Shown piece after piece: positions 1 to 58,208 of a stretch of 58,208 bases of DNA. The stretch is from contig JAFTRX010000081.1 of NCBI GenBank assembly GCA_017462015.1, forward strand, positions 1 to 58,208, in the 5' to 3' direction. This DNA comes from Lentisphaeria bacterium. Lineage in GTDB: Bacteria; Verrucomicrobiota; Lentisphaeria; Victivallales; Victivallaceae. Made by a program: the position numbers and the translations under genes. The notes under the pieces are model-generated. The model searched no databases, was not told the origin of the DNA, and saw nothing but the letters and a program-made list of their open reading frames with translations. Positions within the stretch are counted from its first letter, which is position 1. The number at the start of each line of letters is the position of its first letter.

Positions 1-120
1 GGAAGAAAATAGGATTTTGAAAAAGTGATTTTGTCAGATTTTGTTTTGCGCAAGCAAAAACGCGCGTGCGCCATGCGCCGCGCCACCAGTGACACTGCGT
101 TCAAAATGGTTTGTCGCGAC

Positions 121-247
121 CGGCGGATGGATCGTGGCGCAAGGTTGGGGGTAAATCAAGGCGAAGCTGAAGGAGTGGACTTCCGTCCTCGACTGAAGCT
201 GAGTCCGCAGATTTGCCCCCAAGATTGCCCGCGAGGCGCCGCCGCAG
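121..247 (+). repeat. Dispersed long-hairpin element, copy 1
   Basis: GC-rich intergenic element that begins CGGCGGATGGATCG and ends GAGGCGCCGCCGCAGG. The ends pair (CGGCGG with CCGCCG), and 147-157 (GGGGGTAAATC) pairs with 210-220 (GATTTGCCCCC), so the whole element can fold into one long imperfect hairpin with a variable tip. Related copies lie at about 2189-2316 and 7267-7439 in the same orientation. This copy lies immediately beyond the 3' end of fhs. Its function is unknown; a structured RNA or a MITE-like element are both possible. Confidence 0.7.
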
Positions 248-288
248 GTCGTTTCTTATGGGAAAGCTGTGTTGAAAAACGAGAGCTT

Positions 289-1905
289 TTAAAACAATCC
301 GACCGTCTCGCCGTGTTCCAGTTTGATCGCTTCGGCGTTGGGAACTTTCGGCAATCCGGGCATGGTTATGATGTCGCCGAGGTAGGCAACGATAAAGCCG
401 CTGCCGCTTTTGACTTCAATATCACGCACGTTGATGGAGAAGTTTTCCGGAACGTTCAACAGTTTCGGGTTGTCGGAAAAAGAGTACTGGGTCTTTGCTA
501 CGCAAATGGGATATTCTGCATATTCCGGGGCGAGTGCTGCCAGTTTCTTTGCCGCCGCAGCGGAAAACACTGCACCATCAGCACCGTAACACTTGCGGGC
601 GATCGCATTGATCTTGTCTTTTGCTGAATCACTTGCCGCATAGAGGTAAGTGAGCGTGGAGGCTTTTTCCGCTTCTGCAACCACTTTTTCGGCAAGTTCC
701 ACACATCCATCTCCGCCATTGACGAAACCGGTCGATGCCGAGCAGGTCATACCGTTTTCGGCGCACAGGGCACGGAACAGAGCTATCTCTTCTTCCGTGT
801 CGTTGGCAAAGCGGTTCAAGTTGACGACAACGTTGAGACCGAACTTTTTGTGAAGATTGTCGAAATGTTTTTTGACGTTGGCAAATCCGCTGCGGATATC
901 ACCGTCACCGTGGAGTTTCATCGCTTTGATGGTGGCGACCAGTACCGCGCAAGCCGGGGAAAATCCTGCTTTGCGGCACTTGATGTCGAGGAACTTTTCC
1001 GCGCCGAGGTCACTGCCGAAACCGGCTTCGGTGACAACGTAATCAGCAAGGCGCATGGCAGTGTCGGTAGCTTGAACCGAGTTGCAGCCGTGGGCAATGT
1101 TGGCAAACGGTCCGCCGTGGATGATCGCCGGAGTGCCTTCGAGGGTTTGCACCAGATTGGGACGGAACGCCCCTTTCAAAAGAACGGTCATGGCGCCCTG
1201 AGCTTTCAAATCGCGTGCTTTGACTTCGCGTTTGTCATAAGTATTGGCGACCGTGATATTTCCGAGACGGTTTTCAAGATCTTCCAGAGTTGTTGCCAGA
1301 CAGAATATTGCCATGACTTCGGATGCGACTGTGATGCAGAATTGATCTTCTCTGACCACACCGTTGCTTTTGCCGCCCATGCCGATGACCACATGGCGCA
1401 AGGCGCGGTCATTCATATCAAGACAGCGTTTGAAAGTTATCGTGCGCGGGTCAATGCCGAGGGTGTTGCCCTGTTGCAAATGGTTGTCGATCAGCGCACA
1501 AAGGAGATTGTTGGCGCTGGTGATGGCGTGGAAATCCCCGGTAAAGTGCAAGTTTATATCCTCCATCGGGACGACCTGTGAATAACCGCCGCCGGTGGCG
1601 CCGCCTTTCATGCCGAAAACCGGTCCGAGAGATGGTTCGCGCAAGGCGAGGATGGATTTTTTACCGATTTTGCGCAAGCCGTCCGCCAAACCGATGGAGA
1701 TGGTGGTTTTTCCATCGCCCTGTTTGGTGGGAGTCATGGCGGTGACCAATATCAACTTTGCTTTGCGCGGAGTTGTTACAGCAGAAAGTTTGGCTTTGTA
1801 TTTACCGTAGAGTTCAAAATCATCTTCAGTCAAGCCGAGGTCGGCGGCAACGGCCGAGATGTGGCGGACAACAGTATTTCTGGCGATTTCAATGTCGCTG
1901 AGCAT
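289..1905 (-). CDS. fhs: Formate--tetrahydrofolate ligase
   Basis: ATP-dependent ligase making 10-formyl-tetrahydrofolate from formate and THF in cytoplasmic one-carbon metabolism. The 538-aa protein is close to the usual family length of about 555. It shows the P-loop TPTKQGDGKTT near residue 60, the conserved REPSLGPVFGMKGGATGGG stretch, and the HAITSANNLL and TEAGFGSDLGAEKF blocks typical of FTHFS. An upstream in-frame ATG at 1917 is rejected because it overlaps the Shine-Dalgarno (GAGGA, 6 nt before the ATG at 1905), and family members start with a SDIEIA-like sequence. It is a single gene with its own promoter at 1947-1974. Whether it serves acetogenesis-type or purine/serine C1 flow cannot be told from this window. 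Confidence 0.96.
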   Translation of the reverse strand: MLSDIEIARNTVVRHISAVAADLGLTEDDFELYGKYKAKLSAVTTPRKAKLILVTAMTPTKQGDGKTTISIGLADGLRKIGKKSILALREPSLGPVFGMKGGATGGGYSQVVPMEDINLHFTGDFHAITSANNLLCALIDNHLQQGNTLGIDPRTITFKRCLDMNDRALRHVVIGMGGKSNGVVREDQFCITVASEVMAIFCLATTLEDLENRLGNITVANTYDKREVKARDLKAQGAMTVLLKGAFRPNLVQTLEGTPAIIHGGPFANIAHGCNSVQATDTAMRLADYVVTEAGFGSDLGAEKFLDIKCRKAGFSPACAVLVATIKAMKLHGDGDIRSGFANVKKHFDNLHKKFGLNVVVNLNRFANDTEEEIALFRALCAENGMTCSASTGFVNGGDGCVELAEKVVAEAEKASTLTYLYAASDSAKDKINAIARKCYGADGAVFSAAAAKKLAALAPEYAEYPICVAKTQYSFSDNPKLLNVPENFSINVRDIEVKSGSGFIVAYLGDIITMPGLPKVPNAEAIKLEHGETVGLF

Positions 1906-1946
1906 TTTATTCCTCATTGGTTGGGTGTATAAGTATTATTTTCCCT

Positions 1947-1974
1947 AATATAATGCAATACGGCATTATTGCAA
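1947..1974 (-). promoter_or_regulatory. Putative sigma70-type promoter of fhs
   Basis: On the minus strand TTGCAA (1974-1969), a 16-bp spacer and TATATT (1952-1947). The same architecture recurs before several other genes in this host region. The -10 box lies about 42 bases upstream of the fhs start codon. Confidence 0.6.
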
Positions 1975-2070
1975 GCTGAAATTTAAAATATCTTATACAT
2001 AATATCCTGCATTGTACATTTGAAAAGCTGTATATGGGTGCTATATTAAAGCAGAATCGTCAATAATAGG

Positions 2071-2316
2071 TAATGTCCCGAATTTTGTGAAACGCGTATG
2101 ACCGAACTTGCGCACTAAATATTATGGTGCAAAAGTATACTGCAGGAGAGTGCTGTTTTGTCAAACAATAAAACGGCTTGTTCGCGACCGGCGGATGGAT
2201 CGTGCGGCAAGGTTGTGGGTAAATCAAGGTGACAACGAAGGAGTGTACGACTGTACTCGACTGAGTTGGCATCCGCAGATTTGCCCGCAAGATTGCCCGC
2301 GAGGCGCCGCCGCAGG
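2071..2316 (+). repeat. Dispersed long-hairpin element, copy 2, with 5' leader
   Basis: The core at 2189-2316 is closely related to 121-247. Arms 2215-2225 (GTGGGTAAATC) and 2278-2288 (GATTTGCCCGC) pair fully, counting two G-U pairs. Relative to copy 1, both sides of one pair have changed (G-C to U-G), which supports a folded RNA or hairpin. A 23-base leader at 2071-2093 is shared with copy 3 (7188-7210) with one mismatch. The element fills the gap between fhs and the acetyltransferase gene. Confidence 0.7.
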
Positions 2317-2359
2317 TACAAAAAACTGGACAATCAACATGCTTTTGAAAGGATGTAAA

Positions 2360-3004
2360 ATGGAAAAACCTGTACTTTGCAAACCCGTTCCCGGCGGAAT
2401 GACCGAACAGGAAAAAGCCGAAGCCGGATTGCTTTACAACCCCAACCGCACCTCGGAGATGGCGGCGTACCGCTTCAAAATTCAGGATGCTATCCATGAA
2501 TACAACCAGTTCCGCCCCTCGCAGGTGCAGGAACGGCGGGATTTTCTGGCAAATATCTTTGGCAAAATCGGAAAAAACTGCAACATTCTTCCGCCCTTTA
2601 AATGTGATTACGGCTTCCGTATCGAAGTCGGAGAAAACTTCTTTGCCAACTACAATTTTATCGTACTGGACGGCAACTACTGCCGGTTCGGGGATAATGT
2701 CTGGATCGCTCCCAATGTGTCGATTCTTGCTGCCGGTCATCCGCTGGATATGCAGGATCGCATCGACGGCTGGGAATACGCATTTCCCGTGACCGTCGGA
2801 AACAACGTCTGGATCGGCGGTTCTGTGACTATTCTCGGCGGTGTGACCATCGGAGATAATGCGGTTGTCGCCGCAGGTTCTGTCGTTATCCGGGATGTTC
2901 CGGCGGATACGCTGGTCGCCGGAAATCCGGCTCGGGTCATTCGTAAAATCACCGCTGAAGATCGCAAAAAATATCAGTGGGCGGAACAGGACAAGAAGGA
3001 TTGA
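2360..3004 (+). CDS. Maltose/galactoside O-acetyltransferase-like, left-handed beta-helix
   Basis: CoA-dependent sugar O-acetyltransferase of the LacA/Maa/NodL family, cytoplasmic, 214 aa. The N-terminus carries the Mac motif (MTEQEKAEAGLLYNPN). The second half shows hexapeptide repeats (VTVGNNVWIGGSVTILGGV, TIGDNAVVAAGSVV). The expected catalytic His is in ILAAGHPLD, and the C-terminus has the typical VAGNPARVIRKI. The ATG at 2360 is chosen because AAAGGA precedes it by 7-8 nt; the longer open frame upstream runs through the repeat element. The substrate is not determined by sequence. It is probably followed in the same transcript by the zinc-ribbon gene 27 bp downstream. Confidence 0.9.
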   Translation: MEKPVLCKPVPGGMTEQEKAEAGLLYNPNRTSEMAAYRFKIQDAIHEYNQFRPSQVQERRDFLANIFGKIGKNCNILPPFKCDYGFRIEVGENFFANYNFIVLDGNYCRFGDNVWIAPNVSILAAGHPLDMQDRIDGWEYAFPVTVGNNVWIGGSVTILGGVTIGDNAVVAAGSVVIRDVPADTLVAGNPARVIRKITAEDRKKYQWAEQDKKD

Positions 3005-3031
3005 TTGAAACAAGGCAAGTGGAGGTAGGCA

Positions 3032-3481
3032 ATGAGCTTTATTTACTATTGCATCCATTGTTCTCAAAAAATCGATGTTGACGACAGTTTGGAAAACCGG
3101 GCGGCGGTTTGTCCTACCTGTCAAAAATCAATTTTTTTGATAAAAACTGTGCAGGGCAACGATGCCGGAGGATGTGAGTTGCCGCAGTTAAAGAAAAAGC
3201 TTCCTCCACTTCCAGCGCCCAAGGTTCCGGAGACACCGGAGCTGGCTGCTTTCAGCCGTGGGACGAGTCCGGTGTCGAACAGACATGTTCCTGTTGAAAA
3301 TATTAAAGAGTATAAAATATTGCAGGAATCGTTGCCGGATTATTTCACCATGCATGGCAGGACGAATTTGGAAAAAGAACTCAATAAACTTGCCGGGCAG
3401 GGGTGGCGGGTGATCTCTTCGATGCAGATCGGCGACCCGCTGCTTGGAGCTATGGTGTTTGTATTGGAACGCGACAGGTAA
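3032..3481 (+). CDS. Zinc-ribbon protein with DUF4177-like C-terminus
   Basis: 149 aa. The N-terminus has two CxxC pairs (YCIHCSQ and VCPTCQK) forming a single zinc ribbon of the kind that starts many planctomycete/lentisphaeran regulators. A proline-rich linker follows. The C-terminal 55 residues, including LEKELNKLAGQGWRVISS and MVFVLERDR, match the pattern of DUF4177, a small alpha/beta domain of unknown role. It follows the acetyltransferase by 27 bp with SD GGAGG. Its function is unknown; a nucleic-acid or protein-binding role is only a guess from the ribbon. Confidence 0.75.
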   Translation: MSFIYYCIHCSQKIDVDDSLENRAAVCPTCQKSIFLIKTVQGNDAGGCELPQLKKKLPPLPAPKVPETPELAAFSRGTSPVSNRHVPVENIKEYKILQESLPDYFTMHGRTNLEKELNKLAGQGWRVISSMQIGDPLLGAMVFVLERDR

Positions 3482-3538
3482 TTACCGCCGGTCGCGTTCA
3501 TAGCAGCTTTGAATGCATTTTTTAACTGGCTCGCTGAA

Positions 3539-4705
3539 TCAGCGCAACGCTTTCAACAGCAATTCGGGCGTGATGTCTTCGTTGTTTTTGACCTTGATTG
3601 CTTTGGAGTCATCCTGGAGGGCGTTGACGGCACGTCCGGCAATGATGACTCTGCCGCCGCGGCTGATAAAGTATTCCATCTCTTTGCGGAGAAAATCGTT
3701 GTTAACCAGACCGCGGCAGATTTTTGCATTGGCATCCGGCAGAACCAGCACGTCGATGTGCCGGAGTTCCCCTCTGCGAATGACCTGTTCGGAGAAGAAT
3801 ATGATGTCAAGCTGCGGGTGTTTGTAAAGGCGGAGCATCGCTTCGAGATCGTCGATGGTATCTCTGCCGCTGCAAAAATATCCGACCCGGTAGGGGTGAA
3901 AGTTTTTCTTCGGCATCACCGGGAAGGTTTTGACTCCGGTGACGGCGTAGAGGCATCCCATGGCGATGTCGCGCGTGGAACTCCAGTTTTCCGGGTGGAA
4001 ACTGGTGGCAATGACCTTGCCTTTGCCGTACTGACCATAAATAATCGCTCCCTGATCGAAGAAGTTTCCTTCCGGCTTGCCGATATAACTGACGGTGTTT
4101 TTGTAGACGGCAAGGATCTCGCCGGTACTGATCTGATGGACTTTCTTGCCTCGCATCGGAATGGGACCTCCGGCGTAATTGACCAGAACCCGACCGGGTT
4201 TGACACCGAGGATTTTGGCGCCATCAGCGTTGATATCCACGGTCAACGTTGCCCAGTGTCCACCGGAATGCGGACGGCGGCGGAAAGGGAGAAGTCTCAA
4301 GCGGTTGTTGTTGTTGAGGACGTTGGCAAGACCGGCACAACTGCCGATGTAAGCTCCGCCGTTTTCGATGAATTTGTGAACGGCGTCAACGCCGCTTTTT
4401 TGCAAAGATTTATATTGAGTACCGGGGTAACCGCCGGGCATCAGGAATACATCCATTTGAGATAATTTGCCAGCCCGGACATCTTTGCCCAGAACGAAGT
4501 GCAAATTTACATCCGGTGAAAACTCCATCAGCTTTGCCCAGTCAAACACGCCGATACCGCTGGAACCGTTGTCAACGAAAAGGGCGACATTAACTTTTTT
4601 TTGGAGGGCAGGGGACGTTTTGTCCGTTGAAACGGCAACTGTACTGCAGCCGCAAACGAAAATTGCCGCAATGGCGATTCCGAGGAAATAAGCGATCTTC
4701 TTCAT
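3539..4705 (-). CDS. BPL_N-type amidotransferase-like lipoprotein
   Basis: 388 aa with a signal sequence and lipobox (VCGC, Cys20), so probably a membrane-anchored periplasmic lipoprotein. Residues about 38-250 resemble the biotin-protein-ligase N-terminal (BPL_N) class I glutamine-amidotransferase-like fold. The nucleophile elbow GSCAGL, the oxyanion-region PGGYPG and a distal HPE (SFHPENW) are all present, so a catalytic triad is plausible. Residues 265-388 form a second Rossmann-like, ThuA-like segment (VLVLPDANAK, ISRGGRVIIAG). It lies 13 bp downstream of the phosphoesterase gene on the same strand and shares its promoter. Substrate unknown. Confidence 0.75.
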   Translation of the reverse strand: MKKIAYFLGIAIAAIFVCGCSTVAVSTDKTSPALQKKVNVALFVDNGSSGIGVFDWAKLMEFSPDVNLHFVLGKDVRAGKLSQMDVFLMPGGYPGTQYKSLQKSGVDAVHKFIENGGAYIGSCAGLANVLNNNNRLRLLPFRRRPHSGGHWATLTVDINADGAKILGVKPGRVLVNYAGGPIPMRGKKVHQISTGEILAVYKNTVSYIGKPEGNFFDQGAIIYGQYGKGKVIATSFHPENWSSTRDIAMGCLYAVTGVKTFPVMPKKNFHPYRVGYFCSGRDTIDDLEAMLRLYKHPQLDIIFFSEQVIRRGELRHIDVLVLPDANAKICRGLVNNDFLRKEMEYFISRGGRVIIAGRAVNALQDDSKAIKVKNNEDITPELLLKALR

Positions 4706-4718
4706 AAAATCATTCTCT

Positions 4719-5888
4719 TTATTTAACTTTTTTTACAGCGGCAGGTTTGCCGGAGGGGGTGTTGTAAATTTCGGCGTCGATCCCTTTGCTTCCCACTTTG
4801 AGGATGACAAAGCCGGTGGCATTCCGGTAACTTTCAAAATTTTCGATTTTCAAGGTCTTCATGTGGTCAAGCGGAACTTTTGCGCGCGGCCGCTTCAAGG
4901 TCTGAGGAGATACCAGTTTCAGCAAAGAGTCGAAATCCTTGCAGTGGTAATCAAAAGGTTTGCCGGTGTTCCAGGCGTAACCGATACTGCTGGCAACCAC
5001 CTGGGTGATACTGCCTTTGCCATTGCTGACCTTCATCAGAGAGGGCAAATGGGTGTGCGCGGCAAGGATAACTGTGTTGTGCTGGAAGAGAAGATTGATG
5101 ACGTCTTTCCTCCGGGGCAGGAGCCAACCGGGATCTTTGGGAGTGCAGGGGAATACCGGCAAATGAGTGATGAAAAAGACGTAACGGTTTTTGGGGAACT
5201 TTTTCAGCGTATTGCGGAGGAAGTTTACCGAAGCGGAAGCTTTGATAAGACCATCGTAAAAGATGTAGAGGTCTTCGCCGTGACGAAACGCGAAATTACC
5301 TCCGGCGTTGGGGAGGTAAATGTTGCTGTTTTTCTCCGGATCGCTCCAGTTTTTGGAAAGTTCTTTTTTGATTACCGGCAGAAAGGTGTTGGCATAGGTG
5401 GGGTTGTCCCAACCGGTGGCGATTTTTACGCTCTCTTTGCCGTTTTTGCCTTTTACCATGACAACGGTCTCTTTACCGTCTTTACCTTTGACGATTTTGG
5501 GACCGTGGACCTTTACATCGTGGTTGCCTTTGGCGAAGAGCAGTGCATGATTGGGATAATACGACTTGACCGTATTGAAAGAGTCCAGAAGCATCTGGGC
5601 ACGCCGGTCTTTCAAAGCGAGATAACCTTGCGTGAAGTCGCCGAGCTGAACGACAAAGGGAACATCTTTTCCCAGTTGAGCTGCCGATGCGTTGAAAAGA
5701 GAGGGCATGGCTTTTTGCCACATATTGGCATATTGTGGTGAGTAACGGGTGCGGTATTTTACCCCCGGTACACCGTGATATTTGGCATGTTCAAAGTGGA
5801 TGTCTCCCAAAACCAGTACCCGGTAGTCTGCAGCGGCAAACAGCACCGCCGAAAATGCGAGTATTACAGCGACAAAAAGTTTTTTCAT
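4719..5888 (-). CDS. Secreted calcineurin-like metallophosphoesterase
   Basis: 389 aa beginning MKKLFVAVILAFSAVLFAAA, a Sec signal peptide, so periplasmic or surface. Metallophosphoesterase blocks are in order: GDIHFEH, QLGDFTQG, KGNHDVK, ITHLPVF and LAAHTHLPS (dimetal-binding His and Asp). The ATG at 5888 is preferred over an upstream in-frame ATG at 5933 because GAGGGA lies 8 nt before it and the signal peptide begins there. It is first in a two-gene operon with the BPL_N lipoprotein. The substrate, whether phosphate ester or nucleotide, cannot be predicted. Confidence 0.85.
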   Translation of the reverse strand: MKKLFVAVILAFSAVLFAAADYRVLVLGDIHFEHAKYHGVPGVKYRTRYSPQYANMWQKAMPSLFNASAAQLGKDVPFVVQLGDFTQGYLALKDRRAQMLLDSFNTVKSYYPNHALLFAKGNHDVKVHGPKIVKGKDGKETVVMVKGKNGKESVKIATGWDNPTYANTFLPVIKKELSKNWSDPEKNSNIYLPNAGGNFAFRHGEDLYIFYDGLIKASASVNFLRNTLKKFPKNRYVFFITHLPVFPCTPKDPGWLLPRRKDVINLLFQHNTVILAAHTHLPSLMKVSNGKGSITQVVASSIGYAWNTGKPFDYHCKDFDSLLKLVSPQTLKRPRAKVPLDHMKTLKIENFESYRNATGFVILKVGSKGIDAEIYNTPSGKPAAVKKVK

Positions 5889-5921
5889 GGTCTTTCCCTC
5901 AAAATTTGGATTGATTTGTAT

Positions 5922-5949
5922 AATATAGTACATATATTATTTTTTGCAA
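5922..5949 (-). promoter_or_regulatory. Putative promoter of phosphoesterase operon
   Basis: On the minus strand TTGCAA (5949-5944), 16-bp spacer, TATATT (5927-5922). Identical in both hexamers and spacing to the fhs promoter. Confidence 0.6.
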
Positions 5950-5967
5950 GCAGTTTATGCCGGATGA

Positions 5968-5995
5968 TTGCATTTCCGGAGCAGTGGTGTATATT
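5968..5995 (+). promoter_or_regulatory. Putative promoter of cytidine deaminase/AraC operon
   Basis: TTGCAT (5968-5973), 16-bp spacer, TATATT (5990-5995). It is divergent from the phosphoesterase promoter at 5922-5949. Confidence 0.55.
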
Positions 5996-6029
5996 ATCTT
6001 TAGAAAATTTTCTCTGAAAAGGAACAGTT

Positions 6030-6446
6030 ATGAGTGAATACGAAATCTGGAAAACTCTTTATGAACGCGCCAATGCGGTGCGGAAAGGACGCAAACTTTC
6101 CCCGTTGATGGAAGTCGGCAGTGTCGGCGCTGCAGTTTTAAGCACCAGCGGCAATATTTACACCGGAATTTGTATCGACACAGCCTGCGGGATGGGAATG
6201 TGTGCCGAGCGCAGCGCGATTGCCAATATGCTGACCTGCGGTGAAAGCAAAATCAGCAAGGTCGCCGCCGTAATGCCGGACGGTTCCTCCGGTACTCCCT
6301 GCGGAGTGTGCCGGGAGTTCATGATGCAGCTGGGCAAAGACAGCGGCAGCATTGAAATACTCCTTTCTCTTGAACCATTGGCAACGGTGAAACTGAAAGA
6401 GGTCATGCCCGATTGGTGGGGACAGCGTTATCAGGAAGACGAGTGA
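6030..6446 (+). CDS. Cytidine deaminase-family protein
   Basis: 138 aa, the length of a homotetrameric cytidine or blasticidin-S deaminase. It has the zinc signature: CAERSAIANM (Cys ligand plus catalytic Glu) and PCGVCREFM (the two other Cys ligands). A GAAVLSTSGNIYTGI segment fits the substrate-binding strand. It probably deaminates a free nucleoside in pyrimidine salvage. The divergent C-terminus (MPDWWGQRYQ) leaves open a specialised substrate. It precedes the AraC gene by 4 bp, so the two are likely co-transcribed from the promoter at 5968. Confidence 0.85.
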   Translation: MSEYEIWKTLYERANAVRKGRKLSPLMEVGSVGAAVLSTSGNIYTGICIDTACGMGMCAERSAIANMLTCGESKISKVAAVMPDGSSGTPCGVCREFMMQLGKDSGSIEILLSLEPLATVKLKEVMPDWWGQRYQEDE

Positions 6447-6450
6447 AGCG

Positions 6451-7182
6451 ATGGCAAAGTTTCTTCATATCGGCAGGGTGAGTTCTTCTCCCGGATGGCA
6501 CAACCGTTTTTATACGCACCCGTTTCACGAATTGGTGATCGTTGCCAGCGGAGGGATGCATGTGTCCGGGAAAGATCAGCACTTTAAACTTTCCAGCGGT
6601 GATGCCCTGCTTTACCCCGCCGGAGTGTATCATTGTGAGCAAAGCGATGATACTTTTCCGGTGGAGAGTTATTTTATTGTCTTTGAGGATGAAAAAATTC
6701 CGGCAGAGAAGATCATTCCGGCAAAACATCCGCTTGCAGTTTTGCGCTCAATGGCTTCGACACTTTATGAATTCAACAGCCGGAGCGGAGGTTCGGTCTC
6801 TTTTGCCGATGAGTATGTTGACCTTATGTTGAAAGTGTTTTTCTTTGCTCCCCGGCAGGAGAAAACGTCGTGGGTAAATGAGGTCGATGATTTTATGTCG
6901 CGCCACCTTGATTTGGATATTTCTCTGGATGAACTTGCCGCTTTTGCCGGAAAGAGCAAATATTTGTTTCTCCGGCAGTATGCACTGTCTGCCGGAATAA
7001 CCCCCATCCGCAAGTTGTGGAAACTGCGCTGTGAAACGGCGTTGGAATTGCTGAAGTATACCGACTTTACCATCAAAGAAATCGCTGTCCGTACCGGGTT
7101 TTCCGATGCCGGACACTTTTCCCGGCGCATAAAATCGTTTTGCGGAAAAACCCCCTCGGAAGTTCGCAATGAAATCAAATAA
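6451..7182 (+). CDS. AraC-family transcriptional regulator
   Basis: 243 aa. A cupin-like sensor domain lies at about 20-110 (HELVIVASGGMHV, LSSGDALLYPAGVYH). It is followed by the two helix-turn-helix units of the AraC family (LDELAAFAGKSKYLFLRQY and IKEIAVRTGFSDAGHFSRRI). It would bind DNA as an activator or repressor in response to a small ligand, often a sugar in such cupin-AraC proteins. It is in one transcript with the deaminase gene. Its targets are not evident here. A dispersed repeat element follows directly. Confidence 0.9.
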   Translation: MAKFLHIGRVSSSPGWHNRFYTHPFHELVIVASGGMHVSGKDQHFKLSSGDALLYPAGVYHCEQSDDTFPVESYFIVFEDEKIPAEKIIPAKHPLAVLRSMASTLYEFNSRSGGSVSFADEYVDLMLKVFFFAPRQEKTSWVNEVDDFMSRHLDLDISLDELAAFAGKSKYLFLRQYALSAGITPIRKLWKLRCETALELLKYTDFTIKEIAVRTGFSDAGHFSRRIKSFCGKTPSEVRNEIK

Positions 7183-7187
7183 AAAGT

Positions 7188-7439
7188 TAATGTCCCAAAT
7201 TTTGTGAAACTGAATATTCTCTGAAAGAAATGTGATTTGTCAAGAATAAAAACAGTCGTTTGCAATCGGCGGATGGATCGTGCGGCAAGGTTGCAGGCCT
7301 ATCAAGGCGAAGCTGAAGGACCCGTCTCCGCTGAAGCTCCGCCGTGGCAAGGTGTGAAGATGCTTGTCGCGGCGTAATGTAATGAAGCCGGAAGTCCGCA
7401 GATTTGCCGGTAAGAAGCGCCCACGAGGCGCCGCCGCAG
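7188..7439 (+). repeat. Dispersed long-hairpin element, copy 3
   Basis: Leader 7188-7210 matches 2071-2093 (22 of 23 bases). The core at 7267-7439 begins CGGCGGATGGATCG and ends GGCGCCGCCGCAG like the other copies, but carries a longer internal hairpin region (about 173 bp against 127). It lies between the AraC and aminotransferase genes. Confidence 0.7.
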
Positions 7440-7513
7440 TTTAGATTTCTCACAAAAAATGAGGCAACACCAATAAAAAAGCAATTTCAGACAAAAAATG
7501 CAATTGAGGACTA

Positions 7514-7541
7514 TTGCTTTTTTTACTTGATGCTCTATATT
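7514..7541 (+). promoter_or_regulatory. Putative promoter of aminotransferase operon
   Basis: TTGCTT (7514-7519), 16-bp spacer, TATATT (7536-7541), 48 bp upstream of the start codon. Same architecture as the other host promoters in this window. Confidence 0.55.
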
Positions 7542-7588
7542 ACACAGCAAACACCGGTAAATCACAACCAAAATTTGAGGAACTGACA

Positions 7589-8755
7589 ATGAAACTTTCC
7601 GCAAGAGCTATGAACCTTACTCCCTCCGAACCGCGCAAAATTTACGAAGAGGCGCGCAAATATTCTGATGTTATCGACTTGACCTTGGGAGACCCCGATC
7701 TGATGCCGCCGGAAAACATCCGCCTTGCCGCCTGCCGTTCCACTATGGAAGGATTGACCCGGTACAGCGCTAATGCCGGTTTGCTGGAGTTGCGGGAGAA
7801 AATCGCGGAAGAGTCCACCCGGGAATATGGTATGACCTTTGACCCGGAAGCGAATGTTATCGTGACCGCAGGAGCGATGGAGGCGGCGTATTTGAGCTTG
7901 TGGAGTTTGCTTGATCCGGGTGATGAAGTGATAATAACGGCTCCTTTCTGGATCAATTATAAAGAGGTCGTTCAATCGTTTGGTGCAGTTCCGTTTTTTG
8001 TTGAAACGCGTGAAGCTGATGGTTTTGTCGTATCTCCGGAGGAGATCGAAAAGAAAATCACTGATAAAACCAAATTGCTGGTTCTCAATTCCCCTTCCAA
8101 CCCCACCGGTGCAGTCATTCCGGAAGATGTCCTTGCCCGCATCGCTGAAATTGCCATCCGGCACGATATCACCGTTATTTCCGATGAGATTTACAGCCAT
8201 CTGGTTTATGACGGGAAAAAGTGCAGCAGTATTCTTTCCTGTCCCGGCATGAGAGAACGCACCATCGTGATCAACGGTTTTTCCAAGCGTTTTGCCATGA
8301 CCGGTTACCGTGTCGGCTGGGCGCTGGCGCCAAAGGAGGTGGTGACGGTGATGACCCAGATGACGGAAAATATCGTTGCCTGCGCTCCGCTGCCGTCGCA
8401 ATATGCCGCCATTGAGGCGCTCTCCTCGGCCGGTACGGAAAATTATATCCGGGATGAGTTTGAAAAGCGCCGGAACTGTGTGCTGGAGGAACTCGCCGGG
8501 ATCGAAGAAATTTCCTGCACCGGGATACCGGGAACATTTTATGCCTTTCTCAATGTTGCTAAAAGCGGCATGTCCGGCAAGGAGTTCGCCTTGTCGCTTC
8601 TTGAACGCAAGCATGTGGCTCTGATCTACGGCAGTGCTTACGGCGGGGATGCATACAAAGATTACGTCCGTATCGCCTTTACCATGGAGTGTGATACGTT
8701 GCGCGAAGCGTTCCGGCGCATCCGGGAATTTTTGGCTGAAAACAAGCAGAAATAA
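7589..8755 (+). CDS. Class I/II PLP-dependent aminotransferase
   Basis: 388-aa fold-type I aminotransferase. It shows NSPSNPTGAV, SDEIYSHLVYDG (PLP-binding Asp and Tyr) and INGFSKRFAMTGYRVG with the Schiff-base Lys, plus the C-terminal VRIAF arginine that binds the substrate carboxylate. This is the aspartate/aromatic aminotransferase (AspC/PatA-like) subgroup. The ATG at 7589 follows GAGGA by 7 nt; an earlier in-frame ATG at 7514 overlaps the promoter and is rejected. The M20 amidohydrolase starts 10 bp downstream. The pair suggests release of an amino acid from an N-acyl form followed by transamination, an inference from gene order. Confidence 0.92.
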   Translation: MKLSARAMNLTPSEPRKIYEEARKYSDVIDLTLGDPDLMPPENIRLAACRSTMEGLTRYSANAGLLELREKIAEESTREYGMTFDPEANVIVTAGAMEAAYLSLWSLLDPGDEVIITAPFWINYKEVVQSFGAVPFFVETREADGFVVSPEEIEKKITDKTKLLVLNSPSNPTGAVIPEDVLARIAEIAIRHDITVISDEIYSHLVYDGKKCSSILSCPGMRERTIVINGFSKRFAMTGYRVGWALAPKEVVTVMTQMTENIVACAPLPSQYAAIEALSSAGTENYIRDEFEKRRNCVLEELAGIEEISCTGIPGTFYAFLNVAKSGMSGKEFALSLLERKHVALIYGSAYGGDAYKDYVRIAFTMECDTLREAFRRIREFLAENKQK

Positions 8756-8765
8756 TGTGTGTATC

Positions 8766-10073
8766 ATGAATAAGGATGAATTGAAAAGATTTGTTTCTTC
8801 TCTTCTGGATGAACGTAAAGATGAGTTGATCACCAATGGCGAAGCTCTCCTCAGGATGCCGGAACTTTCGTACCGGGAGTATAAAACTTCCGCTTTTGTG
8901 TGTGACTTTTTTCAGAAAACCGGACTCCCCTTTCGCAAAGATATTGCCATCACCGGCGTGCGGGCGGAGCTGGATACCGGAAAAGATGGACCGGTTATCG
9001 CCATTATGGGAGAGCTGGATGCTATTATCGTTCCAAATCATCCTTTTGCTGACCCATCTACGGGAGCAGCTCATGCCTGTGGTCATCATGCTGCGCTCAA
9101 TGCGATGCTCGGCTGTGCCGCCGTGTTGTCCCATCCGGAAGTGAAAAAACACCTTTCCGGGCGGATATCTTTTATGGCAACTCCTTCGGAAGAGTGTCAG
9201 GATCAACCGTACATTGCCGGTTTGATCAAAGAAAAGAAGATCCAGTTCTTTTCCGGAAAGTCAGAAATGATTGCCGAAAATGAATTTGACGACATTCAAA
9301 TCGCGATGATGCTCCATGCCGGAAACAGTAACTTTACCGTCTCCGGATTCAACGGGTTTGTGATGAAGCGTTTGATATTCAAGGGAAAATCCGCCCATGC
9401 CGGAGCTTACCCGGAGCAGGGGGTGAATGCAGTATCAATGATGCGTTCTGCTATGGCACTTATCGATGCTCAACGTGATACCTTCCGGGATGAGGATCAT
9501 ATCCGTATTCACGGTTATATTCCCGAAGGCGGACAGGCGGTGAATGTGGTTCCGGATCAGGCAGTGTTTACCGTGCAGGTGCGGGGAGCTTCTCCGCAGG
9601 CGATCCGGGATGCATCAGATAAAGTTGACCGTTGTGTGCATGGAACCGCCATTGCTTTCGGCGGCAAGGCGACTGTAGAAAATATTTTCGGCTTTATGCC
9701 GCTGGTGAATTATCCGGAGTTTGATGAAATTCATATTCGCAATATAACCGGAATCGTCGCTCCCGGAGAACCTTTTACGAGAGGAGTCTACCGTCCGGCT
9801 TCCACGGATATGGGGGATGTAAGTATGCTTATGCCGTCTCTGCATGGATATTTCCGGGGCTTTGCCGGAACGGCACATACAGATGGTTTTCTGGTGACCG
9901 ATCCGGTTCAGGCGTATGTGGATTCTGCCAAAATATTGGCATTGAATGCCATTGATCTTCTCTTCGGTGATGCCGGGTGCGGCAAAGATATCGGAGCCTT
10001 GCCTCCGATGATGGGGAAGGATTTGTATCTCAAGGAGATGCGTGCGTTTTCCAGTTCCGTTGAGTATCCGTGA
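8766..10073 (+). CDS. M20-family amidohydrolase/peptidase
   Basis: 435-aa zinc-dependent hydrolase of the M20 family (N-acyl amino acid amidohydrolase or aminobenzoyl-glutamate hydrolase-like), probably cytoplasmic. Metal and catalytic motifs are visible: GELDAI, AHACGHHAALNAMLG and TPSEECQD. A dimerisation-domain block contains FKGKSAHAGAYPEQGVNA, and a distal metal His is in GTAHTDGF. The ATG at 8766 is the only reasonable start after the aminotransferase stop codon; no strong SD is present, so translation may be coupled. It ends 4 bp before the convergent pyruvyltransferase-like gene. Confidence 0.88.
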   Translation: MNKDELKRFVSSLLDERKDELITNGEALLRMPELSYREYKTSAFVCDFFQKTGLPFRKDIAITGVRAELDTGKDGPVIAIMGELDAIIVPNHPFADPSTGAAHACGHHAALNAMLGCAAVLSHPEVKKHLSGRISFMATPSEECQDQPYIAGLIKEKKIQFFSGKSEMIAENEFDDIQIAMMLHAGNSNFTVSGFNGFVMKRLIFKGKSAHAGAYPEQGVNAVSMMRSAMALIDAQRDTFRDEDHIRIHGYIPEGGQAVNVVPDQAVFTVQVRGASPQAIRDASDKVDRCVHGTAIAFGGKATVENIFGFMPLVNYPEFDEIHIRNITGIVAPGEPFTRGVYRPASTDMGDVSMLMPSLHGYFRGFAGTAHTDGFLVTDPVQAYVDSAKILALNAIDLLFGDAGCGKDIGALPPMMGKDLYLKEMRAFSSSVEYP

Positions 10074-10077
10074 GCAC

Positions 10078-11355
10078 TCATTTCAGGAATGACTGCTCAA
10101 TGGCGCTGCGATTGGCGCTGTCGATGATTTCGCGGGCGCGGCGGAGCTTTTGGTCAGTTCCTGCCGGATCGGACAAAATTTTCCGGGCAACCGTGACTGC
10201 ACGCTGTGCGTAATCGGGCGAATCTGTGGTGATGTACCAGTCGGCTAAGCCGATGCTTTTCCACATTTCGCCCTTGCTTCCCCATTGCGGCGGATAGAGT
10301 ACAACTCCGGGAACGCCGCTGCCGACAGCCATTACCTGAGAGTGGATCTCTACTCCGAATACTCCGCGCGATGCCCGGTAAACTCCCAGTGCCGTATCGG
10401 CTGCCCACATTTTATCCATCGGGATACACTGTTTTTGCACATCCGCCGGGAGCTGATCGTAAATACGGGGACGGATCAGGTCGATCTCGGTAATTTGTTC
10501 CGGGCAAATCAGCACTTTTAAACCGAATTCTCTGACGGCGACGGTGATTATTTCCCGCAGCGGGGCGTTGTCATGCTCCTCAAATTTTTCATTGATCGCT
10601 GTCTTTTCAGCATTGAAGGGCGTGTTGAAATATTTCCAGCGCGGAGTGCAGCGCTGTCCGGGGATACAGCAGATGAATTCTCCCGTGCGAAGATTGTTTT
10701 CCCGCAGGAAACGTGCCGCATTTTCCGTATCGACAGCATCGAAATCAAATACGGCATCCGGTGCCCAGCCCTGGATCGGACAAACCGATTTTTTGGCAAT
10801 CTCCGCCGCGACCGGGTCGCGCAGCCAGACAAAATCCAGTTTGTCGAGGTAGGGGAGCAATCCCGGAGTGCAGCCGATGGCGTAGGCCCCGGCAGGTTTG
10901 CCGGTGCGCGCTTTGAACTCATCCAGTGAACGGCGGACGGAACCGGCAATGCCGGAACCGGAGGAAACCAGAAACAAATCAGCATCATCGACCGCTTTCA
11001 GCAATGCTTCAGAAGGTGTTTTTTCCATGTCGCCGTAGACGATCGGCACATCCGGGAAGCGGCGGGACATCATCGCTGCCACTTCAGGTGCAAGCGGTGC
11101 ATCTGCCCAGACGGTTATTTTGACATCTTCCGGAAGATATTGTTTTAAAACCGCCAAGGTCGCCGGAGCGTGAGCCGTGGTTCCGATATTGAAGTTGATG
11201 ACTTTTCCATCTTTGACGGTGCGGAGATCCCGCAGTAAAATATGCCGGTAACGCAAACTCTTCTCCTTTGATTTGCAAGGTGAAAATGTGGTACATCCGG
11301 TTATGCCCAAACATAACGACATTGTCAAAATATTTACAGTCCGCAGTATTTGCAT
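10078..11355 (-). CDS. Polysaccharide pyruvyltransferase-like lipoprotein
   Basis: 425 aa. The N-terminus is a hydrophobic signal with lipobox ITGC, predicting lipidation at Cys21. The body matches the polysaccharide pyruvyl transferase (PS_pyruv_trans) family: NFNIGTTAHA near the start, DADLFLVSSGSG, and a C-terminal EIHSQVMAVGSGVPGVVL block reminiscent of the nucleotide-sugar side of GT-B-like folds. Known family members are cytoplasmic, so a lipoprotein form is odd; it may act on envelope glycans or have lost transferase activity. SD AAAGGAG precedes the ATG, with a consensus-like promoter at 11379-11407. Confidence 0.72.
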   Translation of the reverse strand: MQILRTVNILTMSLCLGITGCTTFSPCKSKEKSLRYRHILLRDLRTVKDGKVINFNIGTTAHAPATLAVLKQYLPEDVKITVWADAPLAPEVAAMMSRRFPDVPIVYGDMEKTPSEALLKAVDDADLFLVSSGSGIAGSVRRSLDEFKARTGKPAGAYAIGCTPGLLPYLDKLDFVWLRDPVAAEIAKKSVCPIQGWAPDAVFDFDAVDTENAARFLRENNLRTGEFICCIPGQRCTPRWKYFNTPFNAEKTAINEKFEEHDNAPLREIITVAVREFGLKVLICPEQITEIDLIRPRIYDQLPADVQKQCIPMDKMWAADTALGVYRASRGVFGVEIHSQVMAVGSGVPGVVLYPPQWGSKGEMWKSIGLADWYITTDSPDYAQRAVTVARKILSDPAGTDQKLRRAREIIDSANRSAIEQSFLK

Positions 11356-11378
11356 TTATTGCTCCTTTTCCGGAACAT

Positions 11379-11407
11379 AATATAACTTAAATATCGAAAA
11401 ATGTCAA
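11379..11407 (-). promoter_or_regulatory. Putative consensus sigma70 promoter
   Basis: On the minus strand TTGACA (11407-11402), 17-bp spacer, TATATT (11384-11379). Drives the pyruvyltransferase-like gene. Confidence 0.65.
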
Positions 11408-11531
11408 TGTTTTTCGCGTGGAATACTTTTATTTATCCCTTTTTGGTGCTAAATTATAGTACATGTAAAAATACAGGATGACTGTTATGTCTTTTGGCGG
11501 AGAACAGGTGATTTGAGAGAGGAACGAAAAA

Positions 11532-12443
11532 ATGCTCACTGCGCTTGCTTACACTTTTCTTACGGCATTCTTCTTTGCTACCATCTCGGCAACGGTGAGT
11601 TTTCTTGCCCGTGACCGGATGTCGAGTTTTCAATTTTTTACTGTCAGCAATCTGCTTGCTTCGATGATCGCATGGTGTGTTTTGCCGTCATGGAGTATGG
11701 CCGGGGAGGTGAACTGGGCGGCTCTGGGGCTTTTTGTGCTGATTACCGGCGTGGTAAATACTGCATCGCAAGCGATGCTGGTTTTGTCTTTGAAACTCGG
11801 TCACAACGGACTTTCGGTGGCGATACGCAATCTTGCCGCGGTAATATCGATGTTTTTCGCTTTGATTTTTTTGAATGAAAAAGTTTCTATTATCAACCTG
11901 TCCGGAGTGGCAGTCATCATTGTTTCGCTTGGAATGATTGCCATATTCGGCAAAAAAGATACCGTCAGCCCTGATTTGAAAAAGTGGATACCGGTCGTCA
12001 TCATCGCACTGCTGCTTTCCGGAAGTTATCAGATATTGCTCACCGGCTCTCTGCTGCTGCCGGAAGCCACCCGCAAAGCGGGAGTTTTGACTCCCGCACT
12101 CTTTCTTGGTTGCGGTTTCAGCAATATGCTTATTGCTTTTTATGAGATGCTCTTCAAAAAAGTCAAATTCGGTACCAATATTTTCAATTCCCGTACGGTG
12201 ATCGTCACGGTCTGCTGGGCAGTGGCAGCGATTTTGCAGTATTTCGCTCTCTTTAAATCACTTGATGCAATGAAAAAATGCGGCATGGCTTCGCTTACCT
12301 GGCCGCTGCTGATCGGAGTGAATACCACTTTGTTTGCAATATTCTGCCGTTTGCGCTGGAAAGAAAAATATCCTTTGACCACCATTCTGGGGATGCTGGG
12401 GTGTGTCCTCGGGGTGATACTGACGGTCTGGGGACGTAAATAG
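11532..12443 (+). CDS. EamA/DMT-superfamily transporter
   Basis: 303-aa integral membrane protein with about ten hydrophobic segments in two halves, as in EamA drug/metabolite transporters. The first half has the characteristic NLAAVISMFFALIFLNEKVS block, and the second half repeats the pattern (WPLLIGVNTTLFAIFCRLRW). The substrate is unknown. It is a single gene divergent from the pyruvyltransferase-like gene. It ends just before a 10-bp-stem hairpin at 12445-12468. Confidence 0.85.
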   Translation: MLTALAYTFLTAFFFATISATVSFLARDRMSSFQFFTVSNLLASMIAWCVLPSWSMAGEVNWAALGLFVLITGVVNTASQAMLVLSLKLGHNGLSVAIRNLAAVISMFFALIFLNEKVSIINLSGVAVIIVSLGMIAIFGKKDTVSPDLKKWIPVVIIALLLSGSYQILLTGSLLLPEATRKAGVLTPALFLGCGFSNMLIAFYEMLFKKVKFGTNIFNSRTVIVTVCWAVAAILQYFALFKSLDAMKKCGMASLTWPLLIGVNTTLFAIFCRLRWKEKYPLTTILGMLGCVLGVILTVWGRK

Positions 12444-12444
12444 A

Positions 12445-12468
12445 GCAATCAGCCCGAAGGCTGATTGC
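12445..12468 (+). terminator. Hairpin after transporter gene
   Basis: Perfect 10-bp stem GCAATCAGCC / GGCTGATTGC with loop CGAA, starting 2 bp after the stop codon. There is no long T-tract, so it may be a weak bidirectional terminator or a 3' stabiliser. Confidence 0.5.
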
Positions 12469-12533
12469 GTGAAGGTGTGAAGGTGGGTGATGAGGATGCC
12501 CAACACTCCATCTGCCGTTCAGAGCAGCATAAC

Positions 12534-14153
12534 TCAATCCAAATCTATTGATTCTCCCCAGAACAAAAATTGCGCTCTGCCGTTTTTGTAGGGTACGTCA
12601 AACGCCTGATAGAGTTCGTGAAAATCCTGAGTTGCTTTTTTACGGACGCCGCTGGGATGGTGGCTGAACTCCCATTCGTGGATCGGGATAAAACGGCAGT
12701 TGTATTTGGTGTTCAAAGTCCATACCGGATCTGTGCCGGAGGTGAAATATGGTGTCACAAACGCGTAGTCTATTTTTGAACTCCACTTGGCAATGTTTTT
12801 CAAACAGAGTTCAAAGCCGCTTCCGTGGTAAATGTCACCGCGGACAAAGACCGTTTTGCCATTGGAGAGCGTGAAGAAGTACATTGAGTTGTCCAATCCT
12901 TTTTTGGAATCCACCCCCTGCCAGTTGAGATAGGTTTTGCAATAGGAGGATCGGAACGTTTCTGAAGGCGTAGCTCCGCGTATCGTCCAGCGGAAAATGG
13001 CTTCGCTTGGCATGACGATGAGCTTCTTTCTTTTGGCAAGTTCATCGCATAACTCAGGATGGATGTGATCTTCGTGGGAGTGGGTGCTGAAATATGCATC
13101 AATAATATCAGCAAGCTTTTTTGTTTGTTCGCTTGAGATACGCAGCGCGGTTCTGCCAAAACCGGGAACACATCCGGGATTGATGTCAACAGCGATGGTG
13201 CGCATCTTATCCTTGATGATGAATCCCGAACTGTAAAGTTTCCAGAAACGCGGAGTTGCTCCTTTGTACGCGGCGACCTCCTTTATCACCCGGTCGACCT
13301 GCTGGCGGTAAAATATTCCAAAGGAGTCAATTCTTTCTGAGTCAGCTTCTTTCAGCAGTTCATCCATTTTGTACAAAAATGCTTCCCGCTTGGGCGTGAC
13401 GGCGAAACGTGGCGGCTCCTGAGCCAAATCAGAAGCGGCTTTTTTCAGTTCTGCAAGCGTTACTTTTGAGCTCGGAAGAGCTTTTACTTCCGGGGCTGGG
13501 ACGGGGGCGGCAACGGCAGTTTGAGTTTCCTGGTTCTTCGGAAATCCTATCGGCTGGGAAAAAATCACCATGTGATCTTTGGAGAGCTTAAGCAGTTTGT
13601 GCAGTTTGTTCCGGTCAAGCATGCCGCAGACCACGGTGGATAGCCCGTTGCTTGCGGCGTAGAGGTAGACGTTTTGAGAGGCGCTGCCGGAGTGGTTCCC
13701 TGCGTAAAGAGATTGCAGTTCCGGAGTATTGCCGACGGCGGGCATGAAAGAGACAAACACCAGTACCAGCGGAGCTTGGGCGTGAAAAGATTGTGTTCCG
13801 CAATGTTTGCGGAAGTCGCCCTGCAAAACCGGAATAAGCGAGTGTTTGGCGCTGTTATAGCGATAGACTCCATCTTTGGTAAATGCATAAACGCTTTGAT
13901 TTTGTTTGTTTCGGGCAGTGGGGACGGTTTTTCTGCCATTGTCGCGGGTCACGCCGTCAGCGGCAAAGAGGATCTCTCCCACCATCTGAGGCGGAAGTTC
14001 TTTGGTATCAAAACTCCGCATGGAGCGGCGGTTGGCAAAGCATTGCATCAACGGCTTGCCGTTGCGCAAATTGGGGCGGGGCAGGGGGATCTCTTTCGCT
14101 CGGGCGGATATTGCAACTGAGAGCAAAATGGTAAGCAAAATAAATTTTTTCAT
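12534..14153 (-). CDS. SagB-type nitroreductase fused to metallo-beta-lactamase fold
   Basis: 539-aa exported protein: signal peptide at 1-19, then two enzyme-like domains. Residues about 35-215 match the SagB-type nitroreductase pattern (CFANRRSMRSFDTKELPPQMVGEILFA, quoted here only by its FANRRSMR core, then ASQNVYLYAASNGLSTV), which normally binds FMN. Residues about 290-535 carry a metallo-beta-lactamase fold: FSTHSHEDHIHPE fits HxHxDH, FVRGDIYHG could supply a ligand, and IPIHEWEFSH lies near the end. A proline/alanine linker (VAAPVPAPEV) joins them. Separate SagB and MBL proteins are common; this fusion in an exported protein is unusual. It is a single gene, convergent with the transporter. 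Confidence 0.78.
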   Translation of the reverse strand: MKKFILLTILLSVAISARAKEIPLPRPNLRNGKPLMQCFANRRSMRSFDTKELPPQMVGEILFAADGVTRDNGRKTVPTARNKQNQSVYAFTKDGVYRYNSAKHSLIPVLQGDFRKHCGTQSFHAQAPLVLVFVSFMPAVGNTPELQSLYAGNHSGSASQNVYLYAASNGLSTVVCGMLDRNKLHKLLKLSKDHMVIFSQPIGFPKNQETQTAVAAPVPAPEVKALPSSKVTLAELKKAASDLAQEPPRFAVTPKREAFLYKMDELLKEADSERIDSFGIFYRQQVDRVIKEVAAYKGATPRFWKLYSSGFIIKDKMRTIAVDINPGCVPGFGRTALRISSEQTKKLADIIDAYFSTHSHEDHIHPELCDELAKRKKLIVMPSEAIFRWTIRGATPSETFRSSYCKTYLNWQGVDSKKGLDNSMYFFTLSNGKTVFVRGDIYHGSGFELCLKNIAKWSSKIDYAFVTPYFTSGTDPVWTLNTKYNCRFIPIHEWEFSHHPSGVRKKATQDFHELYQAFDVPYKNGRAQFLFWGESIDLD

Positions 14154-14213
14154 GTAAAACTCCTTATTTAATCGTTTTTTATATAAAGTAGCACTTTTTT
14201 AGCGTTATTCAAA

Positions 14214-14241
14214 TTGTATTCCTTAAATAACCGGGTATATT
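14214..14241 (+). promoter_or_regulatory. Putative promoter of methyltransferase
   Basis: TTGTAT (14214-14219), 16-bp spacer, TATATT (14236-14241), 20 bp upstream of the ATG. Confidence 0.55.
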
Positions 14242-14261
14242 ATATTTGGAGATGATAGATA

Positions 14262-15005
14262 ATGACTGAGAATACTGAACTTTTTACCCGTAAATCGGAT
14301 GATTATTCCCAATTCCGCCCGGACTATCCGGATACTGCTTTTGAATGGCTTCGTGCCAAAACGGTTGGCGAAAACGTGCTTGATATCGGTGCCGGAACCG
14401 GGATTTTTACCCGGCAGTTGTTGAAATATTTTTCACAGGTAGCGGCGGTTGAACCCAATAGCGACATGAGAGAAAAATTTACGGCGTTTCTGCCGGAGGT
14501 CAACTGTTTTGATACCACCGGAGAAAACACCGGACTTCCGGAAAAATCCGTCGATTTGATAACCGTCGCTCAGGCGTTTCACTGGCTGGACGCCGGACTT
14601 TTTAAACGGGAAGCTCAGCGGATATTACGTCCGGCTGGATTGGTGGCGATCGTTTGGAACACCAGTTTAAAGAGCGACTTTACCATTGCCCGCAACCGGG
14701 TGTGCCAAAAGTATTGTCCGCGTTTCCGTTCCGGCCATGCGGGAAAACACACGATTGAAGAGGGGGATGCTTTTTTGCGGAATGAATTTTTCCGGGAGGT
14801 CGAAGTTGTCTCTTTCGATAATCCATTTCGCATGGACTTGCGTATCTTTGAGGGAAATATGCGTTCCCGCTCCTATGCGTTAACTCCCGATGAGGTTGAT
14901 TACAACTCCTTCATAGCAGAGTTGCAGGAGGTTTTTGAAACGTTTGCTTCAAACGGAGAAGTCGTTGAGCCGCAGGAAACGCAGATTTACCTTGGTTCGT
15001 TTTGA
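14262..15005 (+). CDS. Class I SAM-dependent methyltransferase
   Basis: 247 aa. Motif I VLDIGAGTGIFTRQLL binds SAM, VAAVEPNSDMREKF is the acidic motif II strand, and LITVAQAFHWLDAG is the post-II region of the Methyltransf_11 group. The substrate is unknown; small-molecule methylation is likely for this subgroup. The last 19 bp overlap the end of the convergent GNAT gene. Confidence 0.85.
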   Translation: MTENTELFTRKSDDYSQFRPDYPDTAFEWLRAKTVGENVLDIGAGTGIFTRQLLKYFSQVAAVEPNSDMREKFTAFLPEVNCFDTTGENTGLPEKSVDLITVAQAFHWLDAGLFKREAQRILRPAGLVAIVWNTSLKSDFTIARNRVCQKYCPRFRSGHAGKHTIEEGDAFLRNEFFREVEVVSFDNPFRMDLRIFEGNMRSRSYALTPDEVDYNSFIAELQEVFETFASNGEVVEPQETQIYLGSF

Positions 15006-15439
15006 AAAAGTGTAAGAGAGCAATGGTATCGGGTAACATCGGCATCGGGAAAGTGCCGGATAAAGGCTTTCGTTTCAAATCCGGAACGCCGGTAAAAGTT
15101 GACTGCATCATCATCGGTTTCTGCAGTTATATTTTTTAACCCCAATACTGCGGCGGCAGAATTTATCATAAATTTACCGATCCCGAGACGTTTGAGTTTA
15201 TCTTTTACGGCGATACCAAGGATTTCCGCAGAGTTGCCGGGGCGGGCGGAGAGGACGATGATACCGGCATTTTCCTGCTGGTAAGTGCAAACAAAAATGC
15301 TGATTTCCGGTTTTGAAGCCAACTCCGTGAGTTCATTTTTATACTCGTCAAAGGTCGGTTGGTACATGCATTGAGAGTATATTTCAAATGCTTCAGTTGT
15401 CAGCAGGAATGGAGTGTTTTTTGCATCGAATATTTCCAT
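14987..15439 (-). CDS. GNAT-family N-acetyltransferase
   Basis: 150 aa with the GNAT fold. The central strand and acetyl-CoA-binding P-loop is seen in ILGIAVKDKLKRLGIGKFMI (R/Q-x-x-G-x-G/A form RLGIGK), followed by FYRRSGFETK near the C-terminus. The acceptor is unknown. It lies 3 bp downstream of the histidine phosphatase gene, so probably second in a two-gene operon, and overlaps the convergent methyltransferase gene by 19 bp. Confidence 0.8.
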   Translation of the reverse strand: MEIFDAKNTPFLLTTEAFEIYSQCMYQPTFDEYKNELTELASKPEISIFVCTYQQENAGIIVLSARPGNSAEILGIAVKDKLKRLGIGKFMINSAAAVLGLKNITAETDDDAVNFYRRSGFETKAFIRHFPDADVTRYHCSLTLFQNEPR

Positions 15440-15442
15440 GAC

Positions 15443-16108
15443 TTATACAAAAAGCGAGTAAGGTTCTCTCTTGGATTTATCCGGAACCGCATAAGCAATA
15501 TTCCATGTGCCATTTTGCCGGTAGAGGAATGCCCCCTGAATGTAACCGCACCAATCTTCCGGAGTGAAGTTGTAAACTTTGAAAAAGCTCAGCAGTGCCA
15601 CAATAACGATGTCATGGGTGCAAAGAAGCAGATTATTTGCCGAAGTTGGCGTTGTCAGAGAAGTCAGCAATTCAGGAACATACTCATTTATATGGCGCAT
15701 CCCCGGAGCGGTTCCGGTGGTAAAATACTCTTTGAGCAGGGCAGGGACGGTGCCGCGTTCAATGGCAAGTTCAAGGTTTTCAGGCTTGGTGAACATGGCT
15801 GTATCGTGCAATAGAGCATACGGGGTGATCTCCTGTTCCGGCAAATTGGCGCCGCAAATCAAGCCGCGCAACGTTTCAATGGTGCGTTGGCGGGAAGAGG
15901 CTCCGTAAGCGACATTCTGCCAGGATTGGAGCAGTTTGCCGCATTCAACGGAGTGATCCCATCCGGCGGTGGTCAAGCCCGGATCGTAATTGCCGTTCAC
16001 CAGAGATTCCCGGTAAGAGTGGCGCACGACCAGAACGGATTGAGCGGACTGCGCGGATGTTGTCACCGCATCGGCAAACGAAAAAATATTTTTATCAATC
16101 TGGAGCAT
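15443..16108 (-). CDS. Histidine phosphatase-superfamily protein
   Basis: 221 aa. Near residue 30 it has VVRHSYRESL, the RHG-type catalytic motif with Ser in place of Gly. ASSRQRTIETLRG carries the second Arg region, and LLCTHDIVI supplies the distal catalytic His (HD). This fits a branch-1/2 phosphoglycerate-mutase-like phosphatase, probably cytoplasmic. Substrate unknown. It is first gene of an operon with the GNAT, behind a promoter at 16150-16178. Confidence 0.75.
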   Translation of the reverse strand: MLQIDKNIFSFADAVTTSAQSAQSVLVVRHSYRESLVNGNYDPGLTTAGWDHSVECGKLLQSWQNVAYGASSRQRTIETLRGLICGANLPEQEITPYALLHDTAMFTKPENLELAIERGTVPALLKEYFTTGTAPGMRHINEYVPELLTSLTTPTSANNLLLCTHDIVIVALLSFFKVYNFTPEDWCGYIQGAFLYRQNGTWNIAYAVPDKSKREPYSLFV

Positions 16109-16149
16109 AATAAAACCTGAACTTTGTATTTTTTTACTGTTGTCCGCGT

Positions 16150-16178
16150 AATATACCCCGCTGTATGCTGAATTACAA
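16150..16178 (-). promoter_or_regulatory. Putative promoter of phosphatase/GNAT operon
   Basis: On the minus strand TTGTAA (16178-16173), 17-bp spacer, TATATT (16155-16150). Confidence 0.55.
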
Positions 16179-16221
16179 GCTGAAGAAAATTGAATTTCAC
16201 CTTTTCTTCAGCTGAAAAAAG

Positions 16222-16250
16222 TTGAAAAAATCTTTTTTTCAGTGTATATT
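16222..16250 (+). promoter_or_regulatory. Putative promoter of propeller glycosidase-like gene
   Basis: TTGAAA (16222-16227), 17-bp spacer, TATATT (16245-16250). Confidence 0.55.
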
Positions 16251-16294
16251 TAATTGGTGTATGCCAACAGAAAATCGGAGGAAAGAGTCTTTTT

Positions 16295-17878
16295 ATGGGA
16301 GAAGTTCTGTATAACGGTATTGAGCTGCCTGAGGTTTGGCCGCCAGAATATCCGCTTGAAGTTTTTACCGCGCGCAAATATCTGCCGGTTCCATATCTGG
16401 AAAATCCTCCTGAGGTAATTCCTCTCGGAATCGGCAGAGAACTTTTTGTCGATGATTTTCTTATTGAATCAACAAGTTGTGTCCGTTCTTTTCACTATCC
16501 GGAAAAGTATTCCGGAAATCCGGTATTGAAACCGGAAACGGAATTGGAACTTGGCAGCTTGCAGCATCCTTCTTGCGCCTGTCCGAAAAGCGGCGGCGTG
16601 TGGTTCGATTATGATCAGCAGATCTACCGCATGTGGTACGAGGCAGGTTTTCTCGGCTTTATCTGCTATGCAGAAAGCCGTGATGGCATAAACTGGGTAC
16701 GCCCGGAACTTGATGTCTTCCCCGGAACCAACCGCGTTCTGCCTTTCGGACTTGAATGTGATTCGTGGAGCGTTATCCACGATTATTCCGAGCGCGATCC
16801 GCAGAAGAAATTTAAAATGTTTCTTATGGAAGCCTGTACATCGGTAGCCCGCGGAATGATTCTGACCTCGCCGGATGGTATTCATTGGAGTCTGCCCACT
16901 GCAACCGGTTTCGCCGGAGATCGCAGTACCATGTTTTTCAATCCATTCCGGAAAAAATGGTGTTTCAGTTTGCGTTCATACGCCTCCAATCCATTGCTCC
17001 GTATGCGCGATTACGCAGAAGGAGATGATATTTTCAGCGGCAGTCAATGGGGGGCGCTTTACCGGATGGAACGGGAAAAAAGAGCTGTTCACTGGGCAGG
17101 GGTTGATGAGTTTGATAAGCCGGATTCTGAGTTGAACATCCCTCCGCAGCTTTATAATCTTGATGCTGTTGCCTATGAAAGTATTATGCTTGGCTTCTTT
17201 CAGCTTCACTTCGGACCGCCCAACGCTGATTGTGAAGAGAGCGGTTATCCCAAAATCACCGGCTTGGAGTTCGCGTACAGCCGGGATGGTTTCCATTGGT
17301 TCCGTCCTGACCGCAACTGCGCGCTCTATCCGGAAAAAGATAAATGGGATCGCGGCTACGTGCAATCACTCGGCAATATCTGTACCGTTTCCGAAGATAA
17401 GCTGACATTTTACTTTACCGGTTTCGGCGGAAATCCCGGCGGCTGGAGTAAACTCTCCATGTACTCCCATGGTGCAACCGGAGTCGCGTTCCTCCGTCGC
17501 GATGGTTTTGCTTCTCTTGACTGTGCTGAGCAGGGTGAAATCGTGACCCGGAAGGTCACATTTACCGGCAGTCATTTGTTTGTCAATTTCCGCGCTCTTT
17601 CCGGATGGCTTAAAGCGGAAGTTCTGGATATTTCCGGCAATGTTATAAAAGGTTTCTCTCTGGCGGATTCAATTCCGGTTTCTGGCGATCATGTCAAGGT
17701 TGAATTGAAATGGCACTCGGCAGAACTTGCCGCATTGAGCGGTAAAACGGTCAAATTCCGTTTTGTGCTTGAAAATGCCGAAATGTTTTCCTTCTGGGTA
17801 AGTTCTTCTTCCCGAGGTGAAAGCAATGGTTTCGTTGCCGGAGGAGGTCCTGATTATACCGCTCCCGTTGACCGTTGA
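16295..17878 (+). CDS. Five-bladed beta-propeller GH32/GH43-like protein
   Basis: 527 aa without a signal peptide. Repeated blades carry the sugar-hydrolase-like pattern (FVDDFLIE, MWYEAGFLGFICYAESRDG, GLEFAYSRDGFHWFRPDRN), as in glycosidase-like proteins abundant in planctomycetes and lentisphaerotes. The C-terminal 120 residues look like a beta-sandwich accessory domain (LSGWLKAEVLDISGNVI). It is probably involved in handling host or diet glycans, but catalytic acids cannot be assigned with confidence. SD GGAGGA precedes the ATG. Single gene; a hairpin follows at 17918. Confidence 0.7.
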   Translation: MGEVLYNGIELPEVWPPEYPLEVFTARKYLPVPYLENPPEVIPLGIGRELFVDDFLIESTSCVRSFHYPEKYSGNPVLKPETELELGSLQHPSCACPKSGGVWFDYDQQIYRMWYEAGFLGFICYAESRDGINWVRPELDVFPGTNRVLPFGLECDSWSVIHDYSERDPQKKFKMFLMEACTSVARGMILTSPDGIHWSLPTATGFAGDRSTMFFNPFRKKWCFSLRSYASNPLLRMRDYAEGDDIFSGSQWGALYRMEREKRAVHWAGVDEFDKPDSELNIPPQLYNLDAVAYESIMLGFFQLHFGPPNADCEESGYPKITGLEFAYSRDGFHWFRPDRNCALYPEKDKWDRGYVQSLGNICTVSEDKLTFYFTGFGGNPGGWSKLSMYSHGATGVAFLRRDGFASLDCAEQGEIVTRKVTFTGSHLFVNFRALSGWLKAEVLDISGNVIKGFSLADSIPVSGDHVKVELKWHSAELAALSGKTVKFRFVLENAEMFSFWVSSSSRGESNGFVAGGGPDYTAPVDR

Positions 17879-17917
17879 GGGAAGTGACTGGGGGGGCAAA
17901 CCAGGTCTATTTGCTTT

Positions 17918-17934
17918 AAGTTGCGCGGCAACTT
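17918..17934 (+). terminator. Hairpin downstream of glycosidase-like gene
   Basis: Perfect 7-bp stem AAGTTGC / GCAACTT with loop GCG, followed by CTTAAC; only a weak terminator. The rest of the gap 17,879-18,084 shows no gene. Confidence 0.35.
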
Positions 17935-18084
17935 CTTAACAGTTGCCGACAATGCAAGTTTGCAGAACCATGCCGTGTCTTCGGAAAACATCTCTGAGCG
18001 CATGAAAATCCAAACCTCAACGCAAATGTCTGTAATTTTCGATAGAATAAAAACCGCCCCGGAAAACAGTCGCACTGGCGACAA

Positions 18085-18387
18085 TTATTTGAATCCGGCT
18101 TTTTCCAGTTCTTCAGCAGTTCTGAACCCTTCGTAAGAATTGGGAATTTGCTGCCGCAGCTTTTCTATTTTTAAGATCGCTTGTACCGGATCTTTTTTAA
18201 TTTCATCAGCAATTGCTGTCAGCAACAATTTTGTATCTTCAATCTTTTTGAAATTCATACTGCTGTAAACTGACATTATATGTAAAACAGTTATTCTTTT
18301 AGCCACCCACATACATCCGACAGCAGTTCCGATATTGGTCACAATTATGAGAATGACGACAAGCCAGAATTTTTTAGATTTGAGCAT
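18085..18387 (-). CDS. Small single-TM membrane protein
   Basis: 100 aa: a positively charged start (MLKSKKFW), one transmembrane segment at about 8-28, and a soluble helical tail (TKLLLTAIADEIKKDPVQAI). No family recognised. The amphipathic tail with regular charge pattern supports real coding. It lies in a low-GC stretch between the glycosidase-like gene and the repeats flanking the prophage. Confidence 0.5.
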   Translation of the reverse strand: MLKSKKFWLVVILIIVTNIGTAVGCMWVAKRITVLHIMSVYSSMNFKKIEDTKLLLTAIADEIKKDPVQAILKIEKLRQQIPNSYEGFRTAEELEKAGFK

Positions 18388-18393
18388 ATTGTG

Positions 18394-18633
18394 TTATTTT
18401 ATGTTTTGTTTGGTTGTATTTATGGAAGCGACCTGAGTTATTCTGATTTCCCGGCAGAGATTTCCCAACCGATCATATTCTGCAGAAGAGAGGATATTTG
18501 TTTTTCCCAATAGCAAAGGCAACAGAAAGATCAACGAGTTTGTTTGACGATTTTTCCATGACAGAATTTTCCTTTCCACTGAATAATGTAGCATTGGTAA
18601 GGAATATTTGCAAACATAACTCTCATTTTTCAT
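18394..18633 (-). CDS. Hypothetical short ORF
   Basis: 79-aa open frame ending 6 bp before the start of the small membrane protein gene. It has a hydrophobic core (SLIFLLPLLLG) and no recognised domain. It is in a plausible operon position but lacks a convincing SD; it may not be translated. Confidence 0.25.
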   Translation of the reverse strand: MKNESYVCKYSLPMLHYSVERKILSWKNRQTNSLIFLLPLLLGKTNILSSAEYDRLGNLCREIRITQVASINTTKQNIK

Positions 18634-18649
18634 TTTTTTACATCATCCG

Positions 18650-18870
18650 TCGCACGAAGTGCTATGAATGACAGGTCATACGGAGCGTAAGCGGAGTGCT
18701 TCATATTGTGGAGTGAAACGGAACAATGCTTCATAGCGTAATGAAATGAAGCTGCTTCATCTGAAAAGGCGGTTTATGAAGCACTTTGCGGCTTGCCGCA
18801 AAGTATGAAGCGCAGCTTACGCTGCATGAAGCGGCACTGCGTGCCATTAAGCGAAGCCTTTTCAGGCTTC
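18650..18870. repeat. Tandem hairpin array with ATGAAGC linkers
   Basis: A run of short perfect hairpins separated by ATGAAGC/TTCAT-type linkers: ACTTTGCGGC-TT-GCCGCAAAGT, GCAGC-TTAC-GCTGC, GGCAC-TGC-GTGCC and GAAGCC-TTTTCA-GGCTTC. No coding potential. This was the chromosomal DNA just downstream of tRNA-Val before phage integration. Confidence 0.7.
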
Positions 18871-18873
18871 ATT

Positions 18874-18900
18874 CACCATTTTTGCGGAGCAAAAATGGTG
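18874..18900 (-). terminator. Displaced tRNA-Val terminator-like hairpin
   Basis: Perfect 12-bp stem CACCATTTTTGC / GCAAAAATGGTG with loop GGA. The right arm ends in the att core that encodes the tRNA CCA end. In the uninfected chromosome this hairpin would directly follow the tRNA-Val gene (minus strand); the prophage now separates them. Confidence 0.55.
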
Positions 18901-18920
18901 GGCGATGAGGGACTCGAACC
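18896..18920. repeat. Left attachment site (25-bp att core)
   Basis: 25 bases from TGGTGGGCGATG to ACTCGAACC, identical to 57841-57865 at the 3' end of tRNA-Val. The sequences diverge immediately on both sides. This copy is a tRNA fragment, not a gene. Confidence 0.92.
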
Positions 18921-18959
18921 GCTTTTTTAGCACAAAAAACGGCAATATTACATACTGTG

Positions 18960-20048
18960 TTACATATCCAAAATACCTACATCGGCGAGGGTTTCAACTT
19001 CGTGGGCTGCGGAAACGTCATGGCTGTAGAGGTCATTCATGATATCCTGGGTATGTCCGCCGGCAAGGGAAGTGGTACGGCGGTGCAGCTTGGCTTCGTC
19101 GCAGCGGGTGAAGAATGAACTGCGGAAACTGTGAAAACTGGCAGAGCCGTCGGAATTACCTTTTATTCCGAGGCGGTCAAAAAGCTCGCGGAAGTAGACG
19201 TTGCGTGTGGTACTGCAGGTTTTGGCGATGCAAGAGAGCAGGGGGGAAGATGATTCCGGATCAAAGTTTATCTTCTGGAGCATAGCCAGCAACTCTTTAT
19301 GTATACCACAGACGAAGCGGACGCCGCTCTTCGGTCGCCGCCAGTTGATGATGCGGGTTTCGAGATTGACCGCATTGCAGGGCAAGCCAAAAGCGGTGGA
19401 CATATCGGCACCCGCGTAGAAGCCGAGACAAGCTGCGGTGCGGAAAGGTTCTTCAGCCTCCTTGAAGATCCGGCGGAACTCTTCCGGAGTGATCGGCCGA
19501 TGGCTTTCGACATTATCCACGGAGCGGCAGGCGATCGGCTCAAAAGGTGACTTGTCGAGATGCATTTTGACCAAGAGCAGCTTAAAAGCCTTATTCAAGG
19601 CGCATCGATTGTTATTAAAATTCTTAAAGTTTCTGCCGCCGGTGTAGTGCTTTTCGAGATAGGCCAGAGCGACCTGCGGAGTGACTTCATCGGCGTACTT
19701 TTTGCCGACTTTTTCGATAAAGCGGGTTATGATCCGGCGATCGGTACCGGAAGGAGCTTTGATCAGATCGAGCTCTGAAAGCATCCGATCCAGCCGAAAG
19801 CGCTGATTTGCCGGTGGCTCGATCACCGGCGGTGCGACAGTCTTGACTTCGGCCGCCTGAGGAAAGCGTTCCGGAAAATTGTTCATGATCATCAGTTCGC
19901 CTTTTTTGGCTTCGAGCAAACTCATGAACTGCCGATGCAGCCGCTCTGCGGTCGTGCGGTCGTGCGTTTTCAGCGAGCGGGTTCGCTGGGTTCCGTCAAT
20001 ATCGCGAAAATAGACATAGTAGGTTTTATAAATTCTTCGCAGTGCCAT
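18960..20048 (-). CDS. int: Tyrosine recombinase (phage integrase)
   Basis: 362 aa. N-terminal arm-binding-like segment (YVYFRDIDGTQRTRSLKT), core-binding domain about 85-180, catalytic domain 185-362. Box II is clear: FHSFRSSF (His306, Arg309), His332 in AGGHTQDI and Tyr341 in NDLYSHD; Lys240 (RRPKSG) fits the beta-hairpin lysine. The box I position reads YAGADMSTAFGL, with Asp where the catalytic Arg is expected. It lies 40 bp from the left att site, as usual for tRNA-integrating phages, and is last gene of the lysogeny operon (12 bp after the decoy gene). Confidence 0.9.
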   Translation of the reverse strand: MALRRIYKTYYVYFRDIDGTQRTRSLKTHDRTTAERLHRQFMSLLEAKKGELMIMNNFPERFPQAAEVKTVAPPVIEPPANQRFRLDRMLSELDLIKAPSGTDRRIITRFIEKVGKKYADEVTPQVALAYLEKHYTGGRNFKNFNNNRCALNKAFKLLLVKMHLDKSPFEPIACRSVDNVESHRPITPEEFRRIFKEAEEPFRTAACLGFYAGADMSTAFGLPCNAVNLETRIINWRRPKSGVRFVCGIHKELLAMLQKINFDPESSSPLLSCIAKTCSTTRNVYFRELFDRLGIKGNSDGSASFHSFRSSFFTRCDEAKLHRRTTSLAGGHTQDIMNDLYSHDVSAAHEVETLADVGILDM

Positions 20049-20060
20049 GATTTTATACCA

Positions 20061-20717
20061 TTACAAACAGATTTTGAATGCTATTGAAATCATACTGATT
20101 GCAATAACAAAATAAAAAATCAAAATACAGGTTTTAAAATAGTTTTCTTTTGAAAAAATATTTTGCAAAAATTTACACATTGAAGTCGCACACGTTTTAA
20201 CGTATTTCAATACCGTTTTCAACGTAAAAATTATTAGAATAAGAATCAGGAACAAAACAACCATCCAGCCCCCCGAGAAGAAACCCGGCTGCGACTCTTC
20301 CGGCTTTGCTTGCTGCACGCCGAAACTCTGCGCTACCCGGTCAAAGTCAGCCCATGCGTCGAGCTGCTTTCCACCGTTGGCTTTATTGCTGAACTGCTCA
20401 AAATTGTCATAAGCATAGTCGAACATACCGGGCTGAAAACCGAAGTAATAGGCGGCCATAGCGAGCCGTCGGCGGTCTCCGGCGGCTTCCTCCGGAGCCA
20501 TATTGCGATGGAACTGTTCAAGTTCGGCCCGGAAAGCTGCACCGTCCTCCCATGCTTCGGTAAAGGCATAAGGATCTTCTGTAAAGGTGCGGCGGAGCAA
20601 ATCCTGTTTTTGTTCTTCGGTCAAATTTTTGAGTTTGCGTACGAGGGGCTGTTTCGCTTCTGCGATGCTGAAAAAAGTAAAAAACACAAATGCCAAACAA
20701 AGCAATAAATTTTTCAT
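20061..20717 (-). CDS. Exported membrane-anchored copy of the ejection-protein N-terminal domain (candidate superinfection-exclusion decoy)
   Basis: 218 aa. Signal peptide 1-21 (ending SIAEA), a soluble domain about 28-133, TM1 about 151-172, a basic loop (KYVKTCATSMCKF) and TM2 about 195-217. Positive-inside charge places the soluble domain in the periplasm. That domain is a near copy of residues 9-116 of the 2,453-aa virion protein (36966-44327): 49 consecutive identical residues (from FRAELEQFH to DNFEQFS) and 139 consecutive identical bases (20387-20525 against 44048-44186). Its start overlaps the upstream membrane gene by 4 bp, so it is expressed with the repressor. A role in blocking DNA ejection by related phages is inferred. 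Confidence 0.8.
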   Translation of the reverse strand: MKNLLLCLAFVFFTFFSIAEAKQPLVRKLKNLTEEQKQDLLRRTFTEDPYAFTEAWEDGAAFRAELEQFHRNMAPEEAAGDRRRLAMAAYYFGFQPGMFDYAYDNFEQFSNKANGGKQLDAWADFDRVAQSFGVQQAKPEESQPGFFSGGWMVVLFLILILIIFTLKTVLKYVKTCATSMCKFLQNIFSKENYFKTCILIFYFVIAISMISIAFKICL

Positions 20718-21373
20718 TTTTGTACCATTCGCGAATCGATTTTTTCTATTTCAGTATCCTCGTTATCTGCATTAAAAAGATGACATTTCACTTTTTTTCG
20801 CAAAATGTATATCATCACTATGACAGCAAAAGCTACAAATGCAGTTAAGTGCCAACGCCAGGCATTAAAAAATCTTTCGATCCAGAAAATAAAAATCCCA
20901 GCCGCGATCAGGATAAAACCAGAAACCATAGCAATAAATGAGGCATTACCGTACTTTGAATACCACGGATCAACCGTAACACGCTGCACAGTATTGGCGC
21001 TTTCCAAATTTCGGTAATTTATGTAACTATAGAGTGCTTTTGATTCCTCAAACTTAACATGACCGAGGAATGATAAAAGACCTGTAATAATTGCAACAAA
21101 AAAGCAAACAAAGGAGATGGATATTGAAATATAGAACAACGACGTAGCATCCTTCACTGCAAATAAAGTAGAGGATGTTGCAGCAGTGGCAGCAGAAGAT
21201 ATTGTAACAACAAATTTCACCCAGGAAAAATAATTTGATATTCTTGCTGCTGAATGAATATAATATTGCTGTTTGTATTCGTTTCTCAAAATATTCTGAT
21301 TCATTTCTCCATGGTTTACGTTGGCTATATTGCCTTCATTGCAGCAAGCATGAATATTTATACTATCATTCAT
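20714..21373 (-). CDS. Four-TM prophage membrane protein sharing a motif with the repressor
   Basis: 219 aa, with predicted TM segments at about 51-73, 79-103, 144-166 and 175-191 and an acidic C-terminal tail. The cytoplasmic-looking N-terminus carries DSINIHACCNEGNIANVNHG (residues 3-22), closely matching DSISIHADHNSGNVVGVNRG in the adjacent repressor. It overlaps the repressor gene and the decoy gene by 4 bp each (ATGA type), so the three are translationally coupled. No known family recognised. Possible roles are a membrane partner of the repressor or part of superinfection immunity. Confidence 0.75.
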   Translation of the reverse strand: MNDSINIHACCNEGNIANVNHGEMNQNILRNEYKQQYYIHSAARISNYFSWVKFVVTISSAATAATSSTLFAVKDATSLFYISISISFVCFFVAIITGLLSFLGHVKFEESKALYSYINYRNLESANTVQRVTVDPWYSKYGNASFIAMVSGFILIAAGIFIFWIERFFNAWRWHLTAFVAFAVIVMIYILRKKVKCHLFNADNEDTEIEKIDSRMVQK

Positions 21374-21732
21374 TTCTTCAAAACCTTAATAACTTTTACC
21401 TTTTCTTCAGCGGTCAAATCTTCTGTCTCAAGGATTTTATCAACAATCGACGAAAAACATTCCATTGTAACTTTGCCGCGATTGACTCCGACAACATTCC
21501 CGGAGTTGTGATCTGCATGGATAGAAATGGAATCGCCCCCCAACTGCAAACTGGCATCTGGGAATAATTTGTTGATTGTTTTGACCGTAAGACCTTCAAC
21601 ATCTGATTTTCCGGAAATCAAATCGCAGAGATATGCCTGGCTGATTCCAGCAAGTTTGGCAATACTTGCCTGAGTCTCGCCGTTTTGCCACCGTTGAGTC
21701 AAATGTTCTATAATACGTCTTGAATCAATCAT
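21370..21732 (-). CDS. HTH (XRE-like) prophage repressor
   Basis: 120 aa. Residues about 20-45 form a helix-turn-helix (GETQASIAKLAGISQAYLCD). A short glycine/asparagine-rich motif at 67-86 and a C-terminal helical tail (EEKVKVIKVLKK) replace the usual CI-type C-terminal domain. There is no LexA-like Ser-Lys protease, so induction by RecA cleavage is not expected. It is the first gene of the leftward lysogeny operon and faces the early operon across a 132-bp region with two palindromes, the layout of a CI/Cro switch. Confidence 0.8.
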   Translation of the reverse strand: MIDSRRIIEHLTQRWQNGETQASIAKLAGISQAYLCDLISGKSDVEGLTVKTINKLFPDASLQLGGDSISIHADHNSGNVVGVNRGKVTMECFSSIVDKILETEDLTAEEKVKVIKVLKK

Positions 21733-21754
21733 TTTTTATACCTCTTTTTTTGCT

Positions 21755-21773
21755 GTATTTTACAATAAAATAC
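21755..21773. promoter_or_regulatory. Candidate repressor operator
   Basis: Perfect inverted repeat GTATTTTA-CAA-TAAAATAC, 23 bp upstream of the repressor start codon, in the intergenic switch region. Confidence 0.55.
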
Positions 21774-21830
21774 TATAAACTCAAAAAAAATCAATCGTCT
21801 TGCTTGAATTTATAGAAATAGCGAATTATA

Positions 21831-21842
21831 TTATAGCTATAA
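21831..21842. promoter_or_regulatory. Palindrome at early promoter (second candidate operator)
   Basis: Perfect 12-bp palindrome TTATAGCTATAA, 23 bp before the first rightward gene. It overlaps AT-rich sequence suited to a -10 box and is followed by SD AAGGAGGA. Confidence 0.4.
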
Positions 21843-21864
21843 ACTAACCAAGAAGGAGGATTTT

Positions 21865-22053
21865 ATGAAAACAATAACACTTTTTGCCAACGAAAAAGAA
21901 GCTAATGATTTTGCCGAAATACGCAGAAGACTGGAACGTAACAGCGATGCGGACACCGTTCGCGCCATGATTTCGTTCTGCAAAAAAAATTTGTCGCCCG
22001 TTATAGATATAACGAACGCACAGCCCCCCAGCACCCCTGTTGACGTCCGGTAA
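21865..22053 (+). CDS. Small early protein, ribbon-helix-helix-like
   Basis: 62 aa, first gene of the rightward early operon, with a strong SD (AAGGAGGA). The pattern ITLFANEKEANDFAEIRRRL followed by SDADTVRAMISFC resembles a ribbon-helix-helix regulator or a predicted antirepressor, but it is too short for a firm call. Its position opposite the repressor makes it the Cro- or excisionase-equivalent candidate. Confidence 0.6.
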   Translation: MKTITLFANEKEANDFAEIRRRLERNSDADTVRAMISFCKKNLSPVIDITNAQPPSTPVDVR

Positions 22054-22106
22054 TCCCGGGGCCGGGTACAAAACCCCGGCAAACTAAAAAAGGAAAGGAA
22101 ATAAAC

Positions 22107-22355
22107 ATGGACAGCAAGGAACTTCGCGCCAAAGTGGAAGCGTTGCGCGCGGCGAGAAAGCCGCAGGAGTGGTGGAAAAACCTGACTCTGACCGATTACG
22201 AGCGGGGCAGGGAAAGCGCCAAATGGGATATTGAAAACGATCCGGAAGGATTTGTCATTTGTTTTGATTTCCCGCATCTGGCGGATGTACTAGGTGCCGA
22301 GTTCAGTCGCGGCTACCGTGACTATGGCAATGCCTGGCTGATCGTCAACCAATAA
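22107..22355 (+). CDS. Hypothetical early protein
   Basis: 82 aa, acidic and helical (KAEALRAARKPQEWW-type start, then YERGRESAKWDIEND). SD AAAGGAAAGGA precedes it. No family recognised. Part of the early operon. Confidence 0.6.
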   Translation: MDSKELRAKVEALRAARKPQEWWKNLTLTDYERGRESAKWDIENDPEGFVICFDFPHLADVLGAEFSRGYRDYGNAWLIVNQ

Positions 22356-22377
22356 TCAAAAAGGAAAGGAAAATTTT

Positions 22378-22860
22378 ATGCATCCGTTGACAATTATCAT
22401 CATCTCCGCGGCGGCGGGTTTTGTCCTGATGGACATCGTGCTGAATGTGAGAATACTTTTCAGCTGCCGCCGTCAAATAAAATGGCTGAAAGAATCCAAT
22501 GAGCTGCTGACTCAAAAAAATCTTGAACTGGGAAGCAGCTGCACCGATCGGGCCAGAGAAGTGAAGCATCTGCGCAACGAGCTTGCCGAAGAAAAAAAGA
22601 AGCTCGATGACTGCCTCAATACCGGCATTGCCACCAACGACAAACTGATGCGGACGATCCGCGAACGCATTGAAGCGACAGCTGCATTTGCCGAGACCGA
22701 AAAAGCCTTAAAAAAAGCTTTAGCCGAAAAAAACAAAGCAGAGAACGAACTCTACGAGATTCAAAACAAGCTCAAATCCGCGCATAACCACATCTCTGTG
22801 CTGCGCGCGGAGATCATCAAACTCAACCGTCAACTCAATCAAACCAAACGCCGGGGGTAA
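22378..22860 (+). CDS. Membrane-anchored coiled-coil early protein
   Basis: 160 aa: one N-terminal TM (residues about 3-25, PLTIIIISAAAGFVLMDIVL) followed by a long charged coiled coil (LRNELAEEKKKLDDCL, KALKKALAEKNKAENELYEI, LRAEIIKLNRQLNQ). SD AAAGGAAAGG. It could tether a complex to the inner membrane; function unknown. Confidence 0.65.
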   Translation: MHPLTIIIISAAAGFVLMDIVLNVRILFSCRRQIKWLKESNELLTQKNLELGSSCTDRAREVKHLRNELAEEKKKLDDCLNTGIATNDKLMRTIRERIEATAAFAETEKALKKALAEKNKAENELYEIQNKLKSAHNHISVLRAEIIKLNRQLNQTKRRG

Positions 22861-22863
22861 ATT

Positions 22864-23109
22864 ATGGACAACCAGGAGAACATCATCCAACAGGACTACG
22901 GGACCAAACAGCGCAAAGTTGCGATCGTGATCAGCGAGATTCCCGACGGAGCTGAATTCGAAGTTCAAGTCATGACCCAACCTGATATCTGGGTGAGCAG
23001 CACCAAAATCACCGATGCCGAATTTGAAGAGAACCGGTCGCTGCTGCTTATCGCCAATATGATGCTTACCCAATTGCATACCAAAGTTACGGAGTTGAAA
23101 AATGAATAA
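22864..23109 (+). CDS. Hypothetical early protein
   Basis: 81 aa, starting 3 bp after the coiled-coil gene. Acidic, with a beta-rich centre (KVAIVISEIPDGAEFEVQV). No recognised family. It overlaps the next gene by 8 bp. Confidence 0.6.
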   Translation: MDNQENIIQQDYGTKQRKVAIVISEIPDGAEFEVQVMTQPDIWVSSTKITDAEFEENRSLLLIANMMLTQLHTKVTELKNE

Positions 23110-23386
23110 CAAACCGATCATCCGCCATGTGGTTTTCACCCGCAAGACCAAACATGTCGTAAGTCCTTTGTTCCGGACGATGGAACAGGCGATCTCCTGT
23201 CAAGACCAGCTGAACCGCAGCTCCGGCAGATGCCAGTACCTTGCCGGAATGGTCTACTATGCCGAAGATCCGGCAGACAGGAGCCGCTACATGGTCGTTA
23301 AGACTCATCCGGAGGGATTAACTCTGCCGATAACTCCCCCCCCCCCCGCAGGAAGCCCGGCGCAATCAGAACGCCGGATGAGATAA
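23102..23386 (+). CDS. Hypothetical early protein
   Basis: 94 aa, basic (IIRHVVFTRKTKHVVSPLFR) with a proline-rich C-terminus (TPPPPAGSP) arising from a C-tract at about 23337-23346. No recognised family. Confidence 0.55.
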   Translation: MNNKPIIRHVVFTRKTKHVVSPLFRTMEQAISCQDQLNRSSGRCQYLAGMVYYAEDPADRSRYMVVKTHPEGLTLPITPPPPAGSPAQSERRMR

Positions 23387-23436
23387 AAGCCCAAGGAACA
23401 AAAACGATGAATAAGACTGCAAAGGAGAAATAAGCT

Positions 23437-23604
23437 ATGTCTATTAAAATCCACCCGGGCACCTACAACAGCCACCATGTCCGCGTCCGCAAAGAAAAGA
23501 AAAACGGTCAGATCCCGCTGCTGGCATTGCTGGTTATCTTCGGAGCGATCTCACTCTTTTCGATCATGGCGTTTTTTCTGGCGATACTCGCGTTGGCAAA
23601 ATGA
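23437..23604 (+). CDS. 55-aa single-TM early membrane protein
   Basis: Short gene: MSIKIHPGTYNSHH, a basic stretch (RVRKEKKNG), then one TM (IPLLALLVIFGAISLFSIMA). SD AAAGGAG precedes it. Its stop overlaps the ATG of the replication gene (ATGA at 23601-23604), which supports real translation. Function unknown. Confidence 0.6.
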   Translation: MSIKIHPGTYNSHHVRVRKEKKNGQIPLLALLVIFGAISLFSIMAFFLAILALAK

Positions 23605-24377
23605 ATGATCTTCCAAACAAATCCACCATCAAACGGGAGTGGTTTGAATTGCTTGCGGCCGTGCGGGTCCCCGCTGACCGCGACAAGCTTGCCTATGCGC
23701 TGCTTTGCCGGCTGTTTGAAGGAGTTGCGATCAAACTTCCCAAGCATTTACAACCGCTTTTTGACCTGATGGAAAGGGAAATACTCTACTCCGAAAAACA
23801 GCGGCGAAACGGCTCTAAAAAATGGCATTCCGAAACAGTTGGCACAATGCCACGCATCATGCCACGCACCGAGCCACGCATCGAGCCACGCATCGAGCCA
23901 CGCATCGAGCCACGCATCGAGCCACGCATCGAGCCACGCATCGAGCCACGCATCGAGCCCGCGCCCGAGCCCGCGCCCGCACATCCCAAAACCGCGCCCG
24001 CGCCCGGAGATAATAATAATACTCTCTTTGAGAATAATATTAAAAATAATAAACTCAAAGAAAAATCTTCACAGAGTGAAGATAAAAAGAAAGGCTCTTT
24101 TGTGGCGATGTTCAGCGATGCGTTTTCCGAAGAGGAACGCAGAGCCAAATGGGAAGAGTGGGAAAAGTATTACCTTGAGCGCAACCGCCGCCGGATGCCC
24201 GCCACGACTGCGCACCGCCAGATCAAAAAGCTTCTGGAGCTCACTCCGGAGCAGATGGGCAAAGTCATTGACTTTTCGATCGAGCGCGGCTATCAGGGAC
24301 TCTTCTGCGATCGGATTCTGAAAGAAGAGCCGGCAGTCGTTCTCCATCCGGCAAAAAAAGACTACACGGGGATTTGA
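23601..24377 (+). CDS. Lambda O-like replication initiator candidate
   Basis: 258 aa. The N-terminal 75 residues (REWFELLAAVRVPADRDKLAYALL) resemble DUF6291-type phage replication-module proteins. Residues 84-120 are a PRIE tetrapeptide repeat encoded by a 12-bp tandem array. The C-terminus (EWEKYYLERNRRRMPAT, IDFSIERGYQGLF) matches the tail of phage DnaD/O-like initiators. A small Cys-rich gene and the DnaC-like helicase loader follow directly, as O and P do in lambda. The origin probably lies inside this gene. Confidence 0.7.
   Translation: MNDLPNKSTIKREWFELLAAVRVPADRDKLAYALLCRLFEGVAIKLPKHLQPLFDLMEREILYSEKQRRNGSKKWHSETVGTMPRIMPRTEPRIEPRIEPRIEPRIEPRIEPRIEPRIEPAPEPAPAHPKTAPAPGDNNNTLFENNIKNNKLKEKSSQSEDKKKGSFVAMFSDAFSEEERRAKWEEWEKYYLERNRRRMPATTAHRQIKKLLELTPEQMGKVIDFSIERGYQGLFCDRILKEEPAVVLHPAKKDYTGI
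23848..24075. other. Candidate phage replication origin: iteron array plus AT-rich tract
   Basis: Eleven 12-bp units in tandem: seven perfect copies of AGCCACGCATCG (23872-23955), two variants before (23848-23871) and two after (23956-23979). About 30 bp further lies a strongly AT-rich stretch (24010-24075) with an inverted repeat CTTTGAG / CTCAAAG (24026-24032, 24054-24060). Iterons beside an unwinding-prone tract inside the initiator gene is the lambda ori arrangement. Confidence 0.55.
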
Positions 24378-24381
24378 AACC

Positions 24382-24555
24382 ATGTCGGAAATGTGCAAAA
24401 AGTGCCTTGCTGCAGCGGAGGATCTGCCGCAGGAATATGAGCTGTGGAAATGCCCGGAGGGCTGCTGCGTGGTCTGCTGGCGGCGGTACGGGAAATTTAT
24501 CCCGGTCTGCAAAACCGGAAAGGAGCTGTTGAAAGATGACAATACAACCAAGTGA
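24382..24555 (+). CDS. 57-aa cysteine-rich zinc-finger-like protein
   Basis: MSEMCKKCLAAAE followed by WKCPEGCCVVCWRRYG: seven Cys in CxxC...CxxxCCxxC order, fit for one or two zinc sites. It sits between the initiator and the helicase loader and overlaps the latter by 20 bp. Such microproteins are easily missed; the operon position supports it. Confidence 0.6.
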   Translation: MSEMCKKCLAAAEDLPQEYELWKCPEGCCVVCWRRYGKFIPVCKTGKELLKDDNTTK

Positions 24556-25354
24556 AAATCCGGGCATGATCGGAGTGGACTGCTCAGAGTGCGGAAAAAT
24601 CTACGAGATCGAAGAGTTCCGCGGAACCGCCTTTGAGGAGATCTTCCGGAACGCGCTGGAGAAAGAAAGGTGGTGCCCGGAGTGCCGGGAAAAGATCATC
24701 GCCGAAGAAACCAGAGAAAAAGCCGAACTTGCCGAACGTCTGCGCCGGACAGAATTCAAAGCCAATTTGGAAAGAAACCGCGAAGCGATGAATCTGCCGA
24801 GGTACTATGTGTACGACCGGCAGACGGGAGAATTATTCAAAGAGCCCCCGTGCAGATACGTCGCCCAATGGCTCTGGCGTCAACGTAGAGCCCATGTTTT
24901 GCTATCCGGGGTGACCGGTACCGGAAAAAGCACATCCGCGTGCTATGTTGCCTTGAAATTGGCGGAGGAGCTGCAGCACCATGTCAAATATTACACGCTC
25001 GGCAATCTGTTGAGTTTGTGGCGCAGTGCCAGAAAGAGCGAGGATCCGGAAGCCGATTTGAAATTCCTCTGGAGAATTTTCGGAAAAACTGATTTGACCA
25101 TTATCGACGAAGTGATCGGCAAGGCGCGGATAAGTGAATCCGGCCAGGAGCTGCTGTTCGACATTCTGGAAGCGGTCAACAATGGCGAATGCCGGAGCCG
25201 GATCTGGCTGCTGGGCAACTTTTATTCCGGGAGCATTGAGGCGATTTTCGCTGATCCGGAACCGGTCAGAAGGCGGCTGCAGGAAAATTTCAATTGTGTC
25301 CGCATCGATGCGGAAAAAAAGCAAATAGTCAAATTGGAGGTGTACAAAAAATGA
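24536..25354 (+). CDS. DnaC/IstB-like helicase loader ATPase
   Basis: 272 aa. An N-terminal zinc site (CSECGKIYEIEE and WCPECREKI), a helical linker, then an AAA+ ATPase with Walker A GVTGTGKS (125-132) and Walker B LTIIDE (Asp191-Glu192), plus a sensor-like WLLGNFYSG. It would load the host replicative helicase at the phage origin, the lambda P/DnaC role. It overlaps the preceding 57-aa gene. Confidence 0.85.
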   Translation: MTIQPSENPGMIGVDCSECGKIYEIEEFRGTAFEEIFRNALEKERWCPECREKIIAEETREKAELAERLRRTEFKANLERNREAMNLPRYYVYDRQTGELFKEPPCRYVAQWLWRQRRAHVLLSGVTGTGKSTSACYVALKLAEELQHHVKYYTLGNLLSLWRSARKSEDPEADLKFLWRIFGKTDLTIIDEVIGKARISESGQELLFDILEAVNNGECRSRIWLLGNFYSGSIEAIFADPEPVRRRLQENFNCVRIDAEKKQIVKLEVYKK

Positions 25355-25558
25355 GAGAAAAAAAGAAAAACCATCGACCTTTTGGAGCGGATATTGCTGA
25401 ATCACGCGCTGATCAGCACCATCCACTTCAAGAAACCGCTCCCGGCGCTGCAGGAACTCAATGCCGAAATCGAGCAGCACATCCGCGAACTGAAAGAGAT
25501 TCCGTCCGAAACGTCCGACCCGTCCGACCCGGCAGAAAGCGAGGAGCAGAGCAAATGA
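25351..25558 (+). pseudogene. Small early gene with an apparent frameshift at an A7 tract
   Basis: The ATG at 25351 overlaps the loader stop (ATGA) and follows SD GGAGG, but its frame soon departs from the coding-like frame. Removing one A from the A7 run (25358-25364) gives MREKRKTIDLLERILLNHAL and on to SETSDPSDPAESEEQSK, ending in a TGA that overlaps the next ATG at 25555. This is an indel, an assembly error or programmed slippage. Without the shift, the ATG frame runs on into the next gene. Confidence 0.5.
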
Positions 25559-25875
25559 AAAGATATAACGCCGCCGCCGCCGAAAAGACTTTGGCAGCAT
25601 ACAACACCAGTACCGACTATGACCGTCTGCACAAACTTGCCAGGCAGGGATATAAAATCCCCTGCTTTCTCTGGGACAATTTGCACAGCGAAGATACATT
25701 GTTTTTCCGCCTGGCAGTCTGCAAAAAAATCGGCGATTGTGTCGAAATTCTGGAAACCGGCAGATGTTTCATTGACGATATGCCCGGTCTGGAACACTTC
25801 AAGCACCAATGCGAAAAATTGGAACTCCGGTTTATCGTGCCGAATATAAAGGATACTGCAAATGAACGACCTTGA
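25555..25875 (+). CDS. Hypothetical early protein
   Basis: 106 aa (MKRYNAAAAEKTLAAYN start) with Cys residues at LAVCKKIGDCVEILETGRCF. ATGA overlap with the previous gene and a 14-bp overlap with the next. No recognised family. Confidence 0.6.
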   Translation: MKRYNAAAAEKTLAAYNTSTDYDRLHKLARQGYKIPCFLWDNLHSEDTLFFRLAVCKKIGDCVEILETGRCFIDDMPGLEHFKHQCEKLELRFIVPNIKDTANERP

Positions 25876-26848
25876 AAACCTTGTACCGTCTAGGGAACTC
25901 TGCAAACTGATCCCCGCCCGGGAGTTTGAGGACAGTTATTTTGTCTGGGCAAAATTTGACAAATGGGTTATTTTGCTGCGAAACTGCGTTAAAAAAAACA
26001 AGGCATACATAACGGAACCTATCATTTACCCCGCGCCGACCTTGCAGGAGATCATGGAAGCTATCGGCGGTATCAAAGAAATATCTTATCCAGATGAGCT
26101 TAATCCGGGGCGTACTCTCTGCCGCGACCCGCGATTTGAGCCGTCGATTGAATATTTTCCAAATGGAAATGGAAATTTAAGCTGGATTTCTATGCGTTGG
26201 ACAACTTCAATATGGAAGGAGAAAGAAACAAGTGCTACAGCAGCCGCTTTGCGGACATATCTGAGCATTAAGAAAGTGGAAGTCACCATGCCTTGTCCTG
26301 AATGTGGAACATGGATGCATAGCCCGGACGATGAACATCCGGAGTATGAATCTATGGACGATTTCAAAATCAAAATTTCAGAATTCTGCCCGGAGTGCGG
26401 ATTTAAATTTTACGATGAACCATTTTTGTATATCCTTAAGCCTGCTAAAAAATATTTACTCTGGATTGACACCCCTATGGGATCCCGCTGGATAAAAAAC
26501 AAGAAGCCAGTCCGAAGCGAGGAAGAGATGAATAAGATAGTTTGCGATATTTGCGGAGATGAGTTTGTTTGGAAGAAAGGTATGGCGTATTGCAGTTATG
26601 ATTGCCAAGAAAAGGCAAGGCAAAAAAGCAAACAGCAAGCACAAGAACATTGGGAAAAGATAGAAAATAACACACAATGTCCCGTATGTGGTTTTGTTGG
26701 AGTCCATATTGAGAGATGGTGCGACGATGACCACGGTCTTTTGTGGGAAACTTTCTACAAATGCAAAAAATGCGGAAGAATTGCCCGGGATCATAGTTGG
26801 GATAAACAGTCCGCCCCGTCCGAAACGTCCGACCCGTCCGACAAATAG
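25862..26848 (+). CDS. Phage protein with multiple zinc-ribbon modules
   Basis: 328 aa. The first 135 residues resemble a common small phage protein (SRELCKLIPAREFEDSYFVW, APTLQEIMEAIGG). After it come three Cys-pair modules: MPCPECGTW with FCPECGFKF, VCDICGDEFVW with YCSYDCQE, and QCPVCGFVG with YKCKKCGRI. This looks like a fusion of units often separate in other phages. The C-terminus SETSDPSDK is encoded by a 27-bp sequence also present at 25502-25528. Function unknown. Confidence 0.6.
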   Translation: MNDLENLVPSRELCKLIPAREFEDSYFVWAKFDKWVILLRNCVKKNKAYITEPIIYPAPTLQEIMEAIGGIKEISYPDELNPGRTLCRDPRFEPSIEYFPNGNGNLSWISMRWTTSIWKEKETSATAAALRTYLSIKKVEVTMPCPECGTWMHSPDDEHPEYESMDDFKIKISEFCPECGFKFYDEPFLYILKPAKKYLLWIDTPMGSRWIKNKKPVRSEEEMNKIVCDICGDEFVWKKGMAYCSYDCQEKARQKSKQQAQEHWEKIENNTQCPVCGFVGVHIERWCDDDHGLLWETFYKCKKCGRIARDHSWDKQSAPSETSDPSDK

Positions 26849-26886
26849 TCCAGTACTCTAAAAAAACAGGGAAAGGTAAATTTAAA

Positions 26887-28350
26887 ATGAGCATTTTAAT
26901 GTCAGACATCCAGTGTGTCGACAACCGAAGCAAGGATGAAAAATCGGTCAAAGAGCTTGCCGAAAACATCGGGGCTCTGGGGCTGCTGAATCCGGTCACG
27001 CTGCAAAAAAATGACAATGGCAAACATCTCTACAAAGTGATTGCCGGCCGCCGTCGTTTCCGTGCGCTGCAGCTGCTGGAACGTACAGAGCTTAAAGAGG
27101 GAGAGTACCGGATCGTGGAAGCTGATGCGGACATGGTGGCATTCTGCGAAAACTTCCACCGGTCGCAGCTGACCATTCAGGAGGAGCTGGAGCAGTTGAA
27201 GTATCTTTCGGACAAATACGGCAGTCAAAACACTGCTTTCTTTGCCAAAGAGCTGGGCAAAAGTGAAGCGTGGGTACGCACCCGGTTGAGATTGCTGAAT
27301 TTGTCTCCCAGGTGGAAATCCCGTTTGGATGCTGGAGATTTGCCGTTGTCGTATCTCGAAGAGGTCGGCAAATATCCGGTTGAAACTCAGGAAAAAATCA
27401 ATGGATATCGTCTGCAGTATGCCAAAAGTGCCAAAGAAGCAGCCAGGATTATTTCCGAAGAACTTGTTGTAAAACTGCCGAAAAAACATTGGGCAGAGTG
27501 TGACAGCTGTCCGAAAAATCCGGCGACCGACACCTTTTTCTTTTCCGACTGCCCGGCGAGCTGCACCGACCGGGATTGTCTGAATGCCAAACTTGCGGCA
27601 GATTTGGAACCGGTGATAAACAGCTACCGGGAAAAAAGTATTCCGTTATTCATCAAGGATGAGCTTGAAAACTATCGCACGGAGGAATTTTTTGAGAAAA
27701 AATTCAAGATCAAGTTTTTCCATGCCATGGATGAGATCGGCGAAGACAATGTTTTGATCATCTATCCGACACATTTCAAAATCACCCGTGGCACTGTAAA
27801 ACCGTGGGAACGCGACAACGTAAATTTTGCTCCTGTACCGGGGAAAGGTTCCGGGAATAAAACACCCGATGATCCGAAAGTGAAACTGGCTGATCTCGAG
27901 TTAAAACTTAAAGGCAAACGCTGGGCAGCTGCCTTGAGCGGAGTTATGAAATTCCTTGACCAGACAGAATCAGCGACCGATTATGTTTTGAAAAATTTGG
28001 GAGACAATGCCGATTTTCATATTCTGGCACTGATTTTTAAATACGGCTATCGCGGAGAACCTTATTACAAATATACCGAACTGGAAAATTTCAAACCGTC
28101 AGCGGCCGCCGGTGTTTGGCAGAGCACCGCATTGAACAACATTATCATTGAGATACATGAGAGATTAAGGGTCATTCTTCGTGACAACAGTCAAACAGCA
28201 TTGCCTTCATGTAAAAAAGAGTTGTTTCAGCTCACGGGAGATCTGTGTATCGACTTCAAGTCTTATCTTGATACTGCCAAAGAAAATCATCCCGACACTA
28301 AAAAGATCATTGAACTTAAAAAACAGCTTAAGGAGCAAAAACAAAAATGA
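26887..28350 (+). CDS. ParB/Srx-like protein
   Basis: 487 aa. The N-terminal ParB-like domain has YKVIAGRRRFRALQLL (GRRR at 54-57) and CENFHRSQLTIQEELEQL (the ENxxR CTP/DNA box), then a helix-turn-helix (TAFFAKELGKSEAWVRTRL). The rest, with a Cys cluster (CDSCPKNP, CPASCTDRDC), is specific to phage ParB-like proteins of unknown role. No ParA accompanies it, so partition is doubtful; replication or transcription control is likelier. Confidence 0.8.
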   Translation: MSILMSDIQCVDNRSKDEKSVKELAENIGALGLLNPVTLQKNDNGKHLYKVIAGRRRFRALQLLERTELKEGEYRIVEADADMVAFCENFHRSQLTIQEELEQLKYLSDKYGSQNTAFFAKELGKSEAWVRTRLRLLNLSPRWKSRLDAGDLPLSYLEEVGKYPVETQEKINGYRLQYAKSAKEAARIISEELVVKLPKKHWAECDSCPKNPATDTFFFSDCPASCTDRDCLNAKLAADLEPVINSYREKSIPLFIKDELENYRTEEFFEKKFKIKFFHAMDEIGEDNVLIIYPTHFKITRGTVKPWERDNVNFAPVPGKGSGNKTPDDPKVKLADLELKLKGKRWAAALSGVMKFLDQTESATDYVLKNLGDNADFHILALIFKYGYRGEPYYKYTELENFKPSAAAGVWQSTALNNIIIEIHERLRVILRDNSQTALPSCKKELFQLTGDLCIDFKSYLDTAKENHPDTKKIIELKKQLKEQKQK

Positions 28351-28408
28351 CCCACCCCCGTACAGATTTGTACACATCCGTCCCCATCCGTACCCGGGAG
28401 CTGCCCTC

Positions 28409-29041
28409 ATGCCTGGAATGAGATCTCTGCCGCTTCCGGTGGTACTGGAACTGCTGGATAGACTTCCGGAAAAATATGCCTGTCTGGCAGCGATCGGAGT
28501 GCCGACCGGCTGCCGGATCAGCGAGTTGCTTTTGCTGCAGCGGCATGACTTGCTGGATCCGGCCGGTGTATTGCGCAAAGAGATTGCTTTTATAAAATTG
28601 AAGTCGCGCGGAGACAAAGTCATCCGTCGGAGATTGGCGATCCCCGAAGATTATCACAGTTACATATACCGCCACTTGCTGCGCGAAGAGCAGCGGGGCT
28701 ATGATATGCCGGGTGACTGGGTATTCCGGGGGCGGAATGGCAAGCCGTTGAGCCGGAGGACGGCGTATAATTGTTTCCGGAAGATACTGGGTTCAGGTTA
28801 TGGGACACACTGGATGCGGAAAACTTTTGCCCAAGAGATCTTCAAGTTTTTTCTGGAAGAGAATATCAAAGATCCGATGCGGGCACTGGAATTGACGCGT
28901 CGCGCGCTGGATCATAAGCGTCTGGATACGACAGTGCGCTACCTTGGAATCAACGAAAAAGCACTTGAAAAGGCACAAAAAACCGTTTTTAGCAGAGAAA
29001 GGATAATCAATGGGAGAAGAAATTCAGATCAACGTGTATAA
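28409..29041 (+). CDS. Second tyrosine recombinase (catalytic domain only)
   Basis: 210 aa, with all catalytic residues visible: Arg36 (TGCRISELLLL), Lys65 region (IKLKSRGDK), His134/Arg137 (THWMRKTF), His169 (ALDHKRLDTT) and Tyr178 (VRYLG). It has no N-terminal core-binding domain. Start choice: ATG 28409 has a weak SD; ATG 28418 overlaps the stop of a 24-codon ORF (28347-28421) that itself overlaps the ParB stop, so coupled translation from 28418 is also possible. It may resolve replication products or take part in excision. Confidence 0.8.
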   Translation: MPGMRSLPLPVVLELLDRLPEKYACLAAIGVPTGCRISELLLLQRHDLLDPAGVLRKEIAFIKLKSRGDKVIRRRLAIPEDYHSYIYRHLLREEQRGYDMPGDWVFRGRNGKPLSRRTAYNCFRKILGSGYGTHWMRKTFAQEIFKFFLEENIKDPMRALELTRRALDHKRLDTTVRYLGINEKALEKAQKTVFSRERIINGRRNSDQRV

Positions 29042-29216
29042 ATTGATCGGCGACCGCTGTTTTTTGAGTGAAAAGACGGTGCGTACAGCGTTTGCCCGCA
29101 GGCCGATCACCTATCAGACTGCCTGCAAACTGCGTAAGGCGTTGAATTTGCCGACACTGGATTGTTTTCGCATCAAAGTTGACAACCGGGGCAGAAAGAA
29201 ACCCGGCAGCAATTAG
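29010..29216 (+). CDS. Small HTH protein, last gene of early operon
   Basis: 68 aa with an XRE-like HTH (CFLSEKTVRTAFARRPITYQ) and a basic tail (NRGRKKPGSN). SD AAAGGA, with a 32-bp overlap with the recombinase. It could be a late activator or second repressor. It is followed immediately by a strong terminator. Confidence 0.65.
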   Translation: MGEEIQINVYKLIGDRCFLSEKTVRTAFARRPITYQTACKLRKALNLPTLDCFRIKVDNRGRKKPGSN

Positions 29217-29233
29217 TCTGCCGGGCAATGTTT
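29202..29233 (+). terminator. Intrinsic terminator of the early operon
   Basis: 8-bp stem CCCGGCAG / CTGCCGGG (29202-29209, 29218-29225), then CAATG and a T7 run. It separates the rightward early genes from the convergent late genes. Confidence 0.8.
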
Positions 29234-29236
29234 TTT

Positions 29237-29599
29237 TCAGTTTTGAGCGAGCAGAGACATAAACTTTTCGACCGTTTCAAGATCGATGTCGTATGGCTTT
29301 TCGAGGCTTTTCCGGATACGCGGCATGGCAATGACCGGGTACTTCGCCCAGGCATCATCCGGCAGGAGATCGGCCAGGCTCATGGTGATTGTCGGCTGGG
29401 CTTCAAAAGCACCTTTGATTATGCTGTGGAGCTCCTCCGGATTTTTGTTGAGGTCGATACCGTCAAATCCTTTGAGTTTAAAAAAAGAAGTACCGGTCGC
29501 GGCGGCAAGCCCGCCGAGGACAGCGCGGGAAACGGGATCTTTTTCGATCGGGAGAACCTCATCCAAAATAAATTGGGCAAGAGCAGTGTTTACATCCAT
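29237..29599 (-). CDS. Hypothetical late protein
   Basis: 120 aa from MDVNTALAQFILDEVLPIE. Residues include a glycine/alanine turn (GGLAAATGTS) and an acidic C-terminal half. Start at 29599 preferred over upstream codons that run through a hairpin. It is last gene of the late transcript. No family recognised. Confidence 0.55.
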   Translation of the reverse strand: MDVNTALAQFILDEVLPIEKDPVSRAVLGGLAAATGTSFFKLKGFDGIDLNKNPEELHSIIKGAFEAQPTITMSLADLLPDDAWAKYPVIAMPRIRKSLEKPYDIDLETVEKFMSLLAQN

Positions 29600-29633
29600 A
29601 ATAATATAAATTCCTTTCCTTTTTTTGAGCAGG

Positions 29634-29672
29634 ATCCCGTCCGGATGACTCCGGAACGGGATATGATTTTTT
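29634..29672 (+). terminator. Hairpin between late genes
   Basis: ATCCCGT/ACGGGAT outer stem and CCGG/CCGG inner stem, followed on the plus strand by ATGATTTTTT. As read, it would stop rightward transcription that escapes the early terminator. Confidence 0.4.
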
Positions 29673-29678
29673 CGGGAT

Positions 29679-30002
29679 TTACAATCCGGCAACGACACCG
29701 CGCAGGATGCCGTTGATGTACTGCGGATAGACGGTGTAGACCGTTCCGGCAGTCAAAGTTGAGTTCGTCACCAGGGCACCTGCCTGATTGACCAGAGCCA
29801 TGGAACCGCCGCATTTGGGAGCGACGATATTGACGGTGTTGGCGGCGGTCGCTCCGAGAGCGTTGAATTTGACCAGCAGCCCGCGTTGGGTGTACTTGCA
29901 TTTAGTGAGTTCACACATGGAAATACAGCCGCAGGGGGCATGATAGTCAACTGTTCCGAGAGTTCCCTGCAAATTCAGCACGAGAGGACAACAGAGGGAC
30001 AT
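29679..30002 (-). CDS. Hypothetical late protein
   Basis: 107 aa from the ATG at 30002 (SD AGGAGG, 5-nt spacing). Cys-rich N-terminus (CCPLVL, APCGCISMCEL), then a beta-rich alanine/threonine/valine segment (GALVTNSTLTAGTVYTVYP). Small structural or decoration protein is a guess. Confidence 0.55.
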   Translation of the reverse strand: MSLCCPLVLNLQGTLGTVDYHAPCGCISMCELTKCKYTQRGLLVKFNALGATAANTVNIVAPKCGGSMALVNQAGALVTNSTLTAGTVYTVYPQYINGILRGVVAGL

Positions 30003-30017
30003 AGGCACCTCCTTTTC

Positions 30018-30713
30018 TTACTGCTGATTACCATTTCCGCCGTTGCACTTGCTGCAGCGGTCGCCGCAGACGACTTCTCCGGGAACCACAACTTTGGTAA
30101 TGGCGGAAATGCGGGCATTGGTGGCATTGATCGCCTGAGCGTTTCCATCGACTTTGTCAGCAAGACAGGCAACGGAATCGGCAACGCGGTTGATCTTGCC
30201 TTCCATGACTTCTTTTTCCAGTTTGGCTTTTTCCGCCTGGCTTTCCTTGTAGTCGGCAAACCGCTGCTGCAGACATTTGTTTTCGCCTTCCAGGACACCG
30301 AGGCGGCGCTCCAGACCGAGGCTGTACTCAAACTGCTCTTTCTGACCCTGGGTGATAGCTTTATTCAGGTCGGCAACACCCCGGTCGGAATAGTTTTCAG
30401 CTTCGAGCATGGCGATCTTTGCCGCCTGTTCAGCGATTTTCACTTCTGCCGGAGAAAGGCAGGTCGACGCATTGACGGTGCGGCCGAGAAGTCCGGAAAG
30501 AGCGGGCACCATGGCTGCGCAGAAGTTTGCGACATTGCCCGCCGCCGTGTTGCCGCCATTGTTTCCCAGCCACTCTTTGGCGAAGTTGCCGAGACTGATT
30601 ACGGCGGCGGGGATGGCGGTGGCAAGCGCGCCGACGGCAAGGCCGTTGCCCCGGTGGGTATCTTCGACCCAGTAATCTCTGCCGTTGTTGTTCATTTCGT
30701 GAGCTCTGATCAT
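30018..30713 (-). CDS. Late coiled-coil protein, possibly virion-associated
   Basis: 231 aa from MIRAHEMNNN (SD AAAGGAG). Hydrophobic glycine/alanine region at 25-85 (AVGALATAIPAAVISLG, CAAMVPALSGLLG), then a coiled coil (EAENYSDRGVADLNKAI, LGVLEGENKCLQQRF) and a Cys-containing end (CGDRCSKCNGGNGNQQ). The layout of a membrane-active N-terminus and helical rod suggests a minor virion or lysis-linked protein. Confidence 0.5.
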   Translation of the reverse strand: MIRAHEMNNNGRDYWVEDTHRGNGLAVGALATAIPAAVISLGNFAKEWLGNNGGNTAAGNVANFCAAMVPALSGLLGRTVNASTCLSPAEVKIAEQAAKIAMLEAENYSDRGVADLNKAITQGQKEQFEYSLGLERRLGVLEGENKCLQQRFADYKESQAEKAKLEKEVMEGKINRVADSVACLADKVDGNAQAINATNARISAITKVVVPGEVVCGDRCSKCNGGNGNQQ

Positions 30714-30795
30714 ATTGATCTCCTTTACTGTTCCGCAAAATTGTTTGACCGCCGAAAATGAAAGAGCGGAACCTTTATTCATCCCGGCAAAAATT

Positions 30796-31140
30796 TTATG
30801 CCTCGTGAGTCTCTTTCTGCATCAGACAGAAAAAGAGCTTCATGAAATTGCAGAAGATATGAGTATCTCTGCGGCCGCCGAAGAGGCGGTGTTTGGCGGC
30901 GAACTCATAAAGTTCCTCGAGATCCTCCGGATAATCGCCGGTAGCTTTGCGCAACTCTTTTTGAGCATCGGTCATCACCTCGTGAGTTTTGGCGGCATAA
31001 CCTTCGGCGTTGCCGGGAATGTGATGTTCCTGGCGCTGCGCCGGCATGCGTTTGCGCACTTCGTGGTAGATTCTCCGGGCCTCCTCCATGTCGATTTCGA
31101 CCATAGAGCCGTCAGTTGTTTTGATTTGCATCATCATCAT
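30796..31140 (-). CDS. Hypothetical late protein
   Basis: 114 aa beginning with a run of Met codons; the first ATG is chosen because AGGAGG lies 7 nt before it. Mostly helical (MEEARRIYHEVRKRM, AQKELRKATGDYPEDL). It overlaps the lipoprotein gene by 29 bp. No family recognised. Confidence 0.55.
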   Translation of the reverse strand: MMMMQIKTTDGSMVEIDMEEARRIYHEVRKRMPAQRQEHHIPGNAEGYAAKTHEVMTDAQKELRKATGDYPEDLEELYEFAAKHRLFGGRRDTHIFCNFMKLFFCLMQKETHEA

Positions 31141-31489
31141 TGCGTGCCTCCTTTGTTACGGCGTTGATAACCTTGTCCATCCGGGCTTTGTCTCCGGACG
31201 CGAAAAATATTTTGCGTTTTTTTGTCCTGCTTTTGGAGTTGAAGATGCTGGCATCCTCGCTCTCTTCCAGACGGAAAACTTCAGTGTTGCCGGTGATACT
31301 GGCGTAATCCCCTGAGACGAAGAGGCTCGTCATTTCCGGAGTCTGGGTAGTGGTGTCAAGTCCGACTCTGCCGTAGACAACGGTACCGCTTCCGGAGATG
31401 GTTTTTCCGGCAATGCCTTTAGCTACGGGGTTATTGCAGCCGGTCAAAAGTAAAGTTATTGCTGCGGCGATAAGAAGTTTTTTAGTCAT
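31112..31489 (-). CDS. Phage lipoprotein
   Basis: 125 aa with a signal and lipobox LLTGC (Cys18). The mature part has the pattern VVYGRVGLDTTTQTPEMTSL and FVSGDYASITG, then EESEDASIFNSKSRTKKRK, which recurs in small late-gene lipoproteins of podoviruses. Candidate outer-membrane-side component of a lysis cluster with the two genes upstream; unproven. Confidence 0.6.
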   Translation of the reverse strand: MTKKLLIAAAITLLLTGCNNPVAKGIAGKTISGSGTVVYGRVGLDTTTQTPEMTSLFVSGDYASITGNTEVFRLEESEDASIFNSKSRTKKRKIFFASGDKARMDKVINAVTKEARNDDDANQNN

Positions 31490-31501
31490 AGTAATTCTCT
31501 C

Positions 31502-31708
31502 CTATTTTTGGTGGGGGTGAAGTTCGTTGATCTGTCGTTGTAATTTATCCACATCCTCGCGGCAGGGGCACTTCTCCTGACGGTCCGCACAATCATCGAA
31601 ACCGACTTTGCCGCTCAACCGGAGTTCGATCTTCGTGAGCTTGTCCGACAGCTTCCAGATGCCGGTGATAAGCACCACGATAAGTCCGAGCCACTCATAC
31701 GTTGTCAT
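31502..31708 (-). CDS. Small TM/coiled-coil protein, possible holin or i-spanin
   Basis: 68 aa: MTTYEWLGLIVVLITGIWKL gives one N-terminal TM, followed by a short helix (SDKLTKIELRL) and a Cys-containing coiled end (ADRQEKCPCREDVDKLQRQI). It lies 12 bp before the lipoprotein gene, an inner-membrane/lipoprotein pairing typical of spanins, or of a holin accessory. Confidence 0.5.
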   Translation of the reverse strand: MTTYEWLGLIVVLITGIWKLSDKLTKIELRLSGKVGFDDCADRQEKCPCREDVDKLQRQINELHPHQK

Positions 31709-32096
31709 CAGCTGCCTCCTTGTAATTAAAGGACAAGTGCCCGCCCATCCTGAGCAGATAGTAATTCCCTTTTGCGATCGCACCAAGCAGCTTACGGACA
31801 AAACTGGACGAATACTTGGCTTCGATACAGCGGATGCTGTTGGCGAGGAAAGCGCGATCCGCGCGCTCGCGGTCCTGCCATGAGCCGCCACGGAAGTATA
31901 CCATATCATGTATGGCAGCAGGAGGCGCGAACACGGGGAAGAGGAAGCTGATTACCTTCCGGGTAATGCGCAGCCACCCCGGCCCCAAGCCGTTGCACTC
32001 AGCCAGAGCGGTATCGGTATCGAGCAGCAGCTCCCAACCTTCAAGGCTCAGCTCTTTGGCGATAGCGAGTATTTTTTCGAGTTTTTTTACAGTCAT
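31695..32096 (-). CDS. Phage protein with HD-Y-AD pattern (PLA2/DUF1353-like)
   Basis: 133 aa. CNGLGPGWLR, then FAPPAAIHDMVYFRGGSW and RERADRAFLANSI follow the pattern of a small phage family with a phospholipase-A2-like arrangement (Cys/Gly loop, HD, Tyr, AD). It overlaps the TM gene by 14 bp. Enzyme activity unproven; it may be the lysis enzyme of this phage, as no standard lysozyme gene is visible. Confidence 0.5.
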   Translation of the reverse strand: MTVKKLEKILAIAKELSLEGWELLLDTDTALAECNGLGPGWLRITRKVISFLFPVFAPPAAIHDMVYFRGGSWQDRERADRAFLANSIRCIEAKYSSSFVRKLLGAIAKGNYYLLRMGGHLSFNYKEAADDNV

Positions 32097-32108
32097 TTTT
32101 TACCCCTT

Positions 32109-34235
32109 TTACTTTTTTAGCTGCAACGAAAGTTCTTTGATCTCTTTCATTGAAAGCGCCCGGCTGTAAATGCGGCAATCTGCCAGATAGACTTCAGCGT
32201 TTTCGTCTTCACGTCCAAGCGTGATACGACCAGTAGAAGTACCGTATTCAATATACTTTGTCTCGCCCAAAAGTACGCCATCTACATAAAAACTAAAGGT
32301 GTCTTTATGTACTGTAACGGCGTAGTGATGCCATTGCGTATAATCTATTGTTTCAGGGGTATCGATATACGCTTCGGAATAGTTCATGTCTACCTTAAGC
32401 CGTGTTTTCTCGAGCCCGAAAAGAAAATCTCCACCGCCGGAAGAAGGCGCACCAAAACCCACCAAAACACGGAACCTGGAAACCTCCAAAGGTGTTTTAG
32501 CGTAGCACGAAATGGTTCGATCAGTTCGAGCTATCGGTGTGTCGAAAGTGGAGCACTCTATATTTGTAGTCGGAATATATGCACAAGGTACACCATCGAC
32601 ATTTTCAAAAGTAACATCCGCCGGTATGATCAATGTATGCCCGGTTGGGGTGGTTGTCGATGCATCCGATAGCGGGGCGTGAAAAGTAAGGTAAGAAGTA
32701 ATGTCGTCGGGTGTCTCGTCCGTTGTCAACAACTCTTTCCAAGCGCGGCTTATCTCCGCTTCGCTCAGCACCCGGTCAAAGGCGTACATGGGGCCGAAGT
32801 AAACCACTTCGCCGGTGAAGCCATTATACGGTTGACGGAAAAAGAGATAATTAAGTGAATCAGTCCATGGCATGCCTGCCCACCCCACATCATGCGCGAT
32901 GACCCGAAGTTCGTTATTCAGATACAGCTTAAATTGCGCGTCATCATAAATCAAAACAAACTGCAGCCATTTGCCATTATATGCTTCATAATACTTTTTG
33001 TAATCAGACGAGTAGCCGGGAGCACCTTGGACCTTAAAACCGTAGTTCGGGTCAAAAGCTATACCGAGTTCGACACCCTTGGGTCTATCTACCGGAGTTG
33101 TATGCCCGGTTGTATCGACCAACTCTTTTGACAGCAGGAAGAAGCCGCTTGAGGTATTTCCCCATGTATTACAAAACACCGTTCCCACCAGCGACAACTG
33201 ATTGAACGGCGGCGGCGGGTTGGGATAGTATTCAGGACAGGAAATCGACAGCGACTTGCTTAACGGAATGTAAGCATAGTTGTCGCGGGAACGGAGATGC
33301 TCGGTACTGTCAATTCCCGCCGTATCGATATCCATGTATATGCATGGCACTCCGTTGACTAAAGTTTTATGTATATAAGGTACGATTCTCCCTTGAACCG
33401 CAACCCCCTCACCAGTGCCCGGATTGCAATACATCACGGCGTTGCTTTCCATGTCGCCGGGGTCATGCCCCAGAGAGTTACCGATAAGTTTGCCATCGAA
33501 AGCGTTGTACATTTCACCTGTTTTTGGGGTGATATCAAAACCTTTAAACGCGGTGATGGTATCGGCAAAAATCCAGTCCATTTCTTCCGCATTGTATCTG
33601 GTAGCAAGCTTACCGTTCAATACCAGCGGCTGTTCCGGTTTGTCGGTTATGGTGGTGGCGATACCGACATTGACCGCCACGTCATACTCCATATTGTACC
33701 ATTCGGTAACACTGGTCGGGATCTCTTCTGCTGCTGCACAAGCGACCGCCGAATAAGGCTCGCTGTCCCCTTCACGCGGAGTTATCACCCAATAGTTACT
33801 GCCCCAATTTTCCCACTCGGAGTCATCGTAATACATTATCCAGTAGTTTTTGGATTCATGTTTGTATATGCGCTTTTTCTCATCCGGTTCATAATAGGTG
33901 TCCTCGGTGACAATATATTTGCCATTGGCGTCGGAGTAGTCCTGTCCCCAATCCTCCTCCTGATTTCCGACATAGCCTATTTCGGAGACGGTGATTTCCG
34001 TCACTCCTCTAAACGCCGGTGAGTAGGGGATAAATTCCGTGATCTTCGCCACGGAGAAGCCGTCCCCGGAGACGGGAATCTCCGGGGGAGTGTAAGTACC
34101 CGTGACTCTGCCCTCTCTGCCGTAACCGACATAGTCTTTCAGCACGGTTTCGGGGGTGATGGTGGCATCGGAGGTGTCGACTCCGTTGCCGACCATTGAG
34201 TAGGGGAGATATAAATTGGTGGGCCTATCAGACAT
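32109..34235 (-). CDS. LamG-domain tail spike/receptor-binding protein
   Basis: 708 aa from the ATG at 34235 (8-bp overlap with the preceding fibre gene). The N-terminus (NLYLPYSMVGNGVDTSD, TPETVLKDYVGYGREG) is a phage tail repeat pattern. Two concanavalin/LamG-like lectin domains follow, each with WLQFVLIYDDAQFKLYLNN or WHHYAVTVHKDTFSFYVDG and a VLSEAEISRAWKEL or ALSMKEIKELSLQL ending. It probably binds host surface glycan. Part of the tail-fibre operon. Confidence 0.72.
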   Translation of the reverse strand: MSDRPTNLYLPYSMVGNGVDTSDATITPETVLKDYVGYGREGRVTGTYTPPEIPVSGDGFSVAKITEFIPYSPAFRGVTEITVSEIGYVGNQEEDWGQDYSDANGKYIVTEDTYYEPDEKKRIYKHESKNYWIMYYDDSEWENWGSNYWVITPREGDSEPYSAVACAAAEEIPTSVTEWYNMEYDVAVNVGIATTITDKPEQPLVLNGKLATRYNAEEMDWIFADTITAFKGFDITPKTGEMYNAFDGKLIGNSLGHDPGDMESNAVMYCNPGTGEGVAVQGRIVPYIHKTLVNGVPCIYMDIDTAGIDSTEHLRSRDNYAYIPLSKSLSISCPEYYPNPPPPFNQLSLVGTVFCNTWGNTSSGFFLLSKELVDTTGHTTPVDRPKGVELGIAFDPNYGFKVQGAPGYSSDYKKYYEAYNGKWLQFVLIYDDAQFKLYLNNELRVIAHDVGWAGMPWTDSLNYLFFRQPYNGFTGEVVYFGPMYAFDRVLSEAEISRAWKELLTTDETPDDITSYLTFHAPLSDASTTTPTGHTLIIPADVTFENVDGVPCAYIPTTNIECSTFDTPIARTDRTISCYAKTPLEVSRFRVLVGFGAPSSGGGDFLFGLEKTRLKVDMNYSEAYIDTPETIDYTQWHHYAVTVHKDTFSFYVDGVLLGETKYIEYGTSTGRITLGREDENAEVYLADCRIYSRALSMKEIKELSLQLKK

Positions 34236-35412
34236 TGGTAGTTCCCCACTGCGGAACTTCCGCCGCCTGTCCTTCGACTTTCCAGCGAAGGCCTGAATTA
34301 TCGGAGCCAAAAATCCGCACCTTCATACTCTCGACAGTGAGATCGAAGCCGCTTACACCTGCTGGTTGAACAGTGCCGTTGGTGTTTGAGGAAGTGTGGC
34401 CCACTGCCAAAAAGTAATTAGTGTCCTTCATCTTTTTGGAAAATGTGACTGTAACCATTTTAGTGGCAGTCGCATCGGGGACGATGCCGCCCTGTTCGAC
34501 CCAGCCGGATTTGTAGAGCCGATACCAGCTGCCATCATCGTTGACCTTGCTTTCGACCACGAAGTCAGCGGAGCCGGTAACGTTAGTCAGGTCGACTTTA
34601 GCTTGAAGGCGCATTTCTGCCATGAGCCTTTCGACATATTCGGTAAAAGCGTCCGCGTCGAGCTTCGAGCTGGGGGTAACTTCATCATAAACATGGATGC
34701 AGTAAACGCCGTGGAGCTCTGGGTCGTAAGGTTCCTGAGCGACCAAACCGGACTTTGCCGGGTCGGGGGTAATGCCCTGCGCCAGCTTGTTGTTTGCACC
34801 ATCGCCTCCAGATTGTTTCGTACCGACCTCGACTCCATAAAGACGGTCGTTAAAATTTGCGACATAGACGTCGCTGGAATCCTCATATATACCATAGTTT
34901 TTGGTGCCGTCGGTAAACCCCAACGCCATGCCGTTCCCGCGAACAGAAGTAATCGCGTTGAAAGGCACGCCCGGATGCCACGTCGGAAGCCGCAAGTCGC
35001 CGTTGTCGTACTTCACGAAGGCAAGCACAACGCCGTGTGCGGCCAAGTCTTTGTTGTAAGTGTCCTCGTCAATGCACAAGTAGCTTTGGCCTCGCTCGGC
35101 AAGCCAGTTCCAGAACTGCTTATGCCGGGTCTTACATTCAGGGATAATGCCGCCATCAAGAACGTAAGCTCCCTTGGGAGCAATCTTACTGATATTGTGG
35201 AAGATGTCACCGATCTGGCGGCCCACGCCGCCGCTTCCGGGCATATTGTTCGGGGTGAAACTGTTCAGGAAAGTTTTGACGCCGTGGGAGGTGACGGGCG
35301 TATTGTTGCCTTCTTCCACAACGTCGGTCGTTTCGATCAGGGGCAGGACCGGCACGCCTTCGCGGTTTTTGATGACGACCTTCAAGGCCTTTATGGTTTC
35401 AGTATCGGGCAT
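34228..35412 (-). CDS. Tail fibre protein with collar-like segment
   Basis: 394 aa from the ATG at 35412 (AAGGAG with 7-nt spacing; the ATG at 35418 is too close to the SD). Contains QIGDIFHNISKIAPKGAYVL, typical of tail collar/fibre proteins, and a C-terminal WVEQGGIVPDATATKMVTV block found at fibre tips (gp53-like). It follows the next fibre gene with almost no gap. Confidence 0.7.
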   Translation of the reverse strand: MPDTETIKALKVVIKNREGVPVLPLIETTDVVEEGNNTPVTSHGVKTFLNSFTPNNMPGSGGVGRQIGDIFHNISKIAPKGAYVLDGGIIPECKTRHKQFWNWLAERGQSYLCIDEDTYNKDLAAHGVVLAFVKYDNGDLRLPTWHPGVPFNAITSVRGNGMALGFTDGTKNYGIYEDSSDVYVANFNDRLYGVEVGTKQSGGDGANNKLAQGITPDPAKSGLVAQEPYDPELHGVYCIHVYDEVTPSSKLDADAFTEYVERLMAEMRLQAKVDLTNVTGSADFVVESKVNDDGSWYRLYKSGWVEQGGIVPDATATKMVTVTFSKKMKDTNYFLAVGHTSSNTNGTVQPAGVSGFDLTVESMKVRIFGSDNSGLRWKVEGQAAEVPQWGTTNV

Positions 35413-35414
35413 AA

Positions 35415-36014
35415 TCATTCTCCTTCTTCTTCAGGGGTTTCACTATCTTCTTCAGTATTTTCGTCATCTTCAGGAACTTCCGGGAGGAAGCCGGGAGGAG
35501 GCTCGATCTCCGTTTCGCCGAGCGATACATAGCTGACATCGAGCGCGATGGCGGCGTCAACTTCCGTTTTTGAGTAGGTCTCAGTTTTGAGGTATACATC
35601 GGCGGAGTTGGCTTTCTTGGCAAGAGCGGCGCTGACCTGTTCAACGGTAACGTACACGCCTTCCGGCAGAGGCTCATCCGGGTCGACCGTTATGGTAGAG
35701 CCGCCGAGATCGACCCAATCCCAATCCGGGGCATCAGTGGCGCCCTTATTGACCGGAATGTACTTGGTGTACCCTTCACCAATTTCAGCAGGAACGCAGT
35801 AAATCAACCGGTGGTCAGCGGTGTCCGCTGAAGGCAGAGCGCTGACGACCAGAGCAAGCTCACTGATGAGCTCAGCTCGTTTTGCATAGTCCGTCAGGTC
35901 GAGGTACTGGTTGTTGGGCATGATGACGCCGGAGGCGCGGGCGATCGGGTACAGTGGCGTTCCGTTGGCATCGCGGAACTGGATGCTGTACCCCGTAGAG
36001 GTAGTTTCAGACAT
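35415..36014 (-). CDS. Tail fibre subunit
   Basis: 199 aa with fibre-shaft sequence VYLKTETYSKTEVDAAI and a very acidic, proline-rich end (PEVPEDDENTEEDSETPEEE). SD GGAGG. Middle of the three-gene fibre set. Confidence 0.65.
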   Translation of the reverse strand: MSETTSTGYSIQFRDANGTPLYPIARASGVIMPNNQYLDLTDYAKRAELISELALVVSALPSADTADHRLIYCVPAEIGEGYTKYIPVNKGATDAPDWDWVDLGGSTITVDPDEPLPEGVYVTVEQVSAALAKKANSADVYLKTETYSKTEVDAAIALDVSYVSLGETEIEPPPGFLPEVPEDDENTEEDSETPEEEGE

Positions 36015-36029
36015 GTTATATCCTCCAAT

Positions 36030-36896
36030 TTAGATGGTAAAAGTTGTCGGGATGCCTTCGGAGAGGACTTCGCCCGGAATCACGCGGACCGATTCAACCG
36101 TGGTGTGGTCGTCGCCATATACCGGTTTGCCGTTCATATCGACTTTTGTCCACGTCACCTTGCTGCCGATCGGCTGAACGACAGGAGACTCAATGGGAGT
36201 GTCACCCGGGTCGATGATTGTCGGGTAGACAATCTGGGTCTCACCGTAAACATCATAGGTTAAATGATATGCCGGAGCGCCGCCGGAAGCGGCGGCTTCA
36301 CCTGCCCAATACTCAGCAAGAGCAGCGTAATAGACTACCCACTCTTTAGTGGCATCCAAAGCTGCAAGCCCAGCTAAAAGCTTGTTGTACAAATCCACAG
36401 TCGGGTCGGGGTCAGTGCCGGGGTCATCACCGGGGTCGGGGTCAGTGCCGGGATCGGGGTCAATGCCGGGAGTGTAAGTCGGAGTCCCCGAAGTCGGCGG
36501 AGCGGCGATGGTGCGGCCAAGTTTTTCTGAAAGCTGCTGGATCTGCATGACGATCCGGTCGAGCTGGAGTTCCAGCCCCGTGGAAGGTATCTTGCCATTT
36601 TCGGGCAGATTGAGAGTCTGGTGTAGAGGAAGTATCCGGGATATAGCGAGCTTTTTGCCGGAAGGAAGCTGCGGGAGATTCCGGGAACCGATATTCAGAG
36701 TGATTTTAGCACCGTCTGAATAGTCGTCCTTGTCTTCGACGGAATAGTCGGTTCCGGGAATCAGGGACAAGCTTCCGCCGCCATCCTGTTCAAGAAAAAG
36801 TTTAATGTCTGACTTGTCAAAAAAACGGATATTGAAGTCAAAGACGGGAGTTTGACTGACCTCAAAAAGCAGAGTATTTTCGTTGCGTTCAAGCAT
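36030..36896 (-). CDS. T7 gp17-like tail fibre, virion-attachment subunit
   Basis: 288 aa from MLERNENTLLFEV. The N-terminal 130 residues (RFFDKSDIKLFLEQ, GTDYSVEDKDDYSDGAKITL, GLELQLDRIVMQIQQLSEKL) match the T7 tail-fibre attachment domain. A PDPGTDPDPGDDPGTDPDP linker (repetitive DNA at 36407-36471) joins a C-terminal beta part. It is transcribed from the conserved late promoter at 36930-36960. Confidence 0.75.
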   Translation of the reverse strand: MLERNENTLLFEVSQTPVFDFNIRFFDKSDIKLFLEQDGGGSLSLIPGTDYSVEDKDDYSDGAKITLNIGSRNLPQLPSGKKLAISRILPLHQTLNLPENGKIPSTGLELQLDRIVMQIQQLSEKLGRTIAAPPTSGTPTYTPGIDPDPGTDPDPGDDPGTDPDPTVDLYNKLLAGLAALDATKEWVVYYAALAEYWAGEAAASGGAPAYHLTYDVYGETQIVYPTIIDPGDTPIESPVVQPIGSKVTWTKVDMNGKPVYGDDHTTVESVRVIPGEVLSEGIPTTFTI

Positions 36897-36929
36897 GTGT
36901 ATTTGACCTTTCCTTGTCTTATGTGATTT

Positions 36930-36960
36930 AATGTAGCACAATCATAATTAAAATATTTCC
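36930..36960 (-). promoter_or_regulatory. Late promoter motif, copy A (tail fibres)
   Basis: On the minus strand GGAAATATTTTAA (36960-36948) and GTGCTACATT (36939-36930), with exactly the spacing of three other copies. It lies between the giant gene and the fibre operon. Confidence 0.7.
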
Positions 36961-36965
36961 GTGGC

Positions 36966-39900
36966 TCAAAACCACGACTTTTTCCGTTTCGGTTTGCTTG
37001 CCTCAAGCCAACGCATAATACGCCTGATCTCCCGGGAAGAAACATACAGACCCATTCCAATTGTCCGAGAGGCCGCCGGTCCGGCAGACATGAGTACATC
37101 TCCCGTTGCCTGCAAATAATCAAGCCATTGGACTTCGCTTTTACCGGAAATGTCATTTGCTATGTTAGAGAAATCTCTCGAAAGATTATCAACTATCGGC
37201 ACAAGGGATCTGGGTTGCCGGTCAAAAAAGTTTCCGGTAACAATGCCGCGAATTGTTTTTCCGAGATACCAGATTGCATCAAAGTTTCCAAGAATCCATC
37301 CGGCGACATAATCTTCCCAATCATCAAGGTAATCGGCGAAGTTGATACCATGCCGGAACGCGGAAGCAATAAAATTCATAGACGTAGTAACCAAAATATG
37401 ATTGACTACAATCCGCCTGATCATCTCGTTTCGATTCTCCGGGGTTTTATCTTTTATGTATTTCCGTATAGAAGAGATTTCCAAGCCAAGTTGCTGCATT
37501 GGGCTGGTCATATAAGCGGTAACAGCTCGCATCGCTCCGGAGTTAATATTGAAAGAATTTCTATCTTTCATTGCTCCGGACTGCTGCGTTTCATCCGTTG
37601 CCCGTTTCCACATTTGAAAAGCATATTGCTCAGCTTCCGCTTTAGACATTCCCTTTGCCATTCCATGTTTAAGGAAATAATCATACGCCATATATCCCCA
37701 GAACAAAGCACCTTTTTGATCGCTCCAAGTGGTCAATGCAAGAGATTTTTCGAGCAAAGCATCTGACAGCGGAGAAATGTTTTTTTTCCGGAATACATCC
37801 GTCATCCGTCTGATTGCAGGATCAAAACCGCCATTGGCCCGGTTTGCAAGATAGCCGGAAATCTTGACTTGTGAAATAAATTTTTGATACTGCGCAGAAT
37901 TACGATCAATCGCAATCCGCTTCAATAATTCATGAGGAGGCACATAAAGACTGTATGCAACGCCACCGGCAAACTGACTTGCAACCGATTTCATATTCAA
38001 TGCGATGTTTGCAGGGAAAAACATCTCATTAAAATAATTTGCAATATTGTCATAAATTTTGCCGGGATCGCCGCCTGTCGCCAAAAGTTCAATACGTTTT
38101 TTCCACACATTCCACGCATCATTGCCGAACTCCTTGATCAAAACATTCTGCACATCGATGCTGCTGTAAAGGCTTCTCAATTCCCGAACGGTCTTACTCC
38201 AAGCAATAAAATGAGCAGTTTCCATTTGTTTCCGCATAAAGAGAGAAACAAATCCGCTCTGTATGTCGATCGGCAATGTGTGAAATCTTCTCGCTGTAAG
38301 AAAATTGGCAGAAACTGTCATCCCACCGGCAGAATTGCCGAAACCGGCATCCTGTATTTGAGTTCTGACGCTGCCTTTAAAATCAGCATACCAAAAATTT
38401 TCATGTTCGGGCAAATGAACGCCATACCTTTCAAAGACAGCAGCATCAAGCTGTGGATTTTGTTTTTTCACAATATCCCGCAATGCATACCCCATTTCTA
38501 AAGCTCCCGGATGATTTTTTTGCAGCCATTCTTTGATTGCAGATATTTTTTCTTCCGTGAAACCATTAAAAGTCATATTAGTTTTGTAATAAGGCTGCTC
38601 GGCTGTAAGAATTATTTGCACGGCCTGCTCCGGAGATACAGACAAAGTTTTCTGCTGCTTCAGAGCAGTAGGATCTGCAGACTGGATTTTTATTCTCCGG
38701 ACACTGTGATCATTGCCATCCGAGTCAAAATAAGCCTTCATTGCTGCACTGTCGATATCATCCCCCATATCCCGCTCCTGGTAGATATCTACACCGGCAT
38801 CATATTCATGGATACGGGCTGTCGCCGAAGCTATTGCAATATCATCCAATTTAAAAATCTGTCTTTTATCCTTTAACAACTCAGCAAGGAATGGCGTTGG
38901 TTCAGCTAAATCAAAAGCGACAACTTCATTGCCATTAGTATCGGCGTACACACGCAATCCATTTTTGGTGATCGCCACTGTATAACGTTTGCCAGAAACG
39001 GTATCCGGAGCATTTTCTATTTTGCGTAATTCAGAATAAAGTTTTTTTGCATTTTCCAAATCTCCAACTCTGACTATGCCGTTGACAGCAGTGTCTGAAT
39101 TGATATCCTCTAAAATTTTTCTGGCGTGTTCTAAAACGAATGTTGCAGAGGTCACAGGACGGCCGGCAGAGAAATTAGAATATTTCACAAGATTCTCCGG
39201 CGTCACATTTTTTGGCTGATTTTCGGCAATTCTTGTTGCACCGTACACATCGATAACAATACCGGTGTCCTGGACTTTGGTGAGAGAACGCAAAAATTTA
39301 CCACGTTCGACAAGGCTCTTCAATCCTTTTTCTTTAAAAAATTCATCAAGTTTAGCTTGCGCTTCACGTTTCAATGTTTGTTCCAACTCACTGGAATCCT
39401 CAATCATTTTTAATATTTTACCATGCTCACTGCGGTAAAAATCGGCATCATCGCTGATTCTTGAAAATTCCCGAAGCAACTGGGTATCAGAAAGCGAACT
39501 TACTGCGAATTCTTTTGCATAATTTCTGGTGAGATCAAGGAAACGACGATCTGGAACATTTAAATCACCAAGAGTCATTTCGCTGCGAAGCTTTTCCCTG
39601 GTCTGCCGTATCCGTAGCGCACGTTCCATCATGGTCGTCATGAACTCTTCACGACCGCTTTGGATGAACTTTTTAAGCATATCAAAACTTTTCTGAACAG
39701 CCTCTGGGGTTTTCATATCGAGGTTGCCGTAGTGCTCCAGATAGAAAAGATCATTTTCGTTCTTCTTCAATTCCGATTGGAGACGCGCAATTTCTTGAGC
39801 TCGTTCGACATCATCGCCGGAATCCATCATCCCATCCAGTTGATCCTGAAGTGCAGCCACTTGCTCGGCAGCAAAGCTTCGGAGCACAAGCACTGTTTCG

Positions 39901-42900
39901 GGGTTCATGCGCGAAATCAGATTGATACGGTCAAGAGCTGTTTGACGTTCTCCCATCGGAGAATAGGGAACATTTTTCGCGGTACGTCTGCTTCGATTTT
40001 GCTCGAGCATTTTGTGGATTTCACTAATAAAGTGATCTCGACGGATATTTTTCGCCCTTTGCCGCATTTTATCGAGCAAGCGGTCGAATTCATGCTGCCG
40101 CCGTCCTTCCGGGTATTTATTTGTAGGAGCAGTAGGATATTTCAATAAACCGACAATACCATTAATGAATTCACCGCGATTTTCTCTCTCCAGATGCTTG
40201 TGGGCAAAAGTAGCAGCTTCACGCTGTAATCTGGCAGCATCCTGATTACCTTTGAAAATTTTATCTTTCAGTTCGGCAAGTTTATTCTGCATCTCTTCCC
40301 AAGCAACTTTACGTGCTGCTTTATAAGCTTGTGCATAAGTAGCAGCATTTGCACCTTCTTGAACTAAAGCAGCATTAATTGCCTCAATATCCTTTTTTCC
40401 GGGAGAGAATGGAGCCTCCTTGCCAAACATTTTTTTATAAAGTTCCTTGTAAACAGCCCGGTTATTTTTTACAAATTCCGGATTTACTACCGGTCGTCCG
40501 GACTCAAGAATAGAGATGACTTCATCTTCGATTCGATAACGTTCCTGCTGCATAAAGTCATCTTCAGACAGCAATTCATCCTTATACTTTTTGTATTGGG
40601 AGATAATATCGGTACGCTGCAAGTTCCGGAGGAGGTCGATAATTTCTTCCTGGACATCCTTTAGCTCTCTGCCGCTTTCGCGGGCATAAGCTTGAGCGAC
40701 TTCATCGAGCTGGGTTCCGGAAACTTTGGCAAGAGCCTTGTCGCGTTTGGCAAGATATTTACGGTAAGCGGCATCGGACTCATTGGGCTTCTGACGGCGT
40801 TTGACTGAGTATTTCCGATACTCCGGAGTGATAAAAGTTCCGGTAAATTCATCCCCGGCAAAAGCCATTCCGGGATTGATCTTGAAATCTTCTCCGGCAA
40901 ATCCGACGATGAAGTCAAAGAGCGGGTTGAAACTTTTGAAATATGCCCAGGCATTGACGGCGTTTTGTGCGGCAACATATTTCTGCCGGGCGGAACGGTT
41001 TTCGCTGATGGCAAGTTGAGCGATAACGATCGCCTCATCGGGATCTAGGGTAATGCCGTACTTTTCTTTGAATCTCCGGGCATATTCAGCACCATCCTGA
41101 TCGAGGAAAGGCCCGACACAATCTTGCATCGCTTTGACCTGGAGCTTCAGTTCCTCACTGGCATTGCTGTTGAGGGTAAAGAGCGCACCGTTCCCGTCCG
41201 ACTTGTCCGACCTGTCCGTTCCCGTCCGCTTACCCTCCATAGCTCCGTCCGGAGCGGCGGAGGGTCCGTTTTTGTCCGTAGAGCTTGCATTTTCCGGATT
41301 TTGTGATATATTATTGATATGCTCCGGGCTTGAGGCGGACCCCGCTTTTTGCGAATTTACTTCGCCCGGGGCTCTTTTATTGCTATAAAAGCTTCTAAAA
41401 AAACCTTTCCAACTTGTTACAAGAGTGTATCGAATACCATCAACAGAAATTCTATATTTCTTGTTTTTGGTTTTCCGGTTACGTTTATTTTTAGTTTCAC
41501 TTGGCTTTGGCGTTTGCGCCAATGCTAACGGCAAAAATCTTTCCACTTCTTCAGGTGTTACAGGCCCTTTGCTTGGCTTAAAACCTTCTGCATCCAGATG
41601 CAGTTTCAGAGCATGACTGTTTTTTCCGTCAAAGTGTACGGTGTTACCGTTTCTGGTAATACTTCCACCATACAATATTTTCTTCATAACATCGACACCG
41701 TTTTTCGGAGTCATGGCAAGAATATCTCTTTTCTGCGCTTCGGTAAACGGTTCTGCCAAAAACCTCACCCCATCGCCGTCTCTGCTTGCAGTTCTGCGCC
41801 GGTCTCTGGCGGCTTTTGCGGAGCGGAAGATGATGTTGGCGATATCGTCATCGGAAAAGTGCTTGACCATGATGCCGTGATTATGGAACCAGATGCGGAT
41901 GTTGGAGATCATGCGCTTGAACCAGTTCGGTTTCTGCACAGTATATCCGGTGGCGGCGGCCCAATCTTTGACCAGCTGGCGGCGATCGGCGAGGTTGTGT
42001 ATATCGATATTGTTTTCTTTGGCAAAAGCATCGATATCGGCTTGATTGTCGGCATAAACTTTTCGATAGTCGTATCCTCCCGTTTCGGCGAGATCCGCGA
42101 GGAACTCTTCGGCGGCGATGCGGCGGTTTTCTTCAGACAGCTCTTTAAAGATCTGATTGCCTTCGCCGTCAAAGAGAGGCTTGCCCTCTTCATCAACTTC
42201 CGCTTCGGCAAGGTTGTACTCTTTTACGATGCGGGCCAGCTCCGGATTATCGAAGTTGTCAGCATAGATATTATCGAGCAGGGTATCCATATTCGCTTTG
42301 AAAGCGGCGCGCAATCCGAAGTGGAGACCTGCTTCGTGAGCAAGCACGCGGGGGACTTCGGAAGGGCGGACACTTTGAGCGTTGATAAAGATTTTGCCGT
42401 TATGGTAAAAAGCCGGATACATTTTCCCGAGGACAGCAGATTGGATTTCGGGAGTGCTGTTTTCGATAATGGTCAGTATTTCCGCCGGAAGCTGCGCTTT
42501 GATAAGAGCGATTTGATCGGCATCCCAGTTGGTAAGTTGAGTGACGACATCGGCGGAGTAACCCAGCCGGGAAACCGTATCGGCAACAGCGTTGGCAGTA
42601 TCCTGCGGATCATGCGGGAGAAAACGGACGAGCTTCAAGGTCTGACCGGCGGCTTCGGAATCAGCTGCAGCCTCTTCTGAAACAGCAACACTTCCGGCAT
42701 CATCGGGAGAAGCAGTCTCCTCCACTCGCGGAACGTTGGTCTGTTGTTTATCCAAACTCCGGATATACTGGTGAACCGAGATCATTTCGGCAGCGCGGGC
42801 AATCTTGGCAGGATCAGCCGCATCGTTGAGAACCATAAGCGTATCGAGCAGATACTTCTCATCCGGAGCAAGATCGTTCTGACGGTTCTGCAGATCGGCG

Positions 42901-44327
42901 ATAGTGGCTTGAACGAAGTCGATATTTTTATACTGCCGGAGCATATTTTCGTTAAAACTCTGTTTGGCGCGGTAGTTGCTGGCTTCCAGAGTAAAGCCGG
43001 TGGTAGCGGCTTGAACAAAAGCCTCGGGAACATTCCGGAACATCTCGCCCATAAAAACGCGGGGAGACATCTTTTTGATATCGCCGCGGCGGCCGAAGGC
43101 AACATCGGTAATATTTTCCGCGATTTGTTCGGCCGTTTCTTCGAGCCCCTCCAATGTGGCGGCGGAAGCTCCATTGCGGATAAAACGCGATACCCACTTG
43201 CGCGAAAGTTCTTTTATTAAAGCATCTTTCCCCTGCGGAGTTCCGCCGTTTTTGCCGAAGATCAATTTATTGGTGACAATATCGCCGAGCCCGTTGATCA
43301 CGCCGATGACAGCTCCGTAAGCAAGAGCCTGCTCTTCACTCATGCCCTCATCGAGCGCATTGAAATAAGCATCCGTGCCATAAAAAACACCAAGAGAAGC
43401 TGGACCTGCGAGCGCGCTCATGCCGAGATTGGTGACTGTTGTCGGCAGAGAACCTATGACCGCAACACCGAAGTTCCGGAACCAGTTTGCCGCCGACCCG
43501 GAATTGAATACCCAATAATCGGGGAGAGCGGCATTTTCAGAAACAAATTCAGCCGTATCGCGACCGCCTTCAAGCCGGTTTTGGTAAACGCCGCGCACCG
43601 TATCGGCGGCGAGAGTTCCCGCTTCATAAGGATCGCGGAGAAGTTGTTCAGCGCCGGGAGCCGTGGAAGTTAATTCCAAGCGGGCTTGAGATACGGCACT
43701 CATAGCATAAGCCTTGGCAAGAGCAGCGAAAAAGTTGTAGACTCTGCCGGAAAGAGAAGTCATATCCTGCTTAAGAGCTGCCGGTATCCGTTGAGTTTCA
43801 AAATTGGAAAATCCGGTATCGGCTTCGCGCCGGGCAGTCTCCCCGATCTGCCGGTATTTCTTTGCGGCATCCTCTCTTCCGGCCATAGCCGATACCGCTT
43901 CCATCTTCGCCGCAGAATCAGCGATCGCAACATTGCCGATCGCACTCCAGAACCCGGGCTTCTGCCGCGGCTTCTGATATTGAAATGTTGCCGCCACCCG
44001 GTCAAAGTCATCGAACGCATCGAGAACTTTTCCACCGTTAGCTTTACTGCTGAACTGCTCAAAATTGTCATAAGCATAGTCGAACATACCGGGCTGAAAA
44101 CCGAAGTAATAGGCGGCCATAGCGAGCCGTCGGCGGTCTCCGGCGGCTTCCTCCGGAGCCATATTGCGATGGAACTGTTCAAGTTCAGCGCGAAAAGTTG
44201 CACCGTCCTCCCATGCTTCGGTAAAGGCATAGGGATCTTGGGTGAAAGTTTTCTGCAGAATATCGTACTGTTGTTTTGCTGTCAACGGCCGGAGCTTCCG
44301 GCGAGGAGTATTGTCTGTGGTTTCCAT
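36966..44327 (-). CDS. Giant ejection protein, polyvalent-protein type
   Basis: 2,453 aa. Residues 9-116 form the domain copied in the lysogeny decoy. About 150-450 is alanine/glycine-rich with hydrophobic segments. Near 660, VLAHEAGLHFGLRA fits the HExxxH zincin-like motif of polyvalent proteins. About 880-985 ends YTLVTSWKGFFRSFYSNK, resembling the PBECR toxin-nuclease fold. The middle is long coiled coil. The C-terminus (DETQQSGAMKDRNSFN, AVTAYMTSPMQQ) matches large ejection proteins. By analogy with T7 gp16 it would be ejected into the host envelope ahead of DNA, carrying enzymatic domains. Base composition varies sharply along the gene. Confidence 0.85.
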   Translation of the reverse strand: METTDNTPRRKLRPLTAKQQYDILQKTFTQDPYAFTEAWEDGATFRAELEQFHRNMAPEEAAGDRRRLAMAAYYFGFQPGMFDYAYDNFEQFSSKANGGKVLDAFDDFDRVAATFQYQKPRQKPGFWSAIGNVAIADSAAKMEAVSAMAGREDAAKKYRQIGETARREADTGFSNFETQRIPAALKQDMTSLSGRVYNFFAALAKAYAMSAVSQARLELTSTAPGAEQLLRDPYEAGTLAADTVRGVYQNRLEGGRDTAEFVSENAALPDYWVFNSGSAANWFRNFGVAVIGSLPTTVTNLGMSALAGPASLGVFYGTDAYFNALDEGMSEEQALAYGAVIGVINGLGDIVTNKLIFGKNGGTPQGKDALIKELSRKWVSRFIRNGASAATLEGLEETAEQIAENITDVAFGRRGDIKKMSPRVFMGEMFRNVPEAFVQAATTGFTLEASNYRAKQSFNENMLRQYKNIDFVQATIADLQNRQNDLAPDEKYLLDTLMVLNDAADPAKIARAAEMISVHQYIRSLDKQQTNVPRVEETASPDDAGSVAVSEEAAADSEAAGQTLKLVRFLPHDPQDTANAVADTVSRLGYSADVVTQLTNWDADQIALIKAQLPAEILTIIENSTPEIQSAVLGKMYPAFYHNGKIFINAQSVRPSEVPRVLAHEAGLHFGLRAAFKANMDTLLDNIYADNFDNPELARIVKEYNLAEAEVDEEGKPLFDGEGNQIFKELSEENRRIAAEEFLADLAETGGYDYRKVYADNQADIDAFAKENNIDIHNLADRRQLVKDWAAATGYTVQKPNWFKRMISNIRIWFHNHGIMVKHFSDDDIANIIFRSAKAARDRRRTASRDGDGVRFLAEPFTEAQKRDILAMTPKNGVDVMKKILYGGSITRNGNTVHFDGKNSHALKLHLDAEGFKPSKGPVTPEEVERFLPLALAQTPKPSETKNKRNRKTKNKKYRISVDGIRYTLVTSWKGFFRSFYSNKRAPGEVNSQKAGSASSPEHINNISQNPENASSTDKNGPSAAPDGAMEGKRTGTDRSDKSDGNGALFTLNSNASEELKLQVKAMQDCVGPFLDQDGAEYARRFKEKYGITLDPDEAIVIAQLAISENRSARQKYVAAQNAVNAWAYFKSFNPLFDFIVGFAGEDFKINPGMAFAGDEFTGTFITPEYRKYSVKRRQKPNESDAAYRKYLAKRDKALAKVSGTQLDEVAQAYARESGRELKDVQEEIIDLLRNLQRTDIISQYKKYKDELLSEDDFMQQERYRIEDEVISILESGRPVVNPEFVKNNRAVYKELYKKMFGKEAPFSPGKKDIEAINAALVQEGANAATYAQAYKAARKVAWEEMQNKLAELKDKIFKGNQDAARLQREAATFAHKHLERENRGEFINGIVGLLKYPTAPTNKYPEGRRQHEFDRLLDKMRQRAKNIRRDHFISEIHKMLEQNRSRRTAKNVPYSPMGERQTALDRINLISRMNPETVLVLRSFAAEQVAALQDQLDGMMDSGDDVERAQEIARLQSELKKNENDLFYLEHYGNLDMKTPEAVQKSFDMLKKFIQSGREEFMTTMMERALRIRQTREKLRSEMTLGDLNVPDRRFLDLTRNYAKEFAVSSLSDTQLLREFSRISDDADFYRSEHGKILKMIEDSSELEQTLKREAQAKLDEFFKEKGLKSLVERGKFLRSLTKVQDTGIVIDVYGATRIAENQPKNVTPENLVKYSNFSAGRPVTSATFVLEHARKILEDINSDTAVNGIVRVGDLENAKKLYSELRKIENAPDTVSGKRYTVAITKNGLRVYADTNGNEVVAFDLAEPTPFLAELLKDKRQIFKLDDIAIASATARIHEYDAGVDIYQERDMGDDIDSAAMKAYFDSDGNDHSVRRIKIQSADPTALKQQKTLSVSPEQAVQIILTAEQPYYKTNMTFNGFTEEKISAIKEWLQKNHPGALEMGYALRDIVKKQNPQLDAAVFERYGVHLPEHENFWYADFKGSVRTQIQDAGFGNSAGGMTVSANFLTARRFHTLPIDIQSGFVSLFMRKQMETAHFIAWSKTVRELRSLYSSIDVQNVLIKEFGNDAWNVWKKRIELLATGGDPGKIYDNIANYFNEMFFPANIALNMKSVASQFAGGVAYSLYVPPHELLKRIAIDRNSAQYQKFISQVKISGYLANRANGGFDPAIRRMTDVFRKKNISPLSDALLEKSLALTTWSDQKGALFWGYMAYDYFLKHGMAKGMSKAEAEQYAFQMWKRATDETQQSGAMKDRNSFNINSGAMRAVTAYMTSPMQQLGLEISSIRKYIKDKTPENRNEMIRRIVVNHILVTTSMNFIASAFRHGINFADYLDDWEDYVAGWILGNFDAIWYLGKTIRGIVTGNFFDRQPRSLVPIVDNLSRDFSNIANDISGKSEVQWLDYLQATGDVLMSAGPAASRTIGMGLYVSSREIRRIMRWLEASKPKRKKSWF

Positions 44328-45904
44328 TATTTATCTCCGGCTTTCGGTCTGTTGGATTTTTTGGGGGCTCTGTCGTAACCCAATTTTTTGTCGATCAGCG
44401 GAAAATTGGTTTCCCGCCATTGCAGAAAACTGGAAATAGTTCCATCATTGAGCTGTTTTCTTGCCCAAATAAGAGTATCTATCACATCTTTGGTATCACC
44501 ATATTTTGCGTAGAGCTGTTCAGCAAGCTCCCGGTATTGCAGTTCCATACGCAAATGGTGTGCCATTTGCTGTTCTTTGCTCCAATCGTCGGAGTCTTCC
44601 GATCCGTCCGGGTCCCAGCGGTAAGCATTATTATCTTTGCCAACGGCAGTTATCCACTTGTTGATAACTTCTCCGTCCGGAGTTTTCCAGAAATCCGGTT
44701 TTTTGGAAGTTGTCCCGGAGTTGCGCCCGGGGGCGACTGCTTCCGGAGCAAGAGCGGAATTGAGTTTCGGCATATACTTATCCAAAAGCGAGGTGGAACC
44801 GCCGCAAAGTTTCATTAATTCGAGACGCTTGACGGCGAGAGCAGCTGCTGAATAGGTAAGTTTAGAGCCATCGGCAGCGTATAGAGTTTTGTAGACGAAA
44901 GCTCCGGCGGCATCATCGGCGCGAAGCTGCTCTAATCGCAATTTCTGCTGTTCTTCCTGAGATTGAGAACGCCTGAGATCTTCGTGATACTTTCTGACAT
45001 AAGGTACTGCCGCATTGAATTGACTGCGGGAAATTTTGCCTTCTTCAAATTTGGTCTTGAGATCCTCTACAGTATCGGAAAGAGTTCCGGAGTTGATCTG
45101 AGCGATATAATCCTGAACGAAATCCACCGTCTTTTCTGCGGATTTGGCTTTGGCATATCTTATAAGCTGATCGCGGTTCTTTAACGGCAGAAATGTAAAT
45201 TGCTTTTGGTCTTGCAATCGGTCAAGAGCGGCATCCGGATCGGCTTCTACTGCGGTTTTAGCTTCCAGATATTCGCGGCGCATGGGGAGATCCTGGGTCA
45301 GCAGCCGGGAAGCTGTATCAGCACTCCAGAGCTTACCGGTATTATCCCGCACCAACTTCTCTGCCTCATCAAACTGCCCCCGGTCGCAGAATGTCCGATA
45401 GAGCGTATCCCCCTCATCGAGCAGGCGTTGGGTCTTTGCGGCATTGATGATACGGAGCCGGTCAGAAGCAAAAGATTGCTGCATAGATTGCATATCGACA
45501 TCGTGGCGGTCGCGGAATTTTTTGCTCATGCGGGCAACGATATCTTTTCTTTTCTCCTGATAATCCTGCTGCCACTCAGAGACCCACTCGGTGCGGGTCT
45601 TATCATCCACGGCAGGATTGTTGGCAAGTTTGGCATTAAGTTCGCCGGAACTTGCCTTAAAAAGAGCGCGGTCTTCGGCGGCGGCAAGTTTATCTTCGGT
45701 GTCCTGAAGTTCTATTGCATACTGCATCACGCTGTTGCCGAAGCCGGTGGCGGCATCGCCGATTTTTTTTGCGGCATCAGAAATGGCTTTGCCCGTGCCG
45801 CCGTCGCCGTAATAGCGCAGATGGAGACCGCCGCCGGTAAGAGGAGCTTCTGCGCGGACGTGTTCGATCATTGGGGTGCGGTTGCTCAAAGGTATTTTCG
45901 GCAT
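44327..45904 (-). CDS. Internal virion/core protein
   Basis: 525 aa, almost wholly helical coiled coil (KLAAAEDRALFKASSGEL, WQQDYQEKRKDIVARMSKKF), like T7 gp15-type core proteins. Its stop overlaps the giant gene start (TAATG), so both are made together. It probably forms part of the inner core and of the trans-envelope channel. Confidence 0.7.
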   Translation of the reverse strand: MPKIPLSNRTPMIEHVRAEAPLTGGGLHLRYYGDGGTGKAISDAAKKIGDAATGFGNSVMQYAIELQDTEDKLAAAEDRALFKASSGELNAKLANNPAVDDKTRTEWVSEWQQDYQEKRKDIVARMSKKFRDRHDVDMQSMQQSFASDRLRIINAAKTQRLLDEGDTLYRTFCDRGQFDEAEKLVRDNTGKLWSADTASRLLTQDLPMRREYLEAKTAVEADPDAALDRLQDQKQFTFLPLKNRDQLIRYAKAKSAEKTVDFVQDYIAQINSGTLSDTVEDLKTKFEEGKISRSQFNAAVPYVRKYHEDLRRSQSQEEQQKLRLEQLRADDAAGAFVYKTLYAADGSKLTYSAAALAVKRLELMKLCGGSTSLLDKYMPKLNSALAPEAVAPGRNSGTTSKKPDFWKTPDGEVINKWITAVGKDNNAYRWDPDGSEDSDDWSKEQQMAHHLRMELQYRELAEQLYAKYGDTKDVIDTLIWARKQLNDGTISSFLQWRETNFPLIDKKLGYDRAPKKSNRPKAGDK

Positions 45905-45908
45905 AATA

Positions 45909-46511
45909 TTACCCTTTCTTTATGGCATTATACCCGGACGCGGCGCTCATGGTGAGTTGCCCTGCCTTGAATACACCGGAACCGATCTCGCCAGTGATCG
46001 CGGCGCCGAGAGCCGTGGAAGTCGGCTGGGAGGCTTTGGCGGCAAGGATGTTTTGTCCGGCGATCGCGGCACCATAGCCGTAATCAGCAGCTTTGGAACG
46101 GTGAGCTGCAGCAGCGCGGGCACCGCCGTAGCGGATATCCTGAATTTTGAGTTCTTCGTCGGCAGCAGTCTGACCGAGTATGGCAAGCGGACTGCCGCTG
46201 GTGATTGCAGCGCCGGACTTACCCAAAAGAGCCATCTGGGCAGAGCGAAGCCGTTCCGCCTCCAGACGCTGCCGTCTGGCGTTTTCGGCGTTTTCGGCTT
46301 CAATGGCAGCGGCCTCGCGCTCTTCCATGCGTTTGTTGTACTCCATTTGCTGCTGCTGCATAATAGCGTTGTCTTCAGCATTTTGCGCCGCCTGTTTGGC
46401 AGCATTATGCTGTTCGACAGCGCCGATGACACCGCCAGTGGCGGCGGTTCCGATACCGACAGCAGCCGCAGTGGTTCCGATAATCATCCATGTAATAGGA
46501 TCAGCCATCAT
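45909..46511 (-). CDS. Internal virion protein, gp14-like
   Basis: 200 aa: hydrophobic N-terminus (WMIIGTTAAAVGIGTAATGGVIG), a charged coiled coil (AIEAENAENARRQRLEAERL), and GAAITSGSPLAILGQTAADE, which recurs in podovirus core proteins at this locus. It follows the GNAT-like gene by a 4-bp overlap and precedes the core protein by 4 bp. Confidence 0.7.
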   Translation of the reverse strand: MMADPITWMIIGTTAAAVGIGTAATGGVIGAVEQHNAAKQAAQNAEDNAIMQQQQMEYNKRMEEREAAAIEAENAENARRQRLEAERLRSAQMALLGKSGAAITSGSPLAILGQTAADEELKIQDIRYGGARAAAAHRSKAADYGYGAAIAGQNILAAKASQPTSTALGAAITGEIGSGVFKAGQLTMSAASGYNAIKKG

Positions 46512-46966
46512 TTACCTCCAATATAACAAAATTTTTCTTCGATCTGATCTGCTGTAACAAACCCCAGTCGGTCGGCGATCCGGTTTATACTGTGCCTGCC
46601 AAAAACAGACATTACATAAACTTTACCGGCTCTTCTGGCAAAAGATTTAGTCTCGCGTATCGCCAGAGCGGCAGCATTTCGGAGCAATCGGCGATCGATA
46701 TGATCGTTAGCGATAAAATGGCCGAGCACAGCGACTTTGCTGGAGCTTTCCAGATATACAGGTATCACGCACACAATCATTCCTGAGTATTCAACGACAA
46801 CGCCGGTAATCGGGAGAAAATCAAGAGGAAATTTTTCGCATTTGTAGTGGTCAGCCAACAATTGAGCTGCCCGCTCCCGGTCGGCAGCGGTCATTTCCCG
46901 GCAGAGCAAACCGGGGCAGATTGATTCTTCGACCATTGTGCTACAAACATCCAAAAGCGAACTCAT
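46508..46966 (-). CDS. GNAT-like phage protein
   Basis: 152 aa. A GNAT-like alpha/beta pattern (TAADRERAAQLLADHYKCE, VVEYSGMIVCVIPVYLES, ending MSVFGRHSINRIADRLGF). Such acetyltransferase-like proteins often lie beside podovirus tail genes; substrate unknown. A second GNAT-like gene lies at 54735-55142. Confidence 0.6.
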   Translation of the reverse strand: MSSLLDVCSTMVEESICPGLLCREMTAADRERAAQLLADHYKCEKFPLDFLPITGVVVEYSGMIVCVIPVYLESSSKVAVLGHFIANDHIDRRLLRNAAALAIRETKSFARRAGKVYVMSVFGRHSINRIADRLGFVTADQIEEKFCYIGGK

Positions 46967-46967
46967 G

Positions 46968-49262
46968 TTACTCTCCTATCTGATAAATGGCGGTGAGCAC
47001 CGAAAGGTTGAAAGGCAGAGGATCGGCTTGAGTTACCGTGATACTGGTCGATTCTCCGAAGCCGGAGACAGTAAGTATTTTGACCATTTCGGTTTTTTGA
47101 GAGATAAAGCTGTCAAAATTATCCTCCAGAATGTCGCGGGAAATTATAGTTTGAGGAGACCCATTTCCGCAAGCGACCTTGCCGCCGACAGAGGAATAAA
47201 CGCGCAACCGGAGTTCACTGATTCCTTTGACGCGGAGCATGGTTGATCCGGACTGAGTATCCAGTTCCATCGGCATCGGCGACAATGTGGAAACGAAGCC
47301 GAGCCCGGCAACACAACACTTGACGGGATAGTCGAGAGTGACCGAGCCATCTTTCACCGTTCTTTCCGGATGGACGGAGCCATCGGCAAGTATCTGGACG
47401 GTCAATCCCTCTAAATGCTCAAGTCCAGTCAGTTTCCTGGCTCTTTCCTCAAACGTAAAAACTTTTGAGCAGTCGGTATAGATCTGCTTAACTGGATCAG
47501 CTGACTGGTTACGTCCGGCCATCACCTCGATGCAAATTTTTCCGCCGCGATCCACGGCAAAATAGATGAGGTCTTCATCGCCGTTGGGCACAACGGCGCA
47601 GGAGATGAATTTCCCGGAAGTCACATGTTTCTGCCACCCGATAACCTCTTGCTCGCGTTCATAGGTGAGAGCGGCGAGAGAACCGTCGGAGAGCACACAC
47701 CACAAAATGGAGTCCGGCAGCTGCTGCAGAGCTGTCGCAATGATCCCGGAAGCAGTAATGTGTTCAGCTAAAATCGTCATATCCGGAGCTGCGTATCCAT
47801 CTTTTTCCCACTGGAAGACAAACTCCCGGACTTTTCTGGAACCGCGCTGAACGAAGAGGACAGTTTCGCCGACCATTTGAGCTTGCACTTTAGCCGATCC
47901 GTAAACGCTCTGCCGACGGATGCGGAAATTGGATGGAGTCAGAGCGCTGGAGGTATCCGAAGCGCTCAAGGTCCATTCAGAATCCATGGTGCCGATAATG
48001 AGAGCATCGTGTTGAACCATCCAGTTTATCGTATTTACGGTATCGGCGGCAATGGTGAAATCCAATGCATCATCATCTTTGTCGCCGATAAGGAAGTTGT
48101 CCCAGTTGTTGGTTTTGCTGCCCCAGACAGTTTGCGGCCGGCTTTCTGAACCGCCGAAAATCATGCGTTCTTCATAAAAAGCAATTGAGCGGGGAAATCC
48201 GCGGCGGGAACTCCAGGCACCTTCGTTCCATTCGGAAGTTGGAGTAATACCGCCGAGTTTTTTTACGACAGTACCTTGTGCCACCGTTGGAGAGTCGACG
48301 CGGCCAATTCTGACCACGCCGGTGACGGAATAGTCGGGATTGACAAGGAGACAGCGGCAGAGCTTCAAGGTCCCGGTGGAACTTGCGGCATAATCTTCCA
48401 TGCGAAGCCGGTAGAGGACATTTTCCTCTTCTTCAGTGCCGTCGGTAGAGATATTGACATCTTTAGCGGAGCTGTAGGTGCGAAAATCGCTCCAGGTATT
48501 TCCGCCGTCAAAAGAGCGTTGAATAGTGACCGTACCGCTCCAGGTGCCGTGAGTGGTAAACGACCAATAGCCGAAAACTTCGAGAGCATCAGTGACACCG
48601 TCAGCTTTGAAGTCGACCGCGATCTCATTTTCTTTTCGAGTATGGATGAGTTGGAAATATCCTCCCTCGTTGCCGGCAGAGAAAGTATCTTTGCTGGCAG
48701 TGAGAGTTATCCAGCTTCCGTTCGAGGAAGATACTGCAGACGGAGTAATGGTAGCCTTGTCGTCCAGATTGGGTTCAAGGCAGGGAGGAAAAGCGAACTC
48801 TTTTTCAGTGAGAGTAAAAGAGTTTTCGGCAATGCGTTTCAGTTCCATCACCGGGCGAGAGGGATGAACAATGGTCATCACGTCGGCGGACTGTACAAAC
48901 TGGATGTCAGCAAGTTCCTGAGCAAGATAGGGAGAAGCTATCTCCACAACTGCACCTTCGGCATCGAGGACCGGAGCGGCAGAACGGAAAAAGCGGATAT
49001 ATCTGTCTCCGAACTCGCAGACATAAGAGACTGTCGAAGAAAAAACGAAACGGATCAGCCGGACGTGACCACTCTGCTTGGCAAAAGCGACAAACACGGT
49101 ACCGGGACGGCGTTCTGCTGCGCCGTAGGGTGTGACCATAAAGTTTTCGAGTTTACTGCAGCCTTTGTGGTATTGGGAGACGTCGGTTCTGCCGACCATC
49201 TTGGGAGAGAGTTCTCCGGCATTAAAACTGTTGATAGAGGCGTAAAGAGGCATAAGTTTCAC
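46968..49262 (-). CDS. Tail tubular protein B (gp12-like nozzle)
   Basis: 764 aa. The opening FNAGELSPKMVGRTDVSQY, then ENFMVTPYGAAERRPGT, is the hallmark of podovirus tail-nozzle proteins. The rest is beta-rich, including FYEERMIFGGSESRPQTVWG and DFTIAADTVNTINWMVQ. It forms the distal tube that joins tube protein A to the fibres. Starts within the last 4 bp of the gp11-like gene. Confidence 0.85.
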   Translation of the reverse strand: MKLMPLYASINSFNAGELSPKMVGRTDVSQYHKGCSKLENFMVTPYGAAERRPGTVFVAFAKQSGHVRLIRFVFSSTVSYVCEFGDRYIRFFRSAAPVLDAEGAVVEIASPYLAQELADIQFVQSADVMTIVHPSRPVMELKRIAENSFTLTEKEFAFPPCLEPNLDDKATITPSAVSSSNGSWITLTASKDTFSAGNEGGYFQLIHTRKENEIAVDFKADGVTDALEVFGYWSFTTHGTWSGTVTIQRSFDGGNTWSDFRTYSSAKDVNISTDGTEEEENVLYRLRMEDYAASSTGTLKLCRCLLVNPDYSVTGVVRIGRVDSPTVAQGTVVKKLGGITPTSEWNEGAWSSRRGFPRSIAFYEERMIFGGSESRPQTVWGSKTNNWDNFLIGDKDDDALDFTIAADTVNTINWMVQHDALIIGTMDSEWTLSASDTSSALTPSNFRIRRQSVYGSAKVQAQMVGETVLFVQRGSRKVREFVFQWEKDGYAAPDMTILAEHITASGIIATALQQLPDSILWCVLSDGSLAALTYEREQEVIGWQKHVTSGKFISCAVVPNGDEDLIYFAVDRGGKICIEVMAGRNQSADPVKQIYTDCSKVFTFEERARKLTGLEHLEGLTVQILADGSVHPERTVKDGSVTLDYPVKCCVAGLGFVSTLSPMPMELDTQSGSTMLRVKGISELRLRVYSSVGGKVACGNGSPQTIISRDILEDNFDSFISQKTEMVKILTVSGFGESTSITVTQADPLPFNLSVLTAIYQIGE

Positions 49263-49903
49263 CCGTTACCGTTGATCTGTTTCCCGGCATTGCCTTCGAC
49301 GAAATTGATTTTGCCGCTGTTTCGGCGCGGCGAAATGGGACGTCCTCTGGCAGAAAGGAAAGAGCTGCGGCGCTCCGGAGATTGGTAGGCGTGACAATTC
49401 TCCTGACTGTCGATACTGCGGGCAAGAGCAAGGACTCTCGTGTATTCAGAGCGGTAAAAATTGACCTTCTGAATATCCTGAGTGGAAGCCGAAGCGATTT
49501 CAGCAGCAAGAGCATACTGGAGAGCTTCAGTAAAAGTCTCGTCAAAGAGGGTAGGGTCATCGACCTTTTGGATGTATAAAAGAGTCACGGGAAAAGTGTC
49601 GACCAGGAGAGTGCGGCCGACTTTGCGGAAAGGGACATCGGGAAAAAGAGAGACAATGCGGATAAGGTTCCCGGGGAGACTGCAGACATATTGAAAATCC
49701 GGGTCGCAAGCTGAGCCGGAGAGTTTTTGAAGTTCAGTTGAGGTGGTGGCAAAGCTCCATAGATGGTCACGCAGGACGCGATCACGGACGACCGGATAGA
49801 AGCGTTTGCACATTTGAGCATTATTGTTGGTATCGTCGAAACTGGTGATGTGCGGTATACCCAGCATGTTGAGAGCTAAATTGCAGATACTGACCGAATC
49901 CAT
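49259..49903 (-). CDS. Tail tubular protein A (gp11-like)
   Basis: 214 aa beginning MDSVSICNLALNMLGIPHI, the conserved start of gp11-like adaptor proteins, then CKRFYPVVRDRVLRDHLW and YVCSLPGNLIRIVSLF. It connects portal and nozzle. SD GGGATG-like is weak; first gene after the post-capsid hairpin. Confidence 0.85.
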   Translation of the reverse strand: MDSVSICNLALNMLGIPHITSFDDTNNNAQMCKRFYPVVRDRVLRDHLWSFATTSTELQKLSGSACDPDFQYVCSLPGNLIRIVSLFPDVPFRKVGRTLLVDTFPVTLLYIQKVDDPTLFDETFTEALQYALAAEIASASTQDIQKVNFYRSEYTRVLALARSIDSQENCHAYQSPERRSSFLSARGRPISPRRNSGKINFVEGNAGKQINGNG

Positions 49904-49932
49904 GATACATCCCTTTTTTTAAAACCGGTGTT

Positions 49933-49998
49933 AAAAAGAGTGCCGGGTACTCAAAACAAGAGGACAGGATAAGGAACTTGTTCCTTTCCCCGGCACTC
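49933..49998 (-). terminator. Terminator-like branched hairpin after capsid gene
   Basis: 10-bp stem GAGTGCCGGG / CCCGGCACTC (49938-49947, 49989-49998) with a smaller hairpin AAGGAA-CTTG-TTCCTT inside. On the minus strand it is followed by TTTTT. It probably reduces but does not stop transcription into the tail genes. Confidence 0.65.
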
Positions 49999-50014
49999 AG
50001 CGAGTGTCAAAACA

Positions 50015-50917
50015 TCAGGCCGCTTCGTGGCAGAAGACCTGGAGGAATTTGGAGTCTTCGATACGGGTGGCACCGGCTTTCATAGTACCGAGAGCCTGCC
50101 AGTTGTCCCACTTGTCATGGTTGGTGAAGATGCTCATGGACATCTCCTTCTGCATGGCAAGCACGATGCCGGACTTGCACCAGGCAGCGCACATACGGGA
50201 CTTGCCGCCGTCGGCATCGGTCGCAGTCAAGCGGCCGCAGCGGACAAAGGTGATGCCGAGAAATTCGTTGGTGTTGCCCTTGAGAAGAGCCTGGAGAGCT
50301 TCATAGTCGCGGGAGCGGACTTCGATACCGCGGGCAAGGTCATCGAGCTGGGTCTGGGTGATCGCCATATAGACCTTGTTGACGGGGTCGTCGAGATCGA
50401 TGTCAGCTTTGCCGAAGCGGGAGCGGACTTCGAGGATCTTTTCGACGGTGAGTCCTGCATTGCTGCCGTTTCCGCCCCAGGTGACGGGGATCTTCTGGGA
50501 GGCAGGGAGAGCGACCTGATCAGTGCCGTTCTTGCCTTCGTAGGCAACTCCGGTAAAGGCATCGGCGATGATGATATCGTCAATGATACGTCCGAGGGCA
50601 TAACCGCCGGCGGCGACGACATCGCTGGTGGGGTCGATGAGCAGATCAAGTTTGTCCTGCCAGTCGACCATGTCGCTCCATCCCCAGGCGTTGGCGTAGA
50701 CGGTGCGCCGGTCGAACTCAGTATGGACGAGCTGGGTATCAGCGTAGCGCGACTCGATCTTGACGGCAGTGGTGGGTTTGACGCGTTCAAAGGTGCGTTT
50801 TTCGCCGTTGAGGGGGACGACGGTGACGAAAGGACGAAGGCGGGAACCTTTCTGCTGAGCAAGGGTATAGACGTTGGCAGCATACTGGGTGGTGTAGTTT
50901 TTGGAAAGTTCAGCCAT
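50015..50917 (-). CDS. Major capsid protein
   Basis: 300 aa, typical of small HK97-type podovirus coats. Beta-rich body with KPTTAVKIESRYADTQLV, WGWSDMVDWQDKLDLL and a C-terminal KSGIVLAMQKEMSMSI block. It has its own promoter (51083-51113) downstream of a terminator that follows the scaffold, and a branched hairpin after it. Confidence 0.85.
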   Translation of the reverse strand: MAELSKNYTTQYAANVYTLAQQKGSRLRPFVTVVPLNGEKRTFERVKPTTAVKIESRYADTQLVHTEFDRRTVYANAWGWSDMVDWQDKLDLLIDPTSDVVAAGGYALGRIIDDIIIADAFTGVAYEGKNGTDQVALPASQKIPVTWGGNGSNAGLTVEKILEVRSRFGKADIDLDDPVNKVYMAITQTQLDDLARGIEVRSRDYEALQALLKGNTNEFLGITFVRCGRLTATDADGGKSRMCAAWCKSGIVLAMQKEMSMSIFTNHDKWDNWQALGTMKAGATRIEDSKFLQVFCHEAA

Positions 50918-51082
50918 GGTGTGATCTCCTTTTTGTTTTGTGTGGCAAAAGTTTCCGGTTTTGCGTTGACTTCATGATTGCCCGGCACCTGCCGGATCGT
51001 ATAGCACCGGCCGCCGCCGGTACACGAGCATGAAGCATCCGGATCCACGAAAGGGATTGTCCATAGCTTTTGTTCTGTTTCT

Positions 51083-51113
51083 AATGTAGCACTTTGCCTT
51101 TTAAAATATTTCC
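51083..51113 (-). promoter_or_regulatory. Late promoter motif, copy B (capsid)
   Basis: On the minus strand GGAAATATTTTAA (51113-51101) and GTGCTACATT (51092-51083). Same spacing as the other copies. Confidence 0.75.
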
Positions 51114-51118
51114 GGGAC

Positions 51119-51151
51119 AAAAAAAATGCGCGGAGGGGTGGTACTCCGCGC
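51119..51151 (-). terminator. Intrinsic terminator after scaffold gene
   Basis: 8-bp stem GCGCGGAG / CTCCGCGC with loop GGGTGGTA, then an A and T8 on the minus strand. Just upstream of promoter copy B. Confidence 0.85.
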
Positions 51152-51193
51152 GGGGTGTCCGACTGGTCTGAATCGTCTGACAAGTCTGACAAA

Positions 51194-52099
51194 TCAGCTC
51201 TTATTAGCCAGAGCCATCAACCGTTTGACTTCGGCGACAGCCTTATCGTGTCCGGGGTGTTCGCTGTTGTAGATCGCGCCATTTGGGTCGGCGTAGATCT
51301 CCTCGATCTGCTGCTGCGGAGTCTTGAAGTTCTGCTGGACATCGCCGTCTTTGAGTTTTGACTCAGAAATACTGGCGCCGATCTTGGCAAGAGCCTCAAA
51401 AATCTGATAGTTATTAGTGAGCCCGCGCTCAATAAAAAGATCTTTGATACCGAAAGTAGAAAGAGCCTTGTCGACCTGAGCAATACGGGCGGGCAAATTG
51501 TCGCCGTACTGCTGCTGGAGTTTGTTCATCGTGGCGTCGTATTCCGCATTATGACGGGCAAGGGCAGCTTCGGCAGCCTGTTTGGTGCGGGCAAGGTCAA
51601 AGGCAAGAGCTTTCTCAAAGCCCTCCTGAGTCAAGCCGAGTTCAAACGCGGTGTCGCGGAAAGCGGAAAGAGCCTTGTCGTCGAGCTGGAATCCTTCGGG
51701 TACTTCAATCGAATCGTGTTTATAGTCAGCAGCCGCCGCCGGTCGACCGAGAGCGGTATAAAAAGCGTTGCGTTCTTCGGGAGTGGCATTTTCTCCGGGG
51801 AGAGCGATTCTGTTTTTGCCAACCATTTTCTGGGCATTGACATAACTTTTAGCAAGAGTGGTCAGGTTTTTTACGCCGGCAAGGCTGGGTTCATTGCGCA
51901 GATCTTCGGGGAGACCGTCCTTCCAGTTATCGGCAAAAAAGCCGTCTTTGTCGATAGAAACAGAAAAATCGAAAGAGCTTCCGGAGCTGTCTTGGGAATT
52001 GTCATCGCCGCCTGAGTTTTCCGGCACATCGGTAATGGTGGTTTCGGCTTGAGTGTCGTTGTCAGAGCCGCCGAGAATAGTTTTCTGTTCATCGGACAT
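51194..52099 (-). CDS. Scaffolding protein
   Basis: 301 aa from the ATG at 52099 (AGGAGG upstream; an in-frame TTG at 52105 is less likely). An acidic, disordered N-terminus (SDEQKTILGGSDND) is followed by a helical body with YKHDSIEVPEGFQLDD and a basic end (AVAEVKRLMALANKS), as in T7-type scaffolds next to the coat gene. The N-terminal KTILGG recurs in the 71-aa protein at 54492-54707. Confidence 0.8.
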   Translation of the reverse strand: MSDEQKTILGGSDNDTQAETTITDVPENSGGDDNSQDSSGSSFDFSVSIDKDGFFADNWKDGLPEDLRNEPSLAGVKNLTTLAKSYVNAQKMVGKNRIALPGENATPEERNAFYTALGRPAAAADYKHDSIEVPEGFQLDDKALSAFRDTAFELGLTQEGFEKALAFDLARTKQAAEAALARHNAEYDATMNKLQQQYGDNLPARIAQVDKALSTFGIKDLFIERGLTNNYQIFEALAKIGASISESKLKDGDVQQNFKTPQQQIEEIYADPNGAIYNSEHPGHDKAVAEVKRLMALANKS

Positions 52100-52649
52100 G
52101 GTCAATTTCCTCCTGTTTTACTGCAAGTTTTTTTTCAAGCCGCCGGATGAGTTCAGCGGTCTGGACTTTGTTGAATTTATGTTTACGGACAAAGCTTTTG
52201 ACTTCTGGTGAAGCGGTACCGAGAGCGGGGTCAAAAGCGGGCAGAGCTGATTCCGGAATGTCGTAAACGCTGAGCGCATCCGGGGCAGGGGATGGTGTGT
52301 TTTCTTCAACTGCCGGCAAGCCGGTACCGCAACGGGGAGCATCGCCGAAAAAGATGTGTTCTTCCGAGTCATTGAGGACATGGGTATTGACCTCTTCGTC
52401 ATCGGGCAGAGCGTTGGAGAAGTCCGTATTTTCGGTCATCTGTTCCATGGCGGCGGGAGTTTCCGGATTTTCCGGGGTATCCGGCGGCAGCTTTGGAGCA
52501 GAAGCGACAAAAGCTTTCACGCGGGGGGTGAGAGCGTTTTTGCCCTGAACCATTTTCAGATTGCCTTCCTGATCGATAGTTGCGACCAGATCACCGGAGA
52601 CCGTGGAAAAGATGTTTCCGTCGCGCAATTCAAAGTCATTGTTGTTCAT
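52089..52649 (-). CDS. Hypothetical head-module protein
   Basis: 186 aa, acidic and proline-rich in the middle (DTPENPETPAAMEQM), with a helical C-terminus (KFNKVQTAELIRRLEKKL). It lies between portal and scaffold with an 11-bp overlap onto the scaffold. Possibly a capsid assembly accessory. Confidence 0.55.
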   Translation of the reverse strand: MNNNDFELRDGNIFSTVSGDLVATIDQEGNLKMVQGKNALTPRVKAFVASAPKLPPDTPENPETPAAMEQMTENTDFSNALPDDEEVNTHVLNDSEEHIFFGDAPRCGTGLPAVEENTPSPAPDALSVYDIPESALPAFDPALGTASPEVKSFVRKHKFNKVQTAELIRRLEKKLAVKQEEIDHVR

Positions 52650-52845
52650 CGATATTTTCCTCCATTATGTGTTTGATTTCGCAAATCACCGACCGGCGGC
52701 CGGAAATATAAGATTCCAGCCGGGGATCGGGAATAAAGTTTGCCTCATTGGACTTGGCAAAATTTTCAAGTTCAGCAAGCACAAGCTGTCCAGCTTCACT
52801 TGCAAAAACTTTACAAAACAGTTGTTTTTTCTCAAGTTTTTCCAT
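52636..52845 (-). CDS. Hypothetical head-module small protein
   Basis: 69 aa, helical (MEKLEKKQLFCKVFASEAGQ). It overlaps the next gene by 14 bp and starts 4 bp after the portal stop. No family recognised. Confidence 0.55.
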   Translation of the reverse strand: MEKLEKKQLFCKVFASEAGQLVLAELENFAKSNEANFIPDPRLESYISGRRSVICEIKHIMEENIDEQQ

Positions 52846-52848
52846 GGC

Positions 52849-54486
52849 TTACACTCCGGAACCTGACATGACTGCTTCCAGTGGGGAACCCGCTTCCGGA
52901 GCTTTGCCGAGATTGTTGCCGAGGGCACCGGCACCGGCGAGGAGCTGTTCAGCGGCCATTTGCTGTTGGGCAGCGGAAGCGCGTTCAGCACGCTGTTCTT
53001 CGCGTTTTTTGACATCAATGAGCATTTCGGGATTGACACCATTGGTGAGAGCGATCTGCCGGGAAACCTCATCAAGATCAAAGTTGTCGACCACATCCGG
53101 CTTGATCGCCATAATGTTGGCAAGGCTGGCTTCAGTCTGGAGCCACCCCATAGCTTCGAGCTTTTTGAGACTGCGGGCAATTTTCGAAACAAAATCGATC
53201 TTGTAACGTCCGTCGTCGGCGAGAGCATCCGGAAGCTCCGGGAGCTTGCCACGGCGGGCGAGAAGACCGAATACGCGATGAATTATTACGGAAAAGAGTT
53301 CACTGTGCAAATTTCCGGCAATAGGAGCAAAGGGGATCATTTTTCCTTCGTTGCGGATCTCTGCTTCGGTGGCGGTGATCTGCTTCAAGTCGCCGAGAGG
53401 GTCGAAGATATCCCAGAAAAAACCCTGTTTTATTTCGCTTCGCTCATCCTGTATGTCGCGGTAGAGAGAACTGAGGTCAGCGGCATGGGGGAGCTGGGCA
53501 AGTTTTTCGCCGGACATATCGGGCTTATAGAATATGAGAGCTCCGGGAGAGCGGTCAAATTTCTGCGAGACGATCGAACCATCCGGAGCCATATAGGAGG
53601 GATCTGACTGATGTTCTCGCCCGATGATATAGGCTTGGCGCATCCGGTTGAGCATACGGATATCGGCGATAAGGTTGACACCGGGCCCGCGACCATATTG
53701 CTCGTTGGAAGCTTTTTCAAAGCGGCAGACGGCAAAGGGAGATTCCATAAAGCCGCCTTCGGAGATAATGGTTTTGGTTTTTAAATCGATATAGATGTCG
53801 GCAAAGGGCATATTGCGGGCATCAAGCATTCGGGCTTCGCGTTTTTTACGGGGGAAAACGGCGTGGAGCAGCTTATATTCCGTATCACAAAGGCGGGGAT
53901 CGGCGGCATCTGCGACGACCTTTTCCGGGAGTTTCGTCTCCTCGAACTGCTGAAGCATCTGCCGGGCAGTCATGGTAAGCTCGACAAAAATGGTATCGAC
54001 CTTGCCTTTAGAAGATTCAGCGTAGCAGACACTTTCTATCGGGTAGCAGCGGAAAGTGAGCAGCTCCTGATCGTCAGAGTCTTCGCAATAAACTACACCA
54101 TCGAGACCGCAGGCAAGATTGTTTAGAGTCTCGATCAGGACACTGGGCCAGTTGGAGTTGGCGAGAGCTTCGGCGATGATGCGGGTAGCTTCGGCGAAGA
54201 AGGATTTGACTTCGTCATCTTTGGCAAGCTCTTTGTCGCTGGGCTGCAGCTCAAACCAGCGCTGTTCGGGAGGAGCCATCCAGTTATACATACCGGCAGC
54301 GAGTCGCTGACGGGCCTTGATTGCAGTAGTGTCAAAAATATCCTGATTGACGACCGAACCTTCGGCATGGTCGTACATTTCGGTCGGCATACAGAATTTT
54401 CGGGCCTGGCGCCAGGTCTCGAGCCAGGAGCCGTCGCGGGTCGCTTTGAGTTTTTCAAAGCGGGCGATAATCGTACCAGCTTCCAT
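52849..54486 (-). CDS. Portal (T7 gp8-like head-tail connector)
   Basis: 545 aa, the usual connector length. Signature segments are ARFEKLKATRDGSWLETW at the start, RQRLAAGMYNWMAPPEQRWF, YGRGPGVNLIADIRMLNRMR and LKQITATEAEIRNEGK. It forms the dodecameric connector for DNA entry and exit. SD AGGCTGAT-type is weak; it lies 5 bp after the 71-aa gene. Confidence 0.88.
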   Translation of the reverse strand: MEAGTIIARFEKLKATRDGSWLETWRQARKFCMPTEMYDHAEGSVVNQDIFDTTAIKARQRLAAGMYNWMAPPEQRWFELQPSDKELAKDDEVKSFFAEATRIIAEALANSNWPSVLIETLNNLACGLDGVVYCEDSDDQELLTFRCYPIESVCYAESSKGKVDTIFVELTMTARQMLQQFEETKLPEKVVADAADPRLCDTEYKLLHAVFPRKKREARMLDARNMPFADIYIDLKTKTIISEGGFMESPFAVCRFEKASNEQYGRGPGVNLIADIRMLNRMRQAYIIGREHQSDPSYMAPDGSIVSQKFDRSPGALIFYKPDMSGEKLAQLPHAADLSSLYRDIQDERSEIKQGFFWDIFDPLGDLKQITATEAEIRNEGKMIPFAPIAGNLHSELFSVIIHRVFGLLARRGKLPELPDALADDGRYKIDFVSKIARSLKKLEAMGWLQTEASLANIMAIKPDVVDNFDLDEVSRQIALTNGVNPEMLIDVKKREEQRAERASAAQQQMAAEQLLAGAGALGNNLGKAPEAGSPLEAVMSGSGV

Positions 54487-54491
54487 ATCAA

Positions 54492-54707
54492 TCAGCCTCC
54501 GAGGATAGTTTTTTTGTTGGCATTGTCGGTGGCAGTGTTACCGGCAAGGATAGTTTGCTTTCTTCCGTAGGAAGCAGCGGCGCGCTTGCGTTCCTGGCGG
54601 GAGGCGCTTTGCACATCAGCGGAAGTGGAGGTGGCAGCGATCGGTGTCGGATCCGGATCGGAAGGCGTAGTGATCGCAGTGCTTTCTGGTGATTTAGTTA
54701 AGCCCAT
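54492..54707 (-). CDS. 71-aa protein with two KTILGG-like motifs
   Basis: Disordered, Ser/Thr/Ala-rich protein (ESTAITTPSDPDPTPIAAT) with a basic helix (SRQERKRAAASYGRKQ). QTILAGN and a C-terminal KKTILGG resemble the scaffold N-terminus QKTILGGSD. Small proteins of this kind often sit before podovirus portals. SD AAAGGAG; promoter copy C lies just upstream. Confidence 0.6.
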   Translation of the reverse strand: MGLTKSPESTAITTPSDPDPTPIAATSTSADVQSASRQERKRAAASYGRKQTILAGNTATDNANKKTILGG

Positions 54708-54734
54708 TGAAAAATCTCCTTTTGGGGGTTGAAG

Positions 54735-55142
54735 TTATAAAAATATAGCATTTTGTTTATTAAAATATTTCAGCAAAAGAATTTCGCGGGAATCGACAAC
54801 AAAACCACCCTCGGGAACGACACGGAACCCGAGCTTCTTGAGAACGCGGACAAGACCGATGGAACCGGCTGGGACAGTAGCATAGACCACGGCAAGGTGC
54901 GGAAGTACCATACGAAGAGCTTTCCGGAATCCGGAGAGTATCAAAGCCGGAGGAACGGAAGAGCATGTATCGAAGTGAATAATGCCGCCATCGGCACAGA
55001 GCAGAGTTACATAAAAAACGCCGAGGAAATTTCCGGAGCGGACATCGACGGCATTGTAGCACCAGCCGTGAGCGACATGCCACCGGGTTATGGGGTTGTC
55101 TATACAAGGGTGAGCTGTAGGAGAGAAATTGACCAGACTCAT
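54735..55142 (-). CDS. GNAT-like phage protein
   Basis: 135 aa with a GNAT-like end (VRVLKKLGFRVVPEGGFVV) and FDTCSSVPPALILSGFRKAL. It overlaps the terminase gene by 4 bp. Its last codons overlap promoter copy C. Confidence 0.55.
   Translation of the reverse strand: MSLVNFSPTAHPCIDNPITRWHVAHGWCYNAVDVRSGNFLGVFYVTLLCADGGIIHFDTCSSVPPALILSGFRKALRMVLPHLAVVYATVPAGSIGLVRVLKKLGFRVVPEGGFVVDSREILLLKYFNKQNAIFL
54742..54772 (-). promoter_or_regulatory. Late promoter motif, copy C (portal-scaffold)
   Basis: On the minus strand TGAAATATTTTAA (54772-54760) and ATGCTATATT (54751-54742). Same spacing as A, B and D. Confidence 0.7.
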
Positions 55143-56623
55143 AAGCGTTGCAAGCCTCCGGTTACTTTAGTGGCGGAGCGGTCGGAGCGAGTGGCGACCA
55201 GTCCCATTTTCCAGGCTTGAGCCATAGTGCGGAAGCTGTCGGCTGGATGCGAGGCCCAGTCATGGAGAGGATGACTCTTGTAGCAGCCATGTTTGTCGTC
55301 CCACTCCTTTTTATATGCCTCAAGAGCTTTTCTGCCTTCGGCGGTTTTAGCTTCATCAAAGTAGCAGTAACCGAGCATTTCGCGAACATTTTCAATACCG
55401 CCCATCAGGTCGACATTGGTTGGGATGCGGTCAAATTCACAGCCGAGCTTGCGGGCAGTTTCGAGCCGGGAAACGCCGGTGGAAAGTTCGCGGACGGCGA
55501 TATCGTGCGGGGCAAAGTGGCGGGCATAACGGTAATCTTTGGAGCGCAAAACATTGATGTAGTGCGGCAAGCCTTCGCCGTTGTTGCTGTAAAAGTCAAT
55601 GACACGAATTTCTTTACCGAAAAACTGGAAGAACCACACGGAAGTTTCATCCGACATACCCAAGTCCCAGGAGGTGTATACTAGAAGAGCCGGATCATAA
55701 GGGAGCTTGCATATACGGTTTTCAGCATAAATCTTTTGGAAAGCGCGACCATAATATGAACCATCCTGAACCACCTCAAAAGCCTCATCGACATAAGAGG
55801 GATATTCCTGCTTGATCTTATCGTGATAGATGTCCTCCTGGATAGCGTACCATGCCATCTGCTGTTCAGAGAGTTCAATACCGTAGGAGTTGTAGAGCTT
55901 GTCGAAATATTGCTCGAGCCGGGCAGAGATAACCACAGAGCGAGGATCGGCAACATACTTTTTATCTTCGTGCCAGGGGAAGAAATGGAGCTTGAAGTCG
56001 CGCTTATCAAGAGAGCGTCCCTGGAGCTGCTTTGACTTGGCACGCTGGACCATATCGTAGAAGTGGCCGGAGTTTCCCATAGCGGTGGACTCAACAAAGC
56101 AGAAAGATCCGGCATGGACAGCGGGGAAAGAACCGGTTAAAATTTCTTCGGCTTTTCGGGGGGACTTGGCGCAGACCGGGCCAAACTCAGAGACATGGAG
56201 AAACTGACAAGTTCCGGAACGGGCAGAGACCATCACCTTGATACAGGAACCGTTTTTAAAGTGAAGCTCGCCATCGGCAGAGTGAGCGACAATGGGACAC
56301 CAGTCGCGCAACTCTTTAGGGAGCTGCTCATAGGGGTGGACGACTTTGGCGGAGAAGATGTCGGCAGCTTTTTCTTTGGTTTCGGCGATGATCACGGTGG
56401 TAAAATTTGGCTTGAAGATGGTGTAGTCCAGTCCCATGATGTCGATAAAGGTGGTAAAACCGAGCTGGCGGGCTTTCAGGATTATGTTAAAGTACCAGAA
56501 TTCATCGAAGAACTTCTCCTGCTGAGGCCGCATTTTAAAGAGAACGTCCGAGCCGTGTTCATCGATGATGTGATAGAGGTTATTGAGCCGCCATTTCTGG
56601 GAACCGATTTCAGTTGTCAGCAT
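55139..56623 (-). CDS. terL: Terminase large subunit
   Basis: 494 aa from the ATG at 56623 (14-bp overlap with the small subunit). The N-terminal ATPase has the Walker A-like LKARQLGFTTF (Lys50 region) and a B-like strand LHVSEFGPV. The C-terminal nuclease has YTSWDLGMSDETSVWFFQ and WASHPADSFRTMAQAW with acidic residues. It packages DNA with the portal. The upstream extension to 56776 is a shadow of the small subunit gene. Confidence 0.9.
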   Translation of the reverse strand: MLTTEIGSQKWRLNNLYHIIDEHGSDVLFKMRPQQEKFFDEFWYFNIILKARQLGFTTFIDIMGLDYTIFKPNFTTVIIAETKEKAADIFSAKVVHPYEQLPKELRDWCPIVAHSADGELHFKNGSCIKVMVSARSGTCQFLHVSEFGPVCAKSPRKAEEILTGSFPAVHAGSFCFVESTAMGNSGHFYDMVQRAKSKQLQGRSLDKRDFKLHFFPWHEDKKYVADPRSVVISARLEQYFDKLYNSYGIELSEQQMAWYAIQEDIYHDKIKQEYPSYVDEAFEVVQDGSYYGRAFQKIYAENRICKLPYDPALLVYTSWDLGMSDETSVWFFQFFGKEIRVIDFYSNNGEGLPHYINVLRSKDYRYARHFAPHDIAVRELSTGVSRLETARKLGCEFDRIPTNVDLMGGIENVREMLGYCYFDEAKTAEGRKALEAYKKEWDDKHGCYKSHPLHDWASHPADSFRTMAQAWKMGLVATRSDRSATKVTGGLQRL

Positions 56624-57119
56624 CGTGCATATCCTTCCATTTGGAGCTCCACTCGGCGAACATGGAAACAGCTTCGGCGGCAACGGTATTTTCGACCTCG
56701 ATTTTGTCGCGGTAATCTTCCGGGTTGTTGTTTTTGAGGAGGAATTGAGCAAAGGCGGGATTTTGAGTACCGTCAAGAGCGCCTTCCATCCGATTGGCGG
56801 TGATCATCTGGTGGATGAGTTCAGCTTGATAAGCCAAATCGTCAGAGCGTTTTCTCCAGGAGTTGAATTCGCGGCGCAGGACTCCGATGAAGGCGCAGAA
56901 ACCTTCAAGGCTGTATGGTGCAGGGTTTGGAATGCGTTCCACACCGTCGCGAGTGACGACGGATTTGGTGCGGCGGTCGCACTTGGCATAATACTTTTTG
57001 GCGGCGGCGGCAAGAGAATCGGCAGTCCAAGAGGGAATTTTTCTGGGTCTGCCCGGAGCTTTTGCAGAAAAACGGGAGGACGAGGGGGCATTATCGGAAG
57101 TTTTTGGCATTTTTTTCAT
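56610..57119 (-). CDS. terS: Terminase small subunit
   Basis: 169 aa: a basic N-terminus (AKAPGRPRKIPSW), helical DNA-binding body (SLEGFCAFIGVLRREFNSW) and the FLLKNNNPEDYRDKIEVEN end typical of small terminases. The start may be the first or fourth Met; neither has a clear SD. It directly precedes terL. Confidence 0.8.
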   Translation of the reverse strand: MKKMPKTSDNAPSSSRFSAKAPGRPRKIPSWTADSLAAAAKKYYAKCDRRTKSVVTRDGVERIPNPAPYSLEGFCAFIGVLRREFNSWRKRSDDLAYQAELIHQMITANRMEGALDGTQNPAFAQFLLKNNNPEDYRDKIEVENTVAAEAVSMFAEWSSKWKDMHDADN

Positions 57120-57169
57120 CTGGTAAAAATCAAAAGTTTAGACAAAAAACAAAAAAAGTTGCGGAAATA

Positions 57170-57397
57170 TTATTGACAAGTGACAGAACGGCATTCCAGA
57201 TATGCGCGAAGGGCCCATCCGGTGATCATAAAGCCGCCGCGATCGCATCTGGCGGCGATCACACCGCGCTTGCACATCTGGCGGATGGTTTTGGGGTGTC
57301 GACGGATGATTTCAGAAACCTGATCGACGGTGTAGCAGCAGTTTTCGTAGAAGCGAACCGGCTCCGGAGAGCGTGGTGAATTTTCTTTTTTTTCCAT
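57170..57397 (-). CDS. Small HTH protein (excisionase/late-regulator-like)
   Basis: 75 aa with a MerR/HTH_17-type fold (YTVDQVSEIIRRHPKTIRQM, then GVIAARCDRGGFMITGWALR). It is first gene of the late operon behind promoter copy D, and closest to the right att site. Candidate excisionase or late activator. Confidence 0.6.
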   Translation of the reverse strand: MEKKENSPRSPEPVRFYENCCYTVDQVSEIIRRHPKTIRQMCKRGVIAARCDRGGFMITGWALRAYLECRSVTCQ

Positions 57398-57840
57398 TTT
57401 TCCTCCGTGGAAGGCTAGGGAAGCATAATAATAGCACTCTAATAGCCTTTTAGTTTACTTTAGAGGAAAATATAGCACTTTTGCGATTTTAATATTTCCG
57501 GCGAGTTTCAGCGTAAATCGAAGCTCGGCAGTAAAGCGGCAAAAAAGGGCCGGCAGTTTAGTGGACCATTGAGGAAAGACAAGTGACATCAACGCGCGCG
57601 CGTGGACGGAAGTTGAGAGGCAGGCAAGTGCCCGCTGAAAAGAAAGCAGTGGAAGGCAAAAAGAAAATAGATCAAAAAAAGTAAAGAAAGCCCATTTTGT
57701 CCCTATTTCCGTAGAGAGAGCGGGAAACCGGCGCAAAAAAGGCTAAAAGGAGTGCGCACCTTACATACAGGATTACACGATTTCAGACACGCCGATCTTC
57801 CGTAAACGTCAAGTTTTTCAGGGTAAATTTGTTAAAACGC
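57398..57840. other. Phage non-coding end with late promoter
   Basis: 443 bp without a convincing gene. It holds promoter copy D (57469-57499) and a weaker fifth match (57428-57458, GTGCTATTAT preceded by GTAAACTAA), both pointing left. The rest, up to the att site, shows nothing clear. Confidence 0.6.
57469..57499 (-). promoter_or_regulatory. Late promoter motif, copy D (terminase operon)
   Basis: On the minus strand GGAAATATTAAAA (57499-57487) and GTGCTATATT (57478-57469). Same spacing as A-C. Confidence 0.7.
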
Positions 57841-57917
<77 letters not shown>

Positions 57918-58208
57918 GGAAAGTCTTTGTTTTTATAATATAGCTTATTATTATAACGTTGTCAAGCAACTGTATTGCCGTTTTGACGATTTTTTTCGCT
58001 GTGAAATCCACGCAAACTCTTTCCCCCCGGTTTTCGCCATAGGTATTTTCTCCAAAAAATCTCCCTGCGGCGGCGGGAGAGCCGCCTCGCCGCTCGTGCT
58101 TCGCACTCGGCGGTTGCAGTCGATTTTCCGGAGACCTCGCTCTGCGGCATTCCGCGCACCTTTGCCTTGCTCATGCCTTGAGAATGGTAGCTTATTAATT
58201 TTATTATA
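57918..58208. other. Host intergenic DNA upstream of tRNA-Val
   Basis: AT-rich stretch next to the tRNA (its promoter should be at about 57,925-57,960: ATAATATAGC and TATTATAACG on the plus strand), then a GC-rich block with a hairpin (CGTGC-TTC-GCACT region, near 58,096-58,112). No convincing gene. Confidence 0.4.

Follow-up and report, generated by a model that had tools for sequence, protein, structure and literature searches.

Why would a temperate phage encode, beside its repressor, a piece of its own ejection apparatus that is predicted to be exported and membrane-anchored? The question is raised by a gene in a contig of a Lentisphaeria bacterium (JAFTRX010000081.1), of which we analyzed a stretch of 58,208 nt, hereafter the window. 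The prophage in the window is bounded by exact 25-bp direct repeats, attL at 18896-18920 and attR at 57841-57865, which represent the 3' end of a tRNA-Val gene (57841-57917) that contains attR. The first-pass annotation placed the gene in the repressor operon, and this proved right. On the minus strand, an HTH repressor-like protein is the operon's first gene (21370-21732; phrog_6831, E 8e-7, and our family alignment A3), followed by a multi-span membrane protein of 219 aa (20714-21373), the 218-aa ORF of the copy (20061-20717), and an integrase (18960-20048; phrog_1 integrase, E 3e-19; Pfam Phage_integrase at 25.4 bits, below the cut-off of 27.1). The first three genes overlap by 4 nt each, and the integrase starts 12 nt further on. 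One sigma-70-like minus-strand site (21784-21757) precedes the repressor; the promoter scan found 15 such sites versus 8.4 expected from shuffles and is uninformative. The prophage also encodes a terminase, head-tail adaptor, major head protein, and tail protein. As a separate observation, the 219-aa membrane protein (from residue 5) and the repressor (from residue 69) have a short motif in common, INIHACCNEGNIANVNHGEMN / ISIHADHNSGNVVGVNRGK, possibly a shared oligomerisation element, and the repressor of locus L232 contains a similar stretch.

The protein that was copied, which we call the giant, is a 2,453-aa member of the ejection cassette (36966-44327, minus strand). Upstream of it on the same strand are a tail protein (46968-49262; phrog_376, E 1e-192), a gp14-like internal virion protein (45909-46511; phrog_418, E 2e-11, with Pfam T7_gp14 sub-threshold), and a gp15-like cassette protein (44327-45904), assigned by its position and by homologues in G108, G133, G002, and, weakly, G009 contig C37. 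The order tail protein, gp14-like, gp15-like, giant is identical in G108, G133, and G002. In T7 the gene order is gp14, gp15, gp16, so the giant, coming after gp14-like and gp15-like genes, holds the gp16 place of the T7 cassette. It differs from T7 gp16 in having no family match: no Pfam or PHROG family, gp16 included, scored over threshold, and only DUF6576 appeared below it.

Giant homologues are present in 28/198 genomes. Their N-terminal domain, which by BLASTP, alignment, and HMM spans residues 10-128 in the window (43944-44300, minus strand), was found in 6/137 genomes of the order and in 5/387 genomes of a draw from the phylum (the host's own genome is included in all three counts), as well as in 9/80 IMG/VR loci that had been retrieved through the tail protein; one of the nine is marginal (L202, E 0.009), and some are the same phage twice. 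Many giants carry a tandem short motif ahead of this domain: IPTWEETTPV twice in G108, VPRFEDCTPIE/VPKFEECTPIE in G120, IPQFEETQPL/IPKFEETQPL in G099, NPSWEES twice in L152/L157, GPWEDYQ twice in L153, and KPWEMF/KPWEYF in G133. The G002 giant has a tandem of another kind, and the giant N-termini of the window, G009 C37, and L164/L226 show none. Outside the G002 prophage but near it, an ORF at G002:C39:133959-134987 (L059) repeats giant residues 886-1043 (158 aa) at 91% identity; a transporter-like gene has its 3' end duplicated around this ORF, one copy on either side, and the ORF looks like the remnant of a related element.

The likeness of the ORF at 20061-20717 to the resident giant, claimed in the first-pass annotation, is far beyond chance. 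The extent given there, residues 28-133 against 9-116, was slightly too short: BLASTP aligns residues 27-148 of the copy (20274-20639, minus strand) with residues 10-128 of the giant, with 96/122 columns identical (79%, E 1e-61). BLASTN matches 231/248 nt of the two genes, and an HMM built from giants, that of the window included, scores the copy at E 1e-26. The 49-residue identical run and the 139 nt of identical DNA reported earlier (20387-20525, minus strand, and 44048-44186) are both correct. Ten giants have five invariant residues (F, D, P, A, N), all of which the copy retains, and the host assembly, about 93% complete, contains no further copy. Recombination between the two 139-nt stretches could remove about 23.7 kb of the prophage.

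Around the copied domain, the remaining parts of the protein point to the envelope, a location predicted from hydrophobicity alone. Residues encoded at 20655-20717 read as a signal peptide (MKN, a hydrophobic core, and AEA|KQ, from sequence reading and a hydrophobicity scan), and two membrane spans are predicted by hydrophobicity at 20208-20264 and 20076-20132, all on the minus strand. The loop between the spans has five K/R and one D/E. By the positive-inside rule a positively charged loop marks the cytoplasmic side, so the copied domain is predicted to be in the periplasm. Just before and at the start of the second span is the segment FSKENYFKTC (residues 188-197), which is also found in G009, and the corresponding proteins of L245 have FSKENYYKTC.

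Outside the identical tract, the copy and the giant have diverged at dS 1.17 and 1.05 in the two flanks, with dN about 0.22 and dN/dS about 0.2. Inside the tract there are 0 differences in 46 codons, and no such run arose when the codon differences were shuffled 20,000 times. Taken together, the high-dS flanks, the low dN, and the difference-free tract show a duplicate that is old, constrained, and recently re-homogenised. We read the 139-nt tract as the trace of recent gene conversion or exchange, and since it lies without a difference between flanks of dS>1, the copy was re-matched to its giant. A simple misassembly driven by this repeat is unlikely: with a pair of direct repeats on a single linear contig, the only arrangements open are the present order and a deletion, the differences between the copies to the left and right of the tract would also speak against it, and a second case exists in another record.

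That second case was found upstream of the integrase of an IMG/VR phage of 26,852 bp (3300033463_000837, hereafter G199, the record behind L153), and it is what the first-pass annotation had proposed to look for in related phages, a membrane protein with a signal peptide, encoded next to the repressor, whose domain matches the resident giant. The tail proteins of the window phage and the G199 phage are about 65% identical, so the phages are related. The G199 operon runs repressor, copy, integrase, which puts the copy among the lysogeny genes and in the same place as in the window. Its 338-aa protein consists of a signal peptide, a GPWEDYQ motif, the helical domain, and then a DUF6804 scaffold (PF20619, 27.5 bits, over the cut-off of 27). 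This scaffold is not that of the window copy: neither the window copy nor any other protein of the window's own genome matches DUF6804. Compared with the N-terminus of the 2,730-aa giant of the same contig, the G199 copy has the same amino acid in 112/120 codons, and an HMM built from giants, G199's own included, scores it at E 1.8e-37.

Over the 100 domain codons compared, 8 differences between the G199 copy and its giant are synonymous and 4 change the amino acid (dN/dS 0.14). If half of the synonymous change is assigned to the copy, 14.7 amino-acid-changing differences would be expected under neutrality against the 4 seen (P 0.001), and with a quarter or a tenth assigned to it significance is lost (P 0.14 or 0.82); these values give moderate support to selective constraint on the G199 copy. 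In both clear cases the copied piece is the first ~130 residues of the giant. Between each other they have only 25/96 residues the same (about 25%), versus the same amino acid in 96/119 aligned codons for the window copy and its own giant and 100/103 in the domain for G199. From these comparisons, the two fusions would be either independent, or old and each re-matched to its own giant. Because both cases come from related phages, there may have been a single old origin with a later change of scaffold and re-matching.

To see how widespread displayed copies are, we counted an operon as comparable if the repressor-integrase interval was visible and this ejection cassette was present in the same contig, record, or apparent phage. 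Near-duplicates were merged (L247 with G207, and L245 with G203, which have 1,236 identical bases in common). We left out L244, whose operon is cut by the contig end, G024, a remnant with no giant in the contig, and G051, G117, G014, G102, G098, and G133 contigs C45 and C46, which have no tail, gp14, or gp15 match of this kind in the part covered. Of the nine operons that result, two display the N-terminus of their own giant (the window and G199), one displays a motif (G009), and the other six (G002, G108, G133, G204, G207, and G203/L245) have membrane proteins without a giant-derived ectodomain. The expectation that the domain would always match the resident giant is not supported by these six, nor by G009, where the motif matches the giants of other phages. 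Related prophages lacking any copy, named in the first-pass annotation as grounds for rejecting its proposal, are the majority here, although G199 stands as a second case. Since most comparable operons are without a copy, we consider the ectodomain to be an optional module and not a rule.

Wider searches gave the same two copies. Over 286 loci (2.63 Mb, with overlaps), the domain occurs at E <=0.05 outside giants or cut giant ends only in the window and G199 copies; the weakest matches (L036/L285, L160, and L167, E 0.0016-0.046) are in long ORFs, presumed giants. The window copy and the G199 protein had no match at E 0.01 in 50,697 phage records, and the phylum draw of 387 genomes held no further standalone copy. 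Single-query searches of IMG/VR with the window copy, the G009 protein, and the giant returned nothing; alignments were required. Among IMG/VR loci, 47 contain an ORF of at least 900 aa; most of these stop short of the immunity operon, and no giant duplicate was found in them at E 1e-6. When ORFs were compared within each of 15 contigs, several of them without an immunity operon, and antisense or overlapping matches were set aside, a giant matched a separate ORF in the window pair, the G002 remnant, and G084, the last a 23-aa match between neighbouring ORFs. The repressor family has a match in 54/137 genomes; beyond the known prophages we examined 11 of 30 such loci, and the scan for the domain and for the motif covered all loci. 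DUF6804 matches occur in ten genomes, and 0/7 of the DUF6804 loci examined have a giant-type ectodomain. In several genomes of this order, DUF6804 membrane proteins are found near an HTH gene or integrase, as in L269, L272, L279, G108:C3, and G002:C39. At G002:C39:140666-141857 (L059), one immunity region contains three tandem repressor paralogues.

The motif case, G009, is from the same genus as the window genome. It has two membrane proteins with the window-type scaffold segment FSKENYF.T, one of which carries a signal peptide and a tandem VPKWEDCVDVDPAPDIPKWEEGVDVD, while the other, of 147 aa, is the scaffold without an ectodomain, as are the FSKENYF-type proteins of L245. An alignment of the FSKENYF scaffold gave strong E-values in 137 genomes for the window and G009 only (27 further genomes with matches at E 0.0018-0.1 were treated as noise), and against genome contigs it found one locus, apparently G009:C68 itself. 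We searched for tandem P.[WF]E[DE], a pattern picked after the sequences were seen, in a phage-rich set of 12,370 ORFs (1.71 M aa) that includes duplicates, and it occurred only in the G009 protein and in giant N-termini (G108, G120, G099, and L152/L157); over all 286 loci it was likewise confined to the G009 protein and giant N-termini. The apparent giant of the G009 prophage, on a separate contig, C37, linked to C68 by 40 identical bases, is without the displayed motif.

We also considered G024 as a third case. G024:C55:2947-5387 (L136) is a prophage remnant with a repressor, two membrane proteins, and a shortened integrase; contig C55 has no giant or tail match, as if the immunity operon itself had been retained in the remnant. 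A 413-aa DUF6804 protein there (37.3 bits, over the cut-off) starts with an N-terminal anchor, and the alignment of its ectodomain to the domain model runs from end to end, with E-values of 0.005-0.008 when two chosen proteins were scored and about 60 when the whole ORF set was. With E-values this poor, G024 is a weak candidate and we do not count it.

Our preferred explanation, which we hold with somewhat more belief than doubt, is that the copy is a superinfection-exclusion decoy or a dominant-negative subunit directed against the incoming ejection conduit. The gene would have been assembled from a signal peptide, a duplicated giant N-terminal domain, and a two-span membrane anchor. Judging from the operon, the copy would be made with the repressor in the lysogen, and by its predicted topology it would be anchored in the inner membrane with the domain facing the periplasm. 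If the internal proteins of an infecting phage come from a matching cassette, the anchored domain would take up a contact on which the incoming giant N-terminus depends. This contact could be with a gp14/gp15-like protein, with a second giant subunit, or with a component of the host envelope, and its occupation would block or poison the DNA conduit. The second case and the constraint on the copies support this reading in part, but the copy is not general among related operons. A phage with the same repressor would already be barred by immunity, so the matching of a phage to itself needs a further reason, such as heteroimmune phages that carry the same cassette.

Could the displayed domain instead be a sensor? 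It would then act as bait that binds an incoming gp14/gp15-like protein or giant, after which the membrane part, either the anchor or the coupled 219-aa protein, would act, e.g. by a membrane-potential collapse that aborts the infection. The 219-aa partner is indeed coupled to the copy by the 4-nt overlap, and both scaffolds also occur at this operon position without an ectodomain, the DUF6804 one in G002 and G108, so the scaffolds may have an activity of their own. However, no known effector domain was matched: neither protein of the window pair has a PADLOC hit, and Pfam gave only sub-threshold matches, for the 219-aa protein DUF3278 and DUF4231 among them. One scaffold relative, the G009 147-aa protein, weakly matches the PADLOC '2TM effector' (E 0.016). 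We regard a sensor as unlikely.

Somewhat less plausible still is that the giant N-terminal domain has a binding partner in the host envelope and that the lysogeny protein reuses the domain to alter or mask this partner. The constraint on the domain between copy and giant would fit, but such reuse by itself leaves the re-homogenisation with the resident giant unexplained, and also an operon such as that of G009 with a giant-type motif alone. It is improbable that the copy serves the phage during its lytic cycle, made late and exported so as to stop released virions from re-injecting or to help assembly or lysis. Such a function is consistent with the resident giant being matched in 2/3 informative cases, but both copies are located between repressor and integrase, away from the late genes. 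That the gene is a functionless relic of illegitimate recombination, retained by chance, is very improbable, for although the G002 remnant shows that pieces of giants do scatter, here the frame, signal peptide, and anchor are all intact, the old flanks (dS>1) have a low dN/dS, and the second case puts the same N-terminal piece on another scaffold in the same place.

Beyond the decoy explanation for the single gene, we tentatively suggest a more general scheme, to which we give rather less than even credence. Temperate phages with a T7-type cassette may copy the N-terminus of their own giant onto interchangeable immunity-operon scaffolds, with gene conversion keeping the match, and the helical domain, the tandem PxWE[DE] motif, or both, as shown by different phages, could form a swappable, target-derived exclusion code.

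Exclusion proteins that act on the ejection conduit are known, while the basis of their specificity mostly is not. If the decoy explanation is true, the specificity element is the target's own domain, which can be read from sequence and predicts the excluded phages; it would also point to an N-terminal contact that ejection proteins require, and what the tandem N-terminal motif does in giants becomes testable. Other prophages could then be searched for genes next to a repressor that encode an exported virion ejection domain.

The closest known parallel is P22 SieA, an inner-membrane prophage protein that acts on the gp16/gp20 ejection conduit of a short-tailed phage (PMC10883804). Like SieA, the window copy is prophage-encoded; a place in the inner membrane is predicted for it, and the copied domain suggests that it may act on the ejection conduit. 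The two differ in that SieA is not described, in the part of that source we draw on, as derived from an ejection protein, whereas the window protein carries a copy of its presumed target; the P22 ejection proteins themselves are said there to have little recognisable similarity to those of T7 (PMC10883804). HK97 gp15 and TP-J34 Ltp are prophage-encoded exclusion proteins that are overcome by changes in the tape measure gene (PMC10883804), and SNIPE is a membrane-bound nuclease at the DNA entry site that contacts the tape measure protein (PMC13190303). By analogy, all three have the same place of attack as we propose for the window copy. HK97 gp15 and Ltp concern long-tailed phages, with no virion copy mentioned in the passages cited, and SNIPE cuts DNA, whereas no nuclease family was matched here. 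Tai (tail assembly interference), found in prophages and other elements, targets phage structural proteins and, according to the portion of the report we cite, was shown not to be superinfection exclusion (PMC11364771). Pfam, PHROGs, and PADLOC gave no match of the window copy to a family named for exclusion, and among the matches listed from the open-access full-text literature (titles and abstract starts) none describes an exclusion protein derived from an ejection protein of the virion. What is new in comparison with these systems is that the exclusion candidate contains the N-terminal domain of its own presumed target and has been re-matched to it.
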